Position numbers and translations under genes: made by a program | Part shown: positions 1-64,000 of the stretch, piece after piece | How positions within the stretch are numbered: position 1 is the stretch's first letter | Layout: every line of letters starts with the position of its first letter | Notes under the pieces: model-generated | The model's input: only the letters and a program-made list of their open reading frames with translations | Database searches by the model: none | What the model was told of the DNA's origin: nothing | Assembly: GCA_026415415.1 (NCBI GenBank) | Contig: JAOAHE010000005.1 | Location: 1 to 64,000 of the forward strand | Source: Thermodesulfovibrionales bacterium | GTDB taxonomy: Bacteria; Nitrospirota; Thermodesulfovibrionia; Thermodesulfovibrionales; Dissulfurispiraceae | Direction of reading: 5' to 3' | Length of the DNA: 64,000 nt

Positions 1-26
1 GGCTCGGAGATGTGTATAAGAGACAG
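1..26 (+). other. Illumina Nextera transposase adapter remnant
   Basis: The first 26 bases end in AGATGTGTATAAGAGACAG, the 19-base Tn5 mosaic end used in Nextera libraries, preceded by GGCTCGG as in the Read 2 adapter. This is library sequence, not genome. It marks the contig edge and means the gene that follows is cut by the assembly rather than by a biological event. Confidence 0.97.
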
Positions 27-345
27 CTTTTGTACAGGTCATGCAGTCCATAGGGTGCATTGATACAATAAGGTCTATCACGAACTTTCTTAATTCTTCT
101 ACCCGTTCAGTCTTAGTATTAACCACCATATCTTCCTTAACTTTAGTAATACAAGCAATGACAGGTCCTTTCTGTCCTGATACCTCAACAAGACACAGTC
201 TGCATGCGCCGACTGGTTTAATACCCTTAAGATAGCAAAGATTTGGAATGTGAATACCATTTAGGGCGGCAGCATCAACGAGGTTCATGCCCTCAGGAGC
301 TTGAACCCTTTTGCCGTCTATTGTTAGATTTACCATGTTTGCCAT
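27..345 (-). CDS. NuoG/FdhA/HydA-type iron-sulfur subunit, N-terminus only (truncated at contig end)
   Basis: The first 106 residues of a large iron-sulfur subunit; the remainder is off the contig. Visible are a plant-type [2Fe-2S] domain with Cys37, Cys48, Cys51 and Cys65, then the start of the His-Cys3 [4Fe-4S] motif (His97, Cys101, Cys104). This N-terminal module is shared by NuoG, NAD-dependent formate dehydrogenase alpha subunits and [FeFe]-hydrogenase HydA, so the catalytic domain cannot be named from what is present. The start at 345 is supported by an AAGGAGG site just upstream. It is the last visible gene of the acs-cooS-nuoEF run, so it is most likely the catalytic or electron-entry partner of the NuoEF-like module; formate dehydrogenase would suit the Wood-Ljungdahl pathway, but that is inference. 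Confidence 0.85.
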
Positions 346-410
346 TTAATCATCCTCCTTAAAATTACTTAATAAATTTATATTATTTTAACCGTTAGCT
401 AACTGAAATA

Positions 411-1016
411 TTATGCTGCTACTGGTTCTGCTTCCTTTGGTTTGACCTCAACTACAATAATTGCTCCTGTAGGACATACATCAGGTACACATTTGCCACA
501 TTTTGTGCATCTTTTCTGCCTGATCTCAAAGGGTAGATAACCACTTAGGTATTCCTTTTTCTTCTCTCCTAAGATTGCGTTAAACTTGCAAACCTTTAGA
601 CATTCGCCGCACATTATGCATTTTTCAGGAACGATTTGATACTCTATATAGCCCGGGCACTCCTTGTCAGGACAGACACCTGCAACATGTTGATCAAAAT
701 TACCTTTTTCTATCCATTCAAGAATAAATTTTGCAGTATCTTTTCCTTTTTTACATAAAGAACCAACTGACATTTGTTCAGCGATTCTTTTAATGGCTTC
801 AAGGTCTTTATTTGAGGCTTTCCCCTCAATCATGTTTTTAAGTCTTACCTGAGCCTCATAAGAACCAAATGAACAGGGGAAACACCTTCCACACATAGGT
901 CCTTTTAAAAACTCAATTGTATAATAAAGAGCTTTTTCTACAGGACATTTTTTCTTTTCAGCCTCTTTTCTAATGTCCTCTACTTTTATCTCTTTTTCTT
1001 TTTTCTCCTCGCTCAT
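411..1016 (-). CDS. Iron-sulfur protein resembling the NuoF C-terminus plus two [4Fe-4S] sites
   Basis: A 201-residue, cysteine-rich, soluble protein. Residues 42-48 (C-x2-C-x2-C) with Cys88 reproduce the layout of the NuoF N3 [4Fe-4S] site (SCGxCxPC ... LC). Two ferredoxin-type motifs follow: Cys133/136/139/143 and Cys170/173/176/181, the last with an extra residue before its CP. An additional Cys115/Cys120 pair lies between. It lacks the FMN/NADH-binding part, so it looks like a free-standing copy of the electron-relay end of the neighbouring NuoF-like protein. Its start overlaps the stop of that gene (ATGA-type), so the two are translationally coupled. The probable role is an electron-transfer subunit linking the NuoEF-like module to the subunit encoded next; no exact family name is assigned. 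Confidence 0.8.
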   Translation of the reverse strand: MSEEKKEKEIKVEDIRKEAEKKKCPVEKALYYTIEFLKGPMCGRCFPCSFGSYEAQVRLKNMIEGKASNKDLEAIKRIAEQMSVGSLCKKGKDTAKFILEWIEKGNFDQHVAGVCPDKECPGYIEYQIVPEKCIMCGECLKVCKFNAILGEKKKEYLSGYLPFEIRQKRCTKCGKCVPDVCPTGAIIVVEVKPKEAEPVAA

Positions 1017-2920
1017 TTAGCCTCCTTAACCTCTGTAGTTCCACCCTCAACTGAGGCTGTTTGTTTCATAACTTTAACAGCTCCAATAGGGCAGGCAGTT
1101 ATACAAGCCTTGCACTTTGTGCAATAATCTTGATCTATAAAGAATTTATCTCTGGTCTCTTTGACAGCATTGAATGCACAAGCATCTCTACAAAGACCGC
1201 ATAAGAAGCACTGTTCATTATCAATTACATATTTGCCCAACCCAGCACAGACATTAGCACGACAGAACTTATCATTTATATGCTCTTCGTATTCTTCTCT
1301 AAAATACTTGATTGTTGTTAACACTGGATTAGGTGCGGTCATTCCTAAGCCACAAAGAGCACTATCAATAATCCTCTTCCCAAGAATCTCAAGTTTCTCT
1401 ATATCACCAGGTTGCCCTTCACCCTTGGTAATCTTCTCCATTAACTGTAACATATGATAAGTACCAATTCTGCAAGGTGGGCACTTACCACAGGACTCAG
1501 ATTGTGTAAAAGCAAGGAAGTATCTTGCCACATCAACCATGCAGTTGTCTTCATCTAAGACAACCATTCCACCAGAGCCCATCATTGAACCTACTGCTTT
1601 AAGAGAGTCAAAATCTACAGGAAGATCTAAATATTCCTCTGGTATGCAGCCACCTGAAGGACCACCTGTTTGTACAGCTTTGAATTTCTTGCCACCAATG
1701 ATGCCGCCACCGATATCAAATATAACCTCTCTCAATGTTATACCTGTAGGAACCTCTACAAGTCCTGTATTCACCACTTTTCCAGTTAAAGCAAATACCT
1801 TAGTTCCAGGAGAGTTTTTTGAACCAATATTTAAAAACCAATCTGCACCCTTATCAATAATTCTTGGAACCCAGGCGTAAGTCTCTATATTATTTAGGTT
1901 TGTGGGATAGCCCCATAGACCACCACCCATCTCAGAAAGTCTTGGCGGGCGAGCCCTTGGGAACCCTCTATGACCTTCAATTGAGGTAACCAATGCTGTA
2001 GCCTCACCGCAGACAAATGCACCAGCACCCTCTCTAATACTTATATGGAAACTAAAGTCAGTGCCAAGGATATTATCACCAAGAAGACCTAATGCCTCAG
2101 CTTGCTCTATAGCTACACTTAAATTTTTAACAGCAAGTGGATATTCATGTCTTACATAGATAAAGCCGAACCTTGCATTTTCTATTGCATAAGCACATAA
2201 AAGCATGCCCTCCAAGAGTGCATGAGGGTCACCTTCCATTATAGATCTATCCATAAAAGCACCAGGGTCACCTTCATCACCGTTTGCAACTATAAAGTTT
2301 ATTTTGCTTTTTGCACTTTTTGTATGTTTCCACTTTCTACCTGCTGGGAAGCCTGCACCACCTCTACCTCTTAAATTAGCTTTATCGATCTCATTTAAAA
2401 CATCATCAGGTGTCATAGATGAAAGAGCTTTCTGCAAGCCACTGTAGCCGCCAACAGCTATGTAATGGTATATACTTTTAGGGTCTATCATGCAGTTATT
2501 AAGAAGGACATGTCTTTCTTGCTTTGTATAGAAAGGAACATCAACCATCTCAAGCACAGGCTCATGTAAAATATCTTCTCTGTACATTCCTCTTCTATAA
2601 GGGATACCGCCTCCAAAAGTAAAAGCTATTAGATCTGAAGCTTGAGAGGGCTGCACCTTTTGGTAAAAAATATTTAAAGGGTCAACATTCATTATAGGGC
2701 CTTTTTGACACATACCCTGACAACCAGTTCTTATGATCTCAACATCCAATCCCCTTTTATTTATCTCTTCTTCCACCGCGGCTAAAACTTGATAAGCACC
2801 TGTAGCAGTACATCCTGTTCCACAACATGCCCTTATACGTTTTTTGCCTGGGACGAGAACTTCTGATTTTAATCTTTCTCTTAATTGTTGTAATTCTTGT
2901 ATACTCTTTAACTTTTCCAT
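1013..2920 (-). CDS. NuoF/HydB-like NAD(P)H- and FMN-binding flavoprotein subunit
   Basis: A 635-residue subunit of the NADH-dehydrogenase/electron-bifurcating hydrogenase or formate dehydrogenase type. Order of domains: N-terminal thioredoxin-like [2Fe-2S] region (Cys32/33/37 and Cys67/71), the FMN/NADH fold with the glycine-rich RGRGGAGFPAG loop near residue 190, an SLBB region, the N3 site (SCGKCPPCR, then a later Cys), and a C-terminal pair of ferredoxin [4Fe-4S] motifs. This long form, with extra clusters at both ends, is typical of HydB/HndC-like bifurcating subunits rather than respiratory NuoF. It follows the NuoE-like gene by 13 bases and overlaps the next gene by 4. In this setting it probably exchanges electrons between NAD(P)H and ferredoxin for the Wood-Ljungdahl enzymes; bifurcation itself is inferred. 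Confidence 0.9.
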   Translation of the reverse strand: MEKLKSIQELQQLRERLKSEVLVPGKKRIRACCGTGCTATGAYQVLAAVEEEINKRGLDVEIIRTGCQGMCQKGPIMNVDPLNIFYQKVQPSQASDLIAFTFGGGIPYRRGMYREDILHEPVLEMVDVPFYTKQERHVLLNNCMIDPKSIYHYIAVGGYSGLQKALSSMTPDDVLNEIDKANLRGRGGAGFPAGRKWKHTKSAKSKINFIVANGDEGDPGAFMDRSIMEGDPHALLEGMLLCAYAIENARFGFIYVRHEYPLAVKNLSVAIEQAEALGLLGDNILGTDFSFHISIREGAGAFVCGEATALVTSIEGHRGFPRARPPRLSEMGGGLWGYPTNLNNIETYAWVPRIIDKGADWFLNIGSKNSPGTKVFALTGKVVNTGLVEVPTGITLREVIFDIGGGIIGGKKFKAVQTGGPSGGCIPEEYLDLPVDFDSLKAVGSMMGSGGMVVLDEDNCMVDVARYFLAFTQSESCGKCPPCRIGTYHMLQLMEKITKGEGQPGDIEKLEILGKRIIDSALCGLGMTAPNPVLTTIKYFREEYEEHINDKFCRANVCAGLGKYVIDNEQCFLCGLCRDACAFNAVKETRDKFFIDQDYCTKCKACITACPIGAVKVMKQTASVEGGTTEVKEAK

Positions 2921-2933
2921 ATTTTATCCCCGC

Positions 2934-3443
2934 TCATTCTTTTATTGTCTCTGTAGCTTGGACTACAGGTCTTTCTGACTCTAATTCGCTAATAAGCTTT
3001 GCAACCTTTTTCATATTAAGGTCACCCTTATATACATCATCAACAACAAGGACAGGAGCTAATCCACAGCATCCAATACACCCTACTGTCTCAAGAGTCA
3101 AATATAAATCTTCTGTAGTTTCACCTGGTTTTACATTAAAAGCTTCAGAGAACTTTTTGACAATCTCACTGGCTCCCCTAACATGACAGGCAGTGCCCAT
3201 ACAAATACATACAACCTTCTTACCACGAGGAGTAAAATAGAATTGTTTATAAAATGAGGCTGTGCTATAAACATCAGATAAAGGAATCCTTAGTTTCTTT
3301 GACAAAGCCTTTAATTCATCCTCTGGGAGATAATTATGCTCTTTCTGAATCTTATGAAAAGAATGTATTAACATAGACCTTCTTTTTTTGGCATCAGATA
3401 TTATATCTCCCAGCATTGCTACCTTGTCTTTAAGATCTATCAT
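2934..3443 (-). CDS. NuoE/HydC-like [2Fe-2S] subunit
   Basis: A thioredoxin-fold [2Fe-2S] protein of the NuoE/HndA/HydC family, about 169 residues. The four cluster cysteines lie in CMGTAC and GCIGCCG motifs, and the helical N-terminus (SFHKIQKEHNYLPED) is typical. An upstream in-frame ATG at 3470 would add nine residues, but a GGAGGT site sits immediately before the ATG at 3443, so the shorter start is chosen. It works with the adjacent NuoF-like flavoprotein as the NAD(P)H-oxidising or reducing unit. It is separated from cooS by a gap holding a strong hairpin, which may set its expression apart from the CODH gene. Confidence 0.92.
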   Translation of the reverse strand: MIDLKDKVAMLGDIISDAKKRRSMLIHSFHKIQKEHNYLPEDELKALSKKLRIPLSDVYSTASFYKQFYFTPRGKKVVCICMGTACHVRGASEIVKKFSEAFNVKPGETTEDLYLTLETVGCIGCCGLAPVLVVDDVYKGDLNMKKVAKLISELESERPVVQATETIKE

Positions 3444-3482
3444 AATTTGACCTCCGCAATATTTTGACAAACATATTCACTA

Positions 3483-3511
3483 AGGCAGTCAACCTTTGAG
3501 GTTGACTGCCT
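3483..3511 (-). terminator. Perfect 13-bp hairpin between cooS and nuoE-like gene
   Basis: AGGCAGTCAACCT (3483-3495) and its exact complement (3499-3511) are separated by 3 nt. Neither side is followed by a clean T-run, so it may be a weak terminator or an RNA-processing or stabilising stem that tunes cooS against the downstream electron-transfer genes. Confidence 0.6.
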
Positions 3512-3526
3512 ATTAATTTAGCTTAA

Positions 3527-5518
3527 CTACAGACCAGCATGTGGTTTTGCGCCCTTTTCTAATTCACGTCTCGCTGCCATATCAAGTAGTACACGCTCAG
3601 TACCGAATCTACCAGGTTCATATTTCTTGAGTTTCAGAGCTGCTCTTGCATTATCTATATAGGTAATAGCTAAGTCAAACATCTTTTCGGGGTCATGTTC
3701 AAAATGGAAAGCACCCTTAAACCTTTCAAGCCATAGATCAATCATTATCTTTTTGGATACCTCTTCAGATGCACCGGCTGGAGAATCACCACCAAATATT
3801 ACAGGCACACCAGAACCTGCAAAATATGTACCGATAGCTATGGCCTTTTCAGACATCCATTCTGGTGCAATACCTACACCTGGCATACCACCTATCTCAT
3901 CAGACAAGCCACCTTCGGCAGCCATAGCACTTAAGATAGTAAGTATCCTGGAGTTATCTACACAGGCGCCAAGATGCAATATTGGAGGAATCCCTATTGC
4001 TTCGCAAACCTGTCTTAATCCCTCACCAGCATACTCTAAAGCCATCTCTGGGGTCATCCAGCCAGCTGTAGCACAAGCGGCCGAACCACAACCTGTTGAC
4101 ACTACTAAAACATCATTTCTAATAAACTCATTAACAAGGTATCTATGTGCCCCTTGTGCAGTGACTCTTGGATTATCACAGCCTGCTATACCAACTACCC
4201 CTCTAATTCTTCCAGCCATAATTGCATCATTAAGAGGTCTAAACGATGCTCTCCATCTACCACCCTGCATGTATTCTATGTACTCGTGAGAAAATCCTAC
4301 TATTGCGGGGAATTTAATGCTCTCTTTAGATCCTTTGGCAATTCTGTTGGGGAAATTATCAATAGCAGTTTTTATTATCTGTCTTGCAACATCTTTTGCA
4401 TGGTGCTCATCATACTCTATATGAACAGCTCCTTTCATCTTAGCTTTATATGAGGTAGTTATAATTTTTGTATGGAAGTGCTTTGAAATCTCAACAATTG
4501 CTGGCATTATGCACTGTACATCAGTCATCATCGCATCAACCAAGCCAGTCATAATACCCAACTCTTGGTTAGTATAGCCACCAGCGGTGGGGATACCATG
4601 CCTCATTAATATTTCATTTGCTGTACAGCACATACCTACAAGGTTTACACCCTTTGCACCCTTTGATTTGGCATACTCAAGAATCTCAGGCTCTGTTGAG
4701 ACCTCAACTACCTTCTCTGCTAAGGTAGGTTCGTGTCCATGAACAACTATGTTTACTTCGTCAGCCTTAAGAATACCAAAGCTTGCCTCTGCTCTGATAG
4801 GACGTGGGGTTCCAAACAGTATATCAGTAATATCAGTTGAGATCATACAACCACCCCAGCCATCAGCAAGGGATACCCTAATAGCGTGAAGCATTAAGTT
4901 GTCAGGGTCATGATCAACACCAACTGAAGTTCTATGCATTGTCTCTGCAATCTCTCTATCAATACCTCTTGGTACAACTTTCCATTTTCTCCATCTTTCT
5001 TGAGTCTTTTTTGGAGCTCTCTTTATGTAATTAAGTTCGCCATTTTGTCTTCCAAAGTCTTCAATAAACTTAAGAGCTACATCCTTTGCAACATCTTCAA
5101 CTTTTCTTCCATCACCAAAGGGAATACCTAAAATATTTGCAACTCTATAAAGTTTTTTAACATCTGTTATCTCAAAATCCTTAGTCTCACCGCAACCAAC
5201 AGCATAAAGTGTCAAGGCCATATCTCTTGCGTGGTCTGAGTGAGCTGCTGTACCTGCTGCTGCCATTCTTAGCCAATGTCTTGCTGCAACAGTTGCCAGA
5301 GGTGCACCACAGACGCCGGTAATTTCTTCTTCTGCATTTTTACCAACCAATCTGCAAGGTCCAATGTGGCAAACTTGGCAGCAAGCACCTGTTGATCCAA
5401 TAGGACAAGGTTTAAGCCTTGTTGCTCTATCAAAACAGGTCTCTAATTTTTGGGATTCACCCCACTCTATTATTCTTTGAGCTGCCTCATCGGCGCTTTT
5501 CATTAACTTCTTGTCCAT
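3527..5518 (-). CDS. cooS: Anaerobic Ni-Fe-S carbon monoxide dehydrogenase, catalytic subunit
   Basis: A 663-residue CODH (CooS/AcsA) that interconverts CO and CO2, supplying CO to the acetyl-CoA synthase next door. The N-terminus has the expected ligands: Cys38 and Cys46 for the bridging cluster D, and Cys47, Cys50, Cys55 and Cys70 for cluster B. C-cluster regions are present: the GHEP histidine, MCCTANE, GIAGCDNPR, STGCGSAACA and ACVDNSR. Length is normal for the family. It lies 39 bases after acsB, in the same direction, so it belongs to a bifunctional CODH/ACS rather than a stand-alone CO-oxidising enzyme. No cooC/acsF nickel-insertion ATPase is seen nearby. Confidence 0.97.
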   Translation of the reverse strand: MDKKLMKSADEAAQRIIEWGESQKLETCFDRATRLKPCPIGSTGACCQVCHIGPCRLVGKNAEEEITGVCGAPLATVAARHWLRMAAAGTAAHSDHARDMALTLYAVGCGETKDFEITDVKKLYRVANILGIPFGDGRKVEDVAKDVALKFIEDFGRQNGELNYIKRAPKKTQERWRKWKVVPRGIDREIAETMHRTSVGVDHDPDNLMLHAIRVSLADGWGGCMISTDITDILFGTPRPIRAEASFGILKADEVNIVVHGHEPTLAEKVVEVSTEPEILEYAKSKGAKGVNLVGMCCTANEILMRHGIPTAGGYTNQELGIMTGLVDAMMTDVQCIMPAIVEISKHFHTKIITTSYKAKMKGAVHIEYDEHHAKDVARQIIKTAIDNFPNRIAKGSKESIKFPAIVGFSHEYIEYMQGGRWRASFRPLNDAIMAGRIRGVVGIAGCDNPRVTAQGAHRYLVNEFIRNDVLVVSTGCGSAACATAGWMTPEMALEYAGEGLRQVCEAIGIPPILHLGACVDNSRILTILSAMAAEGGLSDEIGGMPGVGIAPEWMSEKAIAIGTYFAGSGVPVIFGGDSPAGASEEVSKKIMIDLWLERFKGAFHFEHDPEKMFDLAITYIDNARAALKLKKYEPGRFGTERVLLDMAARRELEKGAKPHAGL

Positions 5519-5557
5519 AATACCTCCAAATTTTATCTTTGAAAAATTTTAAATTGC

Positions 5558-7756
5558 CTATATTATAGGCTCCATCTCTAATGCAGGATGACCCACCGCA
5601 GATAAGTGCTCCAGAAGTTTTTCTGAGTCTTCACAAATCGTCTCATCCGCGATTTTGTCAAGCAAATCAGGAACACCCTCCTCAGCAGCTCTCTGCATAA
5701 AGACATCTTTTATTCTTTCTTTAAGGGATTTCGGCATCCATACTATTCTCTTTATTCCACCCTCACCATAAAGGAACTTCTTAGAAGCGATGAAGTTTAC
5801 TCCGATACCCATAAAACCAGGTGTCTGTGCACCGCCACCAACTGAACCGGCAAAGGTAGAAAATTTCATGCCTACCGGAGTCATACCAGGATATCCTCTA
5901 TGAACAAGCATAACCCCATTAGCTTCTGGGATTAAACCTACTATACACTCAAAACATCCACAAGAAGTCATAGGGTTCTGCATTATTGAGTACATACATA
6001 CAGACTCAATAGCTCCACCTGAACCTTTCTTTATATATTCATCAATACCACTGAAGATACCTAATTTTGGATCTATAACTTCTCCTTTTTTAATAGGTTG
6101 ATTACCACCTGTTGGGTTAATCTCGTAAGCTGCTTTACAGTCAAGCCAGTTAAAAGCACCGCATAAACCCAACCTCTCAGGGGATACTACACAAAGATGG
6201 GATGGTGCAAATGATTGGCAAAGTAAACATGAATAGAATTCTTCCACACCTTCATCTGTAAGACCAGCCAATCTTGCATCGCGTTCTGCATATGCTTTTC
6301 TGGCTTCTTCAAGCATCCTTTTTACATCTTCTTCATCAATAAATAAGGTAACTTGAACCTTGTCAGCAATTGTCTGGAATCTATTGTGAACCATAGTAGT
6401 ATGGATAATTCCTATATGCTCAAGAGTAAAACCTGCAGCTTTTGCTTGATTACTTATTCTGATCCAATTTACATCACGCTGACCCATATGAAAAATTCCT
6501 TGAGCCTCGTTTAAATCTGAGTGGATTTTTCTCTCAATGACTGATTCAAAATCCTTTTGCATCTTACGACCAGCTACCTCTATCAAGATACCAAGGGGAA
6601 GTCTGCCACCTTTTTCATATTTCTCTCTCCAGTTCTCTGGAATTATTATTACCTTATTATCTTCAATCTCATCCATTTCCCTCATCCTGACCCACTCAAA
6701 GGCAAGTGTTTTTTGTCCACCGCACTCAAGGAAAGTATCTTCTTTTCTGATTCTCTCACCTTCAAAGGCAGGACCATATGCAACTGGTATCGGAGGTTTC
6801 TCAACTATAATCTTCAACCCTCTCATCTCAATAGCTTTCTGTACAATCTTGTCGTGATCAAACTCTTTATCAACTTCTTCATATGTACAAACACCAGTTG
6901 GATGAATGACAGGCACGTCTGTATCAGCTATTGCTGGGAATCCCATATTTATTGCACCAGCACCAGTAGCCCACTTAATATCATCTAATGGCCCCAACGC
7001 TATAGCAAATGCAAATACTCTATCTTTCTGATAATGCAAATGACCTTTAAAATCACCTGGCTTCTTACCACCAAAGATAAGAGAAGCTCTTATTGCCCAA
7101 TCCAGTGCATATAAAGTATGCTCAGCATCTGGACCTAAAGGAACTATTCTTGATTCCCAACCTAACTCAACGCCTTTCCTTAAAAGCTGTTTTGTGACAG
7201 AATCACCATTACTTTGGGCGGATAAGAAAGTAAGTATATTTTTCTCTTGAAGCTCTCTAACTATTTTAACTGCTATATCATCTGTAGGTGCAGCTCCTAA
7301 GATGGCTGCAAAACCAGGCATTCTTCCATCAACAAGCTCAACACCTAAGTTTCTCTGAATAGTATCTGTTATAAAACCATTATATACATAACCTGTTTCA
7401 GGGTCTACACAAGGCTCAAGACCATAAATATACCTTAATGCTAAAAGTATCTCTTCAGCAAAAAGGGTTGCCATACCACTGTCTAAAGCCTCACCTAAGT
7501 AAGGTAACCATAATTTTTCTTCTGGCTCATCATGTAAGAGTTCCTTTGCAAAACCAAGAGCTGTTTTCATATCGCCTAAAGTCTGCACTTTAAATCCTGT
7601 CATTGCATAAATCATAGGGAGATAAAAAGCAGTATCAGGAAACTCGAACTTATAATCCTCTCCTTTTTCTGCCAGGGCTTTGTTGAGCAGTTGTTCCGTT
7701 CGGGAAACAACATCTTTCGCGCCTCTGATTACGGCAGTTGCTATTATTTTAGACAT
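5558..7756 (-). CDS. acsB: Acetyl-CoA synthase subunit of CODH/ACS
   Basis: A 732-residue bacterial-type acetyl-CoA synthase, which joins CO, a methyl group from the corrinoid protein and CoA. The A-cluster ligands are all visible: Cys510, Cys513, Cys522 and Cys532 for the [4Fe-4S] part, and the Cys599-Gly-Cys601 motif that binds the distal nickel. The N-terminal domain that contacts CODH is complete, so this is the full bacterial form, not the short archaeal one. A GGAGGTAAGG site precedes the start. Upstream, 130 bases including a stem-loop separate it from acsC, so acsB-cooS may have its own promoter or be differentially processed. Confidence 0.97.
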   Translation of the reverse strand: MSKIIATAVIRGAKDVVSRTEQLLNKALAEKGEDYKFEFPDTAFYLPMIYAMTGFKVQTLGDMKTALGFAKELLHDEPEEKLWLPYLGEALDSGMATLFAEEILLALRYIYGLEPCVDPETGYVYNGFITDTIQRNLGVELVDGRMPGFAAILGAAPTDDIAVKIVRELQEKNILTFLSAQSNGDSVTKQLLRKGVELGWESRIVPLGPDAEHTLYALDWAIRASLIFGGKKPGDFKGHLHYQKDRVFAFAIALGPLDDIKWATGAGAINMGFPAIADTDVPVIHPTGVCTYEEVDKEFDHDKIVQKAIEMRGLKIIVEKPPIPVAYGPAFEGERIRKEDTFLECGGQKTLAFEWVRMREMDEIEDNKVIIIPENWREKYEKGGRLPLGILIEVAGRKMQKDFESVIERKIHSDLNEAQGIFHMGQRDVNWIRISNQAKAAGFTLEHIGIIHTTMVHNRFQTIADKVQVTLFIDEEDVKRMLEEARKAYAERDARLAGLTDEGVEEFYSCLLCQSFAPSHLCVVSPERLGLCGAFNWLDCKAAYEINPTGGNQPIKKGEVIDPKLGIFSGIDEYIKKGSGGAIESVCMYSIMQNPMTSCGCFECIVGLIPEANGVMLVHRGYPGMTPVGMKFSTFAGSVGGGAQTPGFMGIGVNFIASKKFLYGEGGIKRIVWMPKSLKERIKDVFMQRAAEEGVPDLLDKIADETICEDSEKLLEHLSAVGHPALEMEPII

Positions 7757-7830
7757 CCTTACCTCCTGATTAACTGTATTAATTTAGTTAATTAAATATA
7801 TTTTATACATTATTTTGTGTTTAAATCAAT

Positions 7831-7864
7831 CTTACCCCTTATGTCTTCTTGCACAAGGGGTAAG
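7831..7864 (-). terminator. Stem-loop between acsC and acsB
   Basis: CTTACCCCTT (7831-7840) pairs perfectly with AAGGGGTAAG (7855-7864) around a 14-nt loop, just past the acsC stop. The minus-strand tail ATTGATTT is only partly T-rich, so this is a leaky terminator or a processing hairpin. Confidence 0.6.
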
Positions 7865-7886
7865 ATACTATTTTAATTAAAAATTA

Positions 7887-9230
7887 CTACTGAACCTTTG
7901 ATCTTAAAAATACTGGTATACCATTTGCTTCTCTTGGCCCTACAGTTACCTTCCAACCAGGGAGTTTTTCTTCAATAGAGCCGCTTAAAATTGCAACATA
8001 TCCTGGGATAATAAGCTCTCTATGACTAATCTCATTTTCTATACCACTTTCTTTTATAAACTGAGCGATCTTAGATGCGGTGAACTTACCAGCTGCCCAA
8101 GAAGTTAACACAGACAAACCTTCTGTATCCATAACAGCAAGTCTGCAAGGTACTTTGCTATTCTCAACTTCACCTAAAACTATGAAGTAAGTAAGAGAGA
8201 AATTGGTAGTGATAAGAAGAGGTGATTCAGGCTTTGGTTCGCCAATTTTGTAAATCTTTTGCTCCACTTGCATTGGGACTTGAGGATCTGTATAAATATT
8301 TTGTCTAAGAGCAAAAAGAGCTAAATTCTTCCATTTCTCTATATTACTTAATACAATTATTGAAGAATACTTGGTTACTCCTAATGAAGCCATTAAAGCC
8401 TCAAGCATAGGGTTGTCTCTTTGCATAAAATTAATAACTGGATAACCAAGCGGTTTAAAAGATTTCTTAGTAGCCGCTCTTCTGATTTGAGTGTTGTCTT
8501 CTATTATCTCTTTTGCTCTTCTTGCACCAGAATCAATTACCATGTCTTCAACGCCTAACCCTTTAATCTTTTCCGTAAGAGCTGAAAGTGCCTCTAATCC
8601 CTTTGCATATACACCCAAAGTGACCTTGTATTTTTTTGCTATGTTAGCCATTTCTTCTGCATTAGAGTCATTGGCTCCATATAAAATCGGTTTTTTATCT
8701 GCTACAACTTTTATACCTGCTTCAGCAGCTACTGGGTCAGTTGTTGAGAGAATGAGAGGTATATCTGGTGCTTTAGCTGAAATAGCTTTCACTACAGCCT
8801 CAAACTTTGCAGCATCCTTAGAAGTATTTTCAACAAAGATTGCATCTATTCTCAGTTTTTGTCCTACTCTTTCTACTTCAGAGTCCAATACTGCGCTAAC
8901 TTTACTACTTATATCGTCATCTGTTTCAGTATCTTTAATCTCAAGAGCAAAGGCTGGAGGGTTAAGGAATTTTTTGTCATGCCTGAATAGAACAGTTTCC
9001 TCACCCATCTTCACCGCTTTATCACCAACTCCAAGAACGATAGGTCTAATAGGTGGTGCTGCTGCTTCACCTAAGATTTTTTTTGCTTCTTCTGATACAT
9101 CAGGGCATGCATCGATTGATACCTGTCTTTGTGCCAGTTTCATAGCAAAGGCAAGACAAGTGGGATGCCCACATTTCTTACAATTTGTTTTTGGAAGCAT
9201 TTTGAAAATTTCTACACCTGATAAAGCCAT
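7887..9230 (-). CDS. acsC: Corrinoid/iron-sulfur protein large subunit
   Basis: A 447-residue gamma subunit of the corrinoid iron-sulfur protein, which carries the methyl group from methyl-tetrahydrofolate to AcsB. Cys17, Cys20, Cys25 and Cys42 form the N-terminal [4Fe-4S] site used for reductive activation of the cobalt. A TIM-barrel domain and a C-terminal cobalamin-binding domain follow. It starts 11 bases after acsD, in the acsE-D-C order. The same four-Cys N-terminal pattern recurs in the DUF3786 protein at 22969-23748. Confidence 0.95.
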   Translation of the reverse strand: MALSGVEIFKMLPKTNCKKCGHPTCLAFAMKLAQRQVSIDACPDVSEEAKKILGEAAAPPIRPIVLGVGDKAVKMGEETVLFRHDKKFLNPPAFALEIKDTETDDDISSKVSAVLDSEVERVGQKLRIDAIFVENTSKDAAKFEAVVKAISAKAPDIPLILSTTDPVAAEAGIKVVADKKPILYGANDSNAEEMANIAKKYKVTLGVYAKGLEALSALTEKIKGLGVEDMVIDSGARRAKEIIEDNTQIRRAATKKSFKPLGYPVINFMQRDNPMLEALMASLGVTKYSSIIVLSNIEKWKNLALFALRQNIYTDPQVPMQVEQKIYKIGEPKPESPLLITTNFSLTYFIVLGEVENSKVPCRLAVMDTEGLSVLTSWAAGKFTASKIAQFIKESGIENEISHRELIIPGYVAILSGSIEEKLPGWKVTVGPREANGIPVFLRSKVQ

Positions 9231-9241
9231 CTCACCCTCCG

Positions 9242-10180
9242 TTACATTAACTCATCTATTAATTTTTCTAAAGCTTCTACTGCCTTAGGATGTCTCATTA
9301 TAAGAAGCTCAGCACCTGCAAACATAAAAGCAGCTGCCGTTACAGCTTCCCAAGCGATCGCCCTTTCTTCAAGGGAACCCCACTTTGGTAAATCAGACTC
9401 AGAAGCTTGAGTCTCTTTAGTCTTCCATACATAAAAACCTACATCACCAAGCAAAGGTTGTTGCATAGTTGTATCATTTTGCATTAACGCAGCAAGCCTA
9501 ATTCTTTCCATAACTGAATAAGTATAATCCAAACCATAACCAAGAGCAGAACACATAGGGTCAGTTATTAATCTCTCTTTATCAAAACCCATCTGAGTTA
9601 TAAGGATATTAAGCTGCTTTGAGAGATTTATATCAAGGTCTGACATAGCGATTAACTTATGATTATTTGCCATCGCTGCGGCAACAATAGTTTTGTAATT
9701 TGCCTCTTGTGCTTTACCGATAATGCAGTTTTTGTCCTTAGCGGCTTCAGCTACTGCTGCTAAAACTGATGCATCTTTATCAGCATTATTACTACCAAGA
9801 ATGATCATAGGCAAATTAACTGCGGCAAGCACATCTTTTACTGTTTTTGCTGCATCCTCTGGGGATGTATTTAACCTGTCAGGATGAGTACCTAAGAGTC
9901 TAAGGGCTATTGCTTTAGCGCCAAGCTTTTCTTGGCAATATTTTGCCCAGGTAACTGGGTTATCTGACACCCCTTCATATACTTTTTTAATAGTGTCAGG
10001 CCAATCATCGGGTGGTATATCCTGAATCTCGTAAGCTATTAATGGCCTATTCTTCATAGTGCCATCAAATGAAAGAAAAGGCAGCATAGTTTCTCCACCG
10101 AAGTTTATTACTTTATCGGTCCCTATGCTGACTTCGTAAACTTTACCTGAATAAGTTTCCTTTGGGACAACGAAAGACAT
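9242..10180 (-). CDS. acsD: Corrinoid/iron-sulfur protein small subunit
   Basis: A 312-residue TIM-barrel delta subunit of the corrinoid iron-sulfur protein. Family regions such as LGTHPDR, ILGSNNADKD and the conserved DPMCSALGYGLDYTYSVMER stretch are clear, and length is as expected. It lies between acsE and acsC, tightly spaced with acsC. It forms the heterodimer that binds the corrinoid and docks the AcsE methyltransferase. Confidence 0.95.
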   Translation of the reverse strand: MSFVVPKETYSGKVYEVSIGTDKVINFGGETMLPFLSFDGTMKNRPLIAYEIQDIPPDDWPDTIKKVYEGVSDNPVTWAKYCQEKLGAKAIALRLLGTHPDRLNTSPEDAAKTVKDVLAAVNLPMIILGSNNADKDASVLAAVAEAAKDKNCIIGKAQEANYKTIVAAAMANNHKLIAMSDLDINLSKQLNILITQMGFDKERLITDPMCSALGYGLDYTYSVMERIRLAALMQNDTTMQQPLLGDVGFYVWKTKETQASESDLPKWGSLEERAIAWEAVTAAAFMFAGAELLIMRHPKAVEALEKLIDELM

Positions 10181-10246
10181 CTTATTATTCCTCCTCTTTG
10201 AATATCTGCATTAATCTATATTTTATGAAACCAAAACACATTATTG

Positions 10247-11029
10247 CTACATCTCTAAATAAGAATGAGCATAGAGAGTCTTATTCATAATTATATCCAA
10301 AGTTTTTGCAACAGGTGTAATCTCGTGGGGATCAACTATAGCAGCTGTTAGCCCCTCATATGCTAATAAAGCAAAATAGTAGCAGTTAATAATTGGTCTT
10401 AAATGTTTTGGACATCCATTAGAAATATTACTTAACCCAACAACAGTCTTCATTGGGGGATCATTTAATTCTTGAAACATTTTTATTGCCTTTATTACCT
10501 TTAATGCATGATCTTGAGATGTAGCAATCTGTAAAACGAGGGGATCAAGATATAAATCTTCTAAGGGTAACCCATATTCCATAGCTCTTGCCATAATTTC
10601 AGAAGCTATAGCAGCTCTTTCTTCTGCATCTGCAGGCAAACCACCCTTTCCTACAGTGAGCCCGATTAATTGAGCATTATATTTTACAGCTATTTCCATG
10701 ATAGGAAATCTCTCAGGGTCATTGGAAGTTGAATTTATAAGAGGTCTACCCCATTGATTATTATGGACTTTTAACCCCGCTTCAATAGCTTTTGCATTGG
10801 TAGTATCAAGACAAATAGGTAAAGGAACTACCTCTTGAATAGTTGTGACCATCCACTCCATTAACTCCTCACCATGGTCTTCAGCAGGTCCAATATTAGC
10901 ATCTATCATATTGGCACCTTCTTTCATCTGTCTGATAGCTATCTCTTGGATTGGCCCTTTGTCCTTTTTCATCATAGCCTCCCTAACCCTTTTGGCTATG
11001 ATACTTAACTTCTCACCTATAATTAACAT
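10247..11029 (-). CDS. acsE: Methyltetrahydrofolate:corrinoid/iron-sulfur protein methyltransferase
   Basis: A pterin-binding TIM-barrel enzyme of about 260 residues that moves the methyl group from methyl-H4folate to AcsCD. The DANIGPAED, CLDTTNAKAIEAGL, NSTSNDPERFP and GLSNIS motifs of the AcsE/MetH pterin-binding family are present. An upstream ATG at 11071 is possible, but AAAGGAGG sits 6 bases before the ATG at 11029, which also starts the conserved MLIIGEKLS, so that start is chosen. It is the first gene of the minus-strand acs run, with a roughly 400-base AT-rich gap before divergent dnaE. Confidence 0.95.
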   Translation of the reverse strand: MLIIGEKLSIIAKRVREAMMKKDKGPIQEIAIRQMKEGANMIDANIGPAEDHGEELMEWMVTTIQEVVPLPICLDTTNAKAIEAGLKVHNNQWGRPLINSTSNDPERFPIMEIAVKYNAQLIGLTVGKGGLPADAEERAAIASEIMARAMEYGLPLEDLYLDPLVLQIATSQDHALKVIKAIKMFQELNDPPMKTVVGLSNISNGCPKHLRPIINCYYFALLAYEGLTAAIVDPHEITPVAKTLDIIMNKTLYAHSYLEM

Positions 11030-11435
11030 TTCTTCCTCCTTTCTTGGAAATAATGTATTTTCATAATACAAAGTAGCTTTCAGTAATTTTTAATCCTTTA
11101 AAAGTAACACAAATTAAAAATCAAGTAAAGAAATAAATTTATTATATTATTTAATAAATCTATAAGACTTTCTGAAAACTGTAATTTATCGCTAAAATAT
11201 AGTATTACCAATAATTTTTTAAAAATTTTAAGTCATAATTAAGAAAGCTAAAACTAAATTATTGCCTTCACCTGCATCAAACTCTAAAAGTATCTTTTGT
11301 CTTTAATAAACCTTCCATTACTTTTTGTGAGGTCAAATCAAAGATTTTGGAGTCAAACAAATAAGAGTTGCTTATTTTATCAGTTTTATTCAAATTAAAT
11401 TGACTAAAAACCCTTTCCATAGTTAATATTTTCAT
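11030..11435. other. Divergent intergenic region acsE/dnaE
   Basis: About 400 bases of very AT-rich sequence between the acs operon and dnaE. Apart from the dnaE promoter at the right end, no gene or conserved structure was recognised. The acsE promoter must lie here but could not be placed with confidence. Confidence 0.7.
11400..11429 (+). promoter_or_regulatory. Sigma70-like promoter of dnaE, leaderless arrangement
   Basis: TTGACT (11400-11405), an 18-base spacer and TAATAT (11424-11429). Only six bases separate the -10 box from the dnaE ATG, so transcription would start at or next to the start codon. No SD site is present, which agrees with a leaderless message. Confidence 0.6.
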
Positions 11436-14400
11436 ATGCAAATTACTGACTTCATTCATCTTCACCTCCATACCGAATATAGTCTATTAGATGGTGCCAT
11501 AAAAATTGATGAGCTTATTACCTTAGCTTCCCAATACCAAATGCCAGCTGTGGCTATGACAGATCACGGAAATATTTTTGGAGCAATTGAGTTTTATAGA
11601 AAAGCTAAAAATGCTGGGATCAAACCAATAATTGGTTGTGAAGTCTATATGGCTCCTAATAGTAGATTAGACAAAACAAAAATAACTCTTGATAAAAACC
11701 TGCCTGAAGAGTCAGCTTTTCATCTTGTTCTTTTAGCTAAAGATATAGAGGGGTATAAAAATTTAACAACCCTTTTGACCAAATCATACATAGAAGGGTT
11801 TTATTATAAACCAAGGATAGACAAGGAGATACTCTCCCAACATAGTAAAGGATTAATTGCCCTAAGTGCCTGCCTCAAAGGTGAGATCCCTTATTATCTA
11901 CAACATGAAAATATCTCAATGGCTTTAAAGTCTGCTGATGAATTTAACAACATTTTTGGCAAGGATAACTTTTACCTTGAATTACAAAATAATGGCTTAG
12001 CTGAACAAATAACTGTTAATAAAAAATTACTTGAGTTATCTAAATCATTAAATATCCCCTTTGTTGCCACAAATGACTGCCATTACCTTAGAAAAGAAGA
12101 TGCAAAAGCCCATGATATCTTACTTTGTATACAGACAGGCAAAACTATAAAAGACACAAAAAGAATGAAATTTGAAACAGAAGACTGTTACTTTAAGTCT
12201 CAAGACGAGATGAGATATGCCTTCAAAGAACTACCTCAGGCCCTAACTAATTCTTTATTAATTGCTGAAAAATGCAATTTAGAGCTTGAACTTAATAAAC
12301 CCCTCTTACCACAGTACATACCACCTCAGCAAATGAGTGCTGATGAGTTTCTTGAGAAGATAACATTGGAAGGACTCCATGCGAAATTCAAAGACAAACC
12401 GCCTGATAAATATTTGGAAAGATTAACAAGAGAGTTAAATATTATCAAAGAAATGGGTTTTTCTTCCTATTTTTTAATAGTTTGGGACTTTATCAGTTAT
12501 GCAAAGAAGAATAAAATATCGGTTGGTCCTGGAAGGGGTTCTGCAGCAGGTAGCTTAGTTGCTTATGCATTAGGTATTACAGAGATTGATCCGATCAAAT
12601 ATAATCTCCTTTTTGAGAGATTTTTAAACCCTGAAAGAATTAGCATGCCTGATATAGATGTTGATTTTTGTAAAGACAGAAGACAAGAAGTTATTAATTA
12701 TGTGTCACAAAAATATGGTACAAGCCACGTTGCTCAAATTATAACCTTTGGCACTATGGCTGCTAAAGCAGCAATAAGAGATGTTGGAAGGGCAATGAAC
12801 TTACCTTACGCAGAAGTCGACAGAATTGCTAAGTTGGTACCTTCTAATGTCTCAAGTATAGAAGAAGCCATAAATACAGAACCTCAATTAAAAGATCTTT
12901 ATGAACATAACAACACAATCAAAGAGATGCTTAATATTGCAAAAAAGCTTGAAGGACTTGCCCGACATGCGTCAACTCATGCCGCTGGTGTTGTAATAGC
13001 ACCATCACCTCTTACAGAATACACAGCTTTTTATAAAAACCCTTCTGAAGACATAATTACCACCCAGTTTGATATGAACTCAATTGAAAAGATAGGCCTT
13101 TTAAAGTTTGACTTTTTAGGACTTAAAACCTTAACTGTAATAGACAAGACTTTACAGTATATTAGAAAGCGGGACAACACTTTTGATATTACCCAGATCA
13201 GTCTTGATGACCCAAAAACTTATGAGTTATTAATATCAGGCAACACTACTTGTATATTTCAACTTGAAAGCCCTGGAATGAAAGATGTATTAGTTAGAAT
13301 GCAACCAAATCGCTTTGAAGATTTAATGGCTCTTGTAGCCCTTTATAGGCCTGGTCCAATGGCATGGATTGATGACTTTATTAAACGCAAAAAAGGGGAA
13401 ACAGAAATAAAATACGAATTGCCACAGCTTAGAGAAATACTTGAAGAAACCTATGGAATAATCATATACCAAGAACAAGTCATGATGATAGCTAACGAAA
13501 TAGCTGGTTTTTCTATGGGTCAAGCAGATATCCTAAGAAAAGCTATGGGCAAAAAAGACCCTGAAAAAATGGAAAAACAAAAAGAGATATTTATCCAGGG
13601 CGCAGAAGCTAAAAAAATACCCCGAAAAAAAGCTGAAGAGCTTTTTGAGAAGATGGAGCCCTTTGCAAAATATGGATTTAACAAATCTCACTCTGCAGCT
13701 TATGCATTTTTAGCTTATAGAACCGCCTATCTTAAAGCTCATTATCCATTAGAATTTATGACAGCAAACTTAACCTTAGATATTGGAGATACAGACCGTA
13801 TCGTAAAACTAATTAATGAATGCAGAAATATGTCTATCCCTATTTTACCACCAGACATTAATAAAAGTGATAGAGAATTTACCTTAGTTGATAATTCAAT
13901 TAGGTTCGGACTTGAAGCTGTAAAAGGGGTTGGCTCTTCAGCTATTGAAAATATAATATCAAAAAGGAAAGAAAAACCTTTTACGTCCTTTAGAGATTTT
14001 TTGACAAGAGTAGACACTAAAAAAGTAAACAAAAAGGTTATAGAAAGCCTTATAAAAGCAGGAGCTTTTGACTCACTCTATAGTGAACCACCTTATTTAG
14101 CGAGAGCAAAAGCTATTAATCAGATAGAAAAACTTCAAAGAGATAGCATATACATGATGCTTTTTGATCAAAGCACCTCTATAAAAGATGAGACTAAACC
14201 TTGGGATGAACAGAATGCTTTAAAATTTGAAAAGGAAGCACTTGGCTTTTATATCTCAGGACATCCTCTTACTAAGTATAGGACTTCGTTATCTCGAATG
14301 GGTATAATAATGCTAACAGATATTGATAACTATGATGACAGAGCTGAGGTAAAAGTTGCAGGTGTTATAAGAGATACCAAGAGTAAAACAAGAGAGAAAA

Positions 14401-14852
14401 ATACTACTATTTATATAAATTTAGAGGATGAAAGTGGCATATTAGAGGTTATTGTATTTTCCGACCTTTACAAAAAAACCTCAGAAATATTAAAAAATGA
14501 CAACTTAATAATAGTATTTGGTCAATTACTCAAAGGTGAAAAGGTATCAAAAATTATAGCTAAGGATATAAAATCTATCTATGATGAATTAAATAATAAA
14601 CCCTCATATGATAAAGTAGTGATCTCTTTATGTTGCCATAAAGATAAAGACCCCATTTTAAAACTTAGAGAGATCAATAAACTTCTAAACCTCAGCCACA
14701 ATACTAAGGCCACTAATGGTTCTTCCCTTTATTTAGAGCTTTACTTTGAAGACTATTACACAGTTATAACTATTAAACACAAACCAACTGACAACTTAAT
14801 TCAAAAATTAGAAGAGATTGTAGGTAAAGAAAATGTGAGGTTTCAATATTAG
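11436..14852 (+). CDS. dnaE: DNA polymerase III alpha subunit
   Basis: A 1138-residue replicative polymerase of the DnaE (not PolC) class. The N-terminal PHP domain opens with HLHLHTEYSLLDGA. The palm domain has the PDIDVDF motif with Asp406 and Asp408 as metal-binding residues, preceded by GPGRGSAAGSLVAYALGI. Helix-hairpin-helix and OB-fold regions lie in the last 350 residues. It stands alone, divergent from acsE. The start fits the family N-terminus and has no SD site; the promoter is close enough for a leaderless transcript. A strong stem-loop follows the stop codon directly. Confidence 0.97.
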   Translation: MQITDFIHLHLHTEYSLLDGAIKIDELITLASQYQMPAVAMTDHGNIFGAIEFYRKAKNAGIKPIIGCEVYMAPNSRLDKTKITLDKNLPEESAFHLVLLAKDIEGYKNLTTLLTKSYIEGFYYKPRIDKEILSQHSKGLIALSACLKGEIPYYLQHENISMALKSADEFNNIFGKDNFYLELQNNGLAEQITVNKKLLELSKSLNIPFVATNDCHYLRKEDAKAHDILLCIQTGKTIKDTKRMKFETEDCYFKSQDEMRYAFKELPQALTNSLLIAEKCNLELELNKPLLPQYIPPQQMSADEFLEKITLEGLHAKFKDKPPDKYLERLTRELNIIKEMGFSSYFLIVWDFISYAKKNKISVGPGRGSAAGSLVAYALGITEIDPIKYNLLFERFLNPERISMPDIDVDFCKDRRQEVINYVSQKYGTSHVAQIITFGTMAAKAAIRDVGRAMNLPYAEVDRIAKLVPSNVSSIEEAINTEPQLKDLYEHNNTIKEMLNIAKKLEGLARHASTHAAGVVIAPSPLTEYTAFYKNPSEDIITTQFDMNSIEKIGLLKFDFLGLKTLTVIDKTLQYIRKRDNTFDITQISLDDPKTYELLISGNTTCIFQLESPGMKDVLVRMQPNRFEDLMALVALYRPGPMAWIDDFIKRKKGETEIKYELPQLREILEETYGIIIYQEQVMMIANEIAGFSMGQADILRKAMGKKDPEKMEKQKEIFIQGAEAKKIPRKKAEELFEKMEPFAKYGFNKSHSAAYAFLAYRTAYLKAHYPLEFMTANLTLDIGDTDRIVKLINECRNMSIPILPPDINKSDREFTLVDNSIRFGLEAVKGVGSSAIENIISKRKEKPFTSFRDFLTRVDTKKVNKKVIESLIKAGAFDSLYSEPPYLARAKAINQIEKLQRDSIYMMLFDQSTSIKDETKPWDEQNALKFEKEALGFYISGHPLTKYRTSLSRMGIIMLTDIDNYDDRAEVKVAGVIRDTKSKTREKNTTIYINLEDESGILEVIVFSDLYKKTSEILKNDNLIIVFGQLLKGEKVSKIIAKDIKSIYDELNNKPSYDKVVISLCCHKDKDPILKLREINKLLNLSHNTKATNGSSLYLELYFEDYYTVITIKHKPTDNLIQKLEEIVGKENVRFQY

Positions 14853-14883
14853 TACCCTTTGGCAAATTACATGCCAAAGGGTA
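14853..14883 (+). terminator. Terminator after dnaE (likely bidirectional)
   Basis: A perfect 12-bp stem, TACCCTTTGGCA with its complement, around a 7-nt loop, beginning on the base after the dnaE stop. T-rich sequence follows. It lies between the convergent dnaE and S8 peptidase genes and could serve both. Confidence 0.8.
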
Positions 14884-14910
14884 TAAACAGAACCTTTTCT
14901 CTCCTTTTAT

Positions 14911-16995
14911 TTATTTTTTATTAAATTTATAAAATCTTCTATACAGCAAGTAAATCAAAGGTATCAATACTATTAAGATATCACCATCAAAGAAATTGCT
15001 ATCTCTCCTCACTCTTATAGAACAACCTCCTCCACCCCCACCGCTTGCCTCTTTTGGGGTTGTAGCTGATACTTCAACAGAGTATGGCGAATCCCCAGCA
15101 ACTGAATTAAAAGCTCTTACTCTATAGAAATAAGTAGTAAAAGGAGTAAGTCCAGTGTCAGAATAGGAAGTTACATTAGCCCCAACAGTTGCTATCTGAA
15201 CAAAATCACCAGAACCAAGTATCTTTCTTTCAATTTTGTAACCACTTTCTGTCTTAGAATTATCCACCCAGGAGAGATTTATCTGTGTAGGTGATATAGC
15301 ATTGGCTACTAAATTTGTTGGTGTCTGAAGAGGTGTTATCGTAGTAACTTCATTTGAATATCGGGATTGAGCTGGTATAGAATTAAATGCCCTGACCCTA
15401 TATGAATAGCTTGTTCCATCCTTTAAAGAAGAATCAGTAAAGTTAGTTGAATTTACAGATATAGAAGCTATTTGAGAGAAGGTGCCACTTGACTCTTTCC
15501 TTTCTATATAATACCCATCTTCACCAGTAGCATTATCTATCCACTGTAAAGCTACTTGAGTAGGAGATATTGCTTGAGCATTTAAAGAGGTAGGGGTAAG
15601 TAAAGAAGAAATAGCTCTGTAAGCATTAATTCTTCCACCAGTATTTATAAAACCACTTAAAGAAGGCAATATATCAACATACCTTAAGATAGTAGCTCTA
15701 ATCTGGGAATAAGTAAAGTAAGGATAATAACTATATAAAAGACCTGCCAAAGCAGAGACATGTGGAGTTGCGCTGGATGTTCCATTTGCAAAAGCATAAC
15801 CAGTTGAGAATAAGGAGGTAGGCACTGTGCTTATAATATACACGCCAGGAGCTGCAACGTGTACAGAGTTAATCCCAAAATTACTAAAAGATGCTCTTAT
15901 ATCATTTTGATCAGTAGCTGCTACTGATATTATATTAGGTAAAGGATAATTTGCAGGATATTGGGGACGAAAATCATTATTGTCTCCAATCTCATCTTCT
16001 CCACCATTGCCTGCAGCTGCTATGAAAAGAACGCCTGCTGAGTTTGCCATAGAAATAGCGTCATATTCTGCATTAACATAGGTATCACCTGAATAACTGG
16101 CATTTATAATCTTTGCACCCATTGATATTGCATACTGTATAGCTGATATTTCATCAGCTACAGAACCTTCCCCATTTTTATCAAGGATTTTTAAAGCCAT
16201 GAGCTTAACATTCCACATTAACCCTGTAATGCCTATAGAATTATTCCCTTTCGCACCAATAATACCAATAACATGCGTGCCATGTCCGTTATCGTCAAGA
16301 GGATTATTGCTATTTGTAATGAAATTCCAACCTCTCCAGTCATCTATCTTTCCGTTTCCATCATCATCAATACCATTATTTGGAATTTCTCCAGGGTTTA
16401 TCCAAATATTACCTGAAAGATCAGAGTGATTATAATCAATGCCCGTATCTAATATAGCTACTATTATGGAACTATCTCCTTTATGAATATCCCATGCTAA
16501 GGTAGCCTTGATATCAGCTCCAGCAGTACCGCTTGCAAAATTGCCCTTATTTAATAAAGCCCATTGTTGACTAAAATATTGATCATTAGGAATGGTCTCT
16601 ACAGCTTTTCTTATATAATTAGGTTCTGCATACTCAACAGCAGGATCAGCCATATAACTAATTATCGCCTCCTTTATAGACATACCTGTAGGTATTTTTA
16701 CAAGTTCAAGTGTGGGAATGATATTATAACTTCTCAACACTGTAGTTCCCAATGTTTGATGAACCTTAGAGATAGAGGAAGCTAATAGACCAGATTTGAA
16801 CTTTACTAATAATTCGCCCTCTTTAAATTTAGATTTTTCCATCTGGTTTAATATAGACTGGACATCCACTTTTTTATCTGATACTTTTGTTGAGATAGAA
16901 GAAGAGGTATTAGATTTAATGTCGCCACTACAAGAATACATCAAAACAATCAAAGCCAGAATCAGTAAAAAAAAAGATAATGGTTTTTTCATCAT
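14911..16995 (-). CDS. S8 (subtilisin-like) serine protease lipoprotein with two fibronectin III domains and a C-terminal sorting-like tail
   Basis: A 694-residue exported protease. A signal peptide ends in a lipobox (MYSC, Cys22). Residues about 58-130 look like the I9-type propeptide. The peptidase domain has the catalytic triad Asp183 (DTGID), His238 (GHGTH) and Ser407 (NGTSSATPH), with Asn330 for the oxyanion hole and a DDDGNGKIDD acidic loop. Two fibronectin III domains cover about 468-560 and 562-650. The tail has a run of six Gly plus Cys, a hydrophobic helix and a basic end, a layout like CTERM sorting signals such as JDVT-CTERM. An N-terminal lipid anchor combined with a C-terminal sorting tail is odd. 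The gene is monocistronic; its substrate is unknown. Confidence 0.93.
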   Translation of the reverse strand: MMKKPLSFFLLILALIVLMYSCSGDIKSNTSSSISTKVSDKKVDVQSILNQMEKSKFKEGELLVKFKSGLLASSISKVHQTLGTTVLRSYNIIPTLELVKIPTGMSIKEAIISYMADPAVEYAEPNYIRKAVETIPNDQYFSQQWALLNKGNFASGTAGADIKATLAWDIHKGDSSIIVAILDTGIDYNHSDLSGNIWINPGEIPNNGIDDDGNGKIDDWRGWNFITNSNNPLDDNGHGTHVIGIIGAKGNNSIGITGLMWNVKLMALKILDKNGEGSVADEISAIQYAISMGAKIINASYSGDTYVNAEYDAISMANSAGVLFIAAAGNGGEDEIGDNNDFRPQYPANYPLPNIISVAATDQNDIRASFSNFGINSVHVAAPGVYIISTVPTSLFSTGYAFANGTSSATPHVSALAGLLYSYYPYFTYSQIRATILRYVDILPSLSGFINTGGRINAYRAISSLLTPTSLNAQAISPTQVALQWIDNATGEDGYYIERKESSGTFSQIASISVNSTNFTDSSLKDGTSYSYRVRAFNSIPAQSRYSNEVTTITPLQTPTNLVANAISPTQINLSWVDNSKTESGYKIERKILGSGDFVQIATVGANVTSYSDTGLTPFTTYFYRVRAFNSVAGDSPYSVEVSATTPKEASGGGGGGCSIRVRRDSNFFDGDILIVLIPLIYLLYRRFYKFNKK

Positions 16996-17091
16996 AACCT
17001 CCTAAGATAAAAAATTAAATAGTATAAACGATATTTATATAAAGACTACTAATAAATCATCTCAAAGTCAAGTAAAATCAATAAAATAAAG

Positions 17092-17120
17092 TTGAAAATA
17101 TATAAAAATCTTTTTAATTT
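17092..17120 (+). promoter_or_regulatory. Possible promoter of the DUF1460 gene, leaderless arrangement
   Basis: TTGAAA (17092-17097), 17 bases and TAATTT (17115-17120), five bases before the ATG at 17126. There is no SD site, which matches the leaderless pattern seen for dnaE and pilM. The AT-rich background lowers confidence. Confidence 0.4.
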
Positions 17121-17125
17121 ATAAT

Positions 17126-17845
17126 ATGGCACATAAGTTTATTAAAACCAGCAAATGGACTATTAGTGAATTGGAAGATATGATTAAGATTAGCAAAACA
17201 ATTGGTAACATTGGAAAAAAAATTGATTTTATATCTTCTCAATTTCTAAATATCCCTTATAAGAAAAATACCCTTATCGGTAACTTTAATTCTCAAGAAA
17301 TTCTTACGATTAATTTTGATTATGTTGACTGCTTTACTTTCTTAGATTATGTAGAAGCATTAAGACAGTCAAACTCCTTTGTTGATTTCATAGAAAACTT
17401 AAAAAAAGTTAGATACAAAGATGCTACTGTTGATTACAAAAAAAGAAATCACTTTTTTACTGATTGGATTGATAATAACTCTAAATCTATTGAAAATATA
17501 ACCCACGTACTTGGTAAAGAATCTTCAATAACTATAAAAAAAATATTAAATTTAAAACAAGGCAACATCTATCACCTCCCAGGTATAGAACCAAAACCAA
17601 GAAATATTACCTATTTACCAAAGCTTACAGATCATGTAATCTCTTTACTTCAAACAGGAGATTATATAGGAATATACTCACACGATGAATGGCTTGATGT
17701 ATCTCATGTCGGCATAATTATAAAAAAAGATACTCTCTATCTTAGACATGCCTCAGCCCAAAAGAAAGTTAATAGAGTGATAGATGAAGAGCTATTAGAT
17801 TATCTTCATAACAAACCTGGGATAATTATATTAAGGCCCAAATAA
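17126..17845 (+). CDS. DUF1460 family protein (NlpC/P60-like fold)
   Basis: A 239-residue protein matching the DUF1460 (N-acetylmuramoyl-L-alanine amidase-like) family: a FLNIPYKKNTLIG region, the catalytic-type Cys in NFDYVDCFTFLDYVEAL, and a conserved DVSHVGI histidine segment near residue 195. Members fold like NlpC/P60 cysteine peptidases, and some act on cell-wall peptides, so a role in peptidoglycan turnover is plausible. No clear signal peptide is seen at this start, which is unusual for a wall enzyme. The start lacks an SD site; Met19, with GGAAG upstream, is an alternative but would cut into the conserved helix. It ends 7 bases from the convergent Ni/Co operon. Confidence 0.8.
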   Translation: MAHKFIKTSKWTISELEDMIKISKTIGNIGKKIDFISSQFLNIPYKKNTLIGNFNSQEILTINFDYVDCFTFLDYVEALRQSNSFVDFIENLKKVRYKDATVDYKKRNHFFTDWIDNNSKSIENITHVLGKESSITIKKILNLKQGNIYHLPGIEPKPRNITYLPKLTDHVISLLQTGDYIGIYSHDEWLDVSHVGIIIKKDTLYLRHASAQKKVNRVIDEELLDYLHNKPGIIILRPK

Positions 17846-17852
17846 CAACAAA

Positions 17853-18053
17853 CTACTCTAATTTATCAATTGCCTTTTTGAACAAAAAGTTGAGTTTTTT
17901 TGTCTCACTATAGAGTTGTAAAAGTATATCTGCTAATTCCTTTTTACCCAAAGAAGAAGCTTTCTCTGACCACTCTTTATAAGTATCAGCATGTTCGTCA
18001 TTGTGCTCCATCCAGTGATGGAGAAGTTTGTTTAACTTAGCTAACTCGTTCAT
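17853..18053 (-). CDS. Small His/Glu-rich protein at the end of the Ni/Co transporter operon
   Basis: A 66-residue helical protein with a HHWMEHNDEHADTYKEW segment (His at 11, 12, 16, 20) that looks suited to metal binding. It overlaps cbiO by 4 bases (ATGA), so it is translated with the transporter. Similar short EHNDEH proteins are known beside cobalt/nickel transporter and corrinoid genes and are annotated as uncharacterised. A role in handling imported Ni or Co is a guess from context. Confidence 0.75.
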   Translation of the reverse strand: MNELAKLNKLLHHWMEHNDEHADTYKEWSEKASSLGKKELADILLQLYSETKKLNFLFKKAIDKLE

Positions 18054-18718
18054 AATATCTCCTTAAGTTTAATTTGTCCATCATTAATTGTGTATATCTT
18101 CTTTACTGAATTCCTTAAAAAATCATAATCATGGGATATAACTATATAAGAATCATAATAACCAGTAAGATGTTTTAAGATCATCTCTGTTCTCTGCTCA
18201 TCTAAACCTGCTGTTGGTTCATCAAGCAAAAGGCATTCAGGCTGCATTGATACAACTGTAGCAAATGCTACAAGTTTTTTTTCCCCACCAGATAACTTAT
18301 AAGTTACTTTATTCATCATACCATCAAGCCCTAACTTATTACCTATCTCTTCTAAAAGAGTTTTTATCTCTTGAGGCTTTTTTCCTAAATTTAAAGGTCC
18401 AAAAGCTATATCCTCTTCAACAGTAGGGCAAAAGAGCTGATCATCAGAGTCTTGAAATAAAAGCCCTATTTTTTTTCTAACCTCAAAAAAGTCTGCTTCT
18501 TCCTGCCTCTTTTTGCCTAATATGTATAGTTCTCCTGCTATAGGTTTTATTAATCCCATTATAATATGAAAAAGAGTTGATTTACCTGTCCCGTTTGAAC
18601 CTATTATACCGACTTTATCTCCCCTTTTAAGAGAAAAATTCAATCCCTTAAATAAAATCTTTCTATTGTCATATGAGAAACTCATATTTACAATCTCAAT
18701 AATATTTTCTTGATCCAT
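18050..18718 (-). CDS. cbiO: ECF-type nickel/cobalt transporter ATPase
   Basis: A 222-residue ABC ATPase. Walker A (GSNGTGKST, about residues 38-46), Q-loop (GLLFQDSDDQLFCPTV), signature (LSGGE), Walker B (CLLLDEP) and the switch His (VISHDYDF) are all intact. The FQDSDDQLF Q-loop is typical of CbiO/NikO. Its ATG overlaps the cbiQ stop (TAATG), forming a tight operon. It drives cation import through CbiQ and CbiM. Metal choice (Ni or Co) cannot be read from this subunit. Confidence 0.93.
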   Translation of the reverse strand: MDQENIIEIVNMSFSYDNRKILFKGLNFSLKRGDKVGIIGSNGTGKSTLFHIIMGLIKPIAGELYILGKKRQEEADFFEVRKKIGLLFQDSDDQLFCPTVEEDIAFGPLNLGKKPQEIKTLLEEIGNKLGLDGMMNKVTYKLSGGEKKLVAFATVVSMQPECLLLDEPTAGLDEQRTEMILKHLTGYYDSYIVISHDYDFLRNSVKKIYTINDGQIKLKEIL

Positions 18719-19479
18719 TAAAAAACCAACGTATTATCAAAGATAATCAATGAGAATAAAAAAACAAATACAACAAACAAACCCACAGTGACATCCTTAA
18801 TTGATAAATCAAAATGATATAAAATAGGAAAGTCGTTTTTAAACCCTCTGCAAAGCATTGCTTTGTAAATTCTTTGAGACCTCTCAAAACTCCTTATAAT
18901 TAGCATACCTACAAGATAAGCATAAGTTTTATAAGTGTGAAAATCTGTTTTTGGCTGAAAACATCTAAGAGATATAGCTCTTCTAATCTTAAGATATTCA
19001 TCGTGCATTACATATATATATCTATAAAAAAAGAAAAACAAAAGGACAAGTTTCTTAGGTATTTTTAAGTGGATTAGAGCATGAGCTAAAGAAAAAACCT
19101 CAGAAGTTCCTAACATCACTATAGTTAACAAAACTAATGTATTAGCCTTGAGAGTTATCAATAGAGCTTGAAGAAACCCTTCTTTGGTTGCTTCAATATT
19201 GCCAACTTTAAAAAGAGTTACACCGTCAGCACTGAAAGGCAAAAAAAGCCATAGGAAAAATATAAATACGTTTACTGCTAATAACCTTTTTGATAACTTT
19301 TTAAGATCCAGTTTAGCTAAAAAAACTAAGATAATAGAGACAAACAAAGCAAAAGATAAACCTTCTAAGGTATTCATAAAAACAATAATAAAGGCAGAAA
19401 AGAAAACAGTTAAGGATTTTACTCGGGGATCAAGTCTATGAAACAGGGAATTGCCTTCCGCAAACTCTTCCAGATGCAC
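18718..19479 (-). CDS. cbiQ: ECF-type nickel/cobalt transporter transmembrane subunit
   Basis: A 253-residue membrane protein of the CbiQ/NikQ (EcfT) family with several hydrophobic segments in the first 130 residues. The two coupling motifs that touch the ATPase are visible as RRAISLRCF and SQRIYKAMLCRGF (the A-R-G-like signatures). The N-terminus NSLFHRLDPRVK is the family hallmark. It lies between the NikL-like accessory protein and cbiO, overlapping cbiO by one base. Confidence 0.93.
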   Translation of the reverse strand: MHLEEFAEGNSLFHRLDPRVKSLTVFFSAFIIVFMNTLEGLSFALFVSIILVFLAKLDLKKLSKRLLAVNVFIFFLWLFLPFSADGVTLFKVGNIEATKEGFLQALLITLKANTLVLLTIVMLGTSEVFSLAHALIHLKIPKKLVLLFFFFYRYIYVMHDEYLKIRRAISLRCFQPKTDFHTYKTYAYLVGMLIIRSFERSQRIYKAMLCRGFKNDFPILYHFDLSIKDVTVGLFVVFVFLFSLIIFDNTLVF

Positions 19480-19493
19480 TTTAAATATTCACC

Positions 19494-20111
19494 TTAGGAC
19501 TTCTTGCTTTTAAAGTAAAGAACAAGTCCCATTACACCAAAAATATAACCGATACCACCAATTATCTGCAGGATACTTGCTTTCCTTATATCTTCATGAA
19601 GCATAGCGATCTGATCTGTTAATGGTTGTATCTTTTTATCTAAGGCTTGATTGATCAAAAACTCAATATCGCTTTGTTTTAAACATTGACTCTTTTCTTT
19701 TTGTGATAAAGAAAGGTCTAATAAAGCGTCCTTAGATAATTCATCCTTTATTTTATTCTTAAGACTATCTTTTTTTGGGTGATCTTTCAATGTTAATAGG
19801 TAAGAACTTTGATGTCCTGCACCTCCTTTAAGTATTATCTTTATAGCATAGGCATCTGGTTTCTGAAAGGAAAACATGCCATTTTCGTCTGTCTTGCCTT
19901 CAGCAATAAATTTATTGGTTGTACTATCATAGATTACTACATCACAACCTTTACACTTAGAGCCATCAGCAAAATAACCTTCAGTGTGTACCACCTCTCC
20001 ATAACTGTAAGCATAAACATTTACCTTATGAGCTTTAGCAGGGAAAGGAGAAATAAAAAGAAAAATAATGATTAGTACATAAATCATCTTATCAAATCCC
20101 ACTTGTATCAT
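19494..20111 (-). CDS. NikL-like accessory protein of the Ni/Co importer
   Basis: A 205-residue membrane-anchored periplasmic protein with a signal-like N-terminal helix ending around PAKA, and a beta-sandwich domain (about 28-110) with YSYGEVVHTEGYF, a CKGCD pair and a TDENGMFSF segment as in carboxypeptidase-regulatory-like folds. A charged helical stretch and a C-terminal transmembrane helix (about 183-200) follow. It takes the place of CbiN between cbiM and cbiQ, as NikL does in NikKMLQO systems, which hints at nickel. Met9 is an alternative start. The SD GGGAGG is separated from the ATG at 20111 by a perfect hairpin, an unusual arrangement. Confidence 0.75.
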   Translation of the reverse strand: MIQVGFDKMIYVLIIIFLFISPFPAKAHKVNVYAYSYGEVVHTEGYFADGSKCKGCDVVIYDSTTNKFIAEGKTDENGMFSFQKPDAYAIKIILKGGAGHQSSYLLTLKDHPKKDSLKNKIKDELSKDALLDLSLSQKEKSQCLKQSDIEFLINQALDKKIQPLTDQIAMLHEDIRKASILQIIGGIGYIFGVMGLVLYFKSKKS

Positions 20112-20136
20112 TTAGTTGACAAGTTTGTCAACTAAA
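20111..20136 (-). promoter_or_regulatory. Perfect 12-bp hairpin between SD site and start codon
   Basis: TTTAGTTGACAA (20111-20122), 2-nt loop, TTGTCAACTAAA (20125-20136). The stem runs from just after the GGGAGG SD (20139-20144) into the A of the ATG. Folding would bring a distant SD next to the start codon; alternatively the palindrome is a protein-binding or processing site. Confidence 0.65.
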
Positions 20137-20144
20137 AACCTCCC

Positions 20145-20741
20145 TTAGGCTGATATTAACTCAGGCTTAACCTTTTTTAAAAATACAACACAGAGAGCAG
20201 TTATTATACCTTCAACGATCATCACTGGTATATGAGATAAAATGACCACCTTGACAATACTCATAAATTCTTCTCCAGTCCCAAGAAGTGAAAGCCCCAT
20301 AATGATGCCAGCTATAGCGACAGCAAAAAATCCTGCAAGAAAACCAGCAAAAGTCGCTATCCTTCCACTTTTTCGTATGAGATAGCCAAAAAGATAGTAA
20401 ACAATTACTGCAGGTAAAGACATAATTAAGGTGTTTATTCCAAGGGTTGTAAGACCTCCAAATTGAAAAAGGATTGCTTGTAAAAATAAAGCCACTAAGA
20501 TTGAAGGGAATGCCATCCATCCAAGTAAGATACCAACTAAGCCATTTAAAATTAAATGGGTGCTAACAGGACCTATAGGAATATGAATTAAAGATGCAAC
20601 AAAAAAAGCTGACGACATAACAGCTACCTCAGGTATCTTACTGTAGTCCATCTTTCTGAGTCCGACAGCAACACCACCTGCACTCAATAGTGTACCTGAT
20701 ATTAAAATTATAGGTGAAAGAACACCCTCTGAGATATGCAT
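20145..20741 (-). CDS. cbiM: ECF-type nickel/cobalt transporter substrate-binding membrane subunit
   Basis: A 198-residue membrane protein of the CbiM/NikM family. It begins [10 protein letters not shown], keeping the N-terminal Met-His pair that coordinates the metal ion in this family, and the conserved second histidine lies in FVASLIHIPIGPVSTHLILNG. About five or six transmembrane helices follow. The start overlaps the upstream gene (TAATG). Sequence alone cannot decide between nickel and cobalt; the neighbouring NikK- and NikL-like genes and the presence of nickel-dependent CODH/ACS favour nickel. Confidence 0.93.
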   Translation of the reverse strand: MHISEGVLSPIILISGTLLSAGGVAVGLRKMDYSKIPEVAVMSSAFFVASLIHIPIGPVSTHLILNGLVGILLGWMAFPSILVALFLQAILFQFGGLTTLGINTLIMSLPAVIVYYLFGYLIRKSGRIATFAGFLAGFFAVAIAGIIMGLSLLGTGEEFMSIVKVVILSHIPVMIVEGIITALCVVFLKKVKPELISA

Positions 20742-21514
20742 TATTTCATCTCTCTTGTTCTAACCCACAAGACAGCTCCTATTTCTACTGGATAATCTTT
20801 GCCATTACGTTTTAACTTATAATCAGCTAAGCTTATGGCAGCAAACCCCCACCATCCAGCTTTTGGAATAGCATAAGTAAAAACTCCGTTGGCATCTGAT
20901 TTAACAACCTGAGTAATAAAAGGCTCATCTGGAGCTTTAATCCTTCCATTTGGGTTATAAAATTCAACCTCTACCTCTGCAAACGGAACAGGTCTACCGT
21001 CTACTTTGACTATTCCTTGAAAAACATTACCAGCCCATAACCCAAAAGGCCTAGTTAATGGAACTATCTCAGTTTTAAGACCTATCTCCTTATCCCATCC
21101 GTCTTCTTTTCCCAAAGCATTTACTACTACCTTTGTGTAATGAATAATAAACTTCTCTTCTGCTGGTTCCCAATAAGGTGAAGGCTCAACATAAAAGATA
21201 TAACTACCAGGCTGTTTAATATTAAAAAAAGCCTCCCAGTAAGAATAGTTTTTGTATCTCTTTTCTTTTAACTCACCCAAAAGATCTTGACTCTTATCTT
21301 CAATATAAACCCCAAATCTTTTTGGCTTTTCCATATTCATATACTGCCATTCAAAAGGATGGATAAATTTTACCTGGAGGGTTATTTTTTTGTTGTCCTT
21401 CTGTGAAACTATGTCATCAGAAGGCATTATCACCCCAAAATGAGTCCATCCAAAACTATAATTTAATCCCAAAAAAGCTAATAAAAACATAAAATAAAAG
21501 GTTATTTTTTTCAT
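20741..21514 (-). CDS. NikK-like periplasmic metal-transport accessory protein (DUF4198 type)
   Basis: A 257-residue protein with a clear signal peptide (about 1-22) and two beta-sandwich parts. The first holds [10 protein letters not shown] and an [11 protein letters not shown] stretch; the second has a [20 protein letters not shown] segment typical of DUF4198 proteins, which sit in nickel/cobalt transport operons (NikK). It probably binds or passes metal to CbiM in the periplasm; this is from family context. It overlaps cbiM by one base and follows the outer-membrane gene by 9 bases. Confidence 0.8.
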
Positions 21515-21523
21515 TGCTTACTC

Positions 21524-22297
21524 CTAAAATTTATAAGTCAATCCTGCCAAGATAGCATAGTCAACTTCTGCTTTATTAAGACCTGCTTTAATACCTAAAT
21601 CAATACTCAAGTTCTCAGCTAATGAGTATATTAAGCCACCTAAAATAAAAGCAGGGTTTGTATTTGATCCTCTATCAGGGTTACGCTCTACAGCAATGTT
21701 GCCAACTAAAACTAAATCTTTAATTATCTCAATCTCAGAGGCAACAGATACATGCCATATATCCTTTCTTTCATCAAACTTATTTTCATTTCTAACATAA
21801 CCGAGATTAAAATGTATTATTAAAGGCTCTATCTCCTTTGAAGCTATAAAGTAAAGCCCATATGTAGCCCTGCCACTTCCAAGGCCTTTTTCCTCATCAC
21901 CAGTAGGTAATGTTAAAACTGGTTTTAAAGCTAAAGAGCATACTTCTTTTTTCTCATAAAATTGCCACTTCAATTCAACAGAAACATCTGATATGCCCTT
22001 TTCTTTGAAGGTCTCTCCCTCAGCCTTAAGCCTATATTGCTGATATGGCAATGTAAGAATAAGATCTAAATTTTCTAAAATACCATATGTAAGAGTTGCA
22101 CCAATATCATAAGTCTTTAAATTAATCTCTGATTCCTTATAACTTGAATACTCAAAGGTAAACTCAATCTCTCCCTTACCTCTGCCAACAGTATAAGCAT
22201 CATCAGTAATTAAAGGATGAGCTGCATAGAGGTTAGACTGAAATAGAAGAAAACTTAAGATAAAGATAAAAATAAAACACACAGAAAACCTCTTCAT
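21524..22297 (-). CDS. Outer-membrane beta-barrel-like protein of the Ni/Co operon
   Basis: A 257-residue protein with a signal peptide (about 1-26, ending YAAHP) followed by alternating beta-strand-like segments and a C-terminal aromatic end (LTYKF), as in outer-membrane barrels of the MetA-pathway/transporter type. Motifs TDDAYTVGRGKGEIEF and LPTGDEEKGLGSGRATYG are typical of that group. It is the first gene of the operon, so it may let metal or a metal complex cross the outer membrane. A GGAGG site precedes the ATG. Upstream lies a terminator-like leader. Confidence 0.8.
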   Translation of the reverse strand: MKRFSVCFIFIFILSFLLFQSNLYAAHPLITDDAYTVGRGKGEIEFTFEYSSYKESEINLKTYDIGATLTYGILENLDLILTLPYQQYRLKAEGETFKEKGISDVSVELKWQFYEKKEVCSLALKPVLTLPTGDEEKGLGSGRATYGLYFIASKEIEPLIIHFNLGYVRNENKFDERKDIWHVSVASEIEIIKDLVLVGNIAVERNPDRGSNTNPAFILGGLIYSLAENLSIDLGIKAGLNKAEVDYAILAGLTYKF

Positions 22298-22334
22298 TAA
22301 TTCTACCTCCTGTTTATATTTATAAAATAAAAAA

Positions 22335-22394
22335 AGCCACGAAAAGGTCTTCTCTTCTGGCCTTCAAAGCCTTCCTTTGAGAACCTTCATGGCT
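22335..22394 (-). promoter_or_regulatory. Attenuator-like structured leader of the Ni/Co transporter operon
   Basis: On the minus strand an outer stem (AGCCATGAAGG with CCTTTTCGTGGCT, one G-T-type mismatch and a small bulge) encloses a second stem (TTCTC with GAGAA) and a small purine-rich inner hairpin, and is followed at once by seven Ts and more T-rich sequence. This is an intrinsic terminator placed in the 5' leader, about 30 bases before the SD of the first gene. No cobalamin-riboswitch boxes are visible. The role, metal- or cofactor-dependent attenuation, is inferred. Confidence 0.55.
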
Positions 22395-22405
22395 CTTTTG
22401 ATATT

Positions 22406-22435
22406 AAATTAGCAGATAAAGTAGGTATATGTCAA
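22406..22435 (-). promoter_or_regulatory. Putative promoter of the Ni/Co transporter operon
   Basis: On the minus strand TTGACA (22435-22430), 18 bases, then TAATTT (22411-22406). The start of transcription would fall a few bases before the attenuator-like stem, so the structure would be the first thing transcribed. Confidence 0.5.
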
Positions 22436-22463
22436 TTAATAATTAAAAATATTATGATGAAAT

Positions 22464-22492
22464 TTGATAGTATTTAAAAAATGTGATATGCT
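22464..22492 (+). promoter_or_regulatory. Putative promoter of the DUF5661 gene
   Basis: TTGATA (22464-22469), 17 bases, TATGCT (22487-22492), followed about 18 bases later by a GGAGG SD. It is divergent from the Ni/Co operon promoter. Confidence 0.4.
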
Positions 22493-22521
22493 TCAATAAT
22501 GTTTATATAGGAGGATACACC

Positions 22522-22968
22522 ATGATAAAAATACCAGAATATGTAAGTAAAGAAGAGGTTAAAAGAATATGCAAAGAGTTAAATATTAGAGATTGGTCAG
22601 AGCTGACAGAGCCTTCAATTACAAAAGAAGAGGCAGAACTAATACTTTCTATAGTAAACCTTGATAACCTACCTATCTCAGTTGAAGAATTCAAGGTTGG
22701 ACTTGAAGTTGAGCTTGAACATGGGACTATTTTTAAGAACTACAATGTTACAAACAATCACCCGATCCTAACAGGTATGATAGTGATGGCACACTTTATG
22801 GAAATGCTTGATTACTATTACAGGCTTGAGATTGCAGAATTAGAAGGTGATTTTTTAAAAGCCCTAACTAAAAATGAGTTTCAGAAGGCTAAAAAATACT
22901 ATAGCAAATTAATTGAGGCTAAAATGAATCTAATAAATCTTGAAAAAAAGAAATTAAAAGAAATTTAG
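22522..22968 (+). CDS. DUF5661-like protein of unknown function
   Basis: A 148-residue soluble protein. The central segment with EEFKVGLEVELEHG, NVTNNHPILTG and a following AHFMEMLDYYYRL matches the DUF5661 pattern; the C-terminal third is a charged helix. A start 13 codons upstream is possible, but GGAGG sits 8 bases before the ATG at 22522. It is divergent from the Ni/Co importer, sharing a short promoter region, and its stop abuts the stop of the convergent DUF3786 gene. Function is unknown; several His and Glu in the conserved core could bind metal. Confidence 0.75.
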   Translation: MIKIPEYVSKEEVKRICKELNIRDWSELTEPSITKEEAELILSIVNLDNLPISVEEFKVGLEVELEHGTIFKNYNVTNNHPILTGMIVMAHFMEMLDYYYRLEIAELEGDFLKALTKNEFQKAKKYYSKLIEAKMNLINLEKKKLKEI

Positions 22969-23748
22969 CTAAGAAATCTTCTCCCTCTCTATAGCACGGA
23001 CAACTTCATTGATCATTTCTTCGGTAAGAAATATCAATGACTCTATATCTAAGTAGCAGTCTGCCGATGAATCAAAGAGAATTTTTGTTTGGGAATCAAA
23101 ACTGTCATCCCTCTGCCAGTATAATACTAACAGGGGTATCTTAGGTAATGGATGTATTATCCATCCTTTTTTTGCTAACTCTTCAGTTTCTGTGGTAGAG
23201 CCTAATTTTTGAAAAATTTCATCAATGATCTCATTATTACTATCACATACTTGGTTCAAAAAATCCTCACACTGAGTCTTAAAGGTAGATGCTTTTATAA
23301 AACCATTCTTCAGCTCACTAAAAGAAACCCAACGATTTACCAAGTCACAATTGCCACCTTTTTTTAAATAGCTAAGTAATAAAATCCTCATCCATAAAGA
23401 TAAAGAATTTTCATCCTTGATGTCTCCATTGGCAAAGATAGTGATCTCTCTATTTAAGCTCTTAATCACTAAAGAACTATCTTTTAAATAAGCTCCAATT
23501 CTATCGGCAATCTTATGAAATTGTAAATCACCAACCTCTTTTTTTAGTCTATTTATAGTCTCAAGGTGCCAGTCTAATGTCACTAAATTACTTTTAATAT
23601 GCTGTAAATCCTTCTCTTTTATTAAAGGACACTCTGAGACATCAGATTCTCCTTTACTTACAGCGAATGCAAAGGGCATGCATAGTTTTTGTAGGCACAT
23701 CCCACAATTTGTTTTTGGTAATAGTTTATAAATCTGTAAGGGGTTCAT
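22969..23748 (-). CDS. DUF3786 protein with an AcsC-type [4Fe-4S] N-terminal domain
   Basis: A 259-residue protein. Cys15, Cys18, Cys23 and Cys40 after LPKTNC copy the spacing of the AcsC cluster (Cys17/20/25/42 in this window), the small Fe-S domain found in corrinoid proteins and their relatives. The rest resembles DUF3786, with KGWIIHPLPKIPLLVLYWQ near residue 190. Such proteins occur in anaerobes with methyl-corrinoid chemistry, but their role is not established. It lies 12 bases after the cyclopropane-fatty-acid synthase gene and is probably co-transcribed with it. Confidence 0.8.
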   Translation of the reverse strand: MNPLQIYKLLPKTNCGMCLQKLCMPFAFAVSKGESDVSECPLIKEKDLQHIKSNLVTLDWHLETINRLKKEVGDLQFHKIADRIGAYLKDSSLVIKSLNREITIFANGDIKDENSLSLWMRILLLSYLKKGGNCDLVNRWVSFSELKNGFIKASTFKTQCEDFLNQVCDSNNEIIDEIFQKLGSTTETEELAKKGWIIHPLPKIPLLVLYWQRDDSFDSQTKILFDSSADCYLDIESLIFLTEEMINEVVRAIEREKIS

Positions 23749-23760
23749 TATATATTAAAA

Positions 23761-24897
23761 CTATCTTACTGACAAATATCCATGTGGGACGCTCTTTTTT
23801 GAGAGGACTATTTGCCAAAGTTGTAAATCACCGCATTTAAAAGAGGCTGCGCTACTGCAAAGGTAATATGTCCACATTCTATAAAATCTTTCATCATATT
23901 TTTGAGGATAAGCGTTTTTTATTTTATCCCAGTTTTTTTTAAAATTTTTGAGCCACTCAACAAGAGTTAAATAATAATAATATCTAAAGTTATGCAAGTC
24001 CTCAACTATAAAAAGTCCTTCAATACTACTTGTAATTTGTTTAAGAGAAGGAATCAAGGAATTAGGGAAGATATATTTATCTATCCAAGGATCGCAAGCT
24101 ATCTTTGTAGTGTTATTCCCAATAGTATGTAACAGAAACAGTCCATCATCCTTTAGGCACTTACTTGCTATCTCCATATAAGTCCTATAATTCTTATGTC
24201 CTACATGCTCAAACATGCCTACAGAGACAATATAATCAAACTTTTCGTCTTTTAAATCTCTATAATCTTGCAGCCTTATCTCAACTGGCAATCCCTCACA
24301 TATCTTTTTACTATACTCTACTTGCTCTTTAGAAACAGTTATTCCCACCGCTTGCACTCCATATTTCTCTGAGGCATATTTGACAAAACTTCCCCATCCA
24401 CAACCAATATCAAGCACTCTACTTCCTTCTTTTAGATATAACTTTCTACAGATAAGATCAAGTTTATTTTCTTGAGCTTCATCAAGATTTTTAGCATCTT
24501 TCCAATAAGCACAACTGTACACTAATCGCTTATCAAGCATATTTTCAAAAACTTCGTTGCCTATATCGTAATGTCTTTCACCAATTTGAAAAGCTCGAGA
24601 CTTACTACTTCTGTTAAAGACAGTATAGCCAAGATAGTAACTTATTAGTTTTATATTTTTTTTTACTTTCTTCTCTGGCTCTAAGGGTAGTAACCTATAG
24701 AAAAATTCTATTAAGTCATCACAATCCCACCAACCATCCATATAAGACTCGCCAAGTCCTATACTGCCATCTTTAAGAACCCTTTCATAGAATTTCTCAT
24801 TTCTTATATGGATATCCCATGGATTTTTTCCATTAATTGATATATTAGCTTGCGATAAAATGCCTTCTACGAAAGATTTGAGTTTTTTATTCTTCAT
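23761..24897 (-). CDS. cfa: Cyclopropane-fatty-acid-phospholipid synthase
   Basis: A 378-residue SAM-dependent enzyme that adds a methylene bridge to unsaturated phospholipid acyl chains. The N-terminal lipid-binding domain (GESYMDGWWDCDDL), the SAM motif VLDIGCGWGSF, and the family motifs AYWKD, SVGMFEHVGHKNY and DPWIDKYIFPNS are intact. The C-terminal segment carries the expected MWTYYLCSSAASF. No SD site precedes the start. The membrane-modifying role suggests a stress or stationary-phase gene. Confidence 0.93.
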   Translation of the reverse strand: MKNKKLKSFVEGILSQANISINGKNPWDIHIRNEKFYERVLKDGSIGLGESYMDGWWDCDDLIEFFYRLLPLEPEKKVKKNIKLISYYLGYTVFNRSSKSRAFQIGERHYDIGNEVFENMLDKRLVYSCAYWKDAKNLDEAQENKLDLICRKLYLKEGSRVLDIGCGWGSFVKYASEKYGVQAVGITVSKEQVEYSKKICEGLPVEIRLQDYRDLKDEKFDYIVSVGMFEHVGHKNYRTYMEIASKCLKDDGLFLLHTIGNNTTKIACDPWIDKYIFPNSLIPSLKQITSSIEGLFIVEDLHNFRYYYYLTLVEWLKNFKKNWDKIKNAYPQKYDERFYRMWTYYLCSSAASFKCGDLQLWQIVLSKKSVPHGYLSVR

Positions 24898-25252
24898 AAG
24901 CTTAATTCATGTAAATTTCAGGTTTTAAAGTATTAATAAAAATTTACTCCTTATAAAATGAAAAGTCAAGTGATGCTTGAGAAGGAAAACTTATCATAAA
25001 ACTGAAGAAACCCTTTCATTATGTTGCACCTGCTTTGAAGATTTTTTTTTATCACAAAAACCCTTATAATTTGGCAAGAATAATGATAAAGAATATAAAA
25101 AACAAAATAATCCCAAATAATAAATGGAAAACACCCACTGAAGACCAAATAATCCTTTTTTTCTCTTCAGAGTTTAATTTTAATTAAGGTATATGATAAA
25201 TAAAATGCCCCTTTTACTTAGGAAAAAAGGGGCAGAACCATTTACATAAGTA
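24898..25252. other. Intergenic region cfa/rubrerythrin
   Basis: About 355 AT-rich bases. A short hydrophobic frame on the minus strand begins with TTG and has no SD, so it is not called. A short AAAATGCCCC...GGGGCA inverted repeat near 25202-25233 lies just past the rubrerythrin stop and may act as its terminator. Confidence 0.55.
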
Positions 25253-25837
25253 TTAATATTCTTCACATTTAATCTGGAAATAATTCATCTCATGATCACA
25301 AGAAGGACACTTCTCAGGTGGGGTTTTTCCGTTATGAATATAACCACATTTCCTACACATCCATTCAACAGTGGTATCTTTTTTGAAAACCATCTGATCT
25401 CTCACAGCTTTCAAAAGTTTCCTGTATCTTTCCTCATGATGTCCCTCAGCTGAAGCTATTGCCCTTAATCTTTTAGCTATCTCAGGTAACCCTTCCTGCT
25501 CTGCTATATCAGCAAATTCTGGATACATCTTAGAAAATTCATAGTGTTCCCCTTCAATTGCAGAAAGAAGATTCTCCTCAGTAGTCCCTAAAATTGTAGG
25601 AGCTGATGCCTCGACAACTACCTCGGCAATAGGTTGGCCACTTCTTTTTTTGAGCTCGTTAATCAATCTAAAAAGCCACTTTGCATGTTCTCTTTCATTA
25701 TCAGCGGAAATAAGAAATATCTCTGATATCTGCTCATATCCTTCTTTTTGTGCTATTTTGGCATAGAAAGTATAACGATTTCTTGCCATACTCTCACCGA
25801 TAAAAGCCTTCATTAAATTTTCAATTGTTTTTTGCAT
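25253..25837 (-). CDS. rbr: Rubrerythrin
   Basis: A 194-residue non-heme iron peroxidase that protects anaerobes from hydrogen peroxide. The diiron four-helix part has the ExxH sites (DNEREHAKW and [10 protein letters not shown]) and additional Glu residues in [11 protein letters not shown] and EGEHYEF. The C-terminal rubredoxin-like domain has two CxxC knuckles (CRKCG and CPSC). Complete and of usual length; it is monocistronic with a good AGGAGGT site. Confidence 0.96.
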
Positions 25838-26008
25838 ACATACCTCCTATTACTTGAAATATCTTAAGATAATAATCTAATTTTTTCTAATTAGTAATTA
25901 TTATTAAATAAGAATAAAATTAATTAAAATATTTTGTCAATAGTGTTGTTTACATATTTTAATATCTTACCCCTAAAACTAAATTTTTAAAACGATATTA
26001 AACCTCTT

Positions 26009-26037
26009 TTGAAAGATTTCTTATCTTTTGTTATACT
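26009..26037 (+). promoter_or_regulatory. Sigma70-like promoter of ribBA
   Basis: TTGAAA (26009-26014), exactly 17 bases, TATACT (26032-26037). The leader to the ribBA ATG is only about 40 bases and contains the GGAGG SD; there is no room for an FMN riboswitch. Confidence 0.6.
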
Positions 26038-26085
26038 GTTTAAAACTAATAAATATATCAGTAGGGTTTAACTGGAGGCTTAAGA

Positions 26086-27300
26086 ATGGGACAATACCAA
26101 TTCAATACAATTGAAGAGGCATTAGAAGATATAAGTCAAGGTAAAATGGTAATACTCGTTGACGATGAAGACAGAGAAAACGAAGGTGACTTGTGTATGG
26201 CAGCTGAAAAAGTTACCCCTGAAGCTATAAATTTCATGGCTAAGTATGGTAGAGGTCTAATCTGCCTCTCTTTATCCCCTCAGAGAGTTGCTGAGCTTAG
26301 ACTTCCTATGATGGCAGATGAGAATACCTCAGCCTTTGGAACTGCCTTTACGGTATCTATTGAAGCAAAAAAAGGGGTCACTACAGGCATATCTGCTCAT
26401 GACAGAGCTGTGACTATCAAAACAGCTATCGATCCAAAAACTAAACCAGAAGATTTAGCAAGACCTGGTCATGTCTTCCCTTTAAAAGCCAAGCCTGGTG
26501 GCGTTCTACAAAGGGCAGGCCAAACAGAAGGTTCAGTTGATTTAGCAAGATTAGCAGGACTTTATCCTGCTGGAGTAATTTGTGAGATTATGAATGATGA
26601 TGGTACTATGGCACGAGTACCTGAATTAATTGAGTTTGCAAAAAGACATTCTATGAAATTAATAACTATTAAAGATCTTATTAAATATAGAATGAAAACT
26701 GAAAGGTTAGTTAAAAGGCTTGCCACAGTAAGAATGCCGTCTAAATATGGAGGTGATTTCATCGCTATAGCTTACGGCAACTATGTTGATGATAACATTA
26801 ATATAGCTTTAGTCAAAGGCGAGATAAAAAAAGATGAAAAAGTAACTGTAAGAGTTCATTCAGAATGCCTTACAGGAGATGTTTTTGGTTCAAAAAGATG
26901 TGACTGTGGTGAACAACTCCATAAGGCTATGGAAATCATCAAAAATGAAGGAAAAGGGGTAATCCTTTACATGCGGCAGGAAGGGAGAGGAATAGGCCTA
27001 CTAAATAAACTTAAAGCATACGAACTCCAAGATCAAGGGTTTGATACAGTGGAGGCAAACATTAAGCTTGGTTTTAAGCCTGATCTAAGAGATTATGGCA
27101 TTGGAGCACAGATATTAGTAGACTTAGGGGTTAGAAAGATGAAACTTATAACTAATAACCCTAAAAAGATTGTAGGACTTGAAGGATATGGACTTGAGAT
27201 AGTAGAAAGGATACCTATAGAAACACCTCCCAACGATGCCAATCTTATATACCTTAAAACTAAGAAAAAGAAATTAGGACATATGATTGAAAATGTCTAA
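26086..27300 (+). CDS. ribBA: Bifunctional DHBP synthase / GTP cyclohydrolase II
   Basis: A 404-residue riboflavin biosynthesis enzyme. Residues 1-200 form 3,4-dihydroxy-2-butanone-4-phosphate synthase ([31 protein letters not shown]). Residues 205-404 form GTP cyclohydrolase II, with the zinc ligands in [17 protein letters not shown] and the catalytic region [14 protein letters not shown]. Both halves look catalytically complete. It is alone here, without ribD, ribE or ribH. Its stop codon is one or two bases from the 3' end of the convergent tRNA-Arg. Confidence 0.97.
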
Positions 27301-27301
27301 C

Positions 27302-27375
27302 CGCGCCTGAGAGGATTTGAACCTCCGACCCTCGGCTCCGGAGACCGATGCTCTAATCCACTGAGCTACAGGCGC
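27302..27375 (-). tRNA. tRNA-Arg (anticodon CCG)
   Basis: Acceptor arms GCGCCTG/CAGGCGC pair perfectly. The anticodon stem TCGGT/GCCGA closes the loop CTCCGGA, giving anticodon CCG. The T arm carries GGTTCGAATC. CCA is not encoded. It lies convergent to ribBA and divergent from dapB. Confidence 0.95.
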
Positions 27376-27448
27376 ATTATGCAGTAAAAGAAATCAATTT
27401 AATTATTCTAACATTTAAATACTAACATCATAAACAGGAGGTTACAAA

Positions 27449-28252
27449 ATGATTAAAATTGTTGTAGCTGGCGTAGCAGGTAAGATGGGAGGCAGGATAA
27501 CAGCTCTTTCAAAAGATTATCCTGAATTAAAACTTGTAGGTGGCTTTGAACGAAAAGGCCATGAGTTAATAGGAAAAGATATAGGTGAGATAGTAGGTAT
27601 TGGTAATGTTAATATACCTTTAAAAGATAATCTTTATGAAATTATTAATGATACAGATGTAGTGATTAGTTTTACATCACCTGAGGCATCTTTAGAACAT
27701 CTAAAAGTCGTTGTTGACAAAAAAAAGGCAATTGTAATTGGCACGACAGGTTTTTCAAAAGAGCAGATAGAGAATATAAAAAAACTTTCCGAGAACGTAC
27801 CAGTTGTTTTAGCACCTAATATGAGTGTAGGTGTAAATCTTCTATTCAAGATACTGAAGGATGTTGCTGTAGTTTTAGGTGATGATTTTGATATAGAGAT
27901 TGTTGAATACCATCATAGACTGAAAAAAGACGCACCCAGCGGTACAGCTCTAAAAATGGCTCAAGTAATTGCTGAGGCAATCAACAGAAATTTAGATGAA
28001 GTTGCAGTTTATGCTCGTAAAGGTATTATCGGTGAAAGAACCAAGAAAGAAATTGGTATACAAACCGTAAGAGCAGGTGATATAGTAGGTGAACATACTG
28101 TTTTGTTTGGCGGTTTAGGAGAAAGAATCGAGATCACTCATAAAGCATCCAGCAGAGATACCTTTGCAAGAGGAGCACTAAAAGCAGCTAAATGGATCTT
28201 TAGCAAACCAGCTGGTCTTTATGATATGATGAACGTTTTAGGGTTAAAATAG
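27449..28252 (+). CDS. dapB: 4-hydroxy-tetrahydrodipicolinate reductase
   Basis: A 267-residue NAD(P)H-dependent enzyme of lysine and meso-diaminopimelate synthesis. The Rossmann motif GVAGKMGGRI at the N-terminus, the GTTGFS loop, and the catalytic/substrate segment EYHHRLKKDAPSGTA (His-His ... Lys) are all present. Length is standard. An AGGAGG site precedes the start. It supports peptidoglycan based on diaminopimelate, as expected for a diderm bacterium. Confidence 0.97.
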   Translation: MIKIVVAGVAGKMGGRITALSKDYPELKLVGGFERKGHELIGKDIGEIVGIGNVNIPLKDNLYEIINDTDVVISFTSPEASLEHLKVVVDKKKAIVIGTTGFSKEQIENIKKLSENVPVVLAPNMSVGVNLLFKILKDVAVVLGDDFDIEIVEYHHRLKKDAPSGTALKMAQVIAEAINRNLDEVAVYARKGIIGERTKKEIGIQTVRAGDIVGEHTVLFGGLGERIEITHKASSRDTFARGALKAAKWIFSKPAGLYDMMNVLGLK

Positions 28253-28372
28253 TCAACTTCTACCTTTTGTTGCTTTTGTTTTAGCATATAATATCTACAA
28301 CTTTCAAATAATAACACTTTAGTATTTACACTATCTCATAATATATGATAGTATAAAAAATTAAATTTTTAT

Positions 28373-28456
28373 GCCGGAGTGGCGGAATTGGTAGACGCAA
28401 GGGACTTAAAATCCCTCGCAGCTTGCTGTGTACGAGTTCGAGTCTCGTCTCCGGCA
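28373..28456 (+). tRNA. tRNA-Leu (anticodon TAA)
   Basis: A class II tRNA of 84 bases. Acceptor GCCGGAG pairs with CTCCGGC, D arm is TGGCGGAATTGGTAGACGC, and the anticodon loop within GGGACTTAAAATCCC gives TAA. A long variable arm precedes the T arm AGTTCGAGTCT. CCA is not encoded. Confidence 0.96.
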
Positions 28457-28814
28457 TTATCAAGATCTCACTTACTAATTAAAATCAAATATCACTTTAT
28501 CAAAGTTAAATCATTGAGAAAAGATATATTCATTTCACCAAAAAAGCAAAGACCTTAGGAATTAAATATTGAATAATTTATAAATTCCTGTATATAACTT
28601 TATCCTTTATCTATAACCTTGAATTAATAATTAAATTACTTAGTGTGGAACAATTATTACTATTAAAAAATATAGTATTACAGCTACATCAACTTGAAAA
28701 ATATTCTAAAAAATTAACATATCCTTTCAACTAAGAAGTTTTTGATCTCTTCATAAAATTGCTAAGCTAAATATTTGGTAAGTTATTATTGTAAAAGCTA
28801 TCTCAAAAAATTGA
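28457..28814. other. Intergenic region tRNA-Leu/korB
   Basis: About 360 very AT-rich bases between tRNA-Leu and the end of the convergent korB-like gene. No open frame, repeat or convincing terminator was recognised. Confidence 0.6.
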
Positions 28815-29666
28815 TTAGAAAAATTCCTCTAAGGTTTTAGATAATTTTGCAAAACTAAAAGGTTGTCTTACCAGTGGCTTATCTTTAATAACAGGTATCA
28901 TTTCTTCAAATGTTTTGCGATGATTCTTGTAAATCACCCCTATGGGGATTTTTTCACCCCATTGTAAAGATTTTTCAAAGGCTAAGTATTTATCTTCAGG
29001 ATTGTAGTCTGATTCAATATAATAAACCCTCTTCTTATACCACTCATAGGTATTAATTTTATTAAAAGAAACGCAAGGTTGTAAGATGTCAACTAAGGAA
29101 AAACCTTTATGCATTAAAGCCTCCTTAATCAACATCTTAAGGTGGGGTATATCGCCAGAGAAACCTCTACCTACAAAGCTACAGTCTAATGCGATAGCCA
29201 TTGCTAAGGGGTTTAGTTGCTCAGAAATTACACCAAAAGGTTGAGTTTTAGTTACAACGCCTTCTATAGTGGTTGGCGATGCCTGTCCCTTAGTGAGTCC
29301 ATATATTTGATTATTATGAACAAAAAGTTTAATACCTATATTTCTTCTCATAGCATGTATTAAATGATTACCTCCTTCTCCATAACAGTCACCATCTCCA
29401 GCAACAGCAATCACGAGCATCTGATGATTTGCAAGCTTAAAGCCAGTAGCTACAGGTAAGGTTCTACCATGTAAACCATTAAAAGTATTACATCGGAGAT
29501 AATGAGGGAATTTACCAGCCTGCCCAATACCTGAAACAATTAAAAACTCCGATGGTTTTATTCCTAACTCAACCAATGACTCTTTAAATGCTCTAAGAAT
29601 ACTAAAGTTGCCGCAGCCAGGGCACCAAGCGGGGACTCTTCCCTTGTAATCTTCTAAAGTGACCAT
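28815..29666 (-). CDS. 2-oxoacid:ferredoxin oxidoreductase beta subunit (KorB/PorB-like), without its alpha subunit
   Basis: A 283-residue thiamine-diphosphate-binding beta subunit. CPGCGNFSI near residue 15 is the family Fe-S motif, and the TPP site is GDGDCYGEGGNH followed by NNQIYGLTKGQASPTT. The partner alpha (pyrimidine-binding) subunit, needed for activity in KorAB-type enzymes, is not in the window. The gene instead trails cbiD and cobO with a 37-base gap. It would use ferredoxin with 2-oxoglutarate, pyruvate or branched-chain 2-oxoacids; the substrate is not determined. An SD GAGGTG supports the start. Confidence 0.88.
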   Translation of the reverse strand: MVTLEDYKGRVPAWCPGCGNFSILRAFKESLVELGIKPSEFLIVSGIGQAGKFPHYLRCNTFNGLHGRTLPVATGFKLANHQMLVIAVAGDGDCYGEGGNHLIHAMRRNIGIKLFVHNNQIYGLTKGQASPTTIEGVVTKTQPFGVISEQLNPLAMAIALDCSFVGRGFSGDIPHLKMLIKEALMHKGFSLVDILQPCVSFNKINTYEWYKKRVYYIESDYNPEDKYLAFEKSLQWGEKIPIGVIYKNHRKTFEEMIPVIKDKPLVRQPFSFAKLSKTLEEFF

Positions 29667-29703
29667 CTATTCACCTCAAAACATACCAATAAATCTTCTT
29701 AAA

Positions 29704-30882
29704 TTATACACTGAAAACTATGGCTCCATCATAAGAGACTAAGTTACAAATTACAGGTATATCTTTTGTTATTGTTTGGCAGTAATCTTTAGCTTTTATA
29801 CAAACTATTGCAAATACCTCGTTAGGGTCTTTTCTGTGCTGATTGATAAACTCAAAGATCTCCCTTGCAGAATTAAACTTTTTATTAGAGAGTAACACTC
29901 CATTAGCCTTTAAAAATTGAACAGCCCTATCTAAGTCTATAGCACCAAATTTCACATGCGTTTGAGGTATTGACTGAGAGATTTTCAGCATTTTAGCCCA
30001 TTGTGTGCAAAGATGAATTTTTTGAAAGTTATGTTTTTTAGCCTCACGTAATGAAAACTCAATAAAATCACCCATCATTACATAACACTCTTGCGGAAAA
30101 TTAAACAATCTCATATGAGCCTTCTCTGAAGTTCTACCAGAAGAAAGGACTATTTCCTTGTGGCCTGAAGCCGCGGCCATATTCATAGATGTCTCTATAG
30201 TAGCTGTCCATGCCTCAGCAGAAAGAGGCTTAACAATACCTGTTGTTCCAAGTATAGAGATACCCCCGATTATGCCTAATCTTGGATTTAAAGTCTTAAG
30301 AGCAAGTTTTTCACCATCTGTAACTGAAATAGTTACCTCAAGGTTCTTTAGTCTAAAATTAGTATTATTATTTAAAATAGCTTCTATAATTGCATCTTTA
30401 ATCATCTTTTGAGGAACTGGATTTATAGCAGGCGACCCTACAGGAACCGGTAGCCCTGGCTTTGTAACTATCCCAACCCCTTTGCCTCCTCGTAACTCGA
30501 TAGATGGTATAGATGATTCATCTTTAATATAAGACTGGGCAAAATTTATAATAAGATCAGCTTTTTTAAGCTTTACAGTAGTTTGAATCTCAGCTTTATT
30601 AGTCACATCGGGATCATCACCAGCAAATTTTATTACTGATGCTGTTGCATAAAAACTATTTTCATCTTCCTTGAAATCACTTCTATGTATACTGAAAACA
30701 GCTCGCTCACCAATAGGCAAAAGTATATCGACAGGGTTAATTTCTTTAGTAGAGGACAAATATTGATATTCAGTCGTAGAGTAAATAGTTTTTAAACTAT
30801 TCATCAATATAAGGGTAGCAGCTTTTGAGCTTGCAGATGCACAGGCACCAGTTGTAAATCCAGAACGAAGTCTTCTCCGCAT
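29704..30882 (-). CDS. cbiD: Cobalt-precorrin-5B C1-methyltransferase
   Basis: A 392-residue CbiD, which methylates C1 of the corrin ring in the anaerobic, early-cobalt-insertion route. The N-terminal RSGFTTGACASASSKAA and the GKGVGIVTKPGLPVPVGSPAINPVP stretch are diagnostic, as is the GIIGGISILGTTGIV loop. Length is typical. Its ATG overlaps the cobO stop (TAATG). The other corrin-ring genes are elsewhere. Presence of this enzyme indicates de novo corrinoid synthesis, which the CODH/ACS system requires. Confidence 0.95.
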   Translation of the reverse strand: MRRRLRSGFTTGACASASSKAATLILMNSLKTIYSTTEYQYLSSTKEINPVDILLPIGERAVFSIHRSDFKEDENSFYATASVIKFAGDDPDVTNKAEIQTTVKLKKADLIINFAQSYIKDESSIPSIELRGGKGVGIVTKPGLPVPVGSPAINPVPQKMIKDAIIEAILNNNTNFRLKNLEVTISVTDGEKLALKTLNPRLGIIGGISILGTTGIVKPLSAEAWTATIETSMNMAAASGHKEIVLSSGRTSEKAHMRLFNFPQECYVMMGDFIEFSLREAKKHNFQKIHLCTQWAKMLKISQSIPQTHVKFGAIDLDRAVQFLKANGVLLSNKKFNSAREIFEFINQHRKDPNEVFAIVCIKAKDYCQTITKDIPVICNLVSYDGAIVFSV

Positions 30883-31409
30883 TAATGTTCTATACCTTTG
30901 CGTGCCTTAACACCTTTATGAAAATAATGCTTGACTTCTTGCATCTCTGTAACAAGATCAGCTTTATCTATAACTTTCTCATGAGCATATCTACCAGTTA
31001 ACACTAATTCTACATTTTCTGGTTTAGAATTAAGTAATTCCAAAATTTCCTCCACAGTGATTAACCCTTTATAGACAGCAATATTTATCTCATCAAGTAT
31101 GAATATATCATACTTTTTTTTCTTAAGAAGCTCTTTTACAAATATAAGACCTCTTTTAGCAGCTCTTGTTGCTTCGGGTATATCTTCTTCTTTTTTAACA
31201 AACCCTGTACCAAACTGCTTTATCTCTATTAAATCTTTAAATCTCTCAAGGGCTTTATGTTCACTTGTCTTACCTTTCTTTATAAACTGTGCAATAAAAA
31301 CATTATGTCCTGCACCTGCAGCTCTTAAAGCTAACCCTAAAGCTGCTGTGGTTTTGCCCTTGCTATTTCCAGTATAAACTTGAATATAACCCTTTCTCTT
31401 TAAAGCCAC
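30882..31409 (-). CDS. cobO: Corrinoid adenosyltransferase (CobO/CobA type)
   Basis: A roughly 175-residue ATP:corrinoid adenosyltransferase. The P-loop GNSKGKTTAALGLALRAAG lies near the N-terminus, with FILDEINIAVYKG (Walker B) and LVLTGRYAHEKVIDKADLVTEM further on. Most CobO proteins begin directly with KGYIQVYTG. A GTG at 31409 with GGGAGG four bases upstream is preferred to a TTG at 31433 that lacks an SD. It adenosylates the corrinoid made by the cbi pathway and sits directly before cbiD. Confidence 0.93.
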   Translation of the reverse strand: MALKRKGYIQVYTGNSKGKTTAALGLALRAAGAGHNVFIAQFIKKGKTSEHKALERFKDLIEIKQFGTGFVKKEEDIPEATRAAKRGLIFVKELLKKKKYDIFILDEINIAVYKGLITVEEILELLNSKPENVELVLTGRYAHEKVIDKADLVTEMQEVKHYFHKGVKARKGIEH

Positions 31410-31480
31410 CTTCCCTCCCTTTTTACCCAACAAAGTTATGAGAACTTGTTAATATCATCAACTTTCAAGGATTAAATTAT

Positions 31481-32614
31481 TTAGATCAATATAGTCTTAG
31501 GGATTGCAAAACCATTAAACTCCGAAGCATAAGATACAGTATAAGCACCTGCAGACAGAATTAGGACAATATTACCTACCTCAGGTTCTGCAAGTTCTAC
31601 CTCTTTATCAATGACATCAAAACTATCGCAGCTTGGTCCTGCAATAGTCCATTTCTTAGGTTCATTTCTACTGCCTACTAAAAACTTATACTTGATACCA
31701 CCTACACTCTCCATTAACCCATTGAAAACACCAACATCTATATATAGCCAATTTTCGTCATCTCTCTTAGCCTTACCTATTACTGATGATACAAAAACGC
31801 CGGCATCACCAACTACAGCACGCCCTGGCTCTATAAAAATCTCTATATCCTCAGGAAAGCGTTGCCAAAGGGCGTTATTGATCTTCTTTTCGATCACCTC
31901 AATATCTGTAACTTTTTTTAAGTATCTTATAGGATAACCACCACCAATGTTTAATAGCTTTAAGTCAATACCCCTATCCTTTGCCATCTCAAACAATTCC
32001 CTTGCTTTATCTAATGCAGCGCTCCAGTTATAAACATTGTTACATTGCGAGCCAACATGAAATGTTATTCCCACTGGGTTAAGATCTTTGTTTTTAGCAT
32101 AAAGCAACAGTTCTAAAGCTTCGTCAATCTCTACGCCAAACTTTTTGCTTAGAGGCCATTCACTTCCTTCATTTGAAACAGAAAGTCTCACATAAACATT
32201 ACTGCCTGGGGCATAACGCGATAATTTATCTACCTCAGCCTTAGAATCGTATGCATAATATTTAATTCCATAATTAGTGGCCTCATTGAGGAAATTTAGA
32301 GTTTTTATTGGATTGCTTGTTATTATCTTTGATGCATCAACCCCAAGAGAAGAGAGTATTCTCAACTCCCCTTCAGAGGCTATCTCAAAACCTATATCAT
32401 ACTGACTTAAATAACTAAGTACACTTACATCGGGGTTAGCCTTTACGGCATAAAAAACCTTAGAATTAGAGATATTTTTACCAATTATCTCTATCTTTTC
32501 CTTTATAATATCTCTATCAAGAAGAAGATAAGGAGGTACCTCATCAGATCTCGCTATAAAATTAAGGATCTTACTCCACGTATGTTGTGGTATGTATTCA
32601 AGAGCTGTTTCCAT
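31481..32614 (-). CDS. PLP-dependent ornithine/lysine/diaminopimelate-type decarboxylase (fold III)
   Basis: A 377-residue enzyme of the alanine-racemase-fold decarboxylases. The PLP lysine is in KVFYAVKANPD near residue 58, the phosphate-binding LNIGGGYPIRY follows near 225, and the GPSCDSFD motif carries the conserved catalytic Cys of ornithine/lysine decarboxylases. This motif favours a polyamine (putrescine or cadaverine) enzyme over LysA, but the exact substrate is unsettled. It has its own promoter region divergent from purM and lies upstream of cobO with a 70-base gap. Confidence 0.88.
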   Translation of the reverse strand: METALEYIPQHTWSKILNFIARSDEVPPYLLLDRDIIKEKIEIIGKNISNSKVFYAVKANPDVSVLSYLSQYDIGFEIASEGELRILSSLGVDASKIITSNPIKTLNFLNEATNYGIKYYAYDSKAEVDKLSRYAPGSNVYVRLSVSNEGSEWPLSKKFGVEIDEALELLLYAKNKDLNPVGITFHVGSQCNNVYNWSAALDKARELFEMAKDRGIDLKLLNIGGGYPIRYLKKVTDIEVIEKKINNALWQRFPEDIEIFIEPGRAVVGDAGVFVSSVIGKAKRDDENWLYIDVGVFNGLMESVGGIKYKFLVGSRNEPKKWTIAGPSCDSFDVIDKEVELAEPEVGNIVLILSAGAYTVSYASEFNGFAIPKTILI

Positions 32615-32718
32615 TGCTAAATCCTTCTAATAATAATAATAAAAATTATACAATATCTATCATATATTATTCTTTTAAAAAAAGCCTTTCAACAAAATCC
32701 ATATTTTTAAGAGGTTAG

Positions 32719-33762
32719 ATGATGAAACAGATTACCTATAAAGATTCAGGGGTAAATATTGATGAGGCAGACAAATTCGTGAAATTAATCTCACCTATTG
32801 CAAAAAGCACATTTAGAAAAGAGGTAATGACTGATATAGGGTTCTTCAGCGGTTTATTTAAATTAGATACTAAAAAATATAAGGAACCTGTTTTAATTAG
32901 TGGAACTGACGGCGTAGGCACTAAATTGAAATTAGCCTTCATGGCTGATAAGCACGACTCCATAGGGATTGATTTAGTTGCCATGTGTGTAAATGATATC
33001 CTTACCTCAGGCGCAGAACCATTGTTCTTCCTTGACTATTTAGCAGTAGGTAAACTCCAAGCGGACAAAGCAAAAGATATAATTAAAGGCATAGCAGTAG
33101 GCTGCAAAGAAGCAGGGTGTGCACTTTTAGGTGGTGAGACCGCTGAGATGCCCGGTTTTTATAAAGAAAATGAATATGAATTAGCTGGTTTTGCTGTAGG
33201 GGTAGCTGAAAAAGACAAAATCATAGATGGCTCCAAAATTGAACAAGGAGATGTTATAATTGGTCTTTCATCAAATGGATTACACAGTAACGGTTTCTCT
33301 TTAGTAAGAAAAATCTTTTTTGAGATACATAATTACAATCTTGACAGCTATATTGATGAGCTTAATTGCTTGTTAATAGAAGAGCTGCTAAAACCAACCA
33401 AAATATATGTTAAAGCCTTCAATGCTTTACAAGATTATGTTGAGATTAAAGCGATGGCTCATATAACAGGAGGTGGATTAGTAGATAATATACCACGTGT
33501 TATAAAAAATGGATTGACAGCTATAATCTATGAAACTACTTGGCAAAGACCTTATATATTTAACTTAATTCAAAAATTAGGCAATGTCCCTGAAGATGAG
33601 ATGAGAAGAACTTTCAATCTTGGCATTGGTTATATCATAGTTGTAAAAGAAAGAGACTGCGATAAAACTATCAATATACTTAAAAATACTGCTTATCAAT
33701 CTTTTAAGATCGGGCATATTGAAAAAGCTAAGAATACAGAGTCTAAGATAAAGATCCTTTAG
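32719..33762 (+). CDS. purM: Phosphoribosylformylglycinamidine cyclo-ligase
   Basis: A 347-residue AIR synthetase of purine biosynthesis. The family motifs GTDGVGTKLKLA, DLVAMCVNDIL, LGGETAEMPGFY and GLHSNGFSLVRK are present, and length is normal. Two adjacent ATG codons (32719 and 32722) both fit; the AGAGG site is better spaced for the second. It starts a short plus-strand pair with panC, 39 bases downstream. Confidence 0.97.
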   Translation: MMKQITYKDSGVNIDEADKFVKLISPIAKSTFRKEVMTDIGFFSGLFKLDTKKYKEPVLISGTDGVGTKLKLAFMADKHDSIGIDLVAMCVNDILTSGAEPLFFLDYLAVGKLQADKAKDIIKGIAVGCKEAGCALLGGETAEMPGFYKENEYELAGFAVGVAEKDKIIDGSKIEQGDVIIGLSSNGLHSNGFSLVRKIFFEIHNYNLDSYIDELNCLLIEELLKPTKIYVKAFNALQDYVEIKAMAHITGGGLVDNIPRVIKNGLTAIIYETTWQRPYIFNLIQKLGNVPEDEMRRTFNLGIGYIIVVKERDCDKTINILKNTAYQSFKIGHIEKAKNTESKIKIL

Positions 33763-33801
33763 ATTTCTTGAACCTAATATTCTTATAAAGGAGACTAAAA
33801 T

Positions 33802-34653
33802 ATGGAAATCTTACGAATACCTAAAATTATGCAAGAGACATCAAAAAGACACATACAGAAAGGGAAGACCATAGGATTCGTTCCCACTATGGGAGCACTT
33901 CATAATGGACATTTAAGCTTATTTAAAAGAGCAAGAGAAGAAAACGATATTGTTGTAGCTAGCATCTTTGTTAACCCGACCCAGTTTGGACCTAATGAAG
34001 ATTTTGATAAATACCCAAGAGATATAGAAGGAGATATAGAAAAATTAAGGACTATAAATGTTGATATAGTTTTTTTACCTGAGACTAAAGCCATGTATCC
34101 AGATAACTTTTTGACGTTTCTATATGTAGAGAAACTATCAGAGAAACTCTGTGGTGCTTTCAGACCAGGGCACTTCAAAGGAGTAGCAACCGTGGTGAAC
34201 AAGCTAATAAATATCATTAAACCTCATAAAATCTACTTTGGACAAAAAGATTATCAGCAATGCCTTATAATCCGCAAGATGATAGAAGACTTAAATATTG
34301 ATACTGAAATGATAATATGCCCGACTATCAGAGAAAAGGACGGACTCGCTATGAGCTCAAGAAACGCTTATCTTAAAGAAAAAGAGAGAGTTGCCTCAGC
34401 ACTAATATATAAAACCTTAGTTGCTGTATCAGATTTAATTAAGAGCAACAAACATCCGCTGCCTAAGATAAAAGAACAAATGCTAAATATGCTCAAAGAA
34501 GAGCCTCTTTTTTCTGAAATTCAATATGCCAGCATATACGATACTGAAACTCTTGAGGAACTAACAGAGTTGAAAAAAAACAATCTTGTTGCGATAGCAG
34601 TTAAGATTGGTGATGCAAGATTGATAGATAACATAATTATAGAGATTAACTAA
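33802..34653 (+). CDS. panC: Pantothenate synthetase
   Basis: A 283-residue pantoate:beta-alanine ligase, which gives pantothenate for CoA. The nucleotidyl-transferase signature PTMGALHNGHLSL, FVNPTQFGPNEDF, YFGQKDYQQ and the GLAMSSRN loop are intact. An AAAGGAG site precedes the start. It overlaps the stop of the convergent holB by 4 bases. CoA supply matters for the CODH/ACS product, but no regulatory tie is visible. Confidence 0.97.
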   Translation: MEILRIPKIMQETSKRHIQKGKTIGFVPTMGALHNGHLSLFKRAREENDIVVASIFVNPTQFGPNEDFDKYPRDIEGDIEKLRTINVDIVFLPETKAMYPDNFLTFLYVEKLSEKLCGAFRPGHFKGVATVVNKLINIIKPHKIYFGQKDYQQCLIIRKMIEDLNIDTEMIICPTIREKDGLAMSSRNAYLKEKERVASALIYKTLVAVSDLIKSNKHPLPKIKEQMLNMLKEEPLFSEIQYASIYDTETLEELTELKKNNLVAIAVKIGDARLIDNIIIEIN

Positions 34654-35582
34654 ACAAGGGAGATAGAAGCCCTGACTAAAGAAGTAAAATAGTTCCAGAG
34701 AATATTTCTGTTTAGGTTAAAATCAAGTTGACCAATTATCTCGTATAACTTCTCACAACTATATAAAGCTCTATCAAAGGACTGACATTTAATCTCCTCT
34801 CCAAGTAAAAGAGCCTTGCTGTCAGCAGTCTCTTTAAAAACAATACTATCTCTAATGGCTACTAACAACAAATTGATCCATCTATTTAAATCCTCTTTAT
34901 TTTCCCAAATCTCCTTTGAGCTATCTGAAAACATATTTTTCAGTAACCTGAAAAACCACTCTTTTTCCTGTGAAAAATCTCTACTTAAGGCTAATCCAGG
35001 CATACCCATACATAGATTTAAGTAGAGACCTACATCTTCTAAGTCCTTTTTAGATCTAATTAACTCATCACAAACTTGTCTTGATAAAGGGGAAAAAACA
35101 ATTCTGCAACATCTTGATCTAACAGTATCAGGCAGCGAATCTTCATTAGAAGATATTAAGATAATGGTTGTATCCTTTGGTGGTTCTTCAAGGGTGATTA
35201 AAAAAGCATTTGAGGCATGCTCATTCATTCTATGTGCCTCATCTATAATAGCTATCTTTCTTTTGCCTTCAAAAGGCTTTAAAGATAACTTTTCTTGAAG
35301 CATTCTAACTACCTCTATCTTTATCACTCCTCCTTGAGGTTCAATAACAACAACGTCTGGATGTATCATTGAGTCAATCTTTCTACAAGAGATACATTTA
35401 TCGCACGAATCAAAATCATATGGTTCATAACAATTAATGGCTTTAGAGTAATTAATAGCAGTAAGCCTCTTGCCTATGCCTTGTTGACCTATCATTAAAA
35501 GAGCAACAGGTATTCGGTTTTTTTTAATAGTCCCCAACAGAATCTTTAAAGCGTTTCTCTGACTTTTGATATCCTTTAGCAT
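34650..35582 (-). CDS. holB: DNA polymerase III delta' subunit
   Basis: A 310-residue AAA+ clamp-loader subunit. It has GQQGIGKRLTAINYS in place of a strict Walker A (GKR rather than GKT), which fits the non-hydrolysing delta' role. The four-Cys zinc module (CYEPYDFDSCDKCISC), a DEAHRM box and the SRC arginine-finger motif (SRCCRIVF) are visible. The first residues overlap the end of tmk by 7 bases, as is common for tmk-holB pairs. Confidence 0.92.
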   Translation of the reverse strand: MLKDIKSQRNALKILLGTIKKNRIPVALLMIGQQGIGKRLTAINYSKAINCYEPYDFDSCDKCISCRKIDSMIHPDVVVIEPQGGVIKIEVVRMLQEKLSLKPFEGKRKIAIIDEAHRMNEHASNAFLITLEEPPKDTTIILISSNEDSLPDTVRSRCCRIVFSPLSRQVCDELIRSKKDLEDVGLYLNLCMGMPGLALSRDFSQEKEWFFRLLKNMFSDSSKEIWENKEDLNRWINLLLVAIRDSIVFKETADSKALLLGEEIKCQSFDRALYSCEKLYEIIGQLDFNLNRNILWNYFTSLVRASISLV

Positions 35583-36205
35583 ATTGACCTTACTATTATA
35601 TCTCTAACCTCCTGAATTATCATCTCTAAGGGTTGGGAGGCATCAACAATCTTTATTCTTTTGGGTTCATCTTCATAAATTCTTCTATAGCCTTCTTTTA
35701 CTTTTTTATAAAACTCAATCTCTTCCAACTCAAATCTATCAACTTTTTTTATACTTCTGTTCCTTTTAAGCCCTAACTCAATATCTATATCAAGCAAGAT
35801 TGTAATATGAGGTTTTAACCCCCCTGTGACAATTTCTGTTAAATGTCTAATTAAAGAAAGATCTATACCCCTACCATATCCTTGGTAAGCTACAGTAGAG
35901 TCTATAAAGCGATCAGTTATTACTAACTTACCACTTTGTAAAGCAGGTAAAATTATCTCTTTTAAGTGCTGTGCCCTTGCTGCATTATAAAGAAAAAGTT
36001 CACACATATGGGACATATTCTTATGTTCTGCAGAGAGCAATATGTCTCTTATTTTATGTCCTATTTGGGTGCCTCCTGGCTCATAAGTTGTCATCACTTC
36101 ATACCCATCCATCATAAGAGTTTCTGCTATTAATCTTGAAATTGTGGTCTTGCCAGAACCTTCAATACCTTCAAAAGAGATTAAAAAACCTTTACTATTT
36201 TTCAT
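35576..36205 (-). CDS. tmk: Thymidylate kinase
   Basis: A 209-residue dTMP kinase. P-loop EGIEGSGKTT at residues 14-23, the DRF-type motif TDRFIDSTVAYQGYGRG near 96, and the dTMP-binding YEPGGT segment are intact. It converts dTMP to dTDP for DNA synthesis. It is first in a tmk-holB operon and is divergent from pilM across a 243-base AT-rich gap. Confidence 0.97.
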   Translation of the reverse strand: MKNSKGFLISFEGIEGSGKTTISRLIAETLMMDGYEVMTTYEPGGTQIGHKIRDILLSAEHKNMSHMCELFLYNAARAQHLKEIILPALQSGKLVITDRFIDSTVAYQGYGRGIDLSLIRHLTEIVTGGLKPHITILLDIDIELGLKRNRSIKKVDRFELEEIEFYKKVKEGYRRIYEDEPKRIKIVDASQPLEMIIQEVRDIIVRSIC

Positions 36206-36410
36206 AATGTAACTAACTTCTTAAAAAATAAGATCATCACAACTCAGCTAAATTAATTTATAAAAATTTAGCAAAACTCCCTTTCTTAACCCCTTATACT
36301 ATATTTTTCAAAAGCATCTCTAAAGATAATTTGTAACAATTATGGAGTTATTATAAAAATAAAATTTAAAAAAAAACTATATAAAGATTTTTTATATGAT
36401 AAATAAATAC

Positions 36411-36439
36411 TTGACAAATAAATTTATACATGGTATAGA
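36411..36439 (+). promoter_or_regulatory. Strong sigma70-like promoter of the pil operon, leaderless arrangement
   Basis: A perfect TTGACA (36411-36416), exactly 17 bases, then TATAGA (36434-36439). The pilM ATG follows 9 bases after the -10 box, so the mRNA would have at most a few 5' bases. No SD site is present. Confidence 0.7.
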
Positions 36440-36448
36440 AGATATAAC

Positions 36449-37504
36449 ATGTTCAAAAAAGAACAACTGACATTAGGCATTGATATAGGCTCAAGCAATA
36501 TCAAACTCGTACAACTAAAGAGAGTAGGGGGAGGTTATGAATTATTAAAATTTGAGATGGTTCCTGTTAAAGATGGCGTTATAGTTGATGGAGCCATAAT
36601 GGACAAAAGTAGTATCACAAATTCCTTAGCAGAACTTCTTAAAAAAGCAAATATTAATAAAGGACAAGCTTGTATAGGGTTAAGTGGACAGTCTTCATTA
36701 ATAATAAAAAGAGTGACTCTTCCCTACATGACAGATAAAGAACTAAGCCTATCAATAAAATTTGAAGCACAACAGTTTATACCCTTTGATTTAAGCGCTG
36801 TATCTATTGATTACTACATTCTTGATAAGACCCCAAAACCTGACAATACAATGGATGTTATCTTAGTTGCTGTTAACAATGACCTTTTAAATGACTACCT
36901 TGAGATTTTAGGAAATGTAGGATTAGAAGTTGTTGTTGTAGATGCAAAGCAGTTTGCTTTAAGTAATATGTTTGAACTTAACTATGGCTTAGTTGATCAA
37001 AAAAACATAGCCATAGCAGATATAGGAGCAAACTCTATTACACTTAATATAGTTCAAAAAGGCACACCTATTTTTTGGCGAGAAAGCGTTATTGGTAGCA
37101 CCTATCATACAGAAGTTATTGAAAACGCCTTTAATATACCCAGGGAAGATGCCGAAAGGCTTAAAAAAGGAATGGCAATTGAAGGCATATCCCCTGAAGA
37201 GGCAGAATCAATTATAAACAAAGCTTCAGATGAGCTATATGCAGATATATATAGATCCCTGGAAGTATTCAAAAGTAATTTTTACAATGAAACAGTAGAG
37301 AAGATAGCCATATGCGGTGGTGCATCATTAATAAAGAACTTTGCCACAGATATGGCTCACAGAATAGATATAGAGGTAGAAGTTATAGACCCCTTTAGAA
37401 AAATTCATATACCTGATAAGCTAAATCCATCCTACCTAAAGGAAATAGCTCCTTTAGCCGCAGTAGCTGTAGGCCTTGCAATAAGACGGCCAGGAGATAG
37501 ATGA
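36449..37504 (+). CDS. pilM: Type IV pilus assembly ATPase-fold protein PilM
   Basis: A 351-residue actin-fold cytoplasmic protein of the pilus inner-membrane platform. The LGIDIGSSNIKLVQL phosphate-binding start and ADIGANSITLNIV are typical, and it binds the N-terminus of PilN. It opens pilMNOPQ, with pilN one base after its stop. There is no SD; the promoter geometry predicts a leaderless message. Confidence 0.96.
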   Translation: MFKKEQLTLGIDIGSSNIKLVQLKRVGGGYELLKFEMVPVKDGVIVDGAIMDKSSITNSLAELLKKANINKGQACIGLSGQSSLIIKRVTLPYMTDKELSLSIKFEAQQFIPFDLSAVSIDYYILDKTPKPDNTMDVILVAVNNDLLNDYLEILGNVGLEVVVVDAKQFALSNMFELNYGLVDQKNIAIADIGANSITLNIVQKGTPIFWRESVIGSTYHTEVIENAFNIPREDAERLKKGMAIEGISPEEAESIINKASDELYADIYRSLEVFKSNFYNETVEKIAICGGASLIKNFATDMAHRIDIEVEVIDPFRKIHIPDKLNPSYLKEIAPLAAVAVGLAIRRPGDR

Positions 37505-37505
37505 A

Positions 37506-38060
37506 ATGATTAAGATTAACTTACTTCCACCAGATAAAAAACTAGAGAAAAAAGAAGTTACTCAAACACCAAGTAGAAAATTCCTTACTACCTTAATATT
37601 AGTAGTTTTAATTACTTTAGCAGCGCTTGTCGCTATTACCTCTTATCTTACCTATGCTAACGAAGAATTAAAAAAACAAAGCAACAATAACAAAGCCTTG
37701 ATAGGTCAGTTACAAAGAAATCTGCAAGATATCAAGAAATATGAAAGCTTAAATGCCAGCATAGAGAAAAAATCCAATCTAATAGAAACCTTAAGAAAAC
37801 ACCAAAACGTCCCTGTTAGGATACTTGATGAGATTAGCGCTATCCTTCCCGAGGGAGTATGGCTTACTAACCTCTCATACAAAGACAATGAGGTGATATT
37901 AGAAGGTTATGCTTTTACTAATTTAGATATTGTCTCTTATATTGAAAACTTTAAGAAATCTCCTTTTATCTCTGAACCATACTTAAATGAATCAAAATAT
38001 GATGAGATAAACAAAATCCAAGTCTATAAATTTAAACTTAACTTTAAAGTGAAGGTATAA
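37506..38060 (+). CDS. pilN: Type IV pilus inner-membrane protein PilN
   Basis: A 184-residue bitopic membrane protein. The conserved INLLPPDKK at residues 4-12 binds PilM, one transmembrane helix spans about 28-50, a coiled coil follows, then a small alpha/beta domain with LTNLSYKDNEVILEGYA. It pairs with PilO. It lies between pilM and pilO, with an SD GGAGAT overlapping the pilM end. Confidence 0.95.
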   Translation: MIKINLLPPDKKLEKKEVTQTPSRKFLTTLILVVLITLAALVAITSYLTYANEELKKQSNNNKALIGQLQRNLQDIKKYESLNASIEKKSNLIETLRKHQNVPVRILDEISAILPEGVWLTNLSYKDNEVILEGYAFTNLDIVSYIENFKKSPFISEPYLNESKYDEINKIQVYKFKLNFKVKV

Positions 38061-38068
38061 GCTAAGCT

Positions 38069-38704
38069 ATGGAATTCAAATTAGGATTTGATATTGAGAC
38101 TTTATCACCATTAAAAAGAAAATTACTAATCATACTGCCTGCATTAGCCTTATGTGTTTTGTTTTACACACTTTTTATAGGTCCCGCAATAGAAGAAAAT
38201 TCCAAATTAGAAGCAGAAGTTAAAAAGGAGAACGATGAGATAAATTTGCTCAAAATTCATTCTGCTAAGCTTCCAATATTAATAAAAGAAAATGAAAAAT
38301 TACAGAGAAAACTCTCTGAGCTACAGCTTCAGCTACCTGAAGAAAGAGAAGTCTCAGGCTTGCTTAAACAGGTATCAATATTAGGTGTCCAGGCCGGTTT
38401 GCATGTGATGACCTGGAAACCGAGAGCACGGGTAGTACATCCAAGTAAGGAAATATATGAAATACCTGTTGAAGTAGAAATGCGAGGTGATTTCCACAAT
38501 TTTGGTAAATTTTTCAGCACACTTACAAAGCTAAATAGAATTGTAAACTTAAACGATATAAATATCAAATCAGTTGATGCTAAGGTTCAGAAGGGGCCAA
38601 CTGGTTTAGATGTCCGTTTTATAACAACCACTTATTCTTTACTTAGCGAAGAAGATAAAAAACAATTACAAGCTGAAGAAGATAAAAAAGTAGGTAAAAA
38701 ATGA
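38069..38704 (+). CDS. pilO: Type IV pilus inner-membrane protein PilO
   Basis: A 211-residue bitopic protein with a transmembrane helix at about 19-40, a coiled coil (about 42-92), then the periplasmic ferredoxin-like domain (IYEIPVEVEMRGDFHNFGKFFSTLTKLNRIVN) typical of PilO. It forms a heterodimer with PilN and contacts PilP. The end overlaps the start of pilP by 4 bases. Confidence 0.95.
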   Translation: MEFKLGFDIETLSPLKRKLLIILPALALCVLFYTLFIGPAIEENSKLEAEVKKENDEINLLKIHSAKLPILIKENEKLQRKLSELQLQLPEEREVSGLLKQVSILGVQAGLHVMTWKPRARVVHPSKEIYEIPVEVEMRGDFHNFGKFFSTLTKLNRIVNLNDINIKSVDAKVQKGPTGLDVRFITTTYSLLSEEDKKQLQAEEDKKVGKK

Positions 38705-39189
38705 AAAAGACATTAATATTGGTTTTTATAACTCTTTTGCTTTTAACAAACTGTGAAAGCCAACCGCCTAAGACAAATGTTGTCCTCCCAAAGCCTCAGA
38801 TGCCAGCTGAACAAATAGCCCAAACTCAACAGCCAGCTTTACCTAAGGATGTAGGATACGAGTATAACCCTCAGGGCAGAAGAGACCCCTTTAAGTCCCT
38901 AATTATTAAACCCGAGATGGCAGAGAAAAAGAAAGGGTTGACACCACTTGAACAAGATGATATATCCACATTTAAACTAACTGCTATAGTCTGGAGTGGG
39001 GATCAATTTTATGCATTAATAACATTACCTGATGGAAAATCTTATACAGCAAAAAAAGGGACTAAACTCGGATTAGAAGGTGGGGTTATTCATGAGATTA
39101 CAAAGGATACTGTTATAGTTAGACACTATTTAAGAGATAAGAAACATAAAGACATAATATTAAAACTCCGTCTGGAGGAGCAAGGATGA
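38701..39189 (+). CDS. pilP: Type IV pilus lipoprotein PilP
   Basis: A 162-residue lipoprotein. The signal peptide ends LLTNC (Cys18); Asn at the position before Cys is less usual but accepted in some lipoproteins. A proline-rich unstructured stretch is followed by the beta-sandwich domain with GRRDPFKSLI and FKLTAIVWSGDQFYALITLPDGKSY. It links PilNO to the PilQ secretin. It overlaps pilO and pilQ by 4 bases each. Confidence 0.95.
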   Translation: MKKTLILVFITLLLLTNCESQPPKTNVVLPKPQMPAEQIAQTQQPALPKDVGYEYNPQGRRDPFKSLIIKPEMAEKKKGLTPLEQDDISTFKLTAIVWSGDQFYALITLPDGKSYTAKKGTKLGLEGGVIHEITKDTVIVRHYLRDKKHKDIILKLRLEEQG

Positions 39190-41303
39190 AAAAAAGAACA
39201 TACAAGACCTTAGAGATACGAAAAATTAAAGACTTTTTCAATTACCAATGTTTACTTAAACAATTAATACTCTGTGTAGCACTTCTTTTCTTATTTTTTT
39301 CTTTTGTATCTGCAAAACAAATTGAGATTACAAATATTACAGTAAACGAAGATTTTATCAAGATAGAGTCTAATGCCCCCTTGTCATACAGCATTTTTAA
39401 AGCCTCGGATCCTTTTACAACTGTCGTTGACTTTGAAAACACATCTCTTGGCAAATTTAAAGAAAAGATAAGCCCTAAAAACTCAATTATATCAGAAATC
39501 AGACCCTCTCAAATAAATAACCCTATTCCTATGGCAAGACTTGAAATCCTTTTAAGTGATCCTCTTGACATAGTACCACAAGTCAAAGAAGGAGCACTTT
39601 TTTTACAGGTAAAACTTCTTAATAACCCCAAAAATCACACCACAATATCTAACGAGACTAAAAATGCAAAAAAAATAACCTTGCTTAAGTTTGAAAAAGC
39701 TGCCGAATCTGTTGAGCTTATACTTAAAGGTGATGGTAACATGCCAGAGCCGGAAGTTACAGAGACTTCTGATTCTATAACGCTATTTATCCCAAATGTA
39801 ACTTTCTTCGCCACTTTACCCACAAACCTTCCACCGCCAATCAAAGATATTAAATACACTCAAGAAAAAGATGGTTTGAAGTTTAACGTAAATTTTTCAG
39901 AAAAAATTGATCCTCTTGCTTTTGCTTTTTCTGATGAGCTCATTATAGATATCCCTTATAAACCTAATAAACAAAAAACTCAAGAAAAACCTAAGCAAGA
40001 CCATATCAAAGAGGCCCCTACTCAGCAAACTCAACAACCTGTCAAAATAGAAAATAGCAAATTGATTACCCTTGACTTCCAAGATGCCGATGTAGTAGCT
40101 GTCTTGAGGCTTTTAGCTGACGTAAGCGGCAAAAATATAATAATTCATCCAGAGGTCAAAGGCAAAATTTCAATGAAATTAGTAAACGTTCCTTGGGAAC
40201 AAGCCCTTGATGTTACTCTTAAATCCCACAACTTAATCAAAATAGCAGAAGGAAACGTAATAAGGGTAGTGCCTATTAAAAATTTACAAGAAGAGACTAA
40301 ATTATTAGCTGAACTTAAAGAAGTTCAAAAGAGAGCAGAAGATCTCCACACAGAGGTTTTCATAGTGAACTACGCAAACGTAGAAAAAATAAAAGATTCA
40401 ATTGAAAAATCCAAGATATTAACAAAAGACTTAGGTAGCATAAGTATTGACCACAGAACACGAACTATTACTGTAAAAGACATACAGCCAGTAATATTAG
40501 AAGTAGCAAAGATCATAAAAAGCGTTGATAAACCAACAAAACAAGTTTTAATTGAAGCAAGGATAGTAGAGCTCAATAGCAAATACTCAAGAGGTCTTGG
40601 TGTTGAATGGGGATTTAAAGCAAGACCTTTTAATTGGGAAAGTGCCATCGTTGGTTCAGTTAGCCCATCTATACCTGGTGGTGCAGACTCTCCAGGGCTT
40701 ATAAACTTGCCAGCAGCAACGGGTTCAATTACAGAGCCTACCAGCGCAATAACTTTTGGATATCTAAACAGAAAACAAACATTAGGTCTTGATCTGCGGC
40801 TATCTGCAATTGAGAACGTTGGGAAAGGAAGAATTATATCTAAACCAAGAATAATCACTGGTGATAATCAAAAAGCAAAAATAGTTCAAGGTGAAAGCAT
40901 TCCTTACGGTGAAAGGACAACCACTGGTGGGGTAGCCGAAATCACCACCAAATTCAAAGATGTAGCTGTCACTATAGAAGTGACCCCTCAGATAACAGAT
41001 GACAATAGCATATTACTTGACGTTCTTGTTAACAAAGAAGACTTAATTGAGTTCGTCAATATAGGAGGCGGAACCTTAGCCCCAAGAACATCAAAATTAG
41101 AAAGTAGAACTAACCTGCTGCTTGAAAATGGTGAAACCATGGTAATTGGTGGTATTTATAAAAAAGATGAAAGAGACAACGAAGATAGAGTTCCATTTGT
41201 AGCTAGTATACCAATTGTAGGAGAGCTCTTTAAAAAGACAGTAAAAGAAGATGATGTAAAAGAATTCTTGATTTTCTTGACACCCAAAATAGTTATAAGA
41301 TAA
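39186..41303 (+). CDS. pilQ: Type IV pilus secretin PilQ
   Basis: A 705-residue outer-membrane secretin through which the pilus passes. A signal segment near residues 25-45 is followed by two AMIN domains (about 48-130 and 165-255), a linker rich in Gln, Lys and Pro, an STN/N0 domain (about 292-350), N1 and the secretin domain (about 450-705, with LIEARIVELNSKYSRGLGVEWG and the closing VPFVASIPIVGELFK). The AMIN domains may hold peptidoglycan. It ends the core operon; two lipoprotein genes follow in the same direction. Confidence 0.96.
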   Translation: MKKRTYKTLEIRKIKDFFNYQCLLKQLILCVALLFLFFSFVSAKQIEITNITVNEDFIKIESNAPLSYSIFKASDPFTTVVDFENTSLGKFKEKISPKNSIISEIRPSQINNPIPMARLEILLSDPLDIVPQVKEGALFLQVKLLNNPKNHTTISNETKNAKKITLLKFEKAAESVELILKGDGNMPEPEVTETSDSITLFIPNVTFFATLPTNLPPPIKDIKYTQEKDGLKFNVNFSEKIDPLAFAFSDELIIDIPYKPNKQKTQEKPKQDHIKEAPTQQTQQPVKIENSKLITLDFQDADVVAVLRLLADVSGKNIIIHPEVKGKISMKLVNVPWEQALDVTLKSHNLIKIAEGNVIRVVPIKNLQEETKLLAELKEVQKRAEDLHTEVFIVNYANVEKIKDSIEKSKILTKDLGSISIDHRTRTITVKDIQPVILEVAKIIKSVDKPTKQVLIEARIVELNSKYSRGLGVEWGFKARPFNWESAIVGSVSPSIPGGADSPGLINLPAATGSITEPTSAITFGYLNRKQTLGLDLRLSAIENVGKGRIISKPRIITGDNQKAKIVQGESIPYGERTTTGGVAEITTKFKDVAVTIEVTPQITDDNSILLDVLVNKEDLIEFVNIGGGTLAPRTSKLESRTNLLLENGETMVIGGIYKKDERDNEDRVPFVASIPIVGELFKKTVKEDDVKEFLIFLTPKIVIR

Positions 41304-41333
41304 GAAGATTTATATTGCTATAGGGGAGGATAG

Positions 41334-42032
41334 ATGATAAATAAACTATTTTTTTATTCCTTTGTTATTTTATTTTTACCTATTTTTTTAATCTCCTGTG
41401 GTGGAGGAGGAGCAGGTGCACCTGGTACATCCGGCACAGATGACATTGGTGTAATAATTGAAGCACAAATAAGACCCTATTTTCTTACTGCTGAGTGGGC
41501 GATTTCAACTTCTGAAACAACAAGCACAATCTCTTTTACTGGTAATTTTACAAGTTCAGTAGATGTAACACAAGGTGACTGTGATCCTGACCCTACAATC
41601 ATAGAGTTAGAGCCCTTTGCCGAACACAGTGCTGTTCTTGTAGTAAACACAAAACTCCTTAACCCTTCAAGTCCTTTTAAACCAGGTACTTTATATATTA
41701 CCGAGTATAGGATTGACTATTTCAGATCAACCGATTCCTTAGGAGCTCCACCAATTGAGTCTGACAAAAGATTTGTATTTATCCCTATCGAAGTTCCAAG
41801 TGGTGCAGGCAACAGATATAATGCTTCAAGTGTAGTATTTTTTGATCTTATAAGAAAATTTAAGTATGTAGAGATGTTAAATAGTGGGATGTATACATCT
41901 AAGCCTGGGTTACTCAATAACTACACAGCAGAGTATACCTTTTTCGGAAAAGACAGTTTCGATAAATCCTTTTCATTTAAGATAAGGCATGACTTTACAA
42001 TCGGTTCATTTAATAACTGTGACCTTCTATAA
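41334..42032 (+). CDS. Putative lipoprotein of unknown function downstream of pilQ
   Basis: A 232-residue secreted protein. The signal peptide ends in a lipobox (LISC, Cys22) followed by a Gly-rich linker. The rest is beta-rich with two conserved-looking Cys pairs but no family recognised. A strong GGGGAGG site precedes the start, 30 bases after pilQ, so it is almost surely in the pil operon. It may be a surface or periplasmic pilus-associated protein; function unknown. Confidence 0.7.
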   Translation: MINKLFFYSFVILFLPIFLISCGGGGAGAPGTSGTDDIGVIIEAQIRPYFLTAEWAISTSETTSTISFTGNFTSSVDVTQGDCDPDPTIIELEPFAEHSAVLVVNTKLLNPSSPFKPGTLYITEYRIDYFRSTDSLGAPPIESDKRFVFIPIEVPSGAGNRYNASSVVFFDLIRKFKYVEMLNSGMYTSKPGLLNNYTAEYTFFGKDSFDKSFSFKIRHDFTIGSFNNCDLL

Positions 42033-42052
42033 AATAAGAGGAGGATATATAG

Positions 42053-43429
42053 GTGAAGATATCTATAACATTTAAACATATAACCTTACTTAGGTCTTTT
42101 TCAATATTGACCTTAATACTAATTATCTCAAGCTGTGGTGGCGGCGGCGGTGGGTCATTACCTTCTATACCTGGTGAAAATACAGGAGTACCTTCAGTGG
42201 TACAACTCGTTCCTTCAACTTTTATAGCCCAGACTAACGGCTTTATAACCTTAAACACAAAAGTCTTAGATGGTAATGGCAAAGAAATCCCTAACATTAC
42301 AGTAACTTTCACAAATTTGTCGTCAATTGGATTTTTAAACTCAACAGTAGCGGTTACAGATAGCGCTGGTATAGCAAGGGTTAATGTATCTTCCACTACC
42401 CCAGGATTTGTTACCATTCTCGCTCAGGTATACACTGGAGCAGGACAGGTAAGAGATAGAAAAACAGTTTATTTTACAACAAAAGATACCTTAACAGTAA
42501 CGTTGGATATGGATGTAGACAGTGTACCTGCAACTTTACCACCTAACCAGTTATCAGATTTCACCCTGTTTGAAAATTCAAATGATGATACTATAAAGGT
42601 AACAGCCACTGTTAGAGATGCTGGTGGCGTGCCAGTAGGTGGTGGAATGTCAGTTTTATGGAGCAGCAGTCATACAGAAGCAAGATTCATAAGGACTGAT
42701 AATGAGACTAATATTTTTGGTCAGGCAGAGGCAGTGGTAAAGGTTGAACCTGAATCAATAAGAAATACAGAGACCTTTGTAAACATAGCAGCTTTTGCTC
42801 AAAATGGTGCTGCAAACATGGTTACTTTATTTTTAAAACCTGTTGTGCCAGACCCCACAGCTTCCTATCTTACAGCAAACCCACCTGTAGTTAATGTAAG
42901 TGGAACAGCCACAATCACAGCAGTCGTGATGCTTAACACAGGAGCCACCGCCCCTGACGGTACAACAGTGAATTTTAGTGTTACTTGTAATCCAAATACA
43001 TTCCCAGCTATAGTAACACCTTTTGCCCAAACAACAAACGGTGTTGCTCAGGCTACTTTTATCGCACCTCCTGCTCCTGCCATATGCACTGTCACAGGTA
43101 AAGTGGCAGGTATTGTTATAGGAACTGTAACTGTTACCGTAAGGGCACCTTTAAGCGTATTCCCAACATCTATGACACTTAACGAAGGGGATACAGCAAC
43201 CTTCACCATATTTGGCGGTGTTAAGCCCTATACAGTTTTATCCTCCAATCCTAATGTAACAGTATCACCAGTAACTGATACTCCTACAGGAGGCACCTTC
43301 ACAGTGACAGTGGGGAATGTCTGCACCCCTGTTCCACCTGCTACAACATGCTCAGCTTCTGTGACTATATTAGTAAGAGATGCTGTAGGAACCTCAGTCA
43401 CGATTACCCTCACAATTAATGGTACATGA
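42053..43429 (+). CDS. Lipoprotein with Ig-like (Big-1/invasin type) domains
   Basis: A 458-residue surface-type lipoprotein beginning at GTG with GAGGAGG just upstream. Lipobox ISSC (Cys25) then a run of six Gly. It then shows three Ig-like repeats. The first two carry the Big-1 pattern (ITLNTKVLDGNGKEIPNITVTF, IKVTATVRDAGGVPVGGGMSV), with DSAGIARVNVSS- and NIFGQAEAVVK-type ends. The third resembles a cell-adhesion fold with paired Cys. It follows the preceding lipoprotein by 20 bases and is capped by a strong terminator. It could be an adhesin-like partner of the pilus. Confidence 0.8.
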   Translation: MKISITFKHITLLRSFSILTLILIISSCGGGGGGSLPSIPGENTGVPSVVQLVPSTFIAQTNGFITLNTKVLDGNGKEIPNITVTFTNLSSIGFLNSTVAVTDSAGIARVNVSSTTPGFVTILAQVYTGAGQVRDRKTVYFTTKDTLTVTLDMDVDSVPATLPPNQLSDFTLFENSNDDTIKVTATVRDAGGVPVGGGMSVLWSSSHTEARFIRTDNETNIFGQAEAVVKVEPESIRNTETFVNIAAFAQNGAANMVTLFLKPVVPDPTASYLTANPPVVNVSGTATITAVVMLNTGATAPDGTTVNFSVTCNPNTFPAIVTPFAQTTNGVAQATFIAPPAPAICTVTGKVAGIVIGTVTVTVRAPLSVFPTSMTLNEGDTATFTIFGGVKPYTVLSSNPNVTVSPVTDTPTGGTFTVTVGNVCTPVPPATTCSASVTILVRDAVGTSVTITLTINGT

Positions 43430-43442
43430 TTCCTTAAGATAA

Positions 43443-43471
43443 AAAAAAGCGGGGTTAATCCCCGCTTTTTT
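43443..43471 (+). terminator. Rho-independent terminator of the pil operon
   Basis: AAAAAAGCGGGG, a 5-nt loop and CCCCGCTTTTTT. The GC core with a T-run on the plus side and an A-run on the other strand makes it efficient in either direction. Confidence 0.93.
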
Positions 43472-43672
43472 ATGCTTTATTAGCAGCAGAAGTAATGGAA
43501 ATTCCTATAGGTAATTGCCTTCCTGATAGAGCTACCAGTAATTTATGTTGCTAAACCTAAAATAATTTAGACAAAAAAGGGTCAAACTAATATTCTATTT
43601 TTTTTTATATCTGAGTATCGTATTAAGAGAAAAAATGCCAAACAAATTAAAGAGGATTACCCTCTTGAAAAA

Positions 43673-44461
43673 CTATTTAATATCTATCTCAAAAACTTTT
43701 ACTACCTTGCCTCCATCTGGATCTGAAACAGAAGCTTTAAATCTAATAAGCCCTTTTTCCTTCTTTGGAGATTTCCAAAGAATTTTCCCCGTCTCGGGAT
43801 TAATAGTCATTCCATCTGGTATAGGAGGTTCAAGAACATACGTTAATTGATCACCGTCAGGGTCAGATCCAATAAGTTGAATCTCATTGATCTGCGCTAA
43901 CTTTGTGTTTTGAAGAACATCTTTAATATCAATAGAAGGAGGTGAGTTTTGAACTATTATAGGCGTGCTAATAAAAGTATATCCTTTTTTACCATCTATA
44001 TATGGTGTAACAGATACACTTATAAGATCATTTTTTCTAAACATACCCTTAGGTAAAGTATCCTCTTTTATGCCTTCAACAGGCACATTGTTTATATACC
44101 ATTTGTATTCAAAAGAAACTTTTTGATCATCATAATTAGAAGTTGCAACTGCTTTTATGTTGTCAGATACCGTAGGAAACTGAGGATAGATTTGAATAGT
44201 TCTAATCATAAGAGCTTCTCTTTCTTTATAGTCAACGTCTCTCCTGTCTCCTTCAAATGATGGCTTCTCTTTATTAGTCGGCTTACTACTTTCTAACAAT
44301 AATTTAAAAAAAGGGGTAGAAGAGGTCTTTTCTGCAGAACTGGCTACTTCTTCAGCCATTTGCTGATATTCACGAATAAAGAAGATAACAGAAACAATTA
44401 AAAAAACCAGGGCGAGGACTATTGTAGTCCCTCGCCCTTTTAATTTATCTGGTTTTAACAT
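43673..44461 (-). CDS. Membrane-anchored protein with a putative Ig/cadherin-like domain
   Basis: A 262-residue protein with one transmembrane helix near the N-terminus (about 13-30), a flexible stretch, and two beta domains. The first has YKWYINNVPVEG, as in Ig-fold repeats. The second (about 175-262) is cadherin/He_PIG-like (LIGSDPDGDQLTYVLEP, NPETGKILWKSP). It is last in the minor-pilin/PilY1 operon, 61 bases after pilY1. No SD is seen; a TAATAT box 9 bases before the ATG could give its own near-leaderless transcript. A weak hairpin (AAGAGG/CCTCTT) lies past the stop. Confidence 0.7.
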   Translation of the reverse strand: MLKPDKLKGRGTTIVLALVFLIVSVIFFIREYQQMAEEVASSAEKTSSTPFFKLLLESSKPTNKEKPSFEGDRRDVDYKEREALMIRTIQIYPQFPTVSDNIKAVATSNYDDQKVSFEYKWYINNVPVEGIKEDTLPKGMFRKNDLISVSVTPYIDGKKGYTFISTPIIVQNSPPSIDIKDVLQNTKLAQINEIQLIGSDPDGDQLTYVLEPPIPDGMTINPETGKILWKSPKKEKGLIRFKASVSDPDGGKVVKVFEIDIK

Positions 44462-44522
44462 ATATATATCATATTACTTGCGATCATTTTTAAATTAAAA
44501 ATAACCACATGCTTACAACTGT

Positions 44523-47500
44523 TTACTGCACTCTACGGTCTCTCCAAAAGAGTATATTACTTCTATTTGCACCATACTGCAAATTGATATTTGGTCTTAT
44601 AGTTCTGGATTCTAAGCCTGCTCCTCCACTGACAGTGATATACATTGAAGCTCCCTCTGGGCCAACAGATATTAATGGTGCTGAGGGTATACCTTGCTCG
44701 CCAAGGTCTATTCTCCTGTTATTATTTGTAAAGACGCCTGCACCAGTTACATAATTAACGCCATAAAGGAAAGCATCCCCTCCTTGCTCACAAGGATTAT
44801 TTTGACTATTAACTGGCACAAAAGATGTAAAATACACAACACCTCCAAAGACTATTGGTTCAGCAAGGATCTTTTCTCCATTCCCTGATAACTGAATTCT
44901 CCACCCATTTTTCTGTCCACTATATGTTTGGGAGGTTGATGTTAAATTTTCTATATCCGCTAAACGATATGTCGTGGTTCCCTCATTGTCTTTAACAGCA
45001 TAAAAATGTTCTTGAGCGTTAGGATCAGCTGGGCATTGTTTATCCCCTGTACCCCAATAAATCCAAAGGTTCCCTGCTGTATCTTTAGCTGCTGATACAC
45101 TCGTATATATAGGTCTAATTTCACCTGATGCTGCATCATAAAAAATGCTACCTGACCAGTTTGAAATATTACAGGAAGAAGGACTATTTTTTGTGCAGAA
45201 ATTAAATCTCCAAATATCCCCACCAAGATTCCCTACATACACTCTATCAACGAATCCATCATTGTCAGTATCTATTGCTGCGGGAGGCGCTGGTATAGAA
45301 TAATCCATAGCGGAATTATTGGCTTTTGTATAGCTCCACAATATATTACCGTTACTTAAATCCACCACAAAAAACCCTTTTGTCCTATCTCCAGGATCAG
45401 GAATATTATTAGATGAGCAAGAATATTCAAAGCCTCCACCACCTATGAAACCAACCCACTTTTCGTTACCCCCTATCTTTACTCTTCCCATTGCCATCTT
45501 GCTCCATGGGTCTCCAAGGTATTGAGCTTGTGTAGAAGTTGGGTCAAGGCGCCATTTATACACAGGATTCAGTGTATTTGTAAAATCAAAAGCGTAGTAT
45601 CCACAATATTTTGGTGTTTGTGAGGTATAAATATGACTATATCCATTATTCGTCATTGTAACATTAGCAGTGCAGTCTGAATTAGCACTCCAAAGATAGG
45701 GGCGAACAACAGTGCTTCCACTATAGTTATTTGCACCCCTACCAAGACCAAAGACAACCATAGTCTTCCAGTCAGATGCAGATTTGTTCGTACCACTTCC
45801 TGAGCCTAACCACACATCAGCAGCAGAAATAGGACCATCAACAAAAAACTGATGGGTAAGTGTGGTTGGGTGATCATTATGAGCAATGAGATTTAGCTTT
45901 GGAAGCATATTTGGTGGTATAAAGCTAAAGATTTCTCTGCCATCTGAGGTCCCAAAGACATGAAACTGACCATCATTTGCACCTGCTAAAACCACTCTCT
46001 TTTGATTTGTTGAGGTCCTTTGATTTTGCTCTCTAAAAGCTGCAAAAGCATTATTATTATCAATTACATCGTTAAAATATGCTGAAGGACTGGTTATAAC
46101 CACAGGACTTGAATGCCAGATATCACCAAGCTTCCAATCATCTTGATTATATATAACCCCTCCTATATCCTTATTACCTCTTATATAGTAGACTATCTCG
46201 TTTCTTCTTGTAGTGTTAGTTGAAGAAAGACCAAATTTATCTGGTGAAATAGAAGTATCAAAATCAACAAGATTGCCATTTATATATGTCTTTATTGTTC
46301 TTTCATTTGCTTCAGTATTTGACAAAATAACGCCAGCATCCCATTCCATTGAGCCAATAGAACCATCAGAGAGGATATTAAATTTTTTCAGGTGTCCCCT
46401 CCAGAAAGGTTCATCATCAATAGGTCTAAAAGATGCCTCATAGAGGTGATTTTCACTTGATATTCGCGCAGTGGAAATAGAGACATTAGTAAAGGAGTAT
46501 CTAGCTTCACGCATAGTATTGAAAGCTCGTCTTAATGCGTTATTGAGCTCTTCAGCATCGCTTGCAATAAAGGCATATCCAGATAAATTGGCTGTCGCAG
46601 GGTCATTATAGATAGCTACAGTGTCACCGACCCCACCGTTTTTACCTGCAATATTGTGTATAATTGTTGTAGATGTATCTGTTTGACATTGGGTAACACC
46701 AGAAGGATAAAGTACACCAATACTGTCAGATATGGAATAGCCACTGGTGTTTCCAATATTTTCTTCTCCAGGATTTAAATCCATTCTTCTACCCTCTGAA
46801 TCAAAACCAGAACCATAGTAAGCTGCCCAGTTTAAGGTGTTCTTTAGAGCTAAAGGCATATCAGCACCGAAGCCTACAACAAAGACATGATAACCAGCAT
46901 CTCCAAGTGCCTTTGCCCTTGCTACAGTCTCTCTTCTTCTTTTATACATATCTGCTACATCTTCGCTACCACTACCACCACATGCATAAGTGTCAGCTCC
47001 ATCAGATATGAGCAAAACAAATTTTTTACGGCATGTACGAGCATTATCTTGCGACTTATGCCAATCAAGGTAACTCTTTGCCTCAATAAGAGCAGAGGAT
47101 AATGGCGTACCACTATTTGCCTGAGTATTATAAATAAAATCTGTGCAAGTTCCGCTATTGGTTATTGATAAAGAACAGCTATTGTTATTTCCACAAAAGA
47201 TCTTAGAGTACTTTTCTCCTATTGGTTGTCTTAATTTTATATTGCCTGAATTATAATCACCTCCTGTATCATTGCCGTTACAGAAGCTCATATAGCCTAC
47301 CCTTACATTGAGACTATTGTCGTCTGTATTTGTTCCTGCACTACGAATGATTCCATCATTTGTGTCATCAAGCACAGCAAATAAAGCCCTTTTTGCAATA
47401 TTTAGACGACTGCAGTTAGTATTGCAGCTGCCTGTAGAGTTATTGCAATATCCATAGTTAGGGGTTCCTGGAGCTGCTCCGCAGTTACATATGGTGGGAT

Positions 47501-47714
47501 TAGGACGGCAGGATGAATGACCATAAACATAGGTGCCTCCTGCAGGGTTCCAGTTCATACTGCCTGATAAATCAAGAACAATAAGCACATCAGGAGGGAC
47601 ATTGCTAAAAAGCACACTTTCATCAGCAGAATAACTACAATTCATGAAAGATAACAAAAATATAAATAAAATAGATATTATAAAAATAAATTTTTTACAT
47701 TTTATTCTTATCAT
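44523..47714 (-). CDS. pilY1: PilY1-like pilus tip adhesin/assembly protein
   Basis: A roughly 1063-residue secreted protein. After a signal peptide comes a von Willebrand A domain with the metal site DLSGS (MIDAS). The C-terminal half is the PilC/PilY1 beta-propeller, with a DTDNDGFVDRVYVGNLGG calcium-binding loop near residue 830 and the FGLGRGANNYSG blade. Many Cys and Asn fit an exported, disulfide-rich protein. An upstream GTG at 47753 is possible, but AAGGAGG lies 9 bases before the ATG at 47714. It is the tip or retraction-regulating component and follows the minor pilins. Confidence 0.93.
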   Translation of the reverse strand: MIRIKCKKFIFIISILFIFLLSFMNCSYSADESVLFSNVPPDVLIVLDLSGSMNWNPAGGTYVYGHSSCRPNPTICNCGAAPGTPNYGYCNNSTGSCNTNCSRLNIAKRALFAVLDDTNDGIIRSAGTNTDDNSLNVRVGYMSFCNGNDTGGDYNSGNIKLRQPIGEKYSKIFCGNNNSCSLSITNSGTCTDFIYNTQANSGTPLSSALIEAKSYLDWHKSQDNARTCRKKFVLLISDGADTYACGGSGSEDVADMYKRRRETVARAKALGDAGYHVFVVGFGADMPLALKNTLNWAAYYGSGFDSEGRRMDLNPGEENIGNTSGYSISDSIGVLYPSGVTQCQTDTSTTIIHNIAGKNGGVGDTVAIYNDPATANLSGYAFIASDAEELNNALRRAFNTMREARYSFTNVSISTARISSENHLYEASFRPIDDEPFWRGHLKKFNILSDGSIGSMEWDAGVILSNTEANERTIKTYINGNLVDFDTSISPDKFGLSSTNTTRRNEIVYYIRGNKDIGGVIYNQDDWKLGDIWHSSPVVITSPSAYFNDVIDNNNAFAAFREQNQRTSTNQKRVVLAGANDGQFHVFGTSDGREIFSFIPPNMLPKLNLIAHNDHPTTLTHQFFVDGPISAADVWLGSGSGTNKSASDWKTMVVFGLGRGANNYSGSTVVRPYLWSANSDCTANVTMTNNGYSHIYTSQTPKYCGYYAFDFTNTLNPVYKWRLDPTSTQAQYLGDPWSKMAMGRVKIGGNEKWVGFIGGGGFEYSCSSNNIPDPGDRTKGFFVVDLSNGNILWSYTKANNSAMDYSIPAPPAAIDTDNDGFVDRVYVGNLGGDIWRFNFCTKNSPSSCNISNWSGSIFYDAASGEIRPIYTSVSAAKDTAGNLWIYWGTGDKQCPADPNAQEHFYAVKDNEGTTTYRLADIENLTSTSQTYSGQKNGWRIQLSGNGEKILAEPIVFGGVVYFTSFVPVNSQNNPCEQGGDAFLYGVNYVTGAGVFTNNNRRIDLGEQGIPSAPLISVGPEGASMYITVSGGAGLESRTIRPNINLQYGANRSNILFWRDRRVQ

Positions 47715-47739
47715 TAGTAATAACCTCCTTATAGTTTTC

Positions 47740-48345
47740 TTAACCTCCAGCACCAGGCTGCTGTGTACTTATCTCGATAGGACCAAAACCAATACCTACA
47801 TCTATAGTTACGCTGCTGTTGTATCTTTCATTAATACCTGTAATTGATTTTGCAGTTACGCTTTGTCCCCAATTCTTTTGTTGGGTAATCTCAAAGCCTG
47901 CCATAGGCAACGATTTTGGTATATTTGGGATATTTGCATTTCCGATGGTATATTTAGTGTAAGAGTCAGCCGTTGAATCCACAATTTGAGGTGTTGTGAC
48001 TATATAATTCCCAATAACTCCTGCATTTTGATTAGAAAACTCTATTAATCTATGGATACCAGCTTGAGCTGCAGAGAAAGCCTTCTTTTCAGCTACAACC
48101 CTAGTACTTACTCTAATATCTTGGGTTGTAATATTGAAAACTATAGCACCAACAGCTGTGAGAAGTAAGATAACCATAAGGGCTACAACAATAATAAATC
48201 CATGTTCATCCGTGTAAGATGACTTAAGAGGAGAGAAGATACTAGTATCTTTTATAAAAATCAAATAGCTATCTCTTACTTTAGATTCTCCTTTTAAACG
48301 TCTTAGAGATTTGCAGTAAATCTTGTATTTTTTAAAAGTCTTCAT
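47740..48345 (-). CDS. PilX-like minor pilin with a long leader
   Basis: A 201-residue protein whose GFIIVVALMVILLLTAVGAIVF segment is a type IV-pilin hydrophobic helix of PilX type, followed by QDIRVSTRVVAEKKAFSAAQAG. About 48 residues precede the processing Gly, far more than the usual short leader; the SD AAGGAGG is 13 bases from the chosen start. A later internal start may be real, or this is a leader variant. It lies between PilW-like and PilY1 genes, so the function as a minor pilin is supported by context. Confidence 0.8.
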   Translation of the reverse strand: MKTFKKYKIYCKSLRRLKGESKVRDSYLIFIKDTSIFSPLKSSYTDEHGFIIVVALMVILLLTAVGAIVFNITTQDIRVSTRVVAEKKAFSAAQAGIHRLIEFSNQNAGVIGNYIVTTPQIVDSTADSYTKYTIGNANIPNIPKSLPMAGFEITQQKNWGQSVTAKSITGINERYNSSVTIDVGIGFGPIEISTQQPGAGG

Positions 48346-48371
48346 TGCTCTAAAATATCCTCCTTAATTTT

Positions 48372-49178
48372 TTAAGGGTTTATAGGATGATTCTTCGGTA
48401 TTACACTTGTTGAATATATTAATCTTGGATATTGTCTTGTCATAGGGTCAATAGTATCTGACTCAACTACAAGGGTTATATCTATGCGTCTAATATTGCA
48501 TATGTGAGCATTTAAATTGTTGCCTTGATTAATACAATTAGTTAAAGCAGCATTAGGGGTAAACTCCACGCCGTTGCCATAGAAATATCTAAAAACAGGT
48601 ATCCCAACTTGATTATTAATCACTTTAACTGTTCGCTGTTGACCTGTTGGAGCACCGAGAAAGGGTTGTCCACCACCTCCCGTTGATCCAGAAGTACAGC
48701 AAGTGCATCTGGAGATATATTGCTCACCACCTGCAGTAACATAGACATATCTGATAACCTCATTTTGTTGCCCTCCAGCTCCTATAATTCCATCAGCGTT
48801 AAGATCAGCTTCTATTGTTAAAGAATTAGCTGTTGCTTCTACAATCCCTTTCTTTAAAGGATTAGTTGGAGCTGCAGTGCTTACACTGCAATTTAATCCT
48901 GTGGTACTTAGTAAATCTGCCCATATTTGAGGCTCAAATCGTGGGTTATAGGAGGCCATACCGATTTCAAGAGCCATTGTCTCGATAGCGGCTCTAACAT
49001 CTTGTTGAGTAGTAATCTTTGACTGAATTCCAACAGAGGAAAATAGCCCAGATCTCAAAGACAAAGTAATAGCTGATAATACTATTGCAGCTGTAACCAC
49101 CGCAATCATTAACTCAACAATTGTAAATCCCCTCTGATTGACTTGAGAGTTAAAATAAACCTTACTAAACCATTTCAT
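48372..49178 (-). CDS. PilW-like minor pilin
   Basis: A 268-residue prepilin. The class III signal is QRG|FTIVELMIAVVTAAIVL with Glu5 of the mature chain present, preceded by a 17-residue basic leader. The C-terminal domain has several Cys (a CTCC cluster) and an IRRIDITLVVESD segment like PilW/GspJ proteins. It lies 26 bases before the PilX-like gene and immediately after the PilV-like gene. Confidence 0.88.
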   Translation of the reverse strand: MKWFSKVYFNSQVNQRGFTIVELMIAVVTAAIVLSAITLSLRSGLFSSVGIQSKITTQQDVRAAIETMALEIGMASYNPRFEPQIWADLLSTTGLNCSVSTAAPTNPLKKGIVEATANSLTIEADLNADGIIGAGGQQNEVIRYVYVTAGGEQYISRCTCCTSGSTGGGGQPFLGAPTGQQRTVKVINNQVGIPVFRYFYGNGVEFTPNAALTNCINQGNNLNAHICNIRRIDITLVVESDTIDPMTRQYPRLIYSTSVIPKNHPINP

Positions 49179-49181
49179 CTT

Positions 49182-49604
49182 TTAGCACCCATGTCTATAG
49201 TATAATTGTCTTGTTACAACCAAGCTTTCTGTTATATTAGGATAGTTATTAGGTCCTATAACCCTAACATTAACCCTCCATATATTTACCCCTATATTTG
49301 TAATATTTGTCTGCACTATAAAACTTATATCACCTGTTTGAGCTGTCCCTTGTCCACTTAAATAAACGCTCCTTGAATTAGTACTTGTATTTATATTGTT
49401 ACAACTATTCATTATTTGAAGCTCTTGCATCTCCAGTTCTTCTCTTAGTAAAGTAGCAGCTCTTGCTATAAGATCTGACTTAGATCCAAGAATATAACCT
49501 TGAGGAAATAAGCTCATAAGAGACAAAATCCCTATTACCAACAAAATAATAGAAATCATGACCTCAATTAGAGTAAATCCTTTTTTATTGCAAATTAAAT
49601 TCAA
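49182..49604 (-). CDS. PilV-like minor pilin
   Basis: A 140-residue prepilin with KKG|FTLIEVMISIILLVIGILSL and a basic leader. The SLFPQGY and LREELEMQ segments match PilV/GspI-like proteins. The start is a TTG with a strong GGGAGG site 7 bases upstream; it overlaps the end of the FimT-like gene by about 20 bases, so the two are coupled. Confidence 0.88.
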   Translation of the reverse strand: MNLICNKKGFTLIEVMISIILLVIGILSLMSLFPQGYILGSKSDLIARAATLLREELEMQELQIMNSCNNINTSTNSRSVYLSGQGTAQTGDISFIVQTNITNIGVNIWRVNVRVIGPNNYPNITESLVVTRQLYYRHGC

Positions 49605-50034
49605 CGTTTGTCCTCCCTGTAATATTTATTCTTATTGTTGCTGTTGAACCTAAGTCATTTATAAAAACGATAGTCCCATTAGTAACTGTGCCTCTTGTCC
49701 GAAAATCATATTGTGTCACAGTTGTACTGCTAAATCTTATATTGCCTCGCCTTTGGTCTGAGATAACCCTTGTTTTACTTTCTGTCGGGGGACAATTTAC
49801 TGTATAGCTATTTGCACCCGTATTAATAGTTATAGTGTATTGTTGATTGTCTGATATAGCTCTCTCTCTGCAATAAAAGAAGTCACCAGCAAGTTCTCTT
49901 GCAGCGCCCTTTAAATCTGCATTGATGGCGTGCCTTTGAAAGCTTGGAACTGCTATGCCAGCCAAGATCGCTATAATGGCAATAACGATCATAACCTCAA
50001 CAAGTGATATGCCTTTTTGATTTTTAAGCTTCAT
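49585..50034 (-). CDS. FimT/GspH-like minor pilin
   Basis: A 149-residue prepilin with KG|ISLVEVMIVIAIIAILAGIAVPSFQ, mature Glu5 present, and the GspH/FimT pattern DLKGAARELAGDFFYCRERAISDNQQY. It begins the minor-pilin operon FimT-PilV-PilW-PilX-PilY1, running convergently to pilMNOPQ. An AGAGG site precedes the start. Confidence 0.9.
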   Translation of the reverse strand: MKLKNQKGISLVEVMIVIAIIAILAGIAVPSFQRHAINADLKGAARELAGDFFYCRERAISDNQQYTITINTGANSYTVNCPPTESKTRVISDQRRGNIRFSSTTVTQYDFRTRGTVTNGTIVFINDLGSTATIRINITGRTNVEFNLQ

Positions 50035-50432
50035 GTTAACCTCTTTTTAAGAATTAGCAATTTATATGCCATAAAAAGATGCGCTCCTTGAAAGCTTAAA
50101 TTTATTAAAGCTTTGAAGAAAAAGCCCCTCTTTTTATGTAAAAGTTTATATAACCACTATGTAATATATTTCACAATTTATATTTTGATAAATTCTTATC
50201 ACAATAAATCTTCCTTTTCCTTTTAATCTTAAAATGATTGTATCATAAAACCTGTTATCGTTCCAGTAGTAAAGTGAAAATATTACAAACATCTATAAAA
50301 TTTTAAAGGCAAATCAGCCTATGTGGAAAATTGTTAAAGTTTTTCATTATCATATATCATTACTAATGATATATTTTTCTTGCTTACTCAGTCTATTTCG
50401 CTAAGTAAAAGAATCGTTCAGGGAGGTTAAAC
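50035..50432. other. Divergent regulatory region between minor-pilin operon and galT
   Basis: About 400 AT-rich bases. AAAGCTT (50091-50097) and AAGCTTT (50108-50114) form an inverted repeat near the pilin side. ATATATCATT (50352-50361) and AATGATATAT (50365-50374) form a perfect one near galT, followed by TTTTTC. Both could be operators or RNA stems. No confident promoter was assigned. Confidence 0.5.
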
Positions 50433-51431
50433 ATGCCAGAGTTGAGAAAAGACCCTATCTCCGGAAGATGGGTCATCCTTTCTATAGAAAGAGGTAAAAG
50501 GCCAACGGACTATATCTCTCCTTCACAGAAAAGAAAAGGGGGTGGTTTCTGTCCTTTCTGCCCAGGGAATGAACATACTACTACACCTGAGATTATCGCC
50601 TTTAGACCTGCAAGCACAGCTCCTAATTCACCTGGGTGGACCCTCCGAGTAGTACCTAATAAGTTTCCTGCCTTACAGATACACGGCTCCCTAAATAAGA
50701 TGGGGGAAGGCATGTTTGATAAAATGAACGGCATTGGCGCTCATGAAGTCATTATAGAGTGTCCTGAGCATCAGTTATCATTAGCAACTATGTCACAAAG
50801 AGCAGTAGAAGATGTTTTATGGGCTTACTATTTCAGGATTATTGACCTTAAGAAAGATGTACGGTTTAAGTATGTTTTGGTTTTCAAGACTGAAGGGGAG
50901 GCTGCAGGGGCTTCCTTAGAACATACCCATAGTCAGCTAATAGCCTTACCAATAATACCTAAGAGTGTAAAAGAAGAGATGGACTATGCAAGGAAATACT
51001 TTGATAATAAGGAAAGATGTATCTTTTGTGATATAATTAATCAAGAACTCCAGACCAACAAAAGGATTGTGTATGAAAATGACTCTTATATTGCTTTAGC
51101 TCCTTTTGCCCCAAGAGAACCATTCGAGACCTGGATTTTGCCAAAACAGCATGAATCAAACTTCTATCCTCCAAATAAAAGTTTTTCTGAGCTTGCCGAG
51201 TTGTTACAGAGAGTTTTGAGGCAAATAGATAGTGTTTTAGATAACCCTCCTTACAGTTTCTTACTACACACATCGCCTTTTAAAGAAGAAATTAATGAGT
51301 ATTATCACTGGCATATAGAACTAATTCCAAAGATAACTAAAATAGCAGGTTTTGAGTGGGGCTCAGGTTTTTATATAAACTCTACTACCCCAGAAGAAGC
51401 TGCTAAATTCTTAAGGGAAGCTAAGATATGA
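50433..51431 (+). CDS. galT: Galactose-1-phosphate uridylyltransferase family protein
   Basis: A 332-residue HIT-superfamily nucleotidyltransferase. The N-terminal zinc-type CPFCPGNE, the active-site ASLEHTHSQLIALP (His-x-His-x-Gln with nucleophilic His) and the C-terminal YYHWHIELIP are conserved. It could act in Leloir metabolism or as an ADP/UDP-sugar pyrophosphorylase; GalT proteins next to glgA are common in deep-branching anaerobes. A GGGAGG site precedes the start; its stop overlaps the glgA ATG. Confidence 0.92.
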   Translation: MPELRKDPISGRWVILSIERGKRPTDYISPSQKRKGGGFCPFCPGNEHTTTPEIIAFRPASTAPNSPGWTLRVVPNKFPALQIHGSLNKMGEGMFDKMNGIGAHEVIIECPEHQLSLATMSQRAVEDVLWAYYFRIIDLKKDVRFKYVLVFKTEGEAAGASLEHTHSQLIALPIIPKSVKEEMDYARKYFDNKERCIFCDIINQELQTNKRIVYENDSYIALAPFAPREPFETWILPKQHESNFYPPNKSFSELAELLQRVLRQIDSVLDNPPYSFLLHTSPFKEEINEYYHWHIELIPKITKIAGFEWGSGFYINSTTPEEAAKFLREAKI

Positions 51432-52849
51432 AGATTGCAATTGTTACCTCTGAGGCTACCCCTTTCTCTAAGACAGGCGGGCTCGCCGATGTAACAGGGA
51501 CTCTTTTCAAACAATACTTAAGGATGGGACATGACGCCTATCTATTTACTCCTCTTTATAGAAAGATATATGAAGGGTTCTCAGATAACTTAGAAGACAC
51601 CAATCTTGAATTAAATATACAATTAGGTATTGATATAAAACCTTGTAAAATCTTAAAACATAAAAAACACAATATCTTTTTCATAGGTAATCAAGAGTAT
51701 TTTGGTCGTCGAGAGCTTTATGAAGATACATCAGGTGAATATCCTGACAATGGTGCTCGTTTTGCTTTCTTCTGCAAAGCTTTTTTAGAGGTAATACAAA
51801 AACTTCAGATCAGCTTTGATATTATTCATTGTAACGACTGGCAAACAGGGTTAATTCCTCTTTATCTTACAATTAATCTTAAAGAGAAAGAGATCTTCAG
51901 CAAAACTCATACAGTATTTACTATACATAATCTTGCCTATCAAGGCCTATTCCCCCCTGAGATATTAGGATATATAGGCATCCCTTATGATCTATTTCAT
52001 TTAGAGGGGATAGAGTTTTACGGACATGTAAGCTACCTTAAGGCAGGGATTATCTTCTCTGATGTAATTACGACAGTTAGTAAAACATATGCTAAGGAGA
52101 TATTGACTCCTGATTATGGTTTTTCTATGGATGGTATACTCAGAAAAAGAGCAAATTATCTTTACGGCATTGTAAATGGTATTGATTATAACGAATGGAA
52201 CCCAGCAACAGACCCTTATATACCTTATAGATATGATAAAAGGAATTTGAATGAAAAAGAGAAAAATAAAACTTATATTATAGAAAGATGTGGATTAAAC
52301 ATAGAACCACAAAATCCTCTTTTATGTTTTGTAGGTAGGCTCTCATACCAAAAGGGTATTGGGTTGATCCTATCCTCCTTGGACGATAAATTAATTAATA
52401 AAGTAGGAATCATTATCTTAGGAAGAGGACAATTTGAGTATCAAGAATCAATAAGTTTTTTAAAACAGAAATTCCCTGAAAGAGTATTTTTTTATAATGG
52501 CTTTAATGAAGAACTTGCTCATCTTATATATGCAGGCTGTGATATCTTATTGATGCCTTCAAGATATGAACCATGTGGTTTAGGACAGATGATCGCTATG
52601 CGTTATGGTAATATCCCTGTAGCACGAGAAACTGGAGGTTTAGCCGACCTTATAGAGGATGGCGTAACAGGTTTCCTTTTCAAAGAATATTCAAAGGAAG
52701 ACTTCTCTATAGCTTTAAAAGTTGCTATTTATGCATACAAGCACAAAAAACTATGGAATAGTTTAATGAAAGAAGCTATGAGTAGAGACTTTTCTTGGGA
52801 AAAATCCGCAAATGAATATCTTAAATTATATTCTAATCTGTTAAGTTAG
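51428..52849 (+). CDS. glgA: Glycogen synthase (ADP-glucose type)
   Basis: A 473-residue GT5 glucosyltransferase. The N-terminal KTGGLADV substrate motif (about 15-22), HCNDWQTGL and the C-terminal YEPCGLGQMIAMRYG with RETGGL are intact. It elongates glycogen from a nucleotide-glucose donor. Its ATG overlaps galT by 4 bases, and a sensor kinase follows after 13 bases, so carbon storage and signalling may share a transcript. Confidence 0.95.
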   Translation: MKIAIVTSEATPFSKTGGLADVTGTLFKQYLRMGHDAYLFTPLYRKIYEGFSDNLEDTNLELNIQLGIDIKPCKILKHKKHNIFFIGNQEYFGRRELYEDTSGEYPDNGARFAFFCKAFLEVIQKLQISFDIIHCNDWQTGLIPLYLTINLKEKEIFSKTHTVFTIHNLAYQGLFPPEILGYIGIPYDLFHLEGIEFYGHVSYLKAGIIFSDVITTVSKTYAKEILTPDYGFSMDGILRKRANYLYGIVNGIDYNEWNPATDPYIPYRYDKRNLNEKEKNKTYIIERCGLNIEPQNPLLCFVGRLSYQKGIGLILSSLDDKLINKVGIIILGRGQFEYQESISFLKQKFPERVFFYNGFNEELAHLIYAGCDILLMPSRYEPCGLGQMIAMRYGNIPVARETGGLADLIEDGVTGFLFKEYSKEDFSIALKVAIYAYKHKKLWNSLMKEAMSRDFSWEKSANEYLKLYSNLLS

Positions 52850-52862
52850 GATAATATTTACA

Positions 52863-55514
52863 ATGTCAGAAAAATTAATAAGTAACTGTCTACTATTTGC
52901 TAATAATAGGTTGGTTGTAATATTTGAGTTAATAAAATCTATTCTTCAGTTTGAAGACTTCTCTTTGCTTCTTAAAAAAATTACTGAAGAAACTGCTAAA
53001 GCCTTCAATGCAAATGTCTGCCTTTTAAGACTTTATGAGGATGGAAAACTCAAAGTCAAATCCGCCCATGGTATCCCTGAAATAGATCAGCTATTTGAAA
53101 AACTAACTGTTGAAGTCGGTGAAGGCATAGCAGGTAAAACTTTTACATTGGGAAAGACTACTGTATTTGACGCTCCAGAGGATGTGCAGTCTCTTAGTGC
53201 TTTATCTCACTACTATGAACTAAAAAATGCAATTTGCACTCCTTTAAAAATAGGTGATCGTACAATAGGAACTTTCGGATTATATAATAAAATATCTCAA
53301 GAAGGCAGTATAATCCCTTTTTCAAATGAGGATCAGCTTTTACTTGAGTGTTTTGCCTCTATAGCTGCCATAGTAATAGATAAATTCACTCTTCATAAAG
53401 AGATAGCCTTAAAAGAAAAAGAGGCAATAGAGACAAGAAAAAGTGAAGAAAAACTCAGAGATTTACTTGAAAACCTTATAGAAAACTCTCCAGATGCTAT
53501 AGTAACTACAGATCTAAACGGTGTGGTCACATCCTGGAATAAAGGCGCAGAGAAGATATATGGATTTACAAAAGAAGAGGCAATAGGTAAGCCTCTTCCT
53601 TTCATACCTGAAGCCTTGATCGAGACAGAACAAAATTACTTAAAACTGCTAAAAGAAGGGCAATACATAAGAGATATAGAAACTATAAGAAAGACAAAAG
53701 ATGGCAGGATTATAGACGTCAACCTTACCCTTTCTCCTGTAAAAGATCTTGATGGCAATGTTATAGCAACAAGTGGTATCTCAAGAGATATCTCACATAG
53801 AAAGAAGATTGAAAAAGAATTAAGGCAAAAAAATGAAGAACTGCTCAAAATCTACTTCATAAGTTCAGCTATGAGAAGCACCTTAGAACTCAACAAGCTT
53901 CTAAGAATGCTTCTAACCTCTGTTACGATAGGAGACGGCTTTGGATTTAACCGTGCTATTCTTTTCCTACTTGATGAAAATAAAAAAATCCTTAGAGGAA
54001 CTATGGGTGTAGGTCCTGCCAACTTTCAAGAAGCAACCGAGATATGGAGCCGACTTTGGAAGGAAGGGAAATCCCTTCACGACTTAATTGATGAGATCGA
54101 AAAAGATTCTCTAAAAAGTGACTCTTACATTGATAACTTATGCTGTAAACTTGAAATACCTATTGATAATAATAATATTTTATCAAGGGTCGTAAGAGAT
54201 AAAGTTCCCTTAAACATAACTAATACAAGCGAATTTAGCGAAAACCAGAGCCCTTTTGTTGACGTCCTTGAGTCACACTCTTATGCATTAATCCCTTTAA
54301 TATCAAAAGATAATGTAATTGGTGTTTTATGGGTTGATAATCTTTTCACAGGACGGGCTATATCAAGTCATGATATAGACTTCTTAAAAAGCTTTACAGA
54401 CCAGATGGCTTCAGCTATAGAAAATGCCAGATTATTTGAGAGAATAGTCAACACAGAAAAAGAGATGGAAAACATCTTTGAGTCAATCTCGGATATGCTC
54501 TATTTTAACAGTCCCGATTACACAATAAAAAGGATTAATAAAGCAGTAGTTGAAAAAATAGGCAAACCAGCAGAAGAGATATTGGGCAGAAAATGCTACG
54601 AAATCTTTCATAATAAAACTGCTCCATGGGAAAAATGCCCTCACCACAAAACTATTAAAACAAAAAAACCTTTCATTGAGGAGGTTGATGACCCTAATCT
54701 TGGTGGCACCTTTCTTGTATCCAGCTCTCCTATTTTTGACCAAAAGAACAATCTCTTAGGAACTATTCATGTAGTAAGAGATGTATCAGAGCTTAAAAGA
54801 TTGAGAGAAAAATTAATAGCCTCAGAAAGAATGGCGGCCTTAGGCGAGATGGCTGCAAAGGTGGCTCACGAGATTAGAAATCCCTTACTTTCTATTGGCG
54901 GTTTTGCTAAAAGATTAGAAAAAAACCTAACTGGTGACCTTCTTGAGTATGCAAAAATAATAGTTGATGAAACCCGTAGACTGGAAAGGGTCTTAAGTGA
55001 TATCCTTATATTCGTCAAAAGCGGACATATTGAAAGAAAAAAGGTCAATCTTGATGAACTACTTGAAAATATAAAAGTCCTTCTTTTGCCAGAAATAGAA
55101 GAAAGAGGTAATATCTTAATAAAAGATATGGAGAAACCTTTTGTAATTCCCGGTGACCAGTATAGGTTAAAAGAGGTATTCATTAATATTATTAACAACG
55201 CTAACCAGGCTACAGACCACGGACAAATATCTATCAGAGCATATCTCAAACAAAACCCTGACTATATCCCTTATGAAGAGAGATCAAAAGAATTTGTTGT
55301 AGTTGAGATAAGCGATAATGGTTGTGGTATAAAAAAAGAAGACTTAAGTCGTATTTTTGATCCTTTTTTCACAACACGCACCACAGGAACTGGCTTAGGG
55401 TTGTCTATCTCAAAAAGGATAGTAGAAGAACATGGTGGTAAAATTGAGGTAGAAAGCGTCTGGTCTGAAGGCACTGTATTTAAAATTTACTTACCCCTTA
55501 AGGAGGACGAATGA
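52863..55514 (+). CDS. GAF/PAS sensor histidine kinase
   Basis: An 883-residue soluble histidine kinase with no clear transmembrane helices. Domains in order: GAF (about 20-180), PAS (about 205-315; PDAIVTTDLNGVVTSWNKGAEKIYGF), GAF (about 335-525), PAS (about 545-650; HNKTAPWEKCPHHKTIKT with possible Cys/His ligands), HisKA with His669 in VAHEIRNPLLSIGGF, and HATPase (NIINNANQATDHG, DNGCGI, GTGLGLSI). It overlaps the receiver gene by 4 bases. The input is unknown; the GAF/PAS pairs could sense a small ligand or redox state. Confidence 0.93.
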   Translation: MSEKLISNCLLFANNRLVVIFELIKSILQFEDFSLLLKKITEETAKAFNANVCLLRLYEDGKLKVKSAHGIPEIDQLFEKLTVEVGEGIAGKTFTLGKTTVFDAPEDVQSLSALSHYYELKNAICTPLKIGDRTIGTFGLYNKISQEGSIIPFSNEDQLLLECFASIAAIVIDKFTLHKEIALKEKEAIETRKSEEKLRDLLENLIENSPDAIVTTDLNGVVTSWNKGAEKIYGFTKEEAIGKPLPFIPEALIETEQNYLKLLKEGQYIRDIETIRKTKDGRIIDVNLTLSPVKDLDGNVIATSGISRDISHRKKIEKELRQKNEELLKIYFISSAMRSTLELNKLLRMLLTSVTIGDGFGFNRAILFLLDENKKILRGTMGVGPANFQEATEIWSRLWKEGKSLHDLIDEIEKDSLKSDSYIDNLCCKLEIPIDNNNILSRVVRDKVPLNITNTSEFSENQSPFVDVLESHSYALIPLISKDNVIGVLWVDNLFTGRAISSHDIDFLKSFTDQMASAIENARLFERIVNTEKEMENIFESISDMLYFNSPDYTIKRINKAVVEKIGKPAEEILGRKCYEIFHNKTAPWEKCPHHKTIKTKKPFIEEVDDPNLGGTFLVSSSPIFDQKNNLLGTIHVVRDVSELKRLREKLIASERMAALGEMAAKVAHEIRNPLLSIGGFAKRLEKNLTGDLLEYAKIIVDETRRLERVLSDILIFVKSGHIERKKVNLDELLENIKVLLLPEIEERGNILIKDMEKPFVIPGDQYRLKEVFINIINNANQATDHGQISIRAYLKQNPDYIPYEERSKEFVVVEISDNGCGIKKEDLSRIFDPFFTTRTTGTGLGLSISKRIVEEHGGKIEVESVWSEGTVFKIYLPLKEDE

Positions 55515-55867
55515 AGGTTCTTGCAGTTGATGATGAAAAAAATATCCTTAAGCTTTATAAGGCTGAGTTGGAAGATGAAGGATATACGGTGGTAACCGCT
55601 AACTCAGGAGCAGAGGCTCTTGAGTTATTCGTAAAAGAAAATCCTGATATCGTAACCCTTGATATTCTTATGCCTGATATGGATGGTATCCATGTGCTAA
55701 GACTTATGAAAGAGAAAAACCCAAAGATTCCTATAATTATGCTGACTGCTTATGACTACAGAGACGATTTCTCTGTCTGGGTTGCTGATGCTTATGTAGT
55801 GAAATCATCAGACCTTACCATATTGAAAAATACAATTAGTCAGTTACTTCAAAAGTCGAAACAGTAA
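55511..55867 (+). CDS. Single-domain response regulator (receiver only)
   Basis: A 118-residue CheY-like receiver. Phospho-acceptor Asp51 (TLDILMPDMDG), acidic pocket Asp7/Asp8, Thr79 and Lys98 (VVKSS) are all present. There is no DNA-binding or output domain, so it must act by protein contacts or pass the phosphate on. It overlaps the kinase gene (ATGA), making them a cognate pair. Confidence 0.93.
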   Translation: MKVLAVDDEKNILKLYKAELEDEGYTVVTANSGAEALELFVKENPDIVTLDILMPDMDGIHVLRLMKEKNPKIPIIMLTAYDYRDDFSVWVADAYVVKSSDLTILKNTISQLLQKSKQ

Positions 55868-55871
55868 TTTA

Positions 55872-56510
55872 ATGAAAGACCCCAAGACGATAATTACACT
55901 AAGCGATAGATTCGTAGAAGATCAAAAAAAATACCCATGGCTCAAAATGTTACTTAGCGCATATGAAGTAATGGACAGAGGGATAGAGCTTGCTATAGAG
56001 AAAGAAAAAAAAAATCGCAACACTAACTTAGCTTGTAAAAAAGGATGTGCTAATTGCTGTAGGACACACAAAGATATCCCTCTTTATCCACTTGAACTCA
56101 TAGGTATTTACTGGTATGTAATTGAAAAAACACACGGCAGTCTTCGCGAAACCTTAAAAAAACAGTTAGAATCCCACCAAAAACCTATCTGCCCTTTTTT
56201 AATAATCAACTCTTGCTCTATATATCCTCTAAGACCTATAGCCTGTAGGCAATTCAATGTATTTAGACAAGAGTGCTATGAGGGCGAAGACCCTTATCAT
56301 ACAAGACGACAAGATCTCCTCACACCTATCAAAGAACTTCTTGATAAAGTTTTTTATATAATGCTTCCTTTTTATGGAATTCAAGGTAATAAAGAAAAAC
56401 ACCAAGCTATTAAAAACAACTTTCTTAATGCCCATGTTCAAAACTTGCATACTATCAACTGGAAAGCTCTATCTAAGAGGATGATTCATTATGATTATCA
56501 AAATCTCTAA
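55872..56510 (+). CDS. YkgJ-family cysteine-cluster protein
   Basis: A 212-residue protein. The CKKGCANCC cluster near residue 56 and a later CPFLIINSCSIYPLRPIACRQF give the Cys pattern of the YkgJ (putative zinc- or iron-chelating) family. Function in this family is not known. It follows the receiver by 4 bases and may be part of the same transcript. Confidence 0.85.
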   Translation: MKDPKTIITLSDRFVEDQKKYPWLKMLLSAYEVMDRGIELAIEKEKKNRNTNLACKKGCANCCRTHKDIPLYPLELIGIYWYVIEKTHGSLRETLKKQLESHQKPICPFLIINSCSIYPLRPIACRQFNVFRQECYEGEDPYHTRRQDLLTPIKELLDKVFYIMLPFYGIQGNKEKHQAIKNNFLNAHVQNLHTINWKALSKRMIHYDYQNL

Positions 56511-56840
56511 TTAACTATGAATACAGAATACAAAAAAGAAAATTTAAAGTTTATAACTTTATAATCTTACAAAACCTATAAAGAGGCGTTAAAGAAGACT
56601 AAGATATATAATTCAAAATGACAAAATAAAACTTTAATCTATCATGAAAGATGCTAAATTCCCATTAATTAAAGAGGTTTAATTAATAAAGAATGAACGT
56701 CCCTTGCTATATTAGGATGCTTTTTATCCAGCGTATATTAATGCTATTATATTAGATCAGTTTGTTTACAATGAATACCTTTTATCTAAAATTTTTTACA
56801 ACATTACCTAAACTTATACATAAATAAACAATTTATCAAA
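56511..56840. other. Intergenic region before the patatin gene
   Basis: About 330 bases, very AT-rich. No gene or clear terminator is seen. TTTACA (56765-56770) and TAAAAT 16 bases on could be a weak promoter for the patatin gene. Confidence 0.4.
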
Positions 56841-57722
56841 ATGAGAATAATAAATAAATTTAGCTCAATACTTTTATTCATAATTCTTTTTCCCCTTCTT
56901 TCATGCGCCCCAAAAGAAGCTATTAAGCATCAACCTCCTACACCAAAAATTGCTCTTGTTTTAGGTGCTGGTGCATCTAAGGGATTTGCCCATATAGGGG
57001 TGCTTAAAGTATTAGAAAGTAATCAAATACCTATTAATATGATTGTAGGTACCAGTGCTGGAAGTTTTGTAGGAAGTCTATATGCATATGGATATAACGC
57101 TTTTCAACTTCAAAAAATGGCTCTTAGCATAGAAAAGAAAGACCTAATAGATCTTACTATCCCAGATAACGGTTTTATAAAAGGAGAATTATTAGAGAAC
57201 TACATTAACTCTATGATAATGAACATCCCTTTTGAAAAGTTAAAAATACCCTTTTATGCTGTAGCGACCAATATTGAAAATGGTAAAGAGATAATTTTTG
57301 GCAGTGGAAATGTTGGAATGGCTGTAAGAGCAAGCTGCGCTGTCCCAGGTATATTTAGACCTGTAACTATCTCTGGAAAAACTTATATAGATGGAGGAGT
57401 AATAAGTCCAGTGCCTGTTAGTGCAGCTAAAAGAATGGGAGCAAATATTGTAATAGCTGTAGACATATCTGGTCAGATAAGCAATCCAAAACCTGAAAAC
57501 ACAATAGAGACTATTTTAAACGCAATAAATATAATGTATGCAGAAATCTCAGAAAAACAAATAAAAGACGCAGATATTGTAATTAAACCAAAAGTAGAAA
57601 GTATCAGTTCTACTGATTTTTCAAAAAGACACGAAGCAATCTTAGAAGGTGAGAAAGCTGCCCTTGAGGCACTTCCAAAAATAAAAGCCCTTTTTCAAAG
57701 CCTTAATATAAATAAGATTTAA
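56841..57722 (+). CDS. Patatin-like phospholipase lipoprotein
   Basis: A 293-residue lipoprotein (lipobox LLSC, Cys22). The oxyanion loop GAGASKGFAHIG (about 42-53), nucleophile Ser72 in GTSAG and the Asp of DGG near residue 192 form the Ser-Asp dyad of patatin/RssA-like enzymes. Position at the inner face of the outer membrane suggests phospholipid turnover or lipid remodelling. No SD site is visible. It is the last intact gene before the decayed corrinoid-uptake cluster. Confidence 0.9.
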   Translation: MRIINKFSSILLFIILFPLLSCAPKEAIKHQPPTPKIALVLGAGASKGFAHIGVLKVLESNQIPINMIVGTSAGSFVGSLYAYGYNAFQLQKMALSIEKKDLIDLTIPDNGFIKGELLENYINSMIMNIPFEKLKIPFYAVATNIENGKEIIFGSGNVGMAVRASCAVPGIFRPVTISGKTYIDGGVISPVPVSAAKRMGANIVIAVDISGQISNPKPENTIETILNAINIMYAEISEKQIKDADIVIKPKVESISSTDFSKRHEAILEGEKAALEALPKIKALFQSLNINKI

Positions 57723-58077
57723 AGTTATAACAAACTAAAGGCTACATAAATTACGAATATAACAAGATTTTCTAATAATTAAAATGTAAATCTTTTATTA
57801 TATCTATCACATTTGCAAGAGACAGATAAAAATAGTGCATAGTGCTGCTTTAAGACTATTTTTTCATTATATTGATATATCATTTATTTATACTTAATGG
57901 GCAGGCTGGCGTCTTTTATTTAAAAAAGATTTTTCCATCAAATAATATCTTTAAGTAATTTTCGTTCTATCCCGACCCAAAGTCATGAAGGAATATAACT
58001 CATCTTAAAACAAATAATAAATTAATAAAGATTTAAGATTAATAACTGTTTTAGAAAGCTATTTAAGGCTATAATCA
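57723..58077 (+). other. Intergenic region upstream of the decayed btuB-like gene, with a possible riboswitch relic
   Basis: About 355 bases. GGGCAGGCTGGCGTC (57899-57913), a CTTTT...AAAAAG stem and AAAGTCATGAAGGAAT (57979-57994) vaguely recall the outer parts of a cobalamin riboswitch, but the conserved core boxes are absent. If real, it is as worn as the genes it would have controlled. Very uncertain. Confidence 0.2.
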
Positions 58078-60007
58078 TAGAAAAGTTCTGCCATTTTGTA
58101 TTTTTACTGTTGACTCCGAGCATACTCAAAAACTGATAATTTAGAAGAAATAGTTGTCAATACTACAAGATATGAAGGGATTTTAACTCATGTTCCAGCC
58201 CATATAACAATCATTTCTGAAGAAGACATAAAAAAATCTATAGCCCGCGATATAACTGATCTACTTAGAAATCTAACAGGGACTTATGTACCAGATATTA
58301 CTGAAAATAGAAACTCTATTTCAGGATATAAGATGTTTCGGTGAAGGATGTCCTTTTAACACCTTAATGCTTGTGGATGGAAAACGAACTAACCAAGCTG
58401 ACTTAAACGGAGTTAATTTGACACAAATCACCCTTGAGAGAGGAAAAAGGATTGAGATAATAAGAGGCGCCATGTCCTCTGTGCTTTCTAGGGACAACGC
58501 TATAGGAGGTGTAAAAATATAGTAACCAAGGAATCTGATATCTCTTTAATAGGCTTAGGTTTTTCCTTAGGTAGCTATGATACTATTAAAACTACTATTT
58601 ATACTATCATTGCAATAAACAAACTAAACCTTTTTGTAACAATTAATACCTTAAAATGAATAGACTACAGAGACAATAGCGAAACAGACTCAAAAGATCT
58701 CGGATTAACCCTCAATTACTATCTGAAAGAATCTCTTAGGTTTAATTTAAGTGTAGGATACCAAAAAGATGACACAGGTTGTCAGATGAGCTCAAAGAAA
58801 GTGGCCTTGCAGCTGGTCTACCACGGACAGCTACGAAAAGACCTAATGACTTTATAAATACAGCAGATTATTACATAAATTTTTCATCCGAGTTACATTT
58901 TGCAAAGGATAACCTTTTCAAAATAGATTTTTCCCTTAGAAAAAGGACTTTTCTTTCCTTTTCATCAGGTGACTAGGGAAGCTTTACAGGAAACAGAATA
59001 TTAAAACATCATCTATGTCCCCTTCAGTCTCATTAAAGAACAAAATTGGTAACTTAAAAAATATCCTAATCATAGGGTTTGATTATTACTAAATTGATAA
59101 TGATATTACCAATATTCCTTGTTTTTTGGCTCCTTTTAAGGGTTATCTTTAACCTTCAAAAGAAAAACTTTGGTTTCTATCTCTACAATGAACTTAGACC
59201 AATAGAAAAACTTTTCTTAAACTTAGGCTATAGATATGACAAAGCAGAATTTAATTTCACCCCTTCTTCATCAAAAGAAGTGTCAACGAACAAAAACTTA
59301 TTTACTTCAGGAATTAACTATACCTTTCTTTATAAATCATACCCCTAACTCAGCACTTATAAAGGTTTAGATATCCTCTCTTTGATGAGTTATATAGCTT
59401 TTCTACAAATACAATAAATACTAACCTTAAGCCCCAATCATCAAACTCCTATGAGTTAGGTGTTAAACACTATAAATCTATTTAGGATAGATACAAAAGA
59501 TGAGATTATCTGCAGTCCCTTTACTTCTAATAATGAAAACCTTGATTGAAAAACAAAAAGACAAGGAATTGAAGCAACCTTTCTCGTTAAACCTACTGAA
59601 TGGTAAACACTTAAAGGAGGCTGTACTTATATTAATCTAACTATAAAAAGTGATACCTTTGCAGATAAAGAAATCCCAAATGTACCAAAAAAACAAAATA
59701 GATCTGGAAGCCTCAGCCTTAGTAAGTAAAGATTTAACTCTATCAGTAAACTGCTTATATTTATATATAGGAAAAAGGACTTTTGTAAATGATTTCTCAA
59801 ATGACTACGATAAACAAAAAAGCTTTTTTGTTGTTAACTCAAAAATTAAATATCAATGGAAAAAGATTCAGCTCTATTTTGATATAAAATAACATCTTCA
59901 ATAAAGAATACTCTGAATATGGGGTTATAATTAGTTTTACTCTTGAGAAATCTTTCTATCCATCACCTAAGAGAATTTTTCTTTTTGGGATGAATTTGGA
60001 GCTTTAA
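58078..60007 (+). pseudogene. btuB: Decayed TonB-dependent outer-membrane receptor (BtuB-like)
   Basis: Reading across frames recovers a full receptor: signal-like segment, TonB-box/plug start (DNLEEIVVNTTRYEG), plug (DIRCFGEGCPFNTLMLVDGKR, IEIIRGAMSSVLSRDNAIGG, then IVTKES in another frame), several barrel strands and a terminal NIFNKEYSEYGV ... FGMNLEL with stop at 60005. At least three frame changes and several in-frame stops are visible, for example TGA at 58657 and at 59547 and TAG at 58974 (each readable as former Trp) and TAA at 59604. The plug and its place beside a BtuF/C/D-like set point to corrinoid uptake, though related siderophore receptors are not excluded. It cannot make a working receptor. 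Confidence 0.9.
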
Positions 60008-60016
60008 AACTTTAAA

Positions 60017-60830
60017 ATGAAAAAATCTTTTTATTAATTTTAATCTCTCTAATTCTTTCAAGGTATACAGAGGCTAACCTCCCCGAAAAAATCATATCCT
60101 TAGTGCCTAATATAACCGAGATACTCATGCTCTTGAAGTTGGAGATAAAGTAGTAGGTGTCACCTCTTTTTGTGACTATCTTCCAGAAGCCAGGAAAAAG
60201 AAAAAAGTAGGAGGGATGTCAAATCCTTTCTTTGAAGCAATCTTAATGCTAAAGCCTGATATTGTCATTATAACAGAAGATGGCAATGAAAAGGCTTTTG
60301 AAGAAAAGCTTAGAAACAAAAAGATTAAAACTTATCTATTCAGAGCTCGTCAGCTTAAAGACTTACCTCAAGAAATTAAAAGACTTTGAGGGATACTTGG
60401 TGTAGAGGAGAAAGCTAACATCATCGTGGAGAACATTAATAACTCCTTAGAAAAGATGCTTAAAAAGACGATAAAATCAGAAAACAAAAAAGTTTTATTT
60501 ATTATATGGCCTGAACCTTTAATTGTTGTTAGTAAACAAACAAATATTGATGACTCATTGACTCTCTTAGGCTTAAACAATTTCGCTCATGAGTCTACAA
60601 TAAGATATCCTCAATACTCCATAGAAGAAGTCCTAAGAAAAAATCCTGATATTATTTTCATTGGACAAGGTCATAAGTATATGAAAGCTGTCTCTGATAA
60701 ACTTTTCAATAAGCTAAAAAGGGTCAACACAGTTAAAATAGGGCAGGTTTATTTTATAAGTGACAATCTCTATCGTTTAGGACCAAGAGTTATTGAGGTA
60801 TTAAGAGAACTTTCAAAGTACATAAAATGA
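60017..60830 (+). pseudogene. btuF: Decayed corrinoid-type ABC substrate-binding protein (BtuF-like)
   Basis: The signal peptide is in a different frame from the ATG at 60017. A one-base deletion near 60130 splits the SLVPNITEIL and GDKVVGVTSFCDY parts, and a TGA interrupts the middle near 60388 (RL-stop-GILG). The remainder (VGGMSNPFFEAILMLKPDIVII, and a long open C-terminal half to 60830) is well preserved, so decay is recent or partial. The VTSFCDYLPEA pattern is typical of BtuF-like binding proteins. Confidence 0.88.
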
Positions 60831-61738
60831 AACGGCGTATTTTAATTTTAACCATTATTTGCTTTTCTATTTCTATATATTCTCTTTATTTATGTACTGA
60901 GATTATTAACCTCTTCAATATGAATGAGCTGGATAAAGATATACTTTTTAGCGTCGGATTTCCAAGATTTTTAACTGCCTTGCTAATAGGTGTAGCTTCA
61001 GGAGCATCAGGAGCTATCCTGCAAAGCATATTAAGAAATCTTCTTCAGACCCTTACATTCTGGGCATCTCAAGCAGAGCTTCTTTAATGGCAATAGTAGG
61101 GATAATATTTGGAGTTGGCTATATAGGATACCTTTCCAGTCCCCTTACTTATATTTTCTGAAGCTATACTAACTGGCATAGTAGTTAAGTATGATCAGGT
61201 TCCTTCTACATTGGTGATGTTTATCCTTAGCATCTCAACTAATGAAGGGCTAAGAAGAGCCATATTATGGATGCTTGGTGAACTATCAATGGCCGATTGA
61301 CATAACATCCCATATGGATTTTTGTTTATACTTCTTGGATTCGTCCTTGCCTTGAGCAGAACAAAAGCCTTAAATGCCCTTATGGTTGAAGATGAGCTTG
61401 CCTGGAGTTTTAGGTTTTAATTACTCAAAAGAAAGGCTAATTTTATTTGCCCAAGTCTGCTTGATGGTAGCAGCCTCAGTTAGCTAAAGGGGGACTATAG
61501 GTTTTATTGGTTTATTGGTTTACTAATGCCTCACATAGTTAGAATGACTATAGGTTCTTATAACAGACTACTTATCCCCCTTTCTTCTGTAATAGGAGCT
61601 GCCCTTTTATGCCTGGCTGACTTCTTAGGTAGGGTCCTATTCTCACCAATGGAGCTTCCCGCTGGGATTATCACAGCATTACTTGTAGCTCCTTATTTTC
61701 TCTATCTCCTTAAGAAAAAGGATGTATTAGGTGGTTAG
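60827..61738 (+). pseudogene. btuC: Decayed FecCD/BtuC-family ABC permease
   Basis: The FecCD start (VGFPRFLTALLIGVASGASGAILQSILRN) is intact, then a frameshift near 61050 moves DPYILGISSRASLMAIVG to another frame. More stops and shifts follow (a TGA near 61160, another after ELSMAD, and TAA after WSFRF). The last part (GLLMPHIVRMTIGSYNRLLIPLSSVIGAALL) is again readable. It overlaps the BtuF relic by 4 bases as in an intact operon. Confidence 0.88.
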
Positions 61739-61741
61739 TTT

Positions 61742-62503
61742 ATGCAAAATAATATAATGCCTCTTCAGTTACTAAAAGTCTCATTCTCATACAATACCTC
61801 ACCATTCATAAATCAACTAAATCTAAGCGTAAACAATGGTGAGTTTATATATCAAATAGGACCTAACGGCTCAGGAAAATCAACCTCATTAAAAATAGCA
61901 GCTGATATGTTAACACCAGTCCGGCAATATCTTACTCCAAGGAAAAAACAAATCAATACAAAGGCAAAAATAGAGCAAAACTTATAAGTTATCTGCCTCA
62001 AATGCTTGACCTATCTATCCCTTTAAAAGTGAAAGAGATAGTGCAAATGGGATATTATCCCTACGATCTCTCACCTCAATTGGACATGGAGAAATCCTTA
62101 GAAATCGTCGGACTCTTAGATAAAAAAGATTTACAAATTAACCAACTAAGTAGCGGTGAAGTCAGAAAAGCATTTATAGCCATGACTCTTGTTCAAGGGG
62201 CGGGAATATTACTTCTTGATGAACCCCTTGTAAATCTTGATATTAAATATTAAATAGAGATAGTTAGGTTACTTAAGGAGATAGTCAAAGAAAGAGAGAT
62301 TTCAGTGCTGATGGCTGTTCATGATTTAAACTTAGCTCTACAATTTGATAGAGTATTGTTACTGAAAATTGGCAATATAATTGGAGACGGTACTCCTCAG
62401 GAGACATTAGATATTAAATGATAGCAACCTTCTTTTAGCCTCTGATATTGAAATAAAAGTGCTTCACTATATAGATGGTAAATCATTCATCAGATATGGA
62501 TAA
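61742..62503 (+). pseudogene. btuD: Decayed ABC ATPase (BtuD-like)
   Basis: Walker A (GPNGSGKST), the signature (LSSGE) and Walker B (ILLLDEP) survive, but a frameshift near 61940 separates the Walker A part from the LISYLPQMLDLSIPLKVKEIV part, and stops follow (TAA after NLDIKY; TGA-TAG after TLDIK). The shifted end reads IEIKVLHYIDGKSFIRYG with a stop at 62501, one base before the convergent ffh stop. The ATPase cannot be made in full. Confidence 0.88.
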
Positions 62504-63835
62504 TCAAAAAGGCAGGATATCCGGCAGTCTAAAACCTTTTTTTGCTCCTCCTTTTTTAAGCATCTTCATCATCTTCTTCATCTCAAGATACTGTTTGATA
62601 AGTCTATTGACATCTGCGACAGATGTGCCACTTCCCATAGCTATTCTTTTCCGTCTACTACCATTAATGATGTTATGATTTGTTCTTTCAAGAGGAGTCA
62701 TAGAATTGATTATAGCCTCAATCTTTACAAACTCCTTCTCATCAACCTTTACATCTTTTAATGCCTTGTTCATTCCTGGAATCATACTAATTAAGTTTTC
62801 AAGAGGACCCATTTTTCTTATTTTTCTTAATTGTTCCCTTAAATCTTCAAAAGTAAAAGCATCCTCTAAAACAGATTTTCTAAGCTTTTCCGCTTCTTTT
62901 TGGTCAAAAGCTTGTTGAGCTTGTTCGATTAAAGTAAGGACATCTCCCATTCCAAGGATTCTTTTAGCAATCCTGTCAGGATGAAAAGGCTCAAGCATAT
63001 CTATCTTTTCACCTGTGCCGATAAACTTTATAGGCTTACCTGTCACGCTCCTGATAGACAAAGCAGCACCACCTCTTGCATCGCCGTCCATTTTGGTAAG
63101 AATGATGCCACTTATAGTCAACTGCTCATTAAAGCTTTTCGCCATAGTAACAGCATCTTGACCCGTCATAGCATCAGCAACAAGAAGAATCTCTTTTGGG
63201 TTAACCTTATTCTTAATGTCTTGAAGCTGATCCATTAGCTCAGTGTCTATATGAAGTCTACCGGCTGTATCAATTATAACAATATCTCTACCTTCTAATT
63301 TTGACCTCTTTATGGCATCCTCGCATAAAGCAGATGGGTTTTTTATTTCTTTTGAAAAATGAACTGGTATATCAAGCTGCTTACCTAAGGTTATAAGTTG
63401 ATCAATGGCTGCAGGCCTTTGAAGATCAGCAGCCACAAGTAATGGTCTTCTTCCCTCTTTCTTAAAAATCCTTGCAAGCTTTGCAGATGTAGTTGTTTTA
63501 CCTGAACCATGAAGTCCGATCATCATTATAATTGTTGGAGGGTTAGGTGATAGCTGAATTCTTTCATTAGTATCGCCTAAAAGATGACATAACTCATCAA
63601 AAACTATCTTTATAACCTGTTGCCCCGGCGAGAGACTCTCTAATACTTCCTTTCCAATAGCTTTCTCTCTTATATTGCTAATGAAGTCTTTTACTACTTT
63701 AAAATTAACATCAGCCTCAAGAAGAGCCATTCTTATTTCTTTAAGAGCAATATCAACATCTTCCTCCTTGAGGATACCTTTACCTTTGAGTTTTTTAAAA
63801 ATATTATCAAGCTTTTCAGCCAAACTCTCAAACAT
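62504..63835 (-). CDS. ffh: Signal recognition particle protein Ffh
   Basis: A 443-residue SRP GTPase that targets membrane proteins to the Sec translocon. N domain, G motifs (GLHGSGKTTTSAKL, DTAGRLH, TKMDGDARGG) and the C-terminal M domain rich in Met and basic residues (SMIPGMNK, RIAMGSGTSVADVN, MMKMLKKGG) are complete. An AAGGAGA site precedes the ATG. It is convergent with the btuD relic, ending on the adjacent base. The following gene is off the window. Confidence 0.97.
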   Translation of the reverse strand: MFESLAEKLDNIFKKLKGKGILKEEDVDIALKEIRMALLEADVNFKVVKDFISNIREKAIGKEVLESLSPGQQVIKIVFDELCHLLGDTNERIQLSPNPPTIIMMIGLHGSGKTTTSAKLARIFKKEGRRPLLVAADLQRPAAIDQLITLGKQLDIPVHFSKEIKNPSALCEDAIKRSKLEGRDIVIIDTAGRLHIDTELMDQLQDIKNKVNPKEILLVADAMTGQDAVTMAKSFNEQLTISGIILTKMDGDARGGAALSIRSVTGKPIKFIGTGEKIDMLEPFHPDRIAKRILGMGDVLTLIEQAQQAFDQKEAEKLRKSVLEDAFTFEDLREQLRKIRKMGPLENLISMIPGMNKALKDVKVDEKEFVKIEAIINSMTPLERTNHNIINGSRRKRIAMGSGTSVADVNRLIKQYLEMKKMMKMLKKGGAKKGFRLPDILPF

Positions 63836-64000
63836 AAATGGCTCTCCTTAACCTTTTAAGGGGAATCTTTAAAAAGATCTTCTTATAAATCAGAAGTTCA
63901 ACTTCTATATAGCATATAAAAAAGCTTTCTTCATAGAAAAAATAATATTACTTTTAATCCTGAGATATTTACGATTTACAAAAGAGAATCAATCTTTGCC
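63836..64000. other. Upstream region of ffh
   Basis: 165 AT-rich bases. A short palindrome AGAAGTTcAACTTCT lies at 63892-63906. No gene is recognisable before the window ends. Confidence 0.4.

Follow-up and report, generated by a model that had tools for sequence, protein, structure and literature searches.

Decay of a btuBFCD-type operon in a Thermodesulfovibrionales lineage that keeps its genes for corrinoid synthesis

In the 64,000-nucleotide stretch of DNA analyzed here (the window), four adjacent genes encoding a TonB-dependent receptor, a periplasmic binding protein, an ABC permease, and an ABC ATPase are all pseudogenes, and the genome carries an almost complete set of genes for making corrinoids de novo. 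Very probably, this locus is a riboswitch-controlled btuBFCD operon that decayed in the window lineage after it split from a sister species, with de novo synthesis being kept. At the level of gene content, the reading that uptake has been lost and synthesis retained is well supported.

An open reading frame scan of the plus strand between positions 57722 and 62504 gave no frame longer than 134 amino acids, and the only coding gaps of more than 600 bp in the window fall in this interval (57722 to 60456 and 60830 to 62504). Lesions were called by frameshift-aware alignment of the four proteins of an intact operon in a relative of the same genus (G001, the sister genome and the nearest one sequenced) to the window DNA. 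This alignment resolved a btuB-btuF-btuC-btuD remnant at 58074 to 62500, within a few bases of the 58078 to 62503 assigned in the first-pass annotation, with all four genes in the same order and on the same strand as in the sister set. The alignments ran end to end at 57 to 65% amino acid identity and contained a total of 20 frameshifts, 11 in-frame stops, and about 65 lost codons relative to the G001 proteins, spread across all four genes but concentrated in btuB.

The btuB pseudogene, for the TonB-dependent outer membrane receptor (58074 to 60004, plus strand), accounts for 12 frameshifts, 6 in-frame stops, and 45 codons missing compared with the sister; it is 61% identical over 633 aligned codons to G001 BtuB (L025:5835-7907:-), and fragments of the Pfam Plug domain are detected in it. 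The btuF pseudogene, for the periplasmic corrinoid-binding protein (60019 to 60827, plus strand), has only 1 frameshift and 1 in-frame stop, with 57% identity over 269 codons to G001 BtuF (L025:5022-5834:-). The FecCD family ABC permease pseudogene, btuC (60827 to 61735, plus strand), has 4 frameshifts, 2 in-frame stops, and 20 missing codons; identity to G001 BtuC is 65% over 296 codons, and its PF01032 match is interrupted by stops. The ABC ATPase pseudogene, btuD (61754 to 62500, plus strand), has 3 frameshifts and 2 in-frame stops and is 62% identical over 245 codons to G001 BtuD, with a Walker A motif that is still legible and an ABC signature that is changed (LSSGE). The ATGA overlap between btuF and btuC is retained. 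The frameshifts and in-frame stops first noticed in four adjacent genes were therefore confirmed against an intact set, as were the gene order and overlap of a former operon.

Both flanking genes, a patatin-like gene upstream (56841 to 57722) and ffh downstream (62504 to 63835, minus strand), are open, in agreement with their initial description as clean, and so are all 11 genes used as controls in the comparison with G001. An alternative genetic code or programmed reading was ruled out, since TAA, TAG, and TGA are all present and mixed with frameshifts, and the flanks use the standard code. The initial impression that many of the stops were former tryptophan codons did not hold: only 2 of the 11 stops, TAG at 58974 and TGA at 61298, lie at tryptophan codons of the sister.

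When 60 relatives were searched with the decayed stretch, a strong match came from a single genome, G001 (contig C202, locus L025), which belongs to the same genus. Comparison of the locus in related genomes, proposed at the outset as a check, thus recovered all four genes intact and colinear with the remnant, encoding a TonB receptor of 690 amino acids, a binding protein of 270, a permease of 320, and an ATPase of 248. G001 btuB is directly preceded by a cobalamin riboswitch (RF00174; L025:7960-8288:-), and RF00174 is also found upstream of the TonB receptor gene in homologous loci of four other relatives (L026, L027, L028, and L029). Several homologous loci in relatives also hold cobU, cobT, cobS, and cobC, often adjoining the importer. 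In the window, the former 5′ leader (57723 to 58073, plus strand) occupies the position of the sister's riboswitch, and no match to RF00174 was detected there at the gathering threshold or at an E value of ≤5. Local alignment of this leader to that of the sister scored no better than alignments of shuffled sequences, with no detectable riboswitch remnant. The only RF00174 site in the window's assembly is upstream of a thiC/bza-cobU cluster, while G001 has both sites.

In a relative-rate test, changes were counted in codons aligned in frame, with relatives that carry intact copies as outgroups. At codon positions 1 and 2 of the operon, 310 changes were unique to the window and 199 to G001 (outgroup G035; the other four outgroups agreed in direction), compared to 132:135 at these positions in cobU, cobT, cobS, and cobC of the two genomes, taken as control genes (the two ratios differ at P = 0.002). 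Codon position 3 was balanced in the operon (239:225). Because the excess at positions 1 and 2 is found on the window lineage only, decay began in that lineage, after its split from G001. The number of stops fits the neutral expectation of about 5 stops per 100 replacement changes, given the replacement excess.

These counts also bear on whether intact genes could look broken through a local error of assembly or sequencing, a concern that the fragmented draft state of the genome would justify. Read error is disfavored because it would not raise changes at positions 1 and 2, on this lineage only, while leaving position 3 balanced. Error would also have to produce 20 indels and 11 stops within one operon with clean flanks, to place most of the frameshifts outside long homopolymers, and to remove the riboswitch as well, which makes it a highly improbable explanation. 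Decay of the operon under relaxed selection restricted to the window lineage is instead well supported by the sequence comparisons.

The substrate of the lost transporter is indicated by genetic context more than by family scores. The components of a BtuBFCD system (TonB receptor, Peripla_BP_2-type protein, FecCD permease, and ABC ATPase) occur together in both genomes, decayed in the window and intact in G001. The best NCBIfam matches of G001 BtuB, BtuF, and BtuC are vitamin B12 families. These three proteins and G001 BtuD all score below the equivalog cutoffs of the B12 families, which are annotation thresholds rather than functional criteria (BtuB, TIGR01779, 153.6 versus 599.7; BtuF, PRK03379, 111 versus 234; BtuC, PRK03784, 237.7 versus 334; and BtuD, PRK03695, 133.8 versus 281). 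Had the operon carried an iron-siderophore or heme, its loss would be uninformative about B12; siderophore and heme importers fall in the same superfamily as all three ABC components, G001 BtuD scores best against a heme ATPase model, and the best PDB match of G001 BtuC is FhuB. The ATPase and permease by themselves would not settle the substrate. There is very little chance that such a substrate was the true one, however, given the cobalamin riboswitch that precedes the locus in the sister and in four relatives, the cobU, cobT, cobS, and cobC neighbors in several relatives, the best family matches of BtuB, BtuF, and BtuC to B12 families, and the vitamin B12-binding protein that is the best PDB match of G001 BtuF. 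We infer that the transporter carried corrinoid and that the pseudogenes derive from a corrinoid-uptake operon, as originally proposed, with the B12 type assigned mainly by the riboswitch and the gene neighborhood.

Genes that make or use corrinoid are intact elsewhere in the window, all on the minus strand. These include cbiD (29704 to 30882; TIGR00312, 327 bits, cutoff 200), the corrinoid adenosyltransferase gene cobO/btuR (30882 to 31433; TIGR00708, 181.6 bits, cutoff 167.75), and genes for a CbiM/CbiQ/CbiO-type cobalt/nickel importer (18050 to 20741; CbiM, 266 bits, cutoff 173; CbiQ, 153 bits, cutoff 112; the ATPase was named by sequence only). NCBIfam matches also identified acsC, acsD, and acsE (7887 to 11071), encoding the corrinoid iron-sulfur protein subunits and methyltransferase, and since these are intact, the cell still needs corrinoid. 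All of these genes had been reported as intact from the first reading. In scans against named genomes, the acetyl-CoA synthase subunit put the window among MAGs of uncultured, Thermodesulfovibrio-like Nitrospirota, with identities reaching about 80%, and CbiD gave no match.

Across the genome, five contigs hold an almost complete anaerobic cbi/cob set in which each step looked for was found except cbiJ. Behind the riboswitch on C52 are a thiC/bza-like gene, cobU, cobT, cobS, cobC, cbiP, cbiB, cobD, cbiA, a cbiX-cbiC fusion, and cbiMNQO; C70 carries cbiF, cbiL, and cbiE-T; C26 carries a cbiG-cbiH fusion; C107 carries cobA-hemD; and the window adds cbiD and cobO. Names for cbiF, cbiL, cbiE-T, cobC, and cobA-hemD draw on sequence and gene order in addition to a general Pfam match. 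The cbiG-cbiH and cbiX-cbiC fusions of the window genome lie at L056:7960-9756 and L061:15678-16685 (compare L065:7545-9409), and cbiG and cbiH are separate, adjacent genes in the sister.

CbiJ was not recognized in the window's genome and is absent from all 31 genomes of the family. It was dropped as a marker of pathway completeness, being uninformative when missing throughout the family, and the suggested search for a complete cbi/cob set thus ended with a gap at this one, family-wide position. Because CbiJ is missing in all 31 genomes, its step is probably performed by an unrelated enzyme, and the corrin pathway would then work without a recognizable CbiJ. The family-wide gap makes genes conserved in the cbi cluster worth attention. 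For example, a gene of 260 amino acids, HD-domain-like by eye, lies between cbiF and cbiL in both genomes (L054:4325-5107 on C70 of the window's genome and L064:8706-9488 in G001), with no NCBIfam match at 1e-20.

A second importer would weaken the argument that salvage has been lost, and the window's assembly (a draft of 118 contigs, 92.6% complete) was searched family by family. For FecCD permeases, this search of the 92.6% complete assembly returned only the pseudogene and a weak match in a zinc-type ABC-3 (ZnuB-type) permease; the recommended search for another BtuBFCD therefore found no second FecCD/BtuC permease, and one could sit in the missing part of the draft. The operon might also have been redundant, with corrinoid now carried by another intact importer. 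Three other TonB receptors, on C52, C76, and C90, are intact, the one on C52 is accompanied by a Peripla_BP_2-type binding protein, and B12 importers outside the FecCD family exist, such as Rv1819c in mycobacteria (PMC12713380). However, the C52 pair has no FecCD permease, no cobalamin riboswitch was found upstream of any of the three receptors, and the few PDB matches of the C52 receptor are heme, metallophore, and siderophore receptors rather than BtuB. Salvage by way of such a replacement is thus very unlikely, and we infer that no unrelated importer has taken the place of the decayed transporter.

Two other receptor loci were observed in these genomes. In G001, contig C252 (L068:1-3708) encodes a TonB receptor, a binding protein, and a FecCD permease in that order. 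At the end of C52 in the window's genome (L060:6363-9685), the receptor and binding protein are kept and an old-yellow-enzyme-like gene lies 18 bp downstream, an arrangement suggesting that this second importer may likewise have lost its permease. At a contig end on C90 (L058:1-3029), a TonB receptor gene adjoins what by eye is the start of a CobN-like chelatase gene, which resembles heme-uptake loci with HmuS.

In a wider survey, 176 genomes of the order were searched with sister BtuC. Orthologues formed a clade at 51 to 63% identity (about 60 genomes), and other FecCD permeases reached at most 42% in full-length matches. In-frame stops occur in just one BtuC match among the 176 genomes, that of the window. 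Separately, one BtuC orthologue (G135:C52:8416-9355) runs across two neighboring reading frames, reflecting either another copy in decay or an error in sequencing. FecCD as such was dropped as a marker of B12 uptake, having no association with CbiD within the family (Fisher P = 0.71). Identity to BtuC is only 36 to 41% for most FecCD copies of the family, and import counts were accordingly redone with the orthologue clade (at least 51% identity).

By these counts, an intact BtuC orthologue is present in 3 of 31 genomes of the window's family (G001, G008, and G021), and CbiD is present in 20, of which 17, including the window's, have no intact BtuC orthologue. Among the 60 relatives (window's genome included), CbiD is found in 31, 26 of them without an intact BtuC orthologue; 5 genomes have both, 26 synthesis only, 12 import only, and 17 neither (Fisher P = 0.045, ignoring kinship). 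Restricted to the other families of the order (29 genomes), the same test gave P = 0.021, also ignoring kinship, and the window's family alone showed no avoidance between synthesis and the BtuC orthologue. Synthesis without this importer is therefore the commonest state here, contrary to the first-pass annotation, which had presented it as a reversal of the usual trend. The rest of that proposal, that salvage was lost and de novo synthesis is relied upon, is favored by the pseudogenes, by the lack of a second FecCD/BtuC permease in the assembly, and by a pathway lacking only cbiJ. According to published surveys, about half of B12-using bacteria synthesize B12 and most nonproducers carry BtuFCD homologs (PMC2667541), and importers are abundant even among producers (PMC6461909); on neither count would a producer that lacks an importer be anomalous.

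Taken together, the data suggest a model in which de novo corrinoid synthesis and a btuBFCD import operon under riboswitch control were both present in the ancestor shared by the window species and its sister. Following their divergence, the operon would have been inactivated in the window lineage and left to neutral drift, with its riboswitch leader eroded past recognition. Corrinoid for the Wood-Ljungdahl pathway (acsCDE) would now presumably come from the anaerobic cbi/cob pathway, with cobalt brought in by CbiMNQO-type importers. The loss was probably driven by relaxed selection (a steady supply of the cell's own corrinoid, or little of it outside) and not by positive selection. A broader proposal is that corrinoid import and synthesis are alternative states that replace each other repeatedly in the order, with the window lineage caught midway from both to synthesis only; we consider this possible but doubtful.

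The process itself is already known, and the case is unusual only in that the loss is caught in progress. No view is overturned, because producers without a detected BtuC orthologue are common in these relatives. Attention usually falls on B12 auxotrophs, in which synthesis is gone and import remains. The window lineage shows the converse, decay of a whole import operon, and the intact copy in the sister gives direction and relative age for one transition. Across the 60 relatives, genomes with either import or synthesis tend to lack the other, and the clade can therefore be used to ask when producers drop salvage. A search of the literature turned up no report of a riboswitch-controlled transporter in decay.

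Compared with BtuBFCD of the Escherichia coli type (Zhang et al. 2009, PMC2667541), the operon has the same gene set in the order receptor, binding protein, permease, and ATPase, and it is alike in the cobalamin riboswitch upstream in the sister and in the best family matches of BtuB, BtuF, and BtuC. It differs in that every gene in the window is inactivated and that even the intact sister proteins score below the NCBI equivalog cutoffs. A parallel exists in Mycobacterium tuberculosis, whose cobamide genes are eroding (PMC12713380): there too, the cofactor is still required, and of the two ways to obtain it, synthesis and acquisition, one decays. In M. tuberculosis, however, synthesis erodes and acquisition is kept, the opposite of what is seen in the window lineage.
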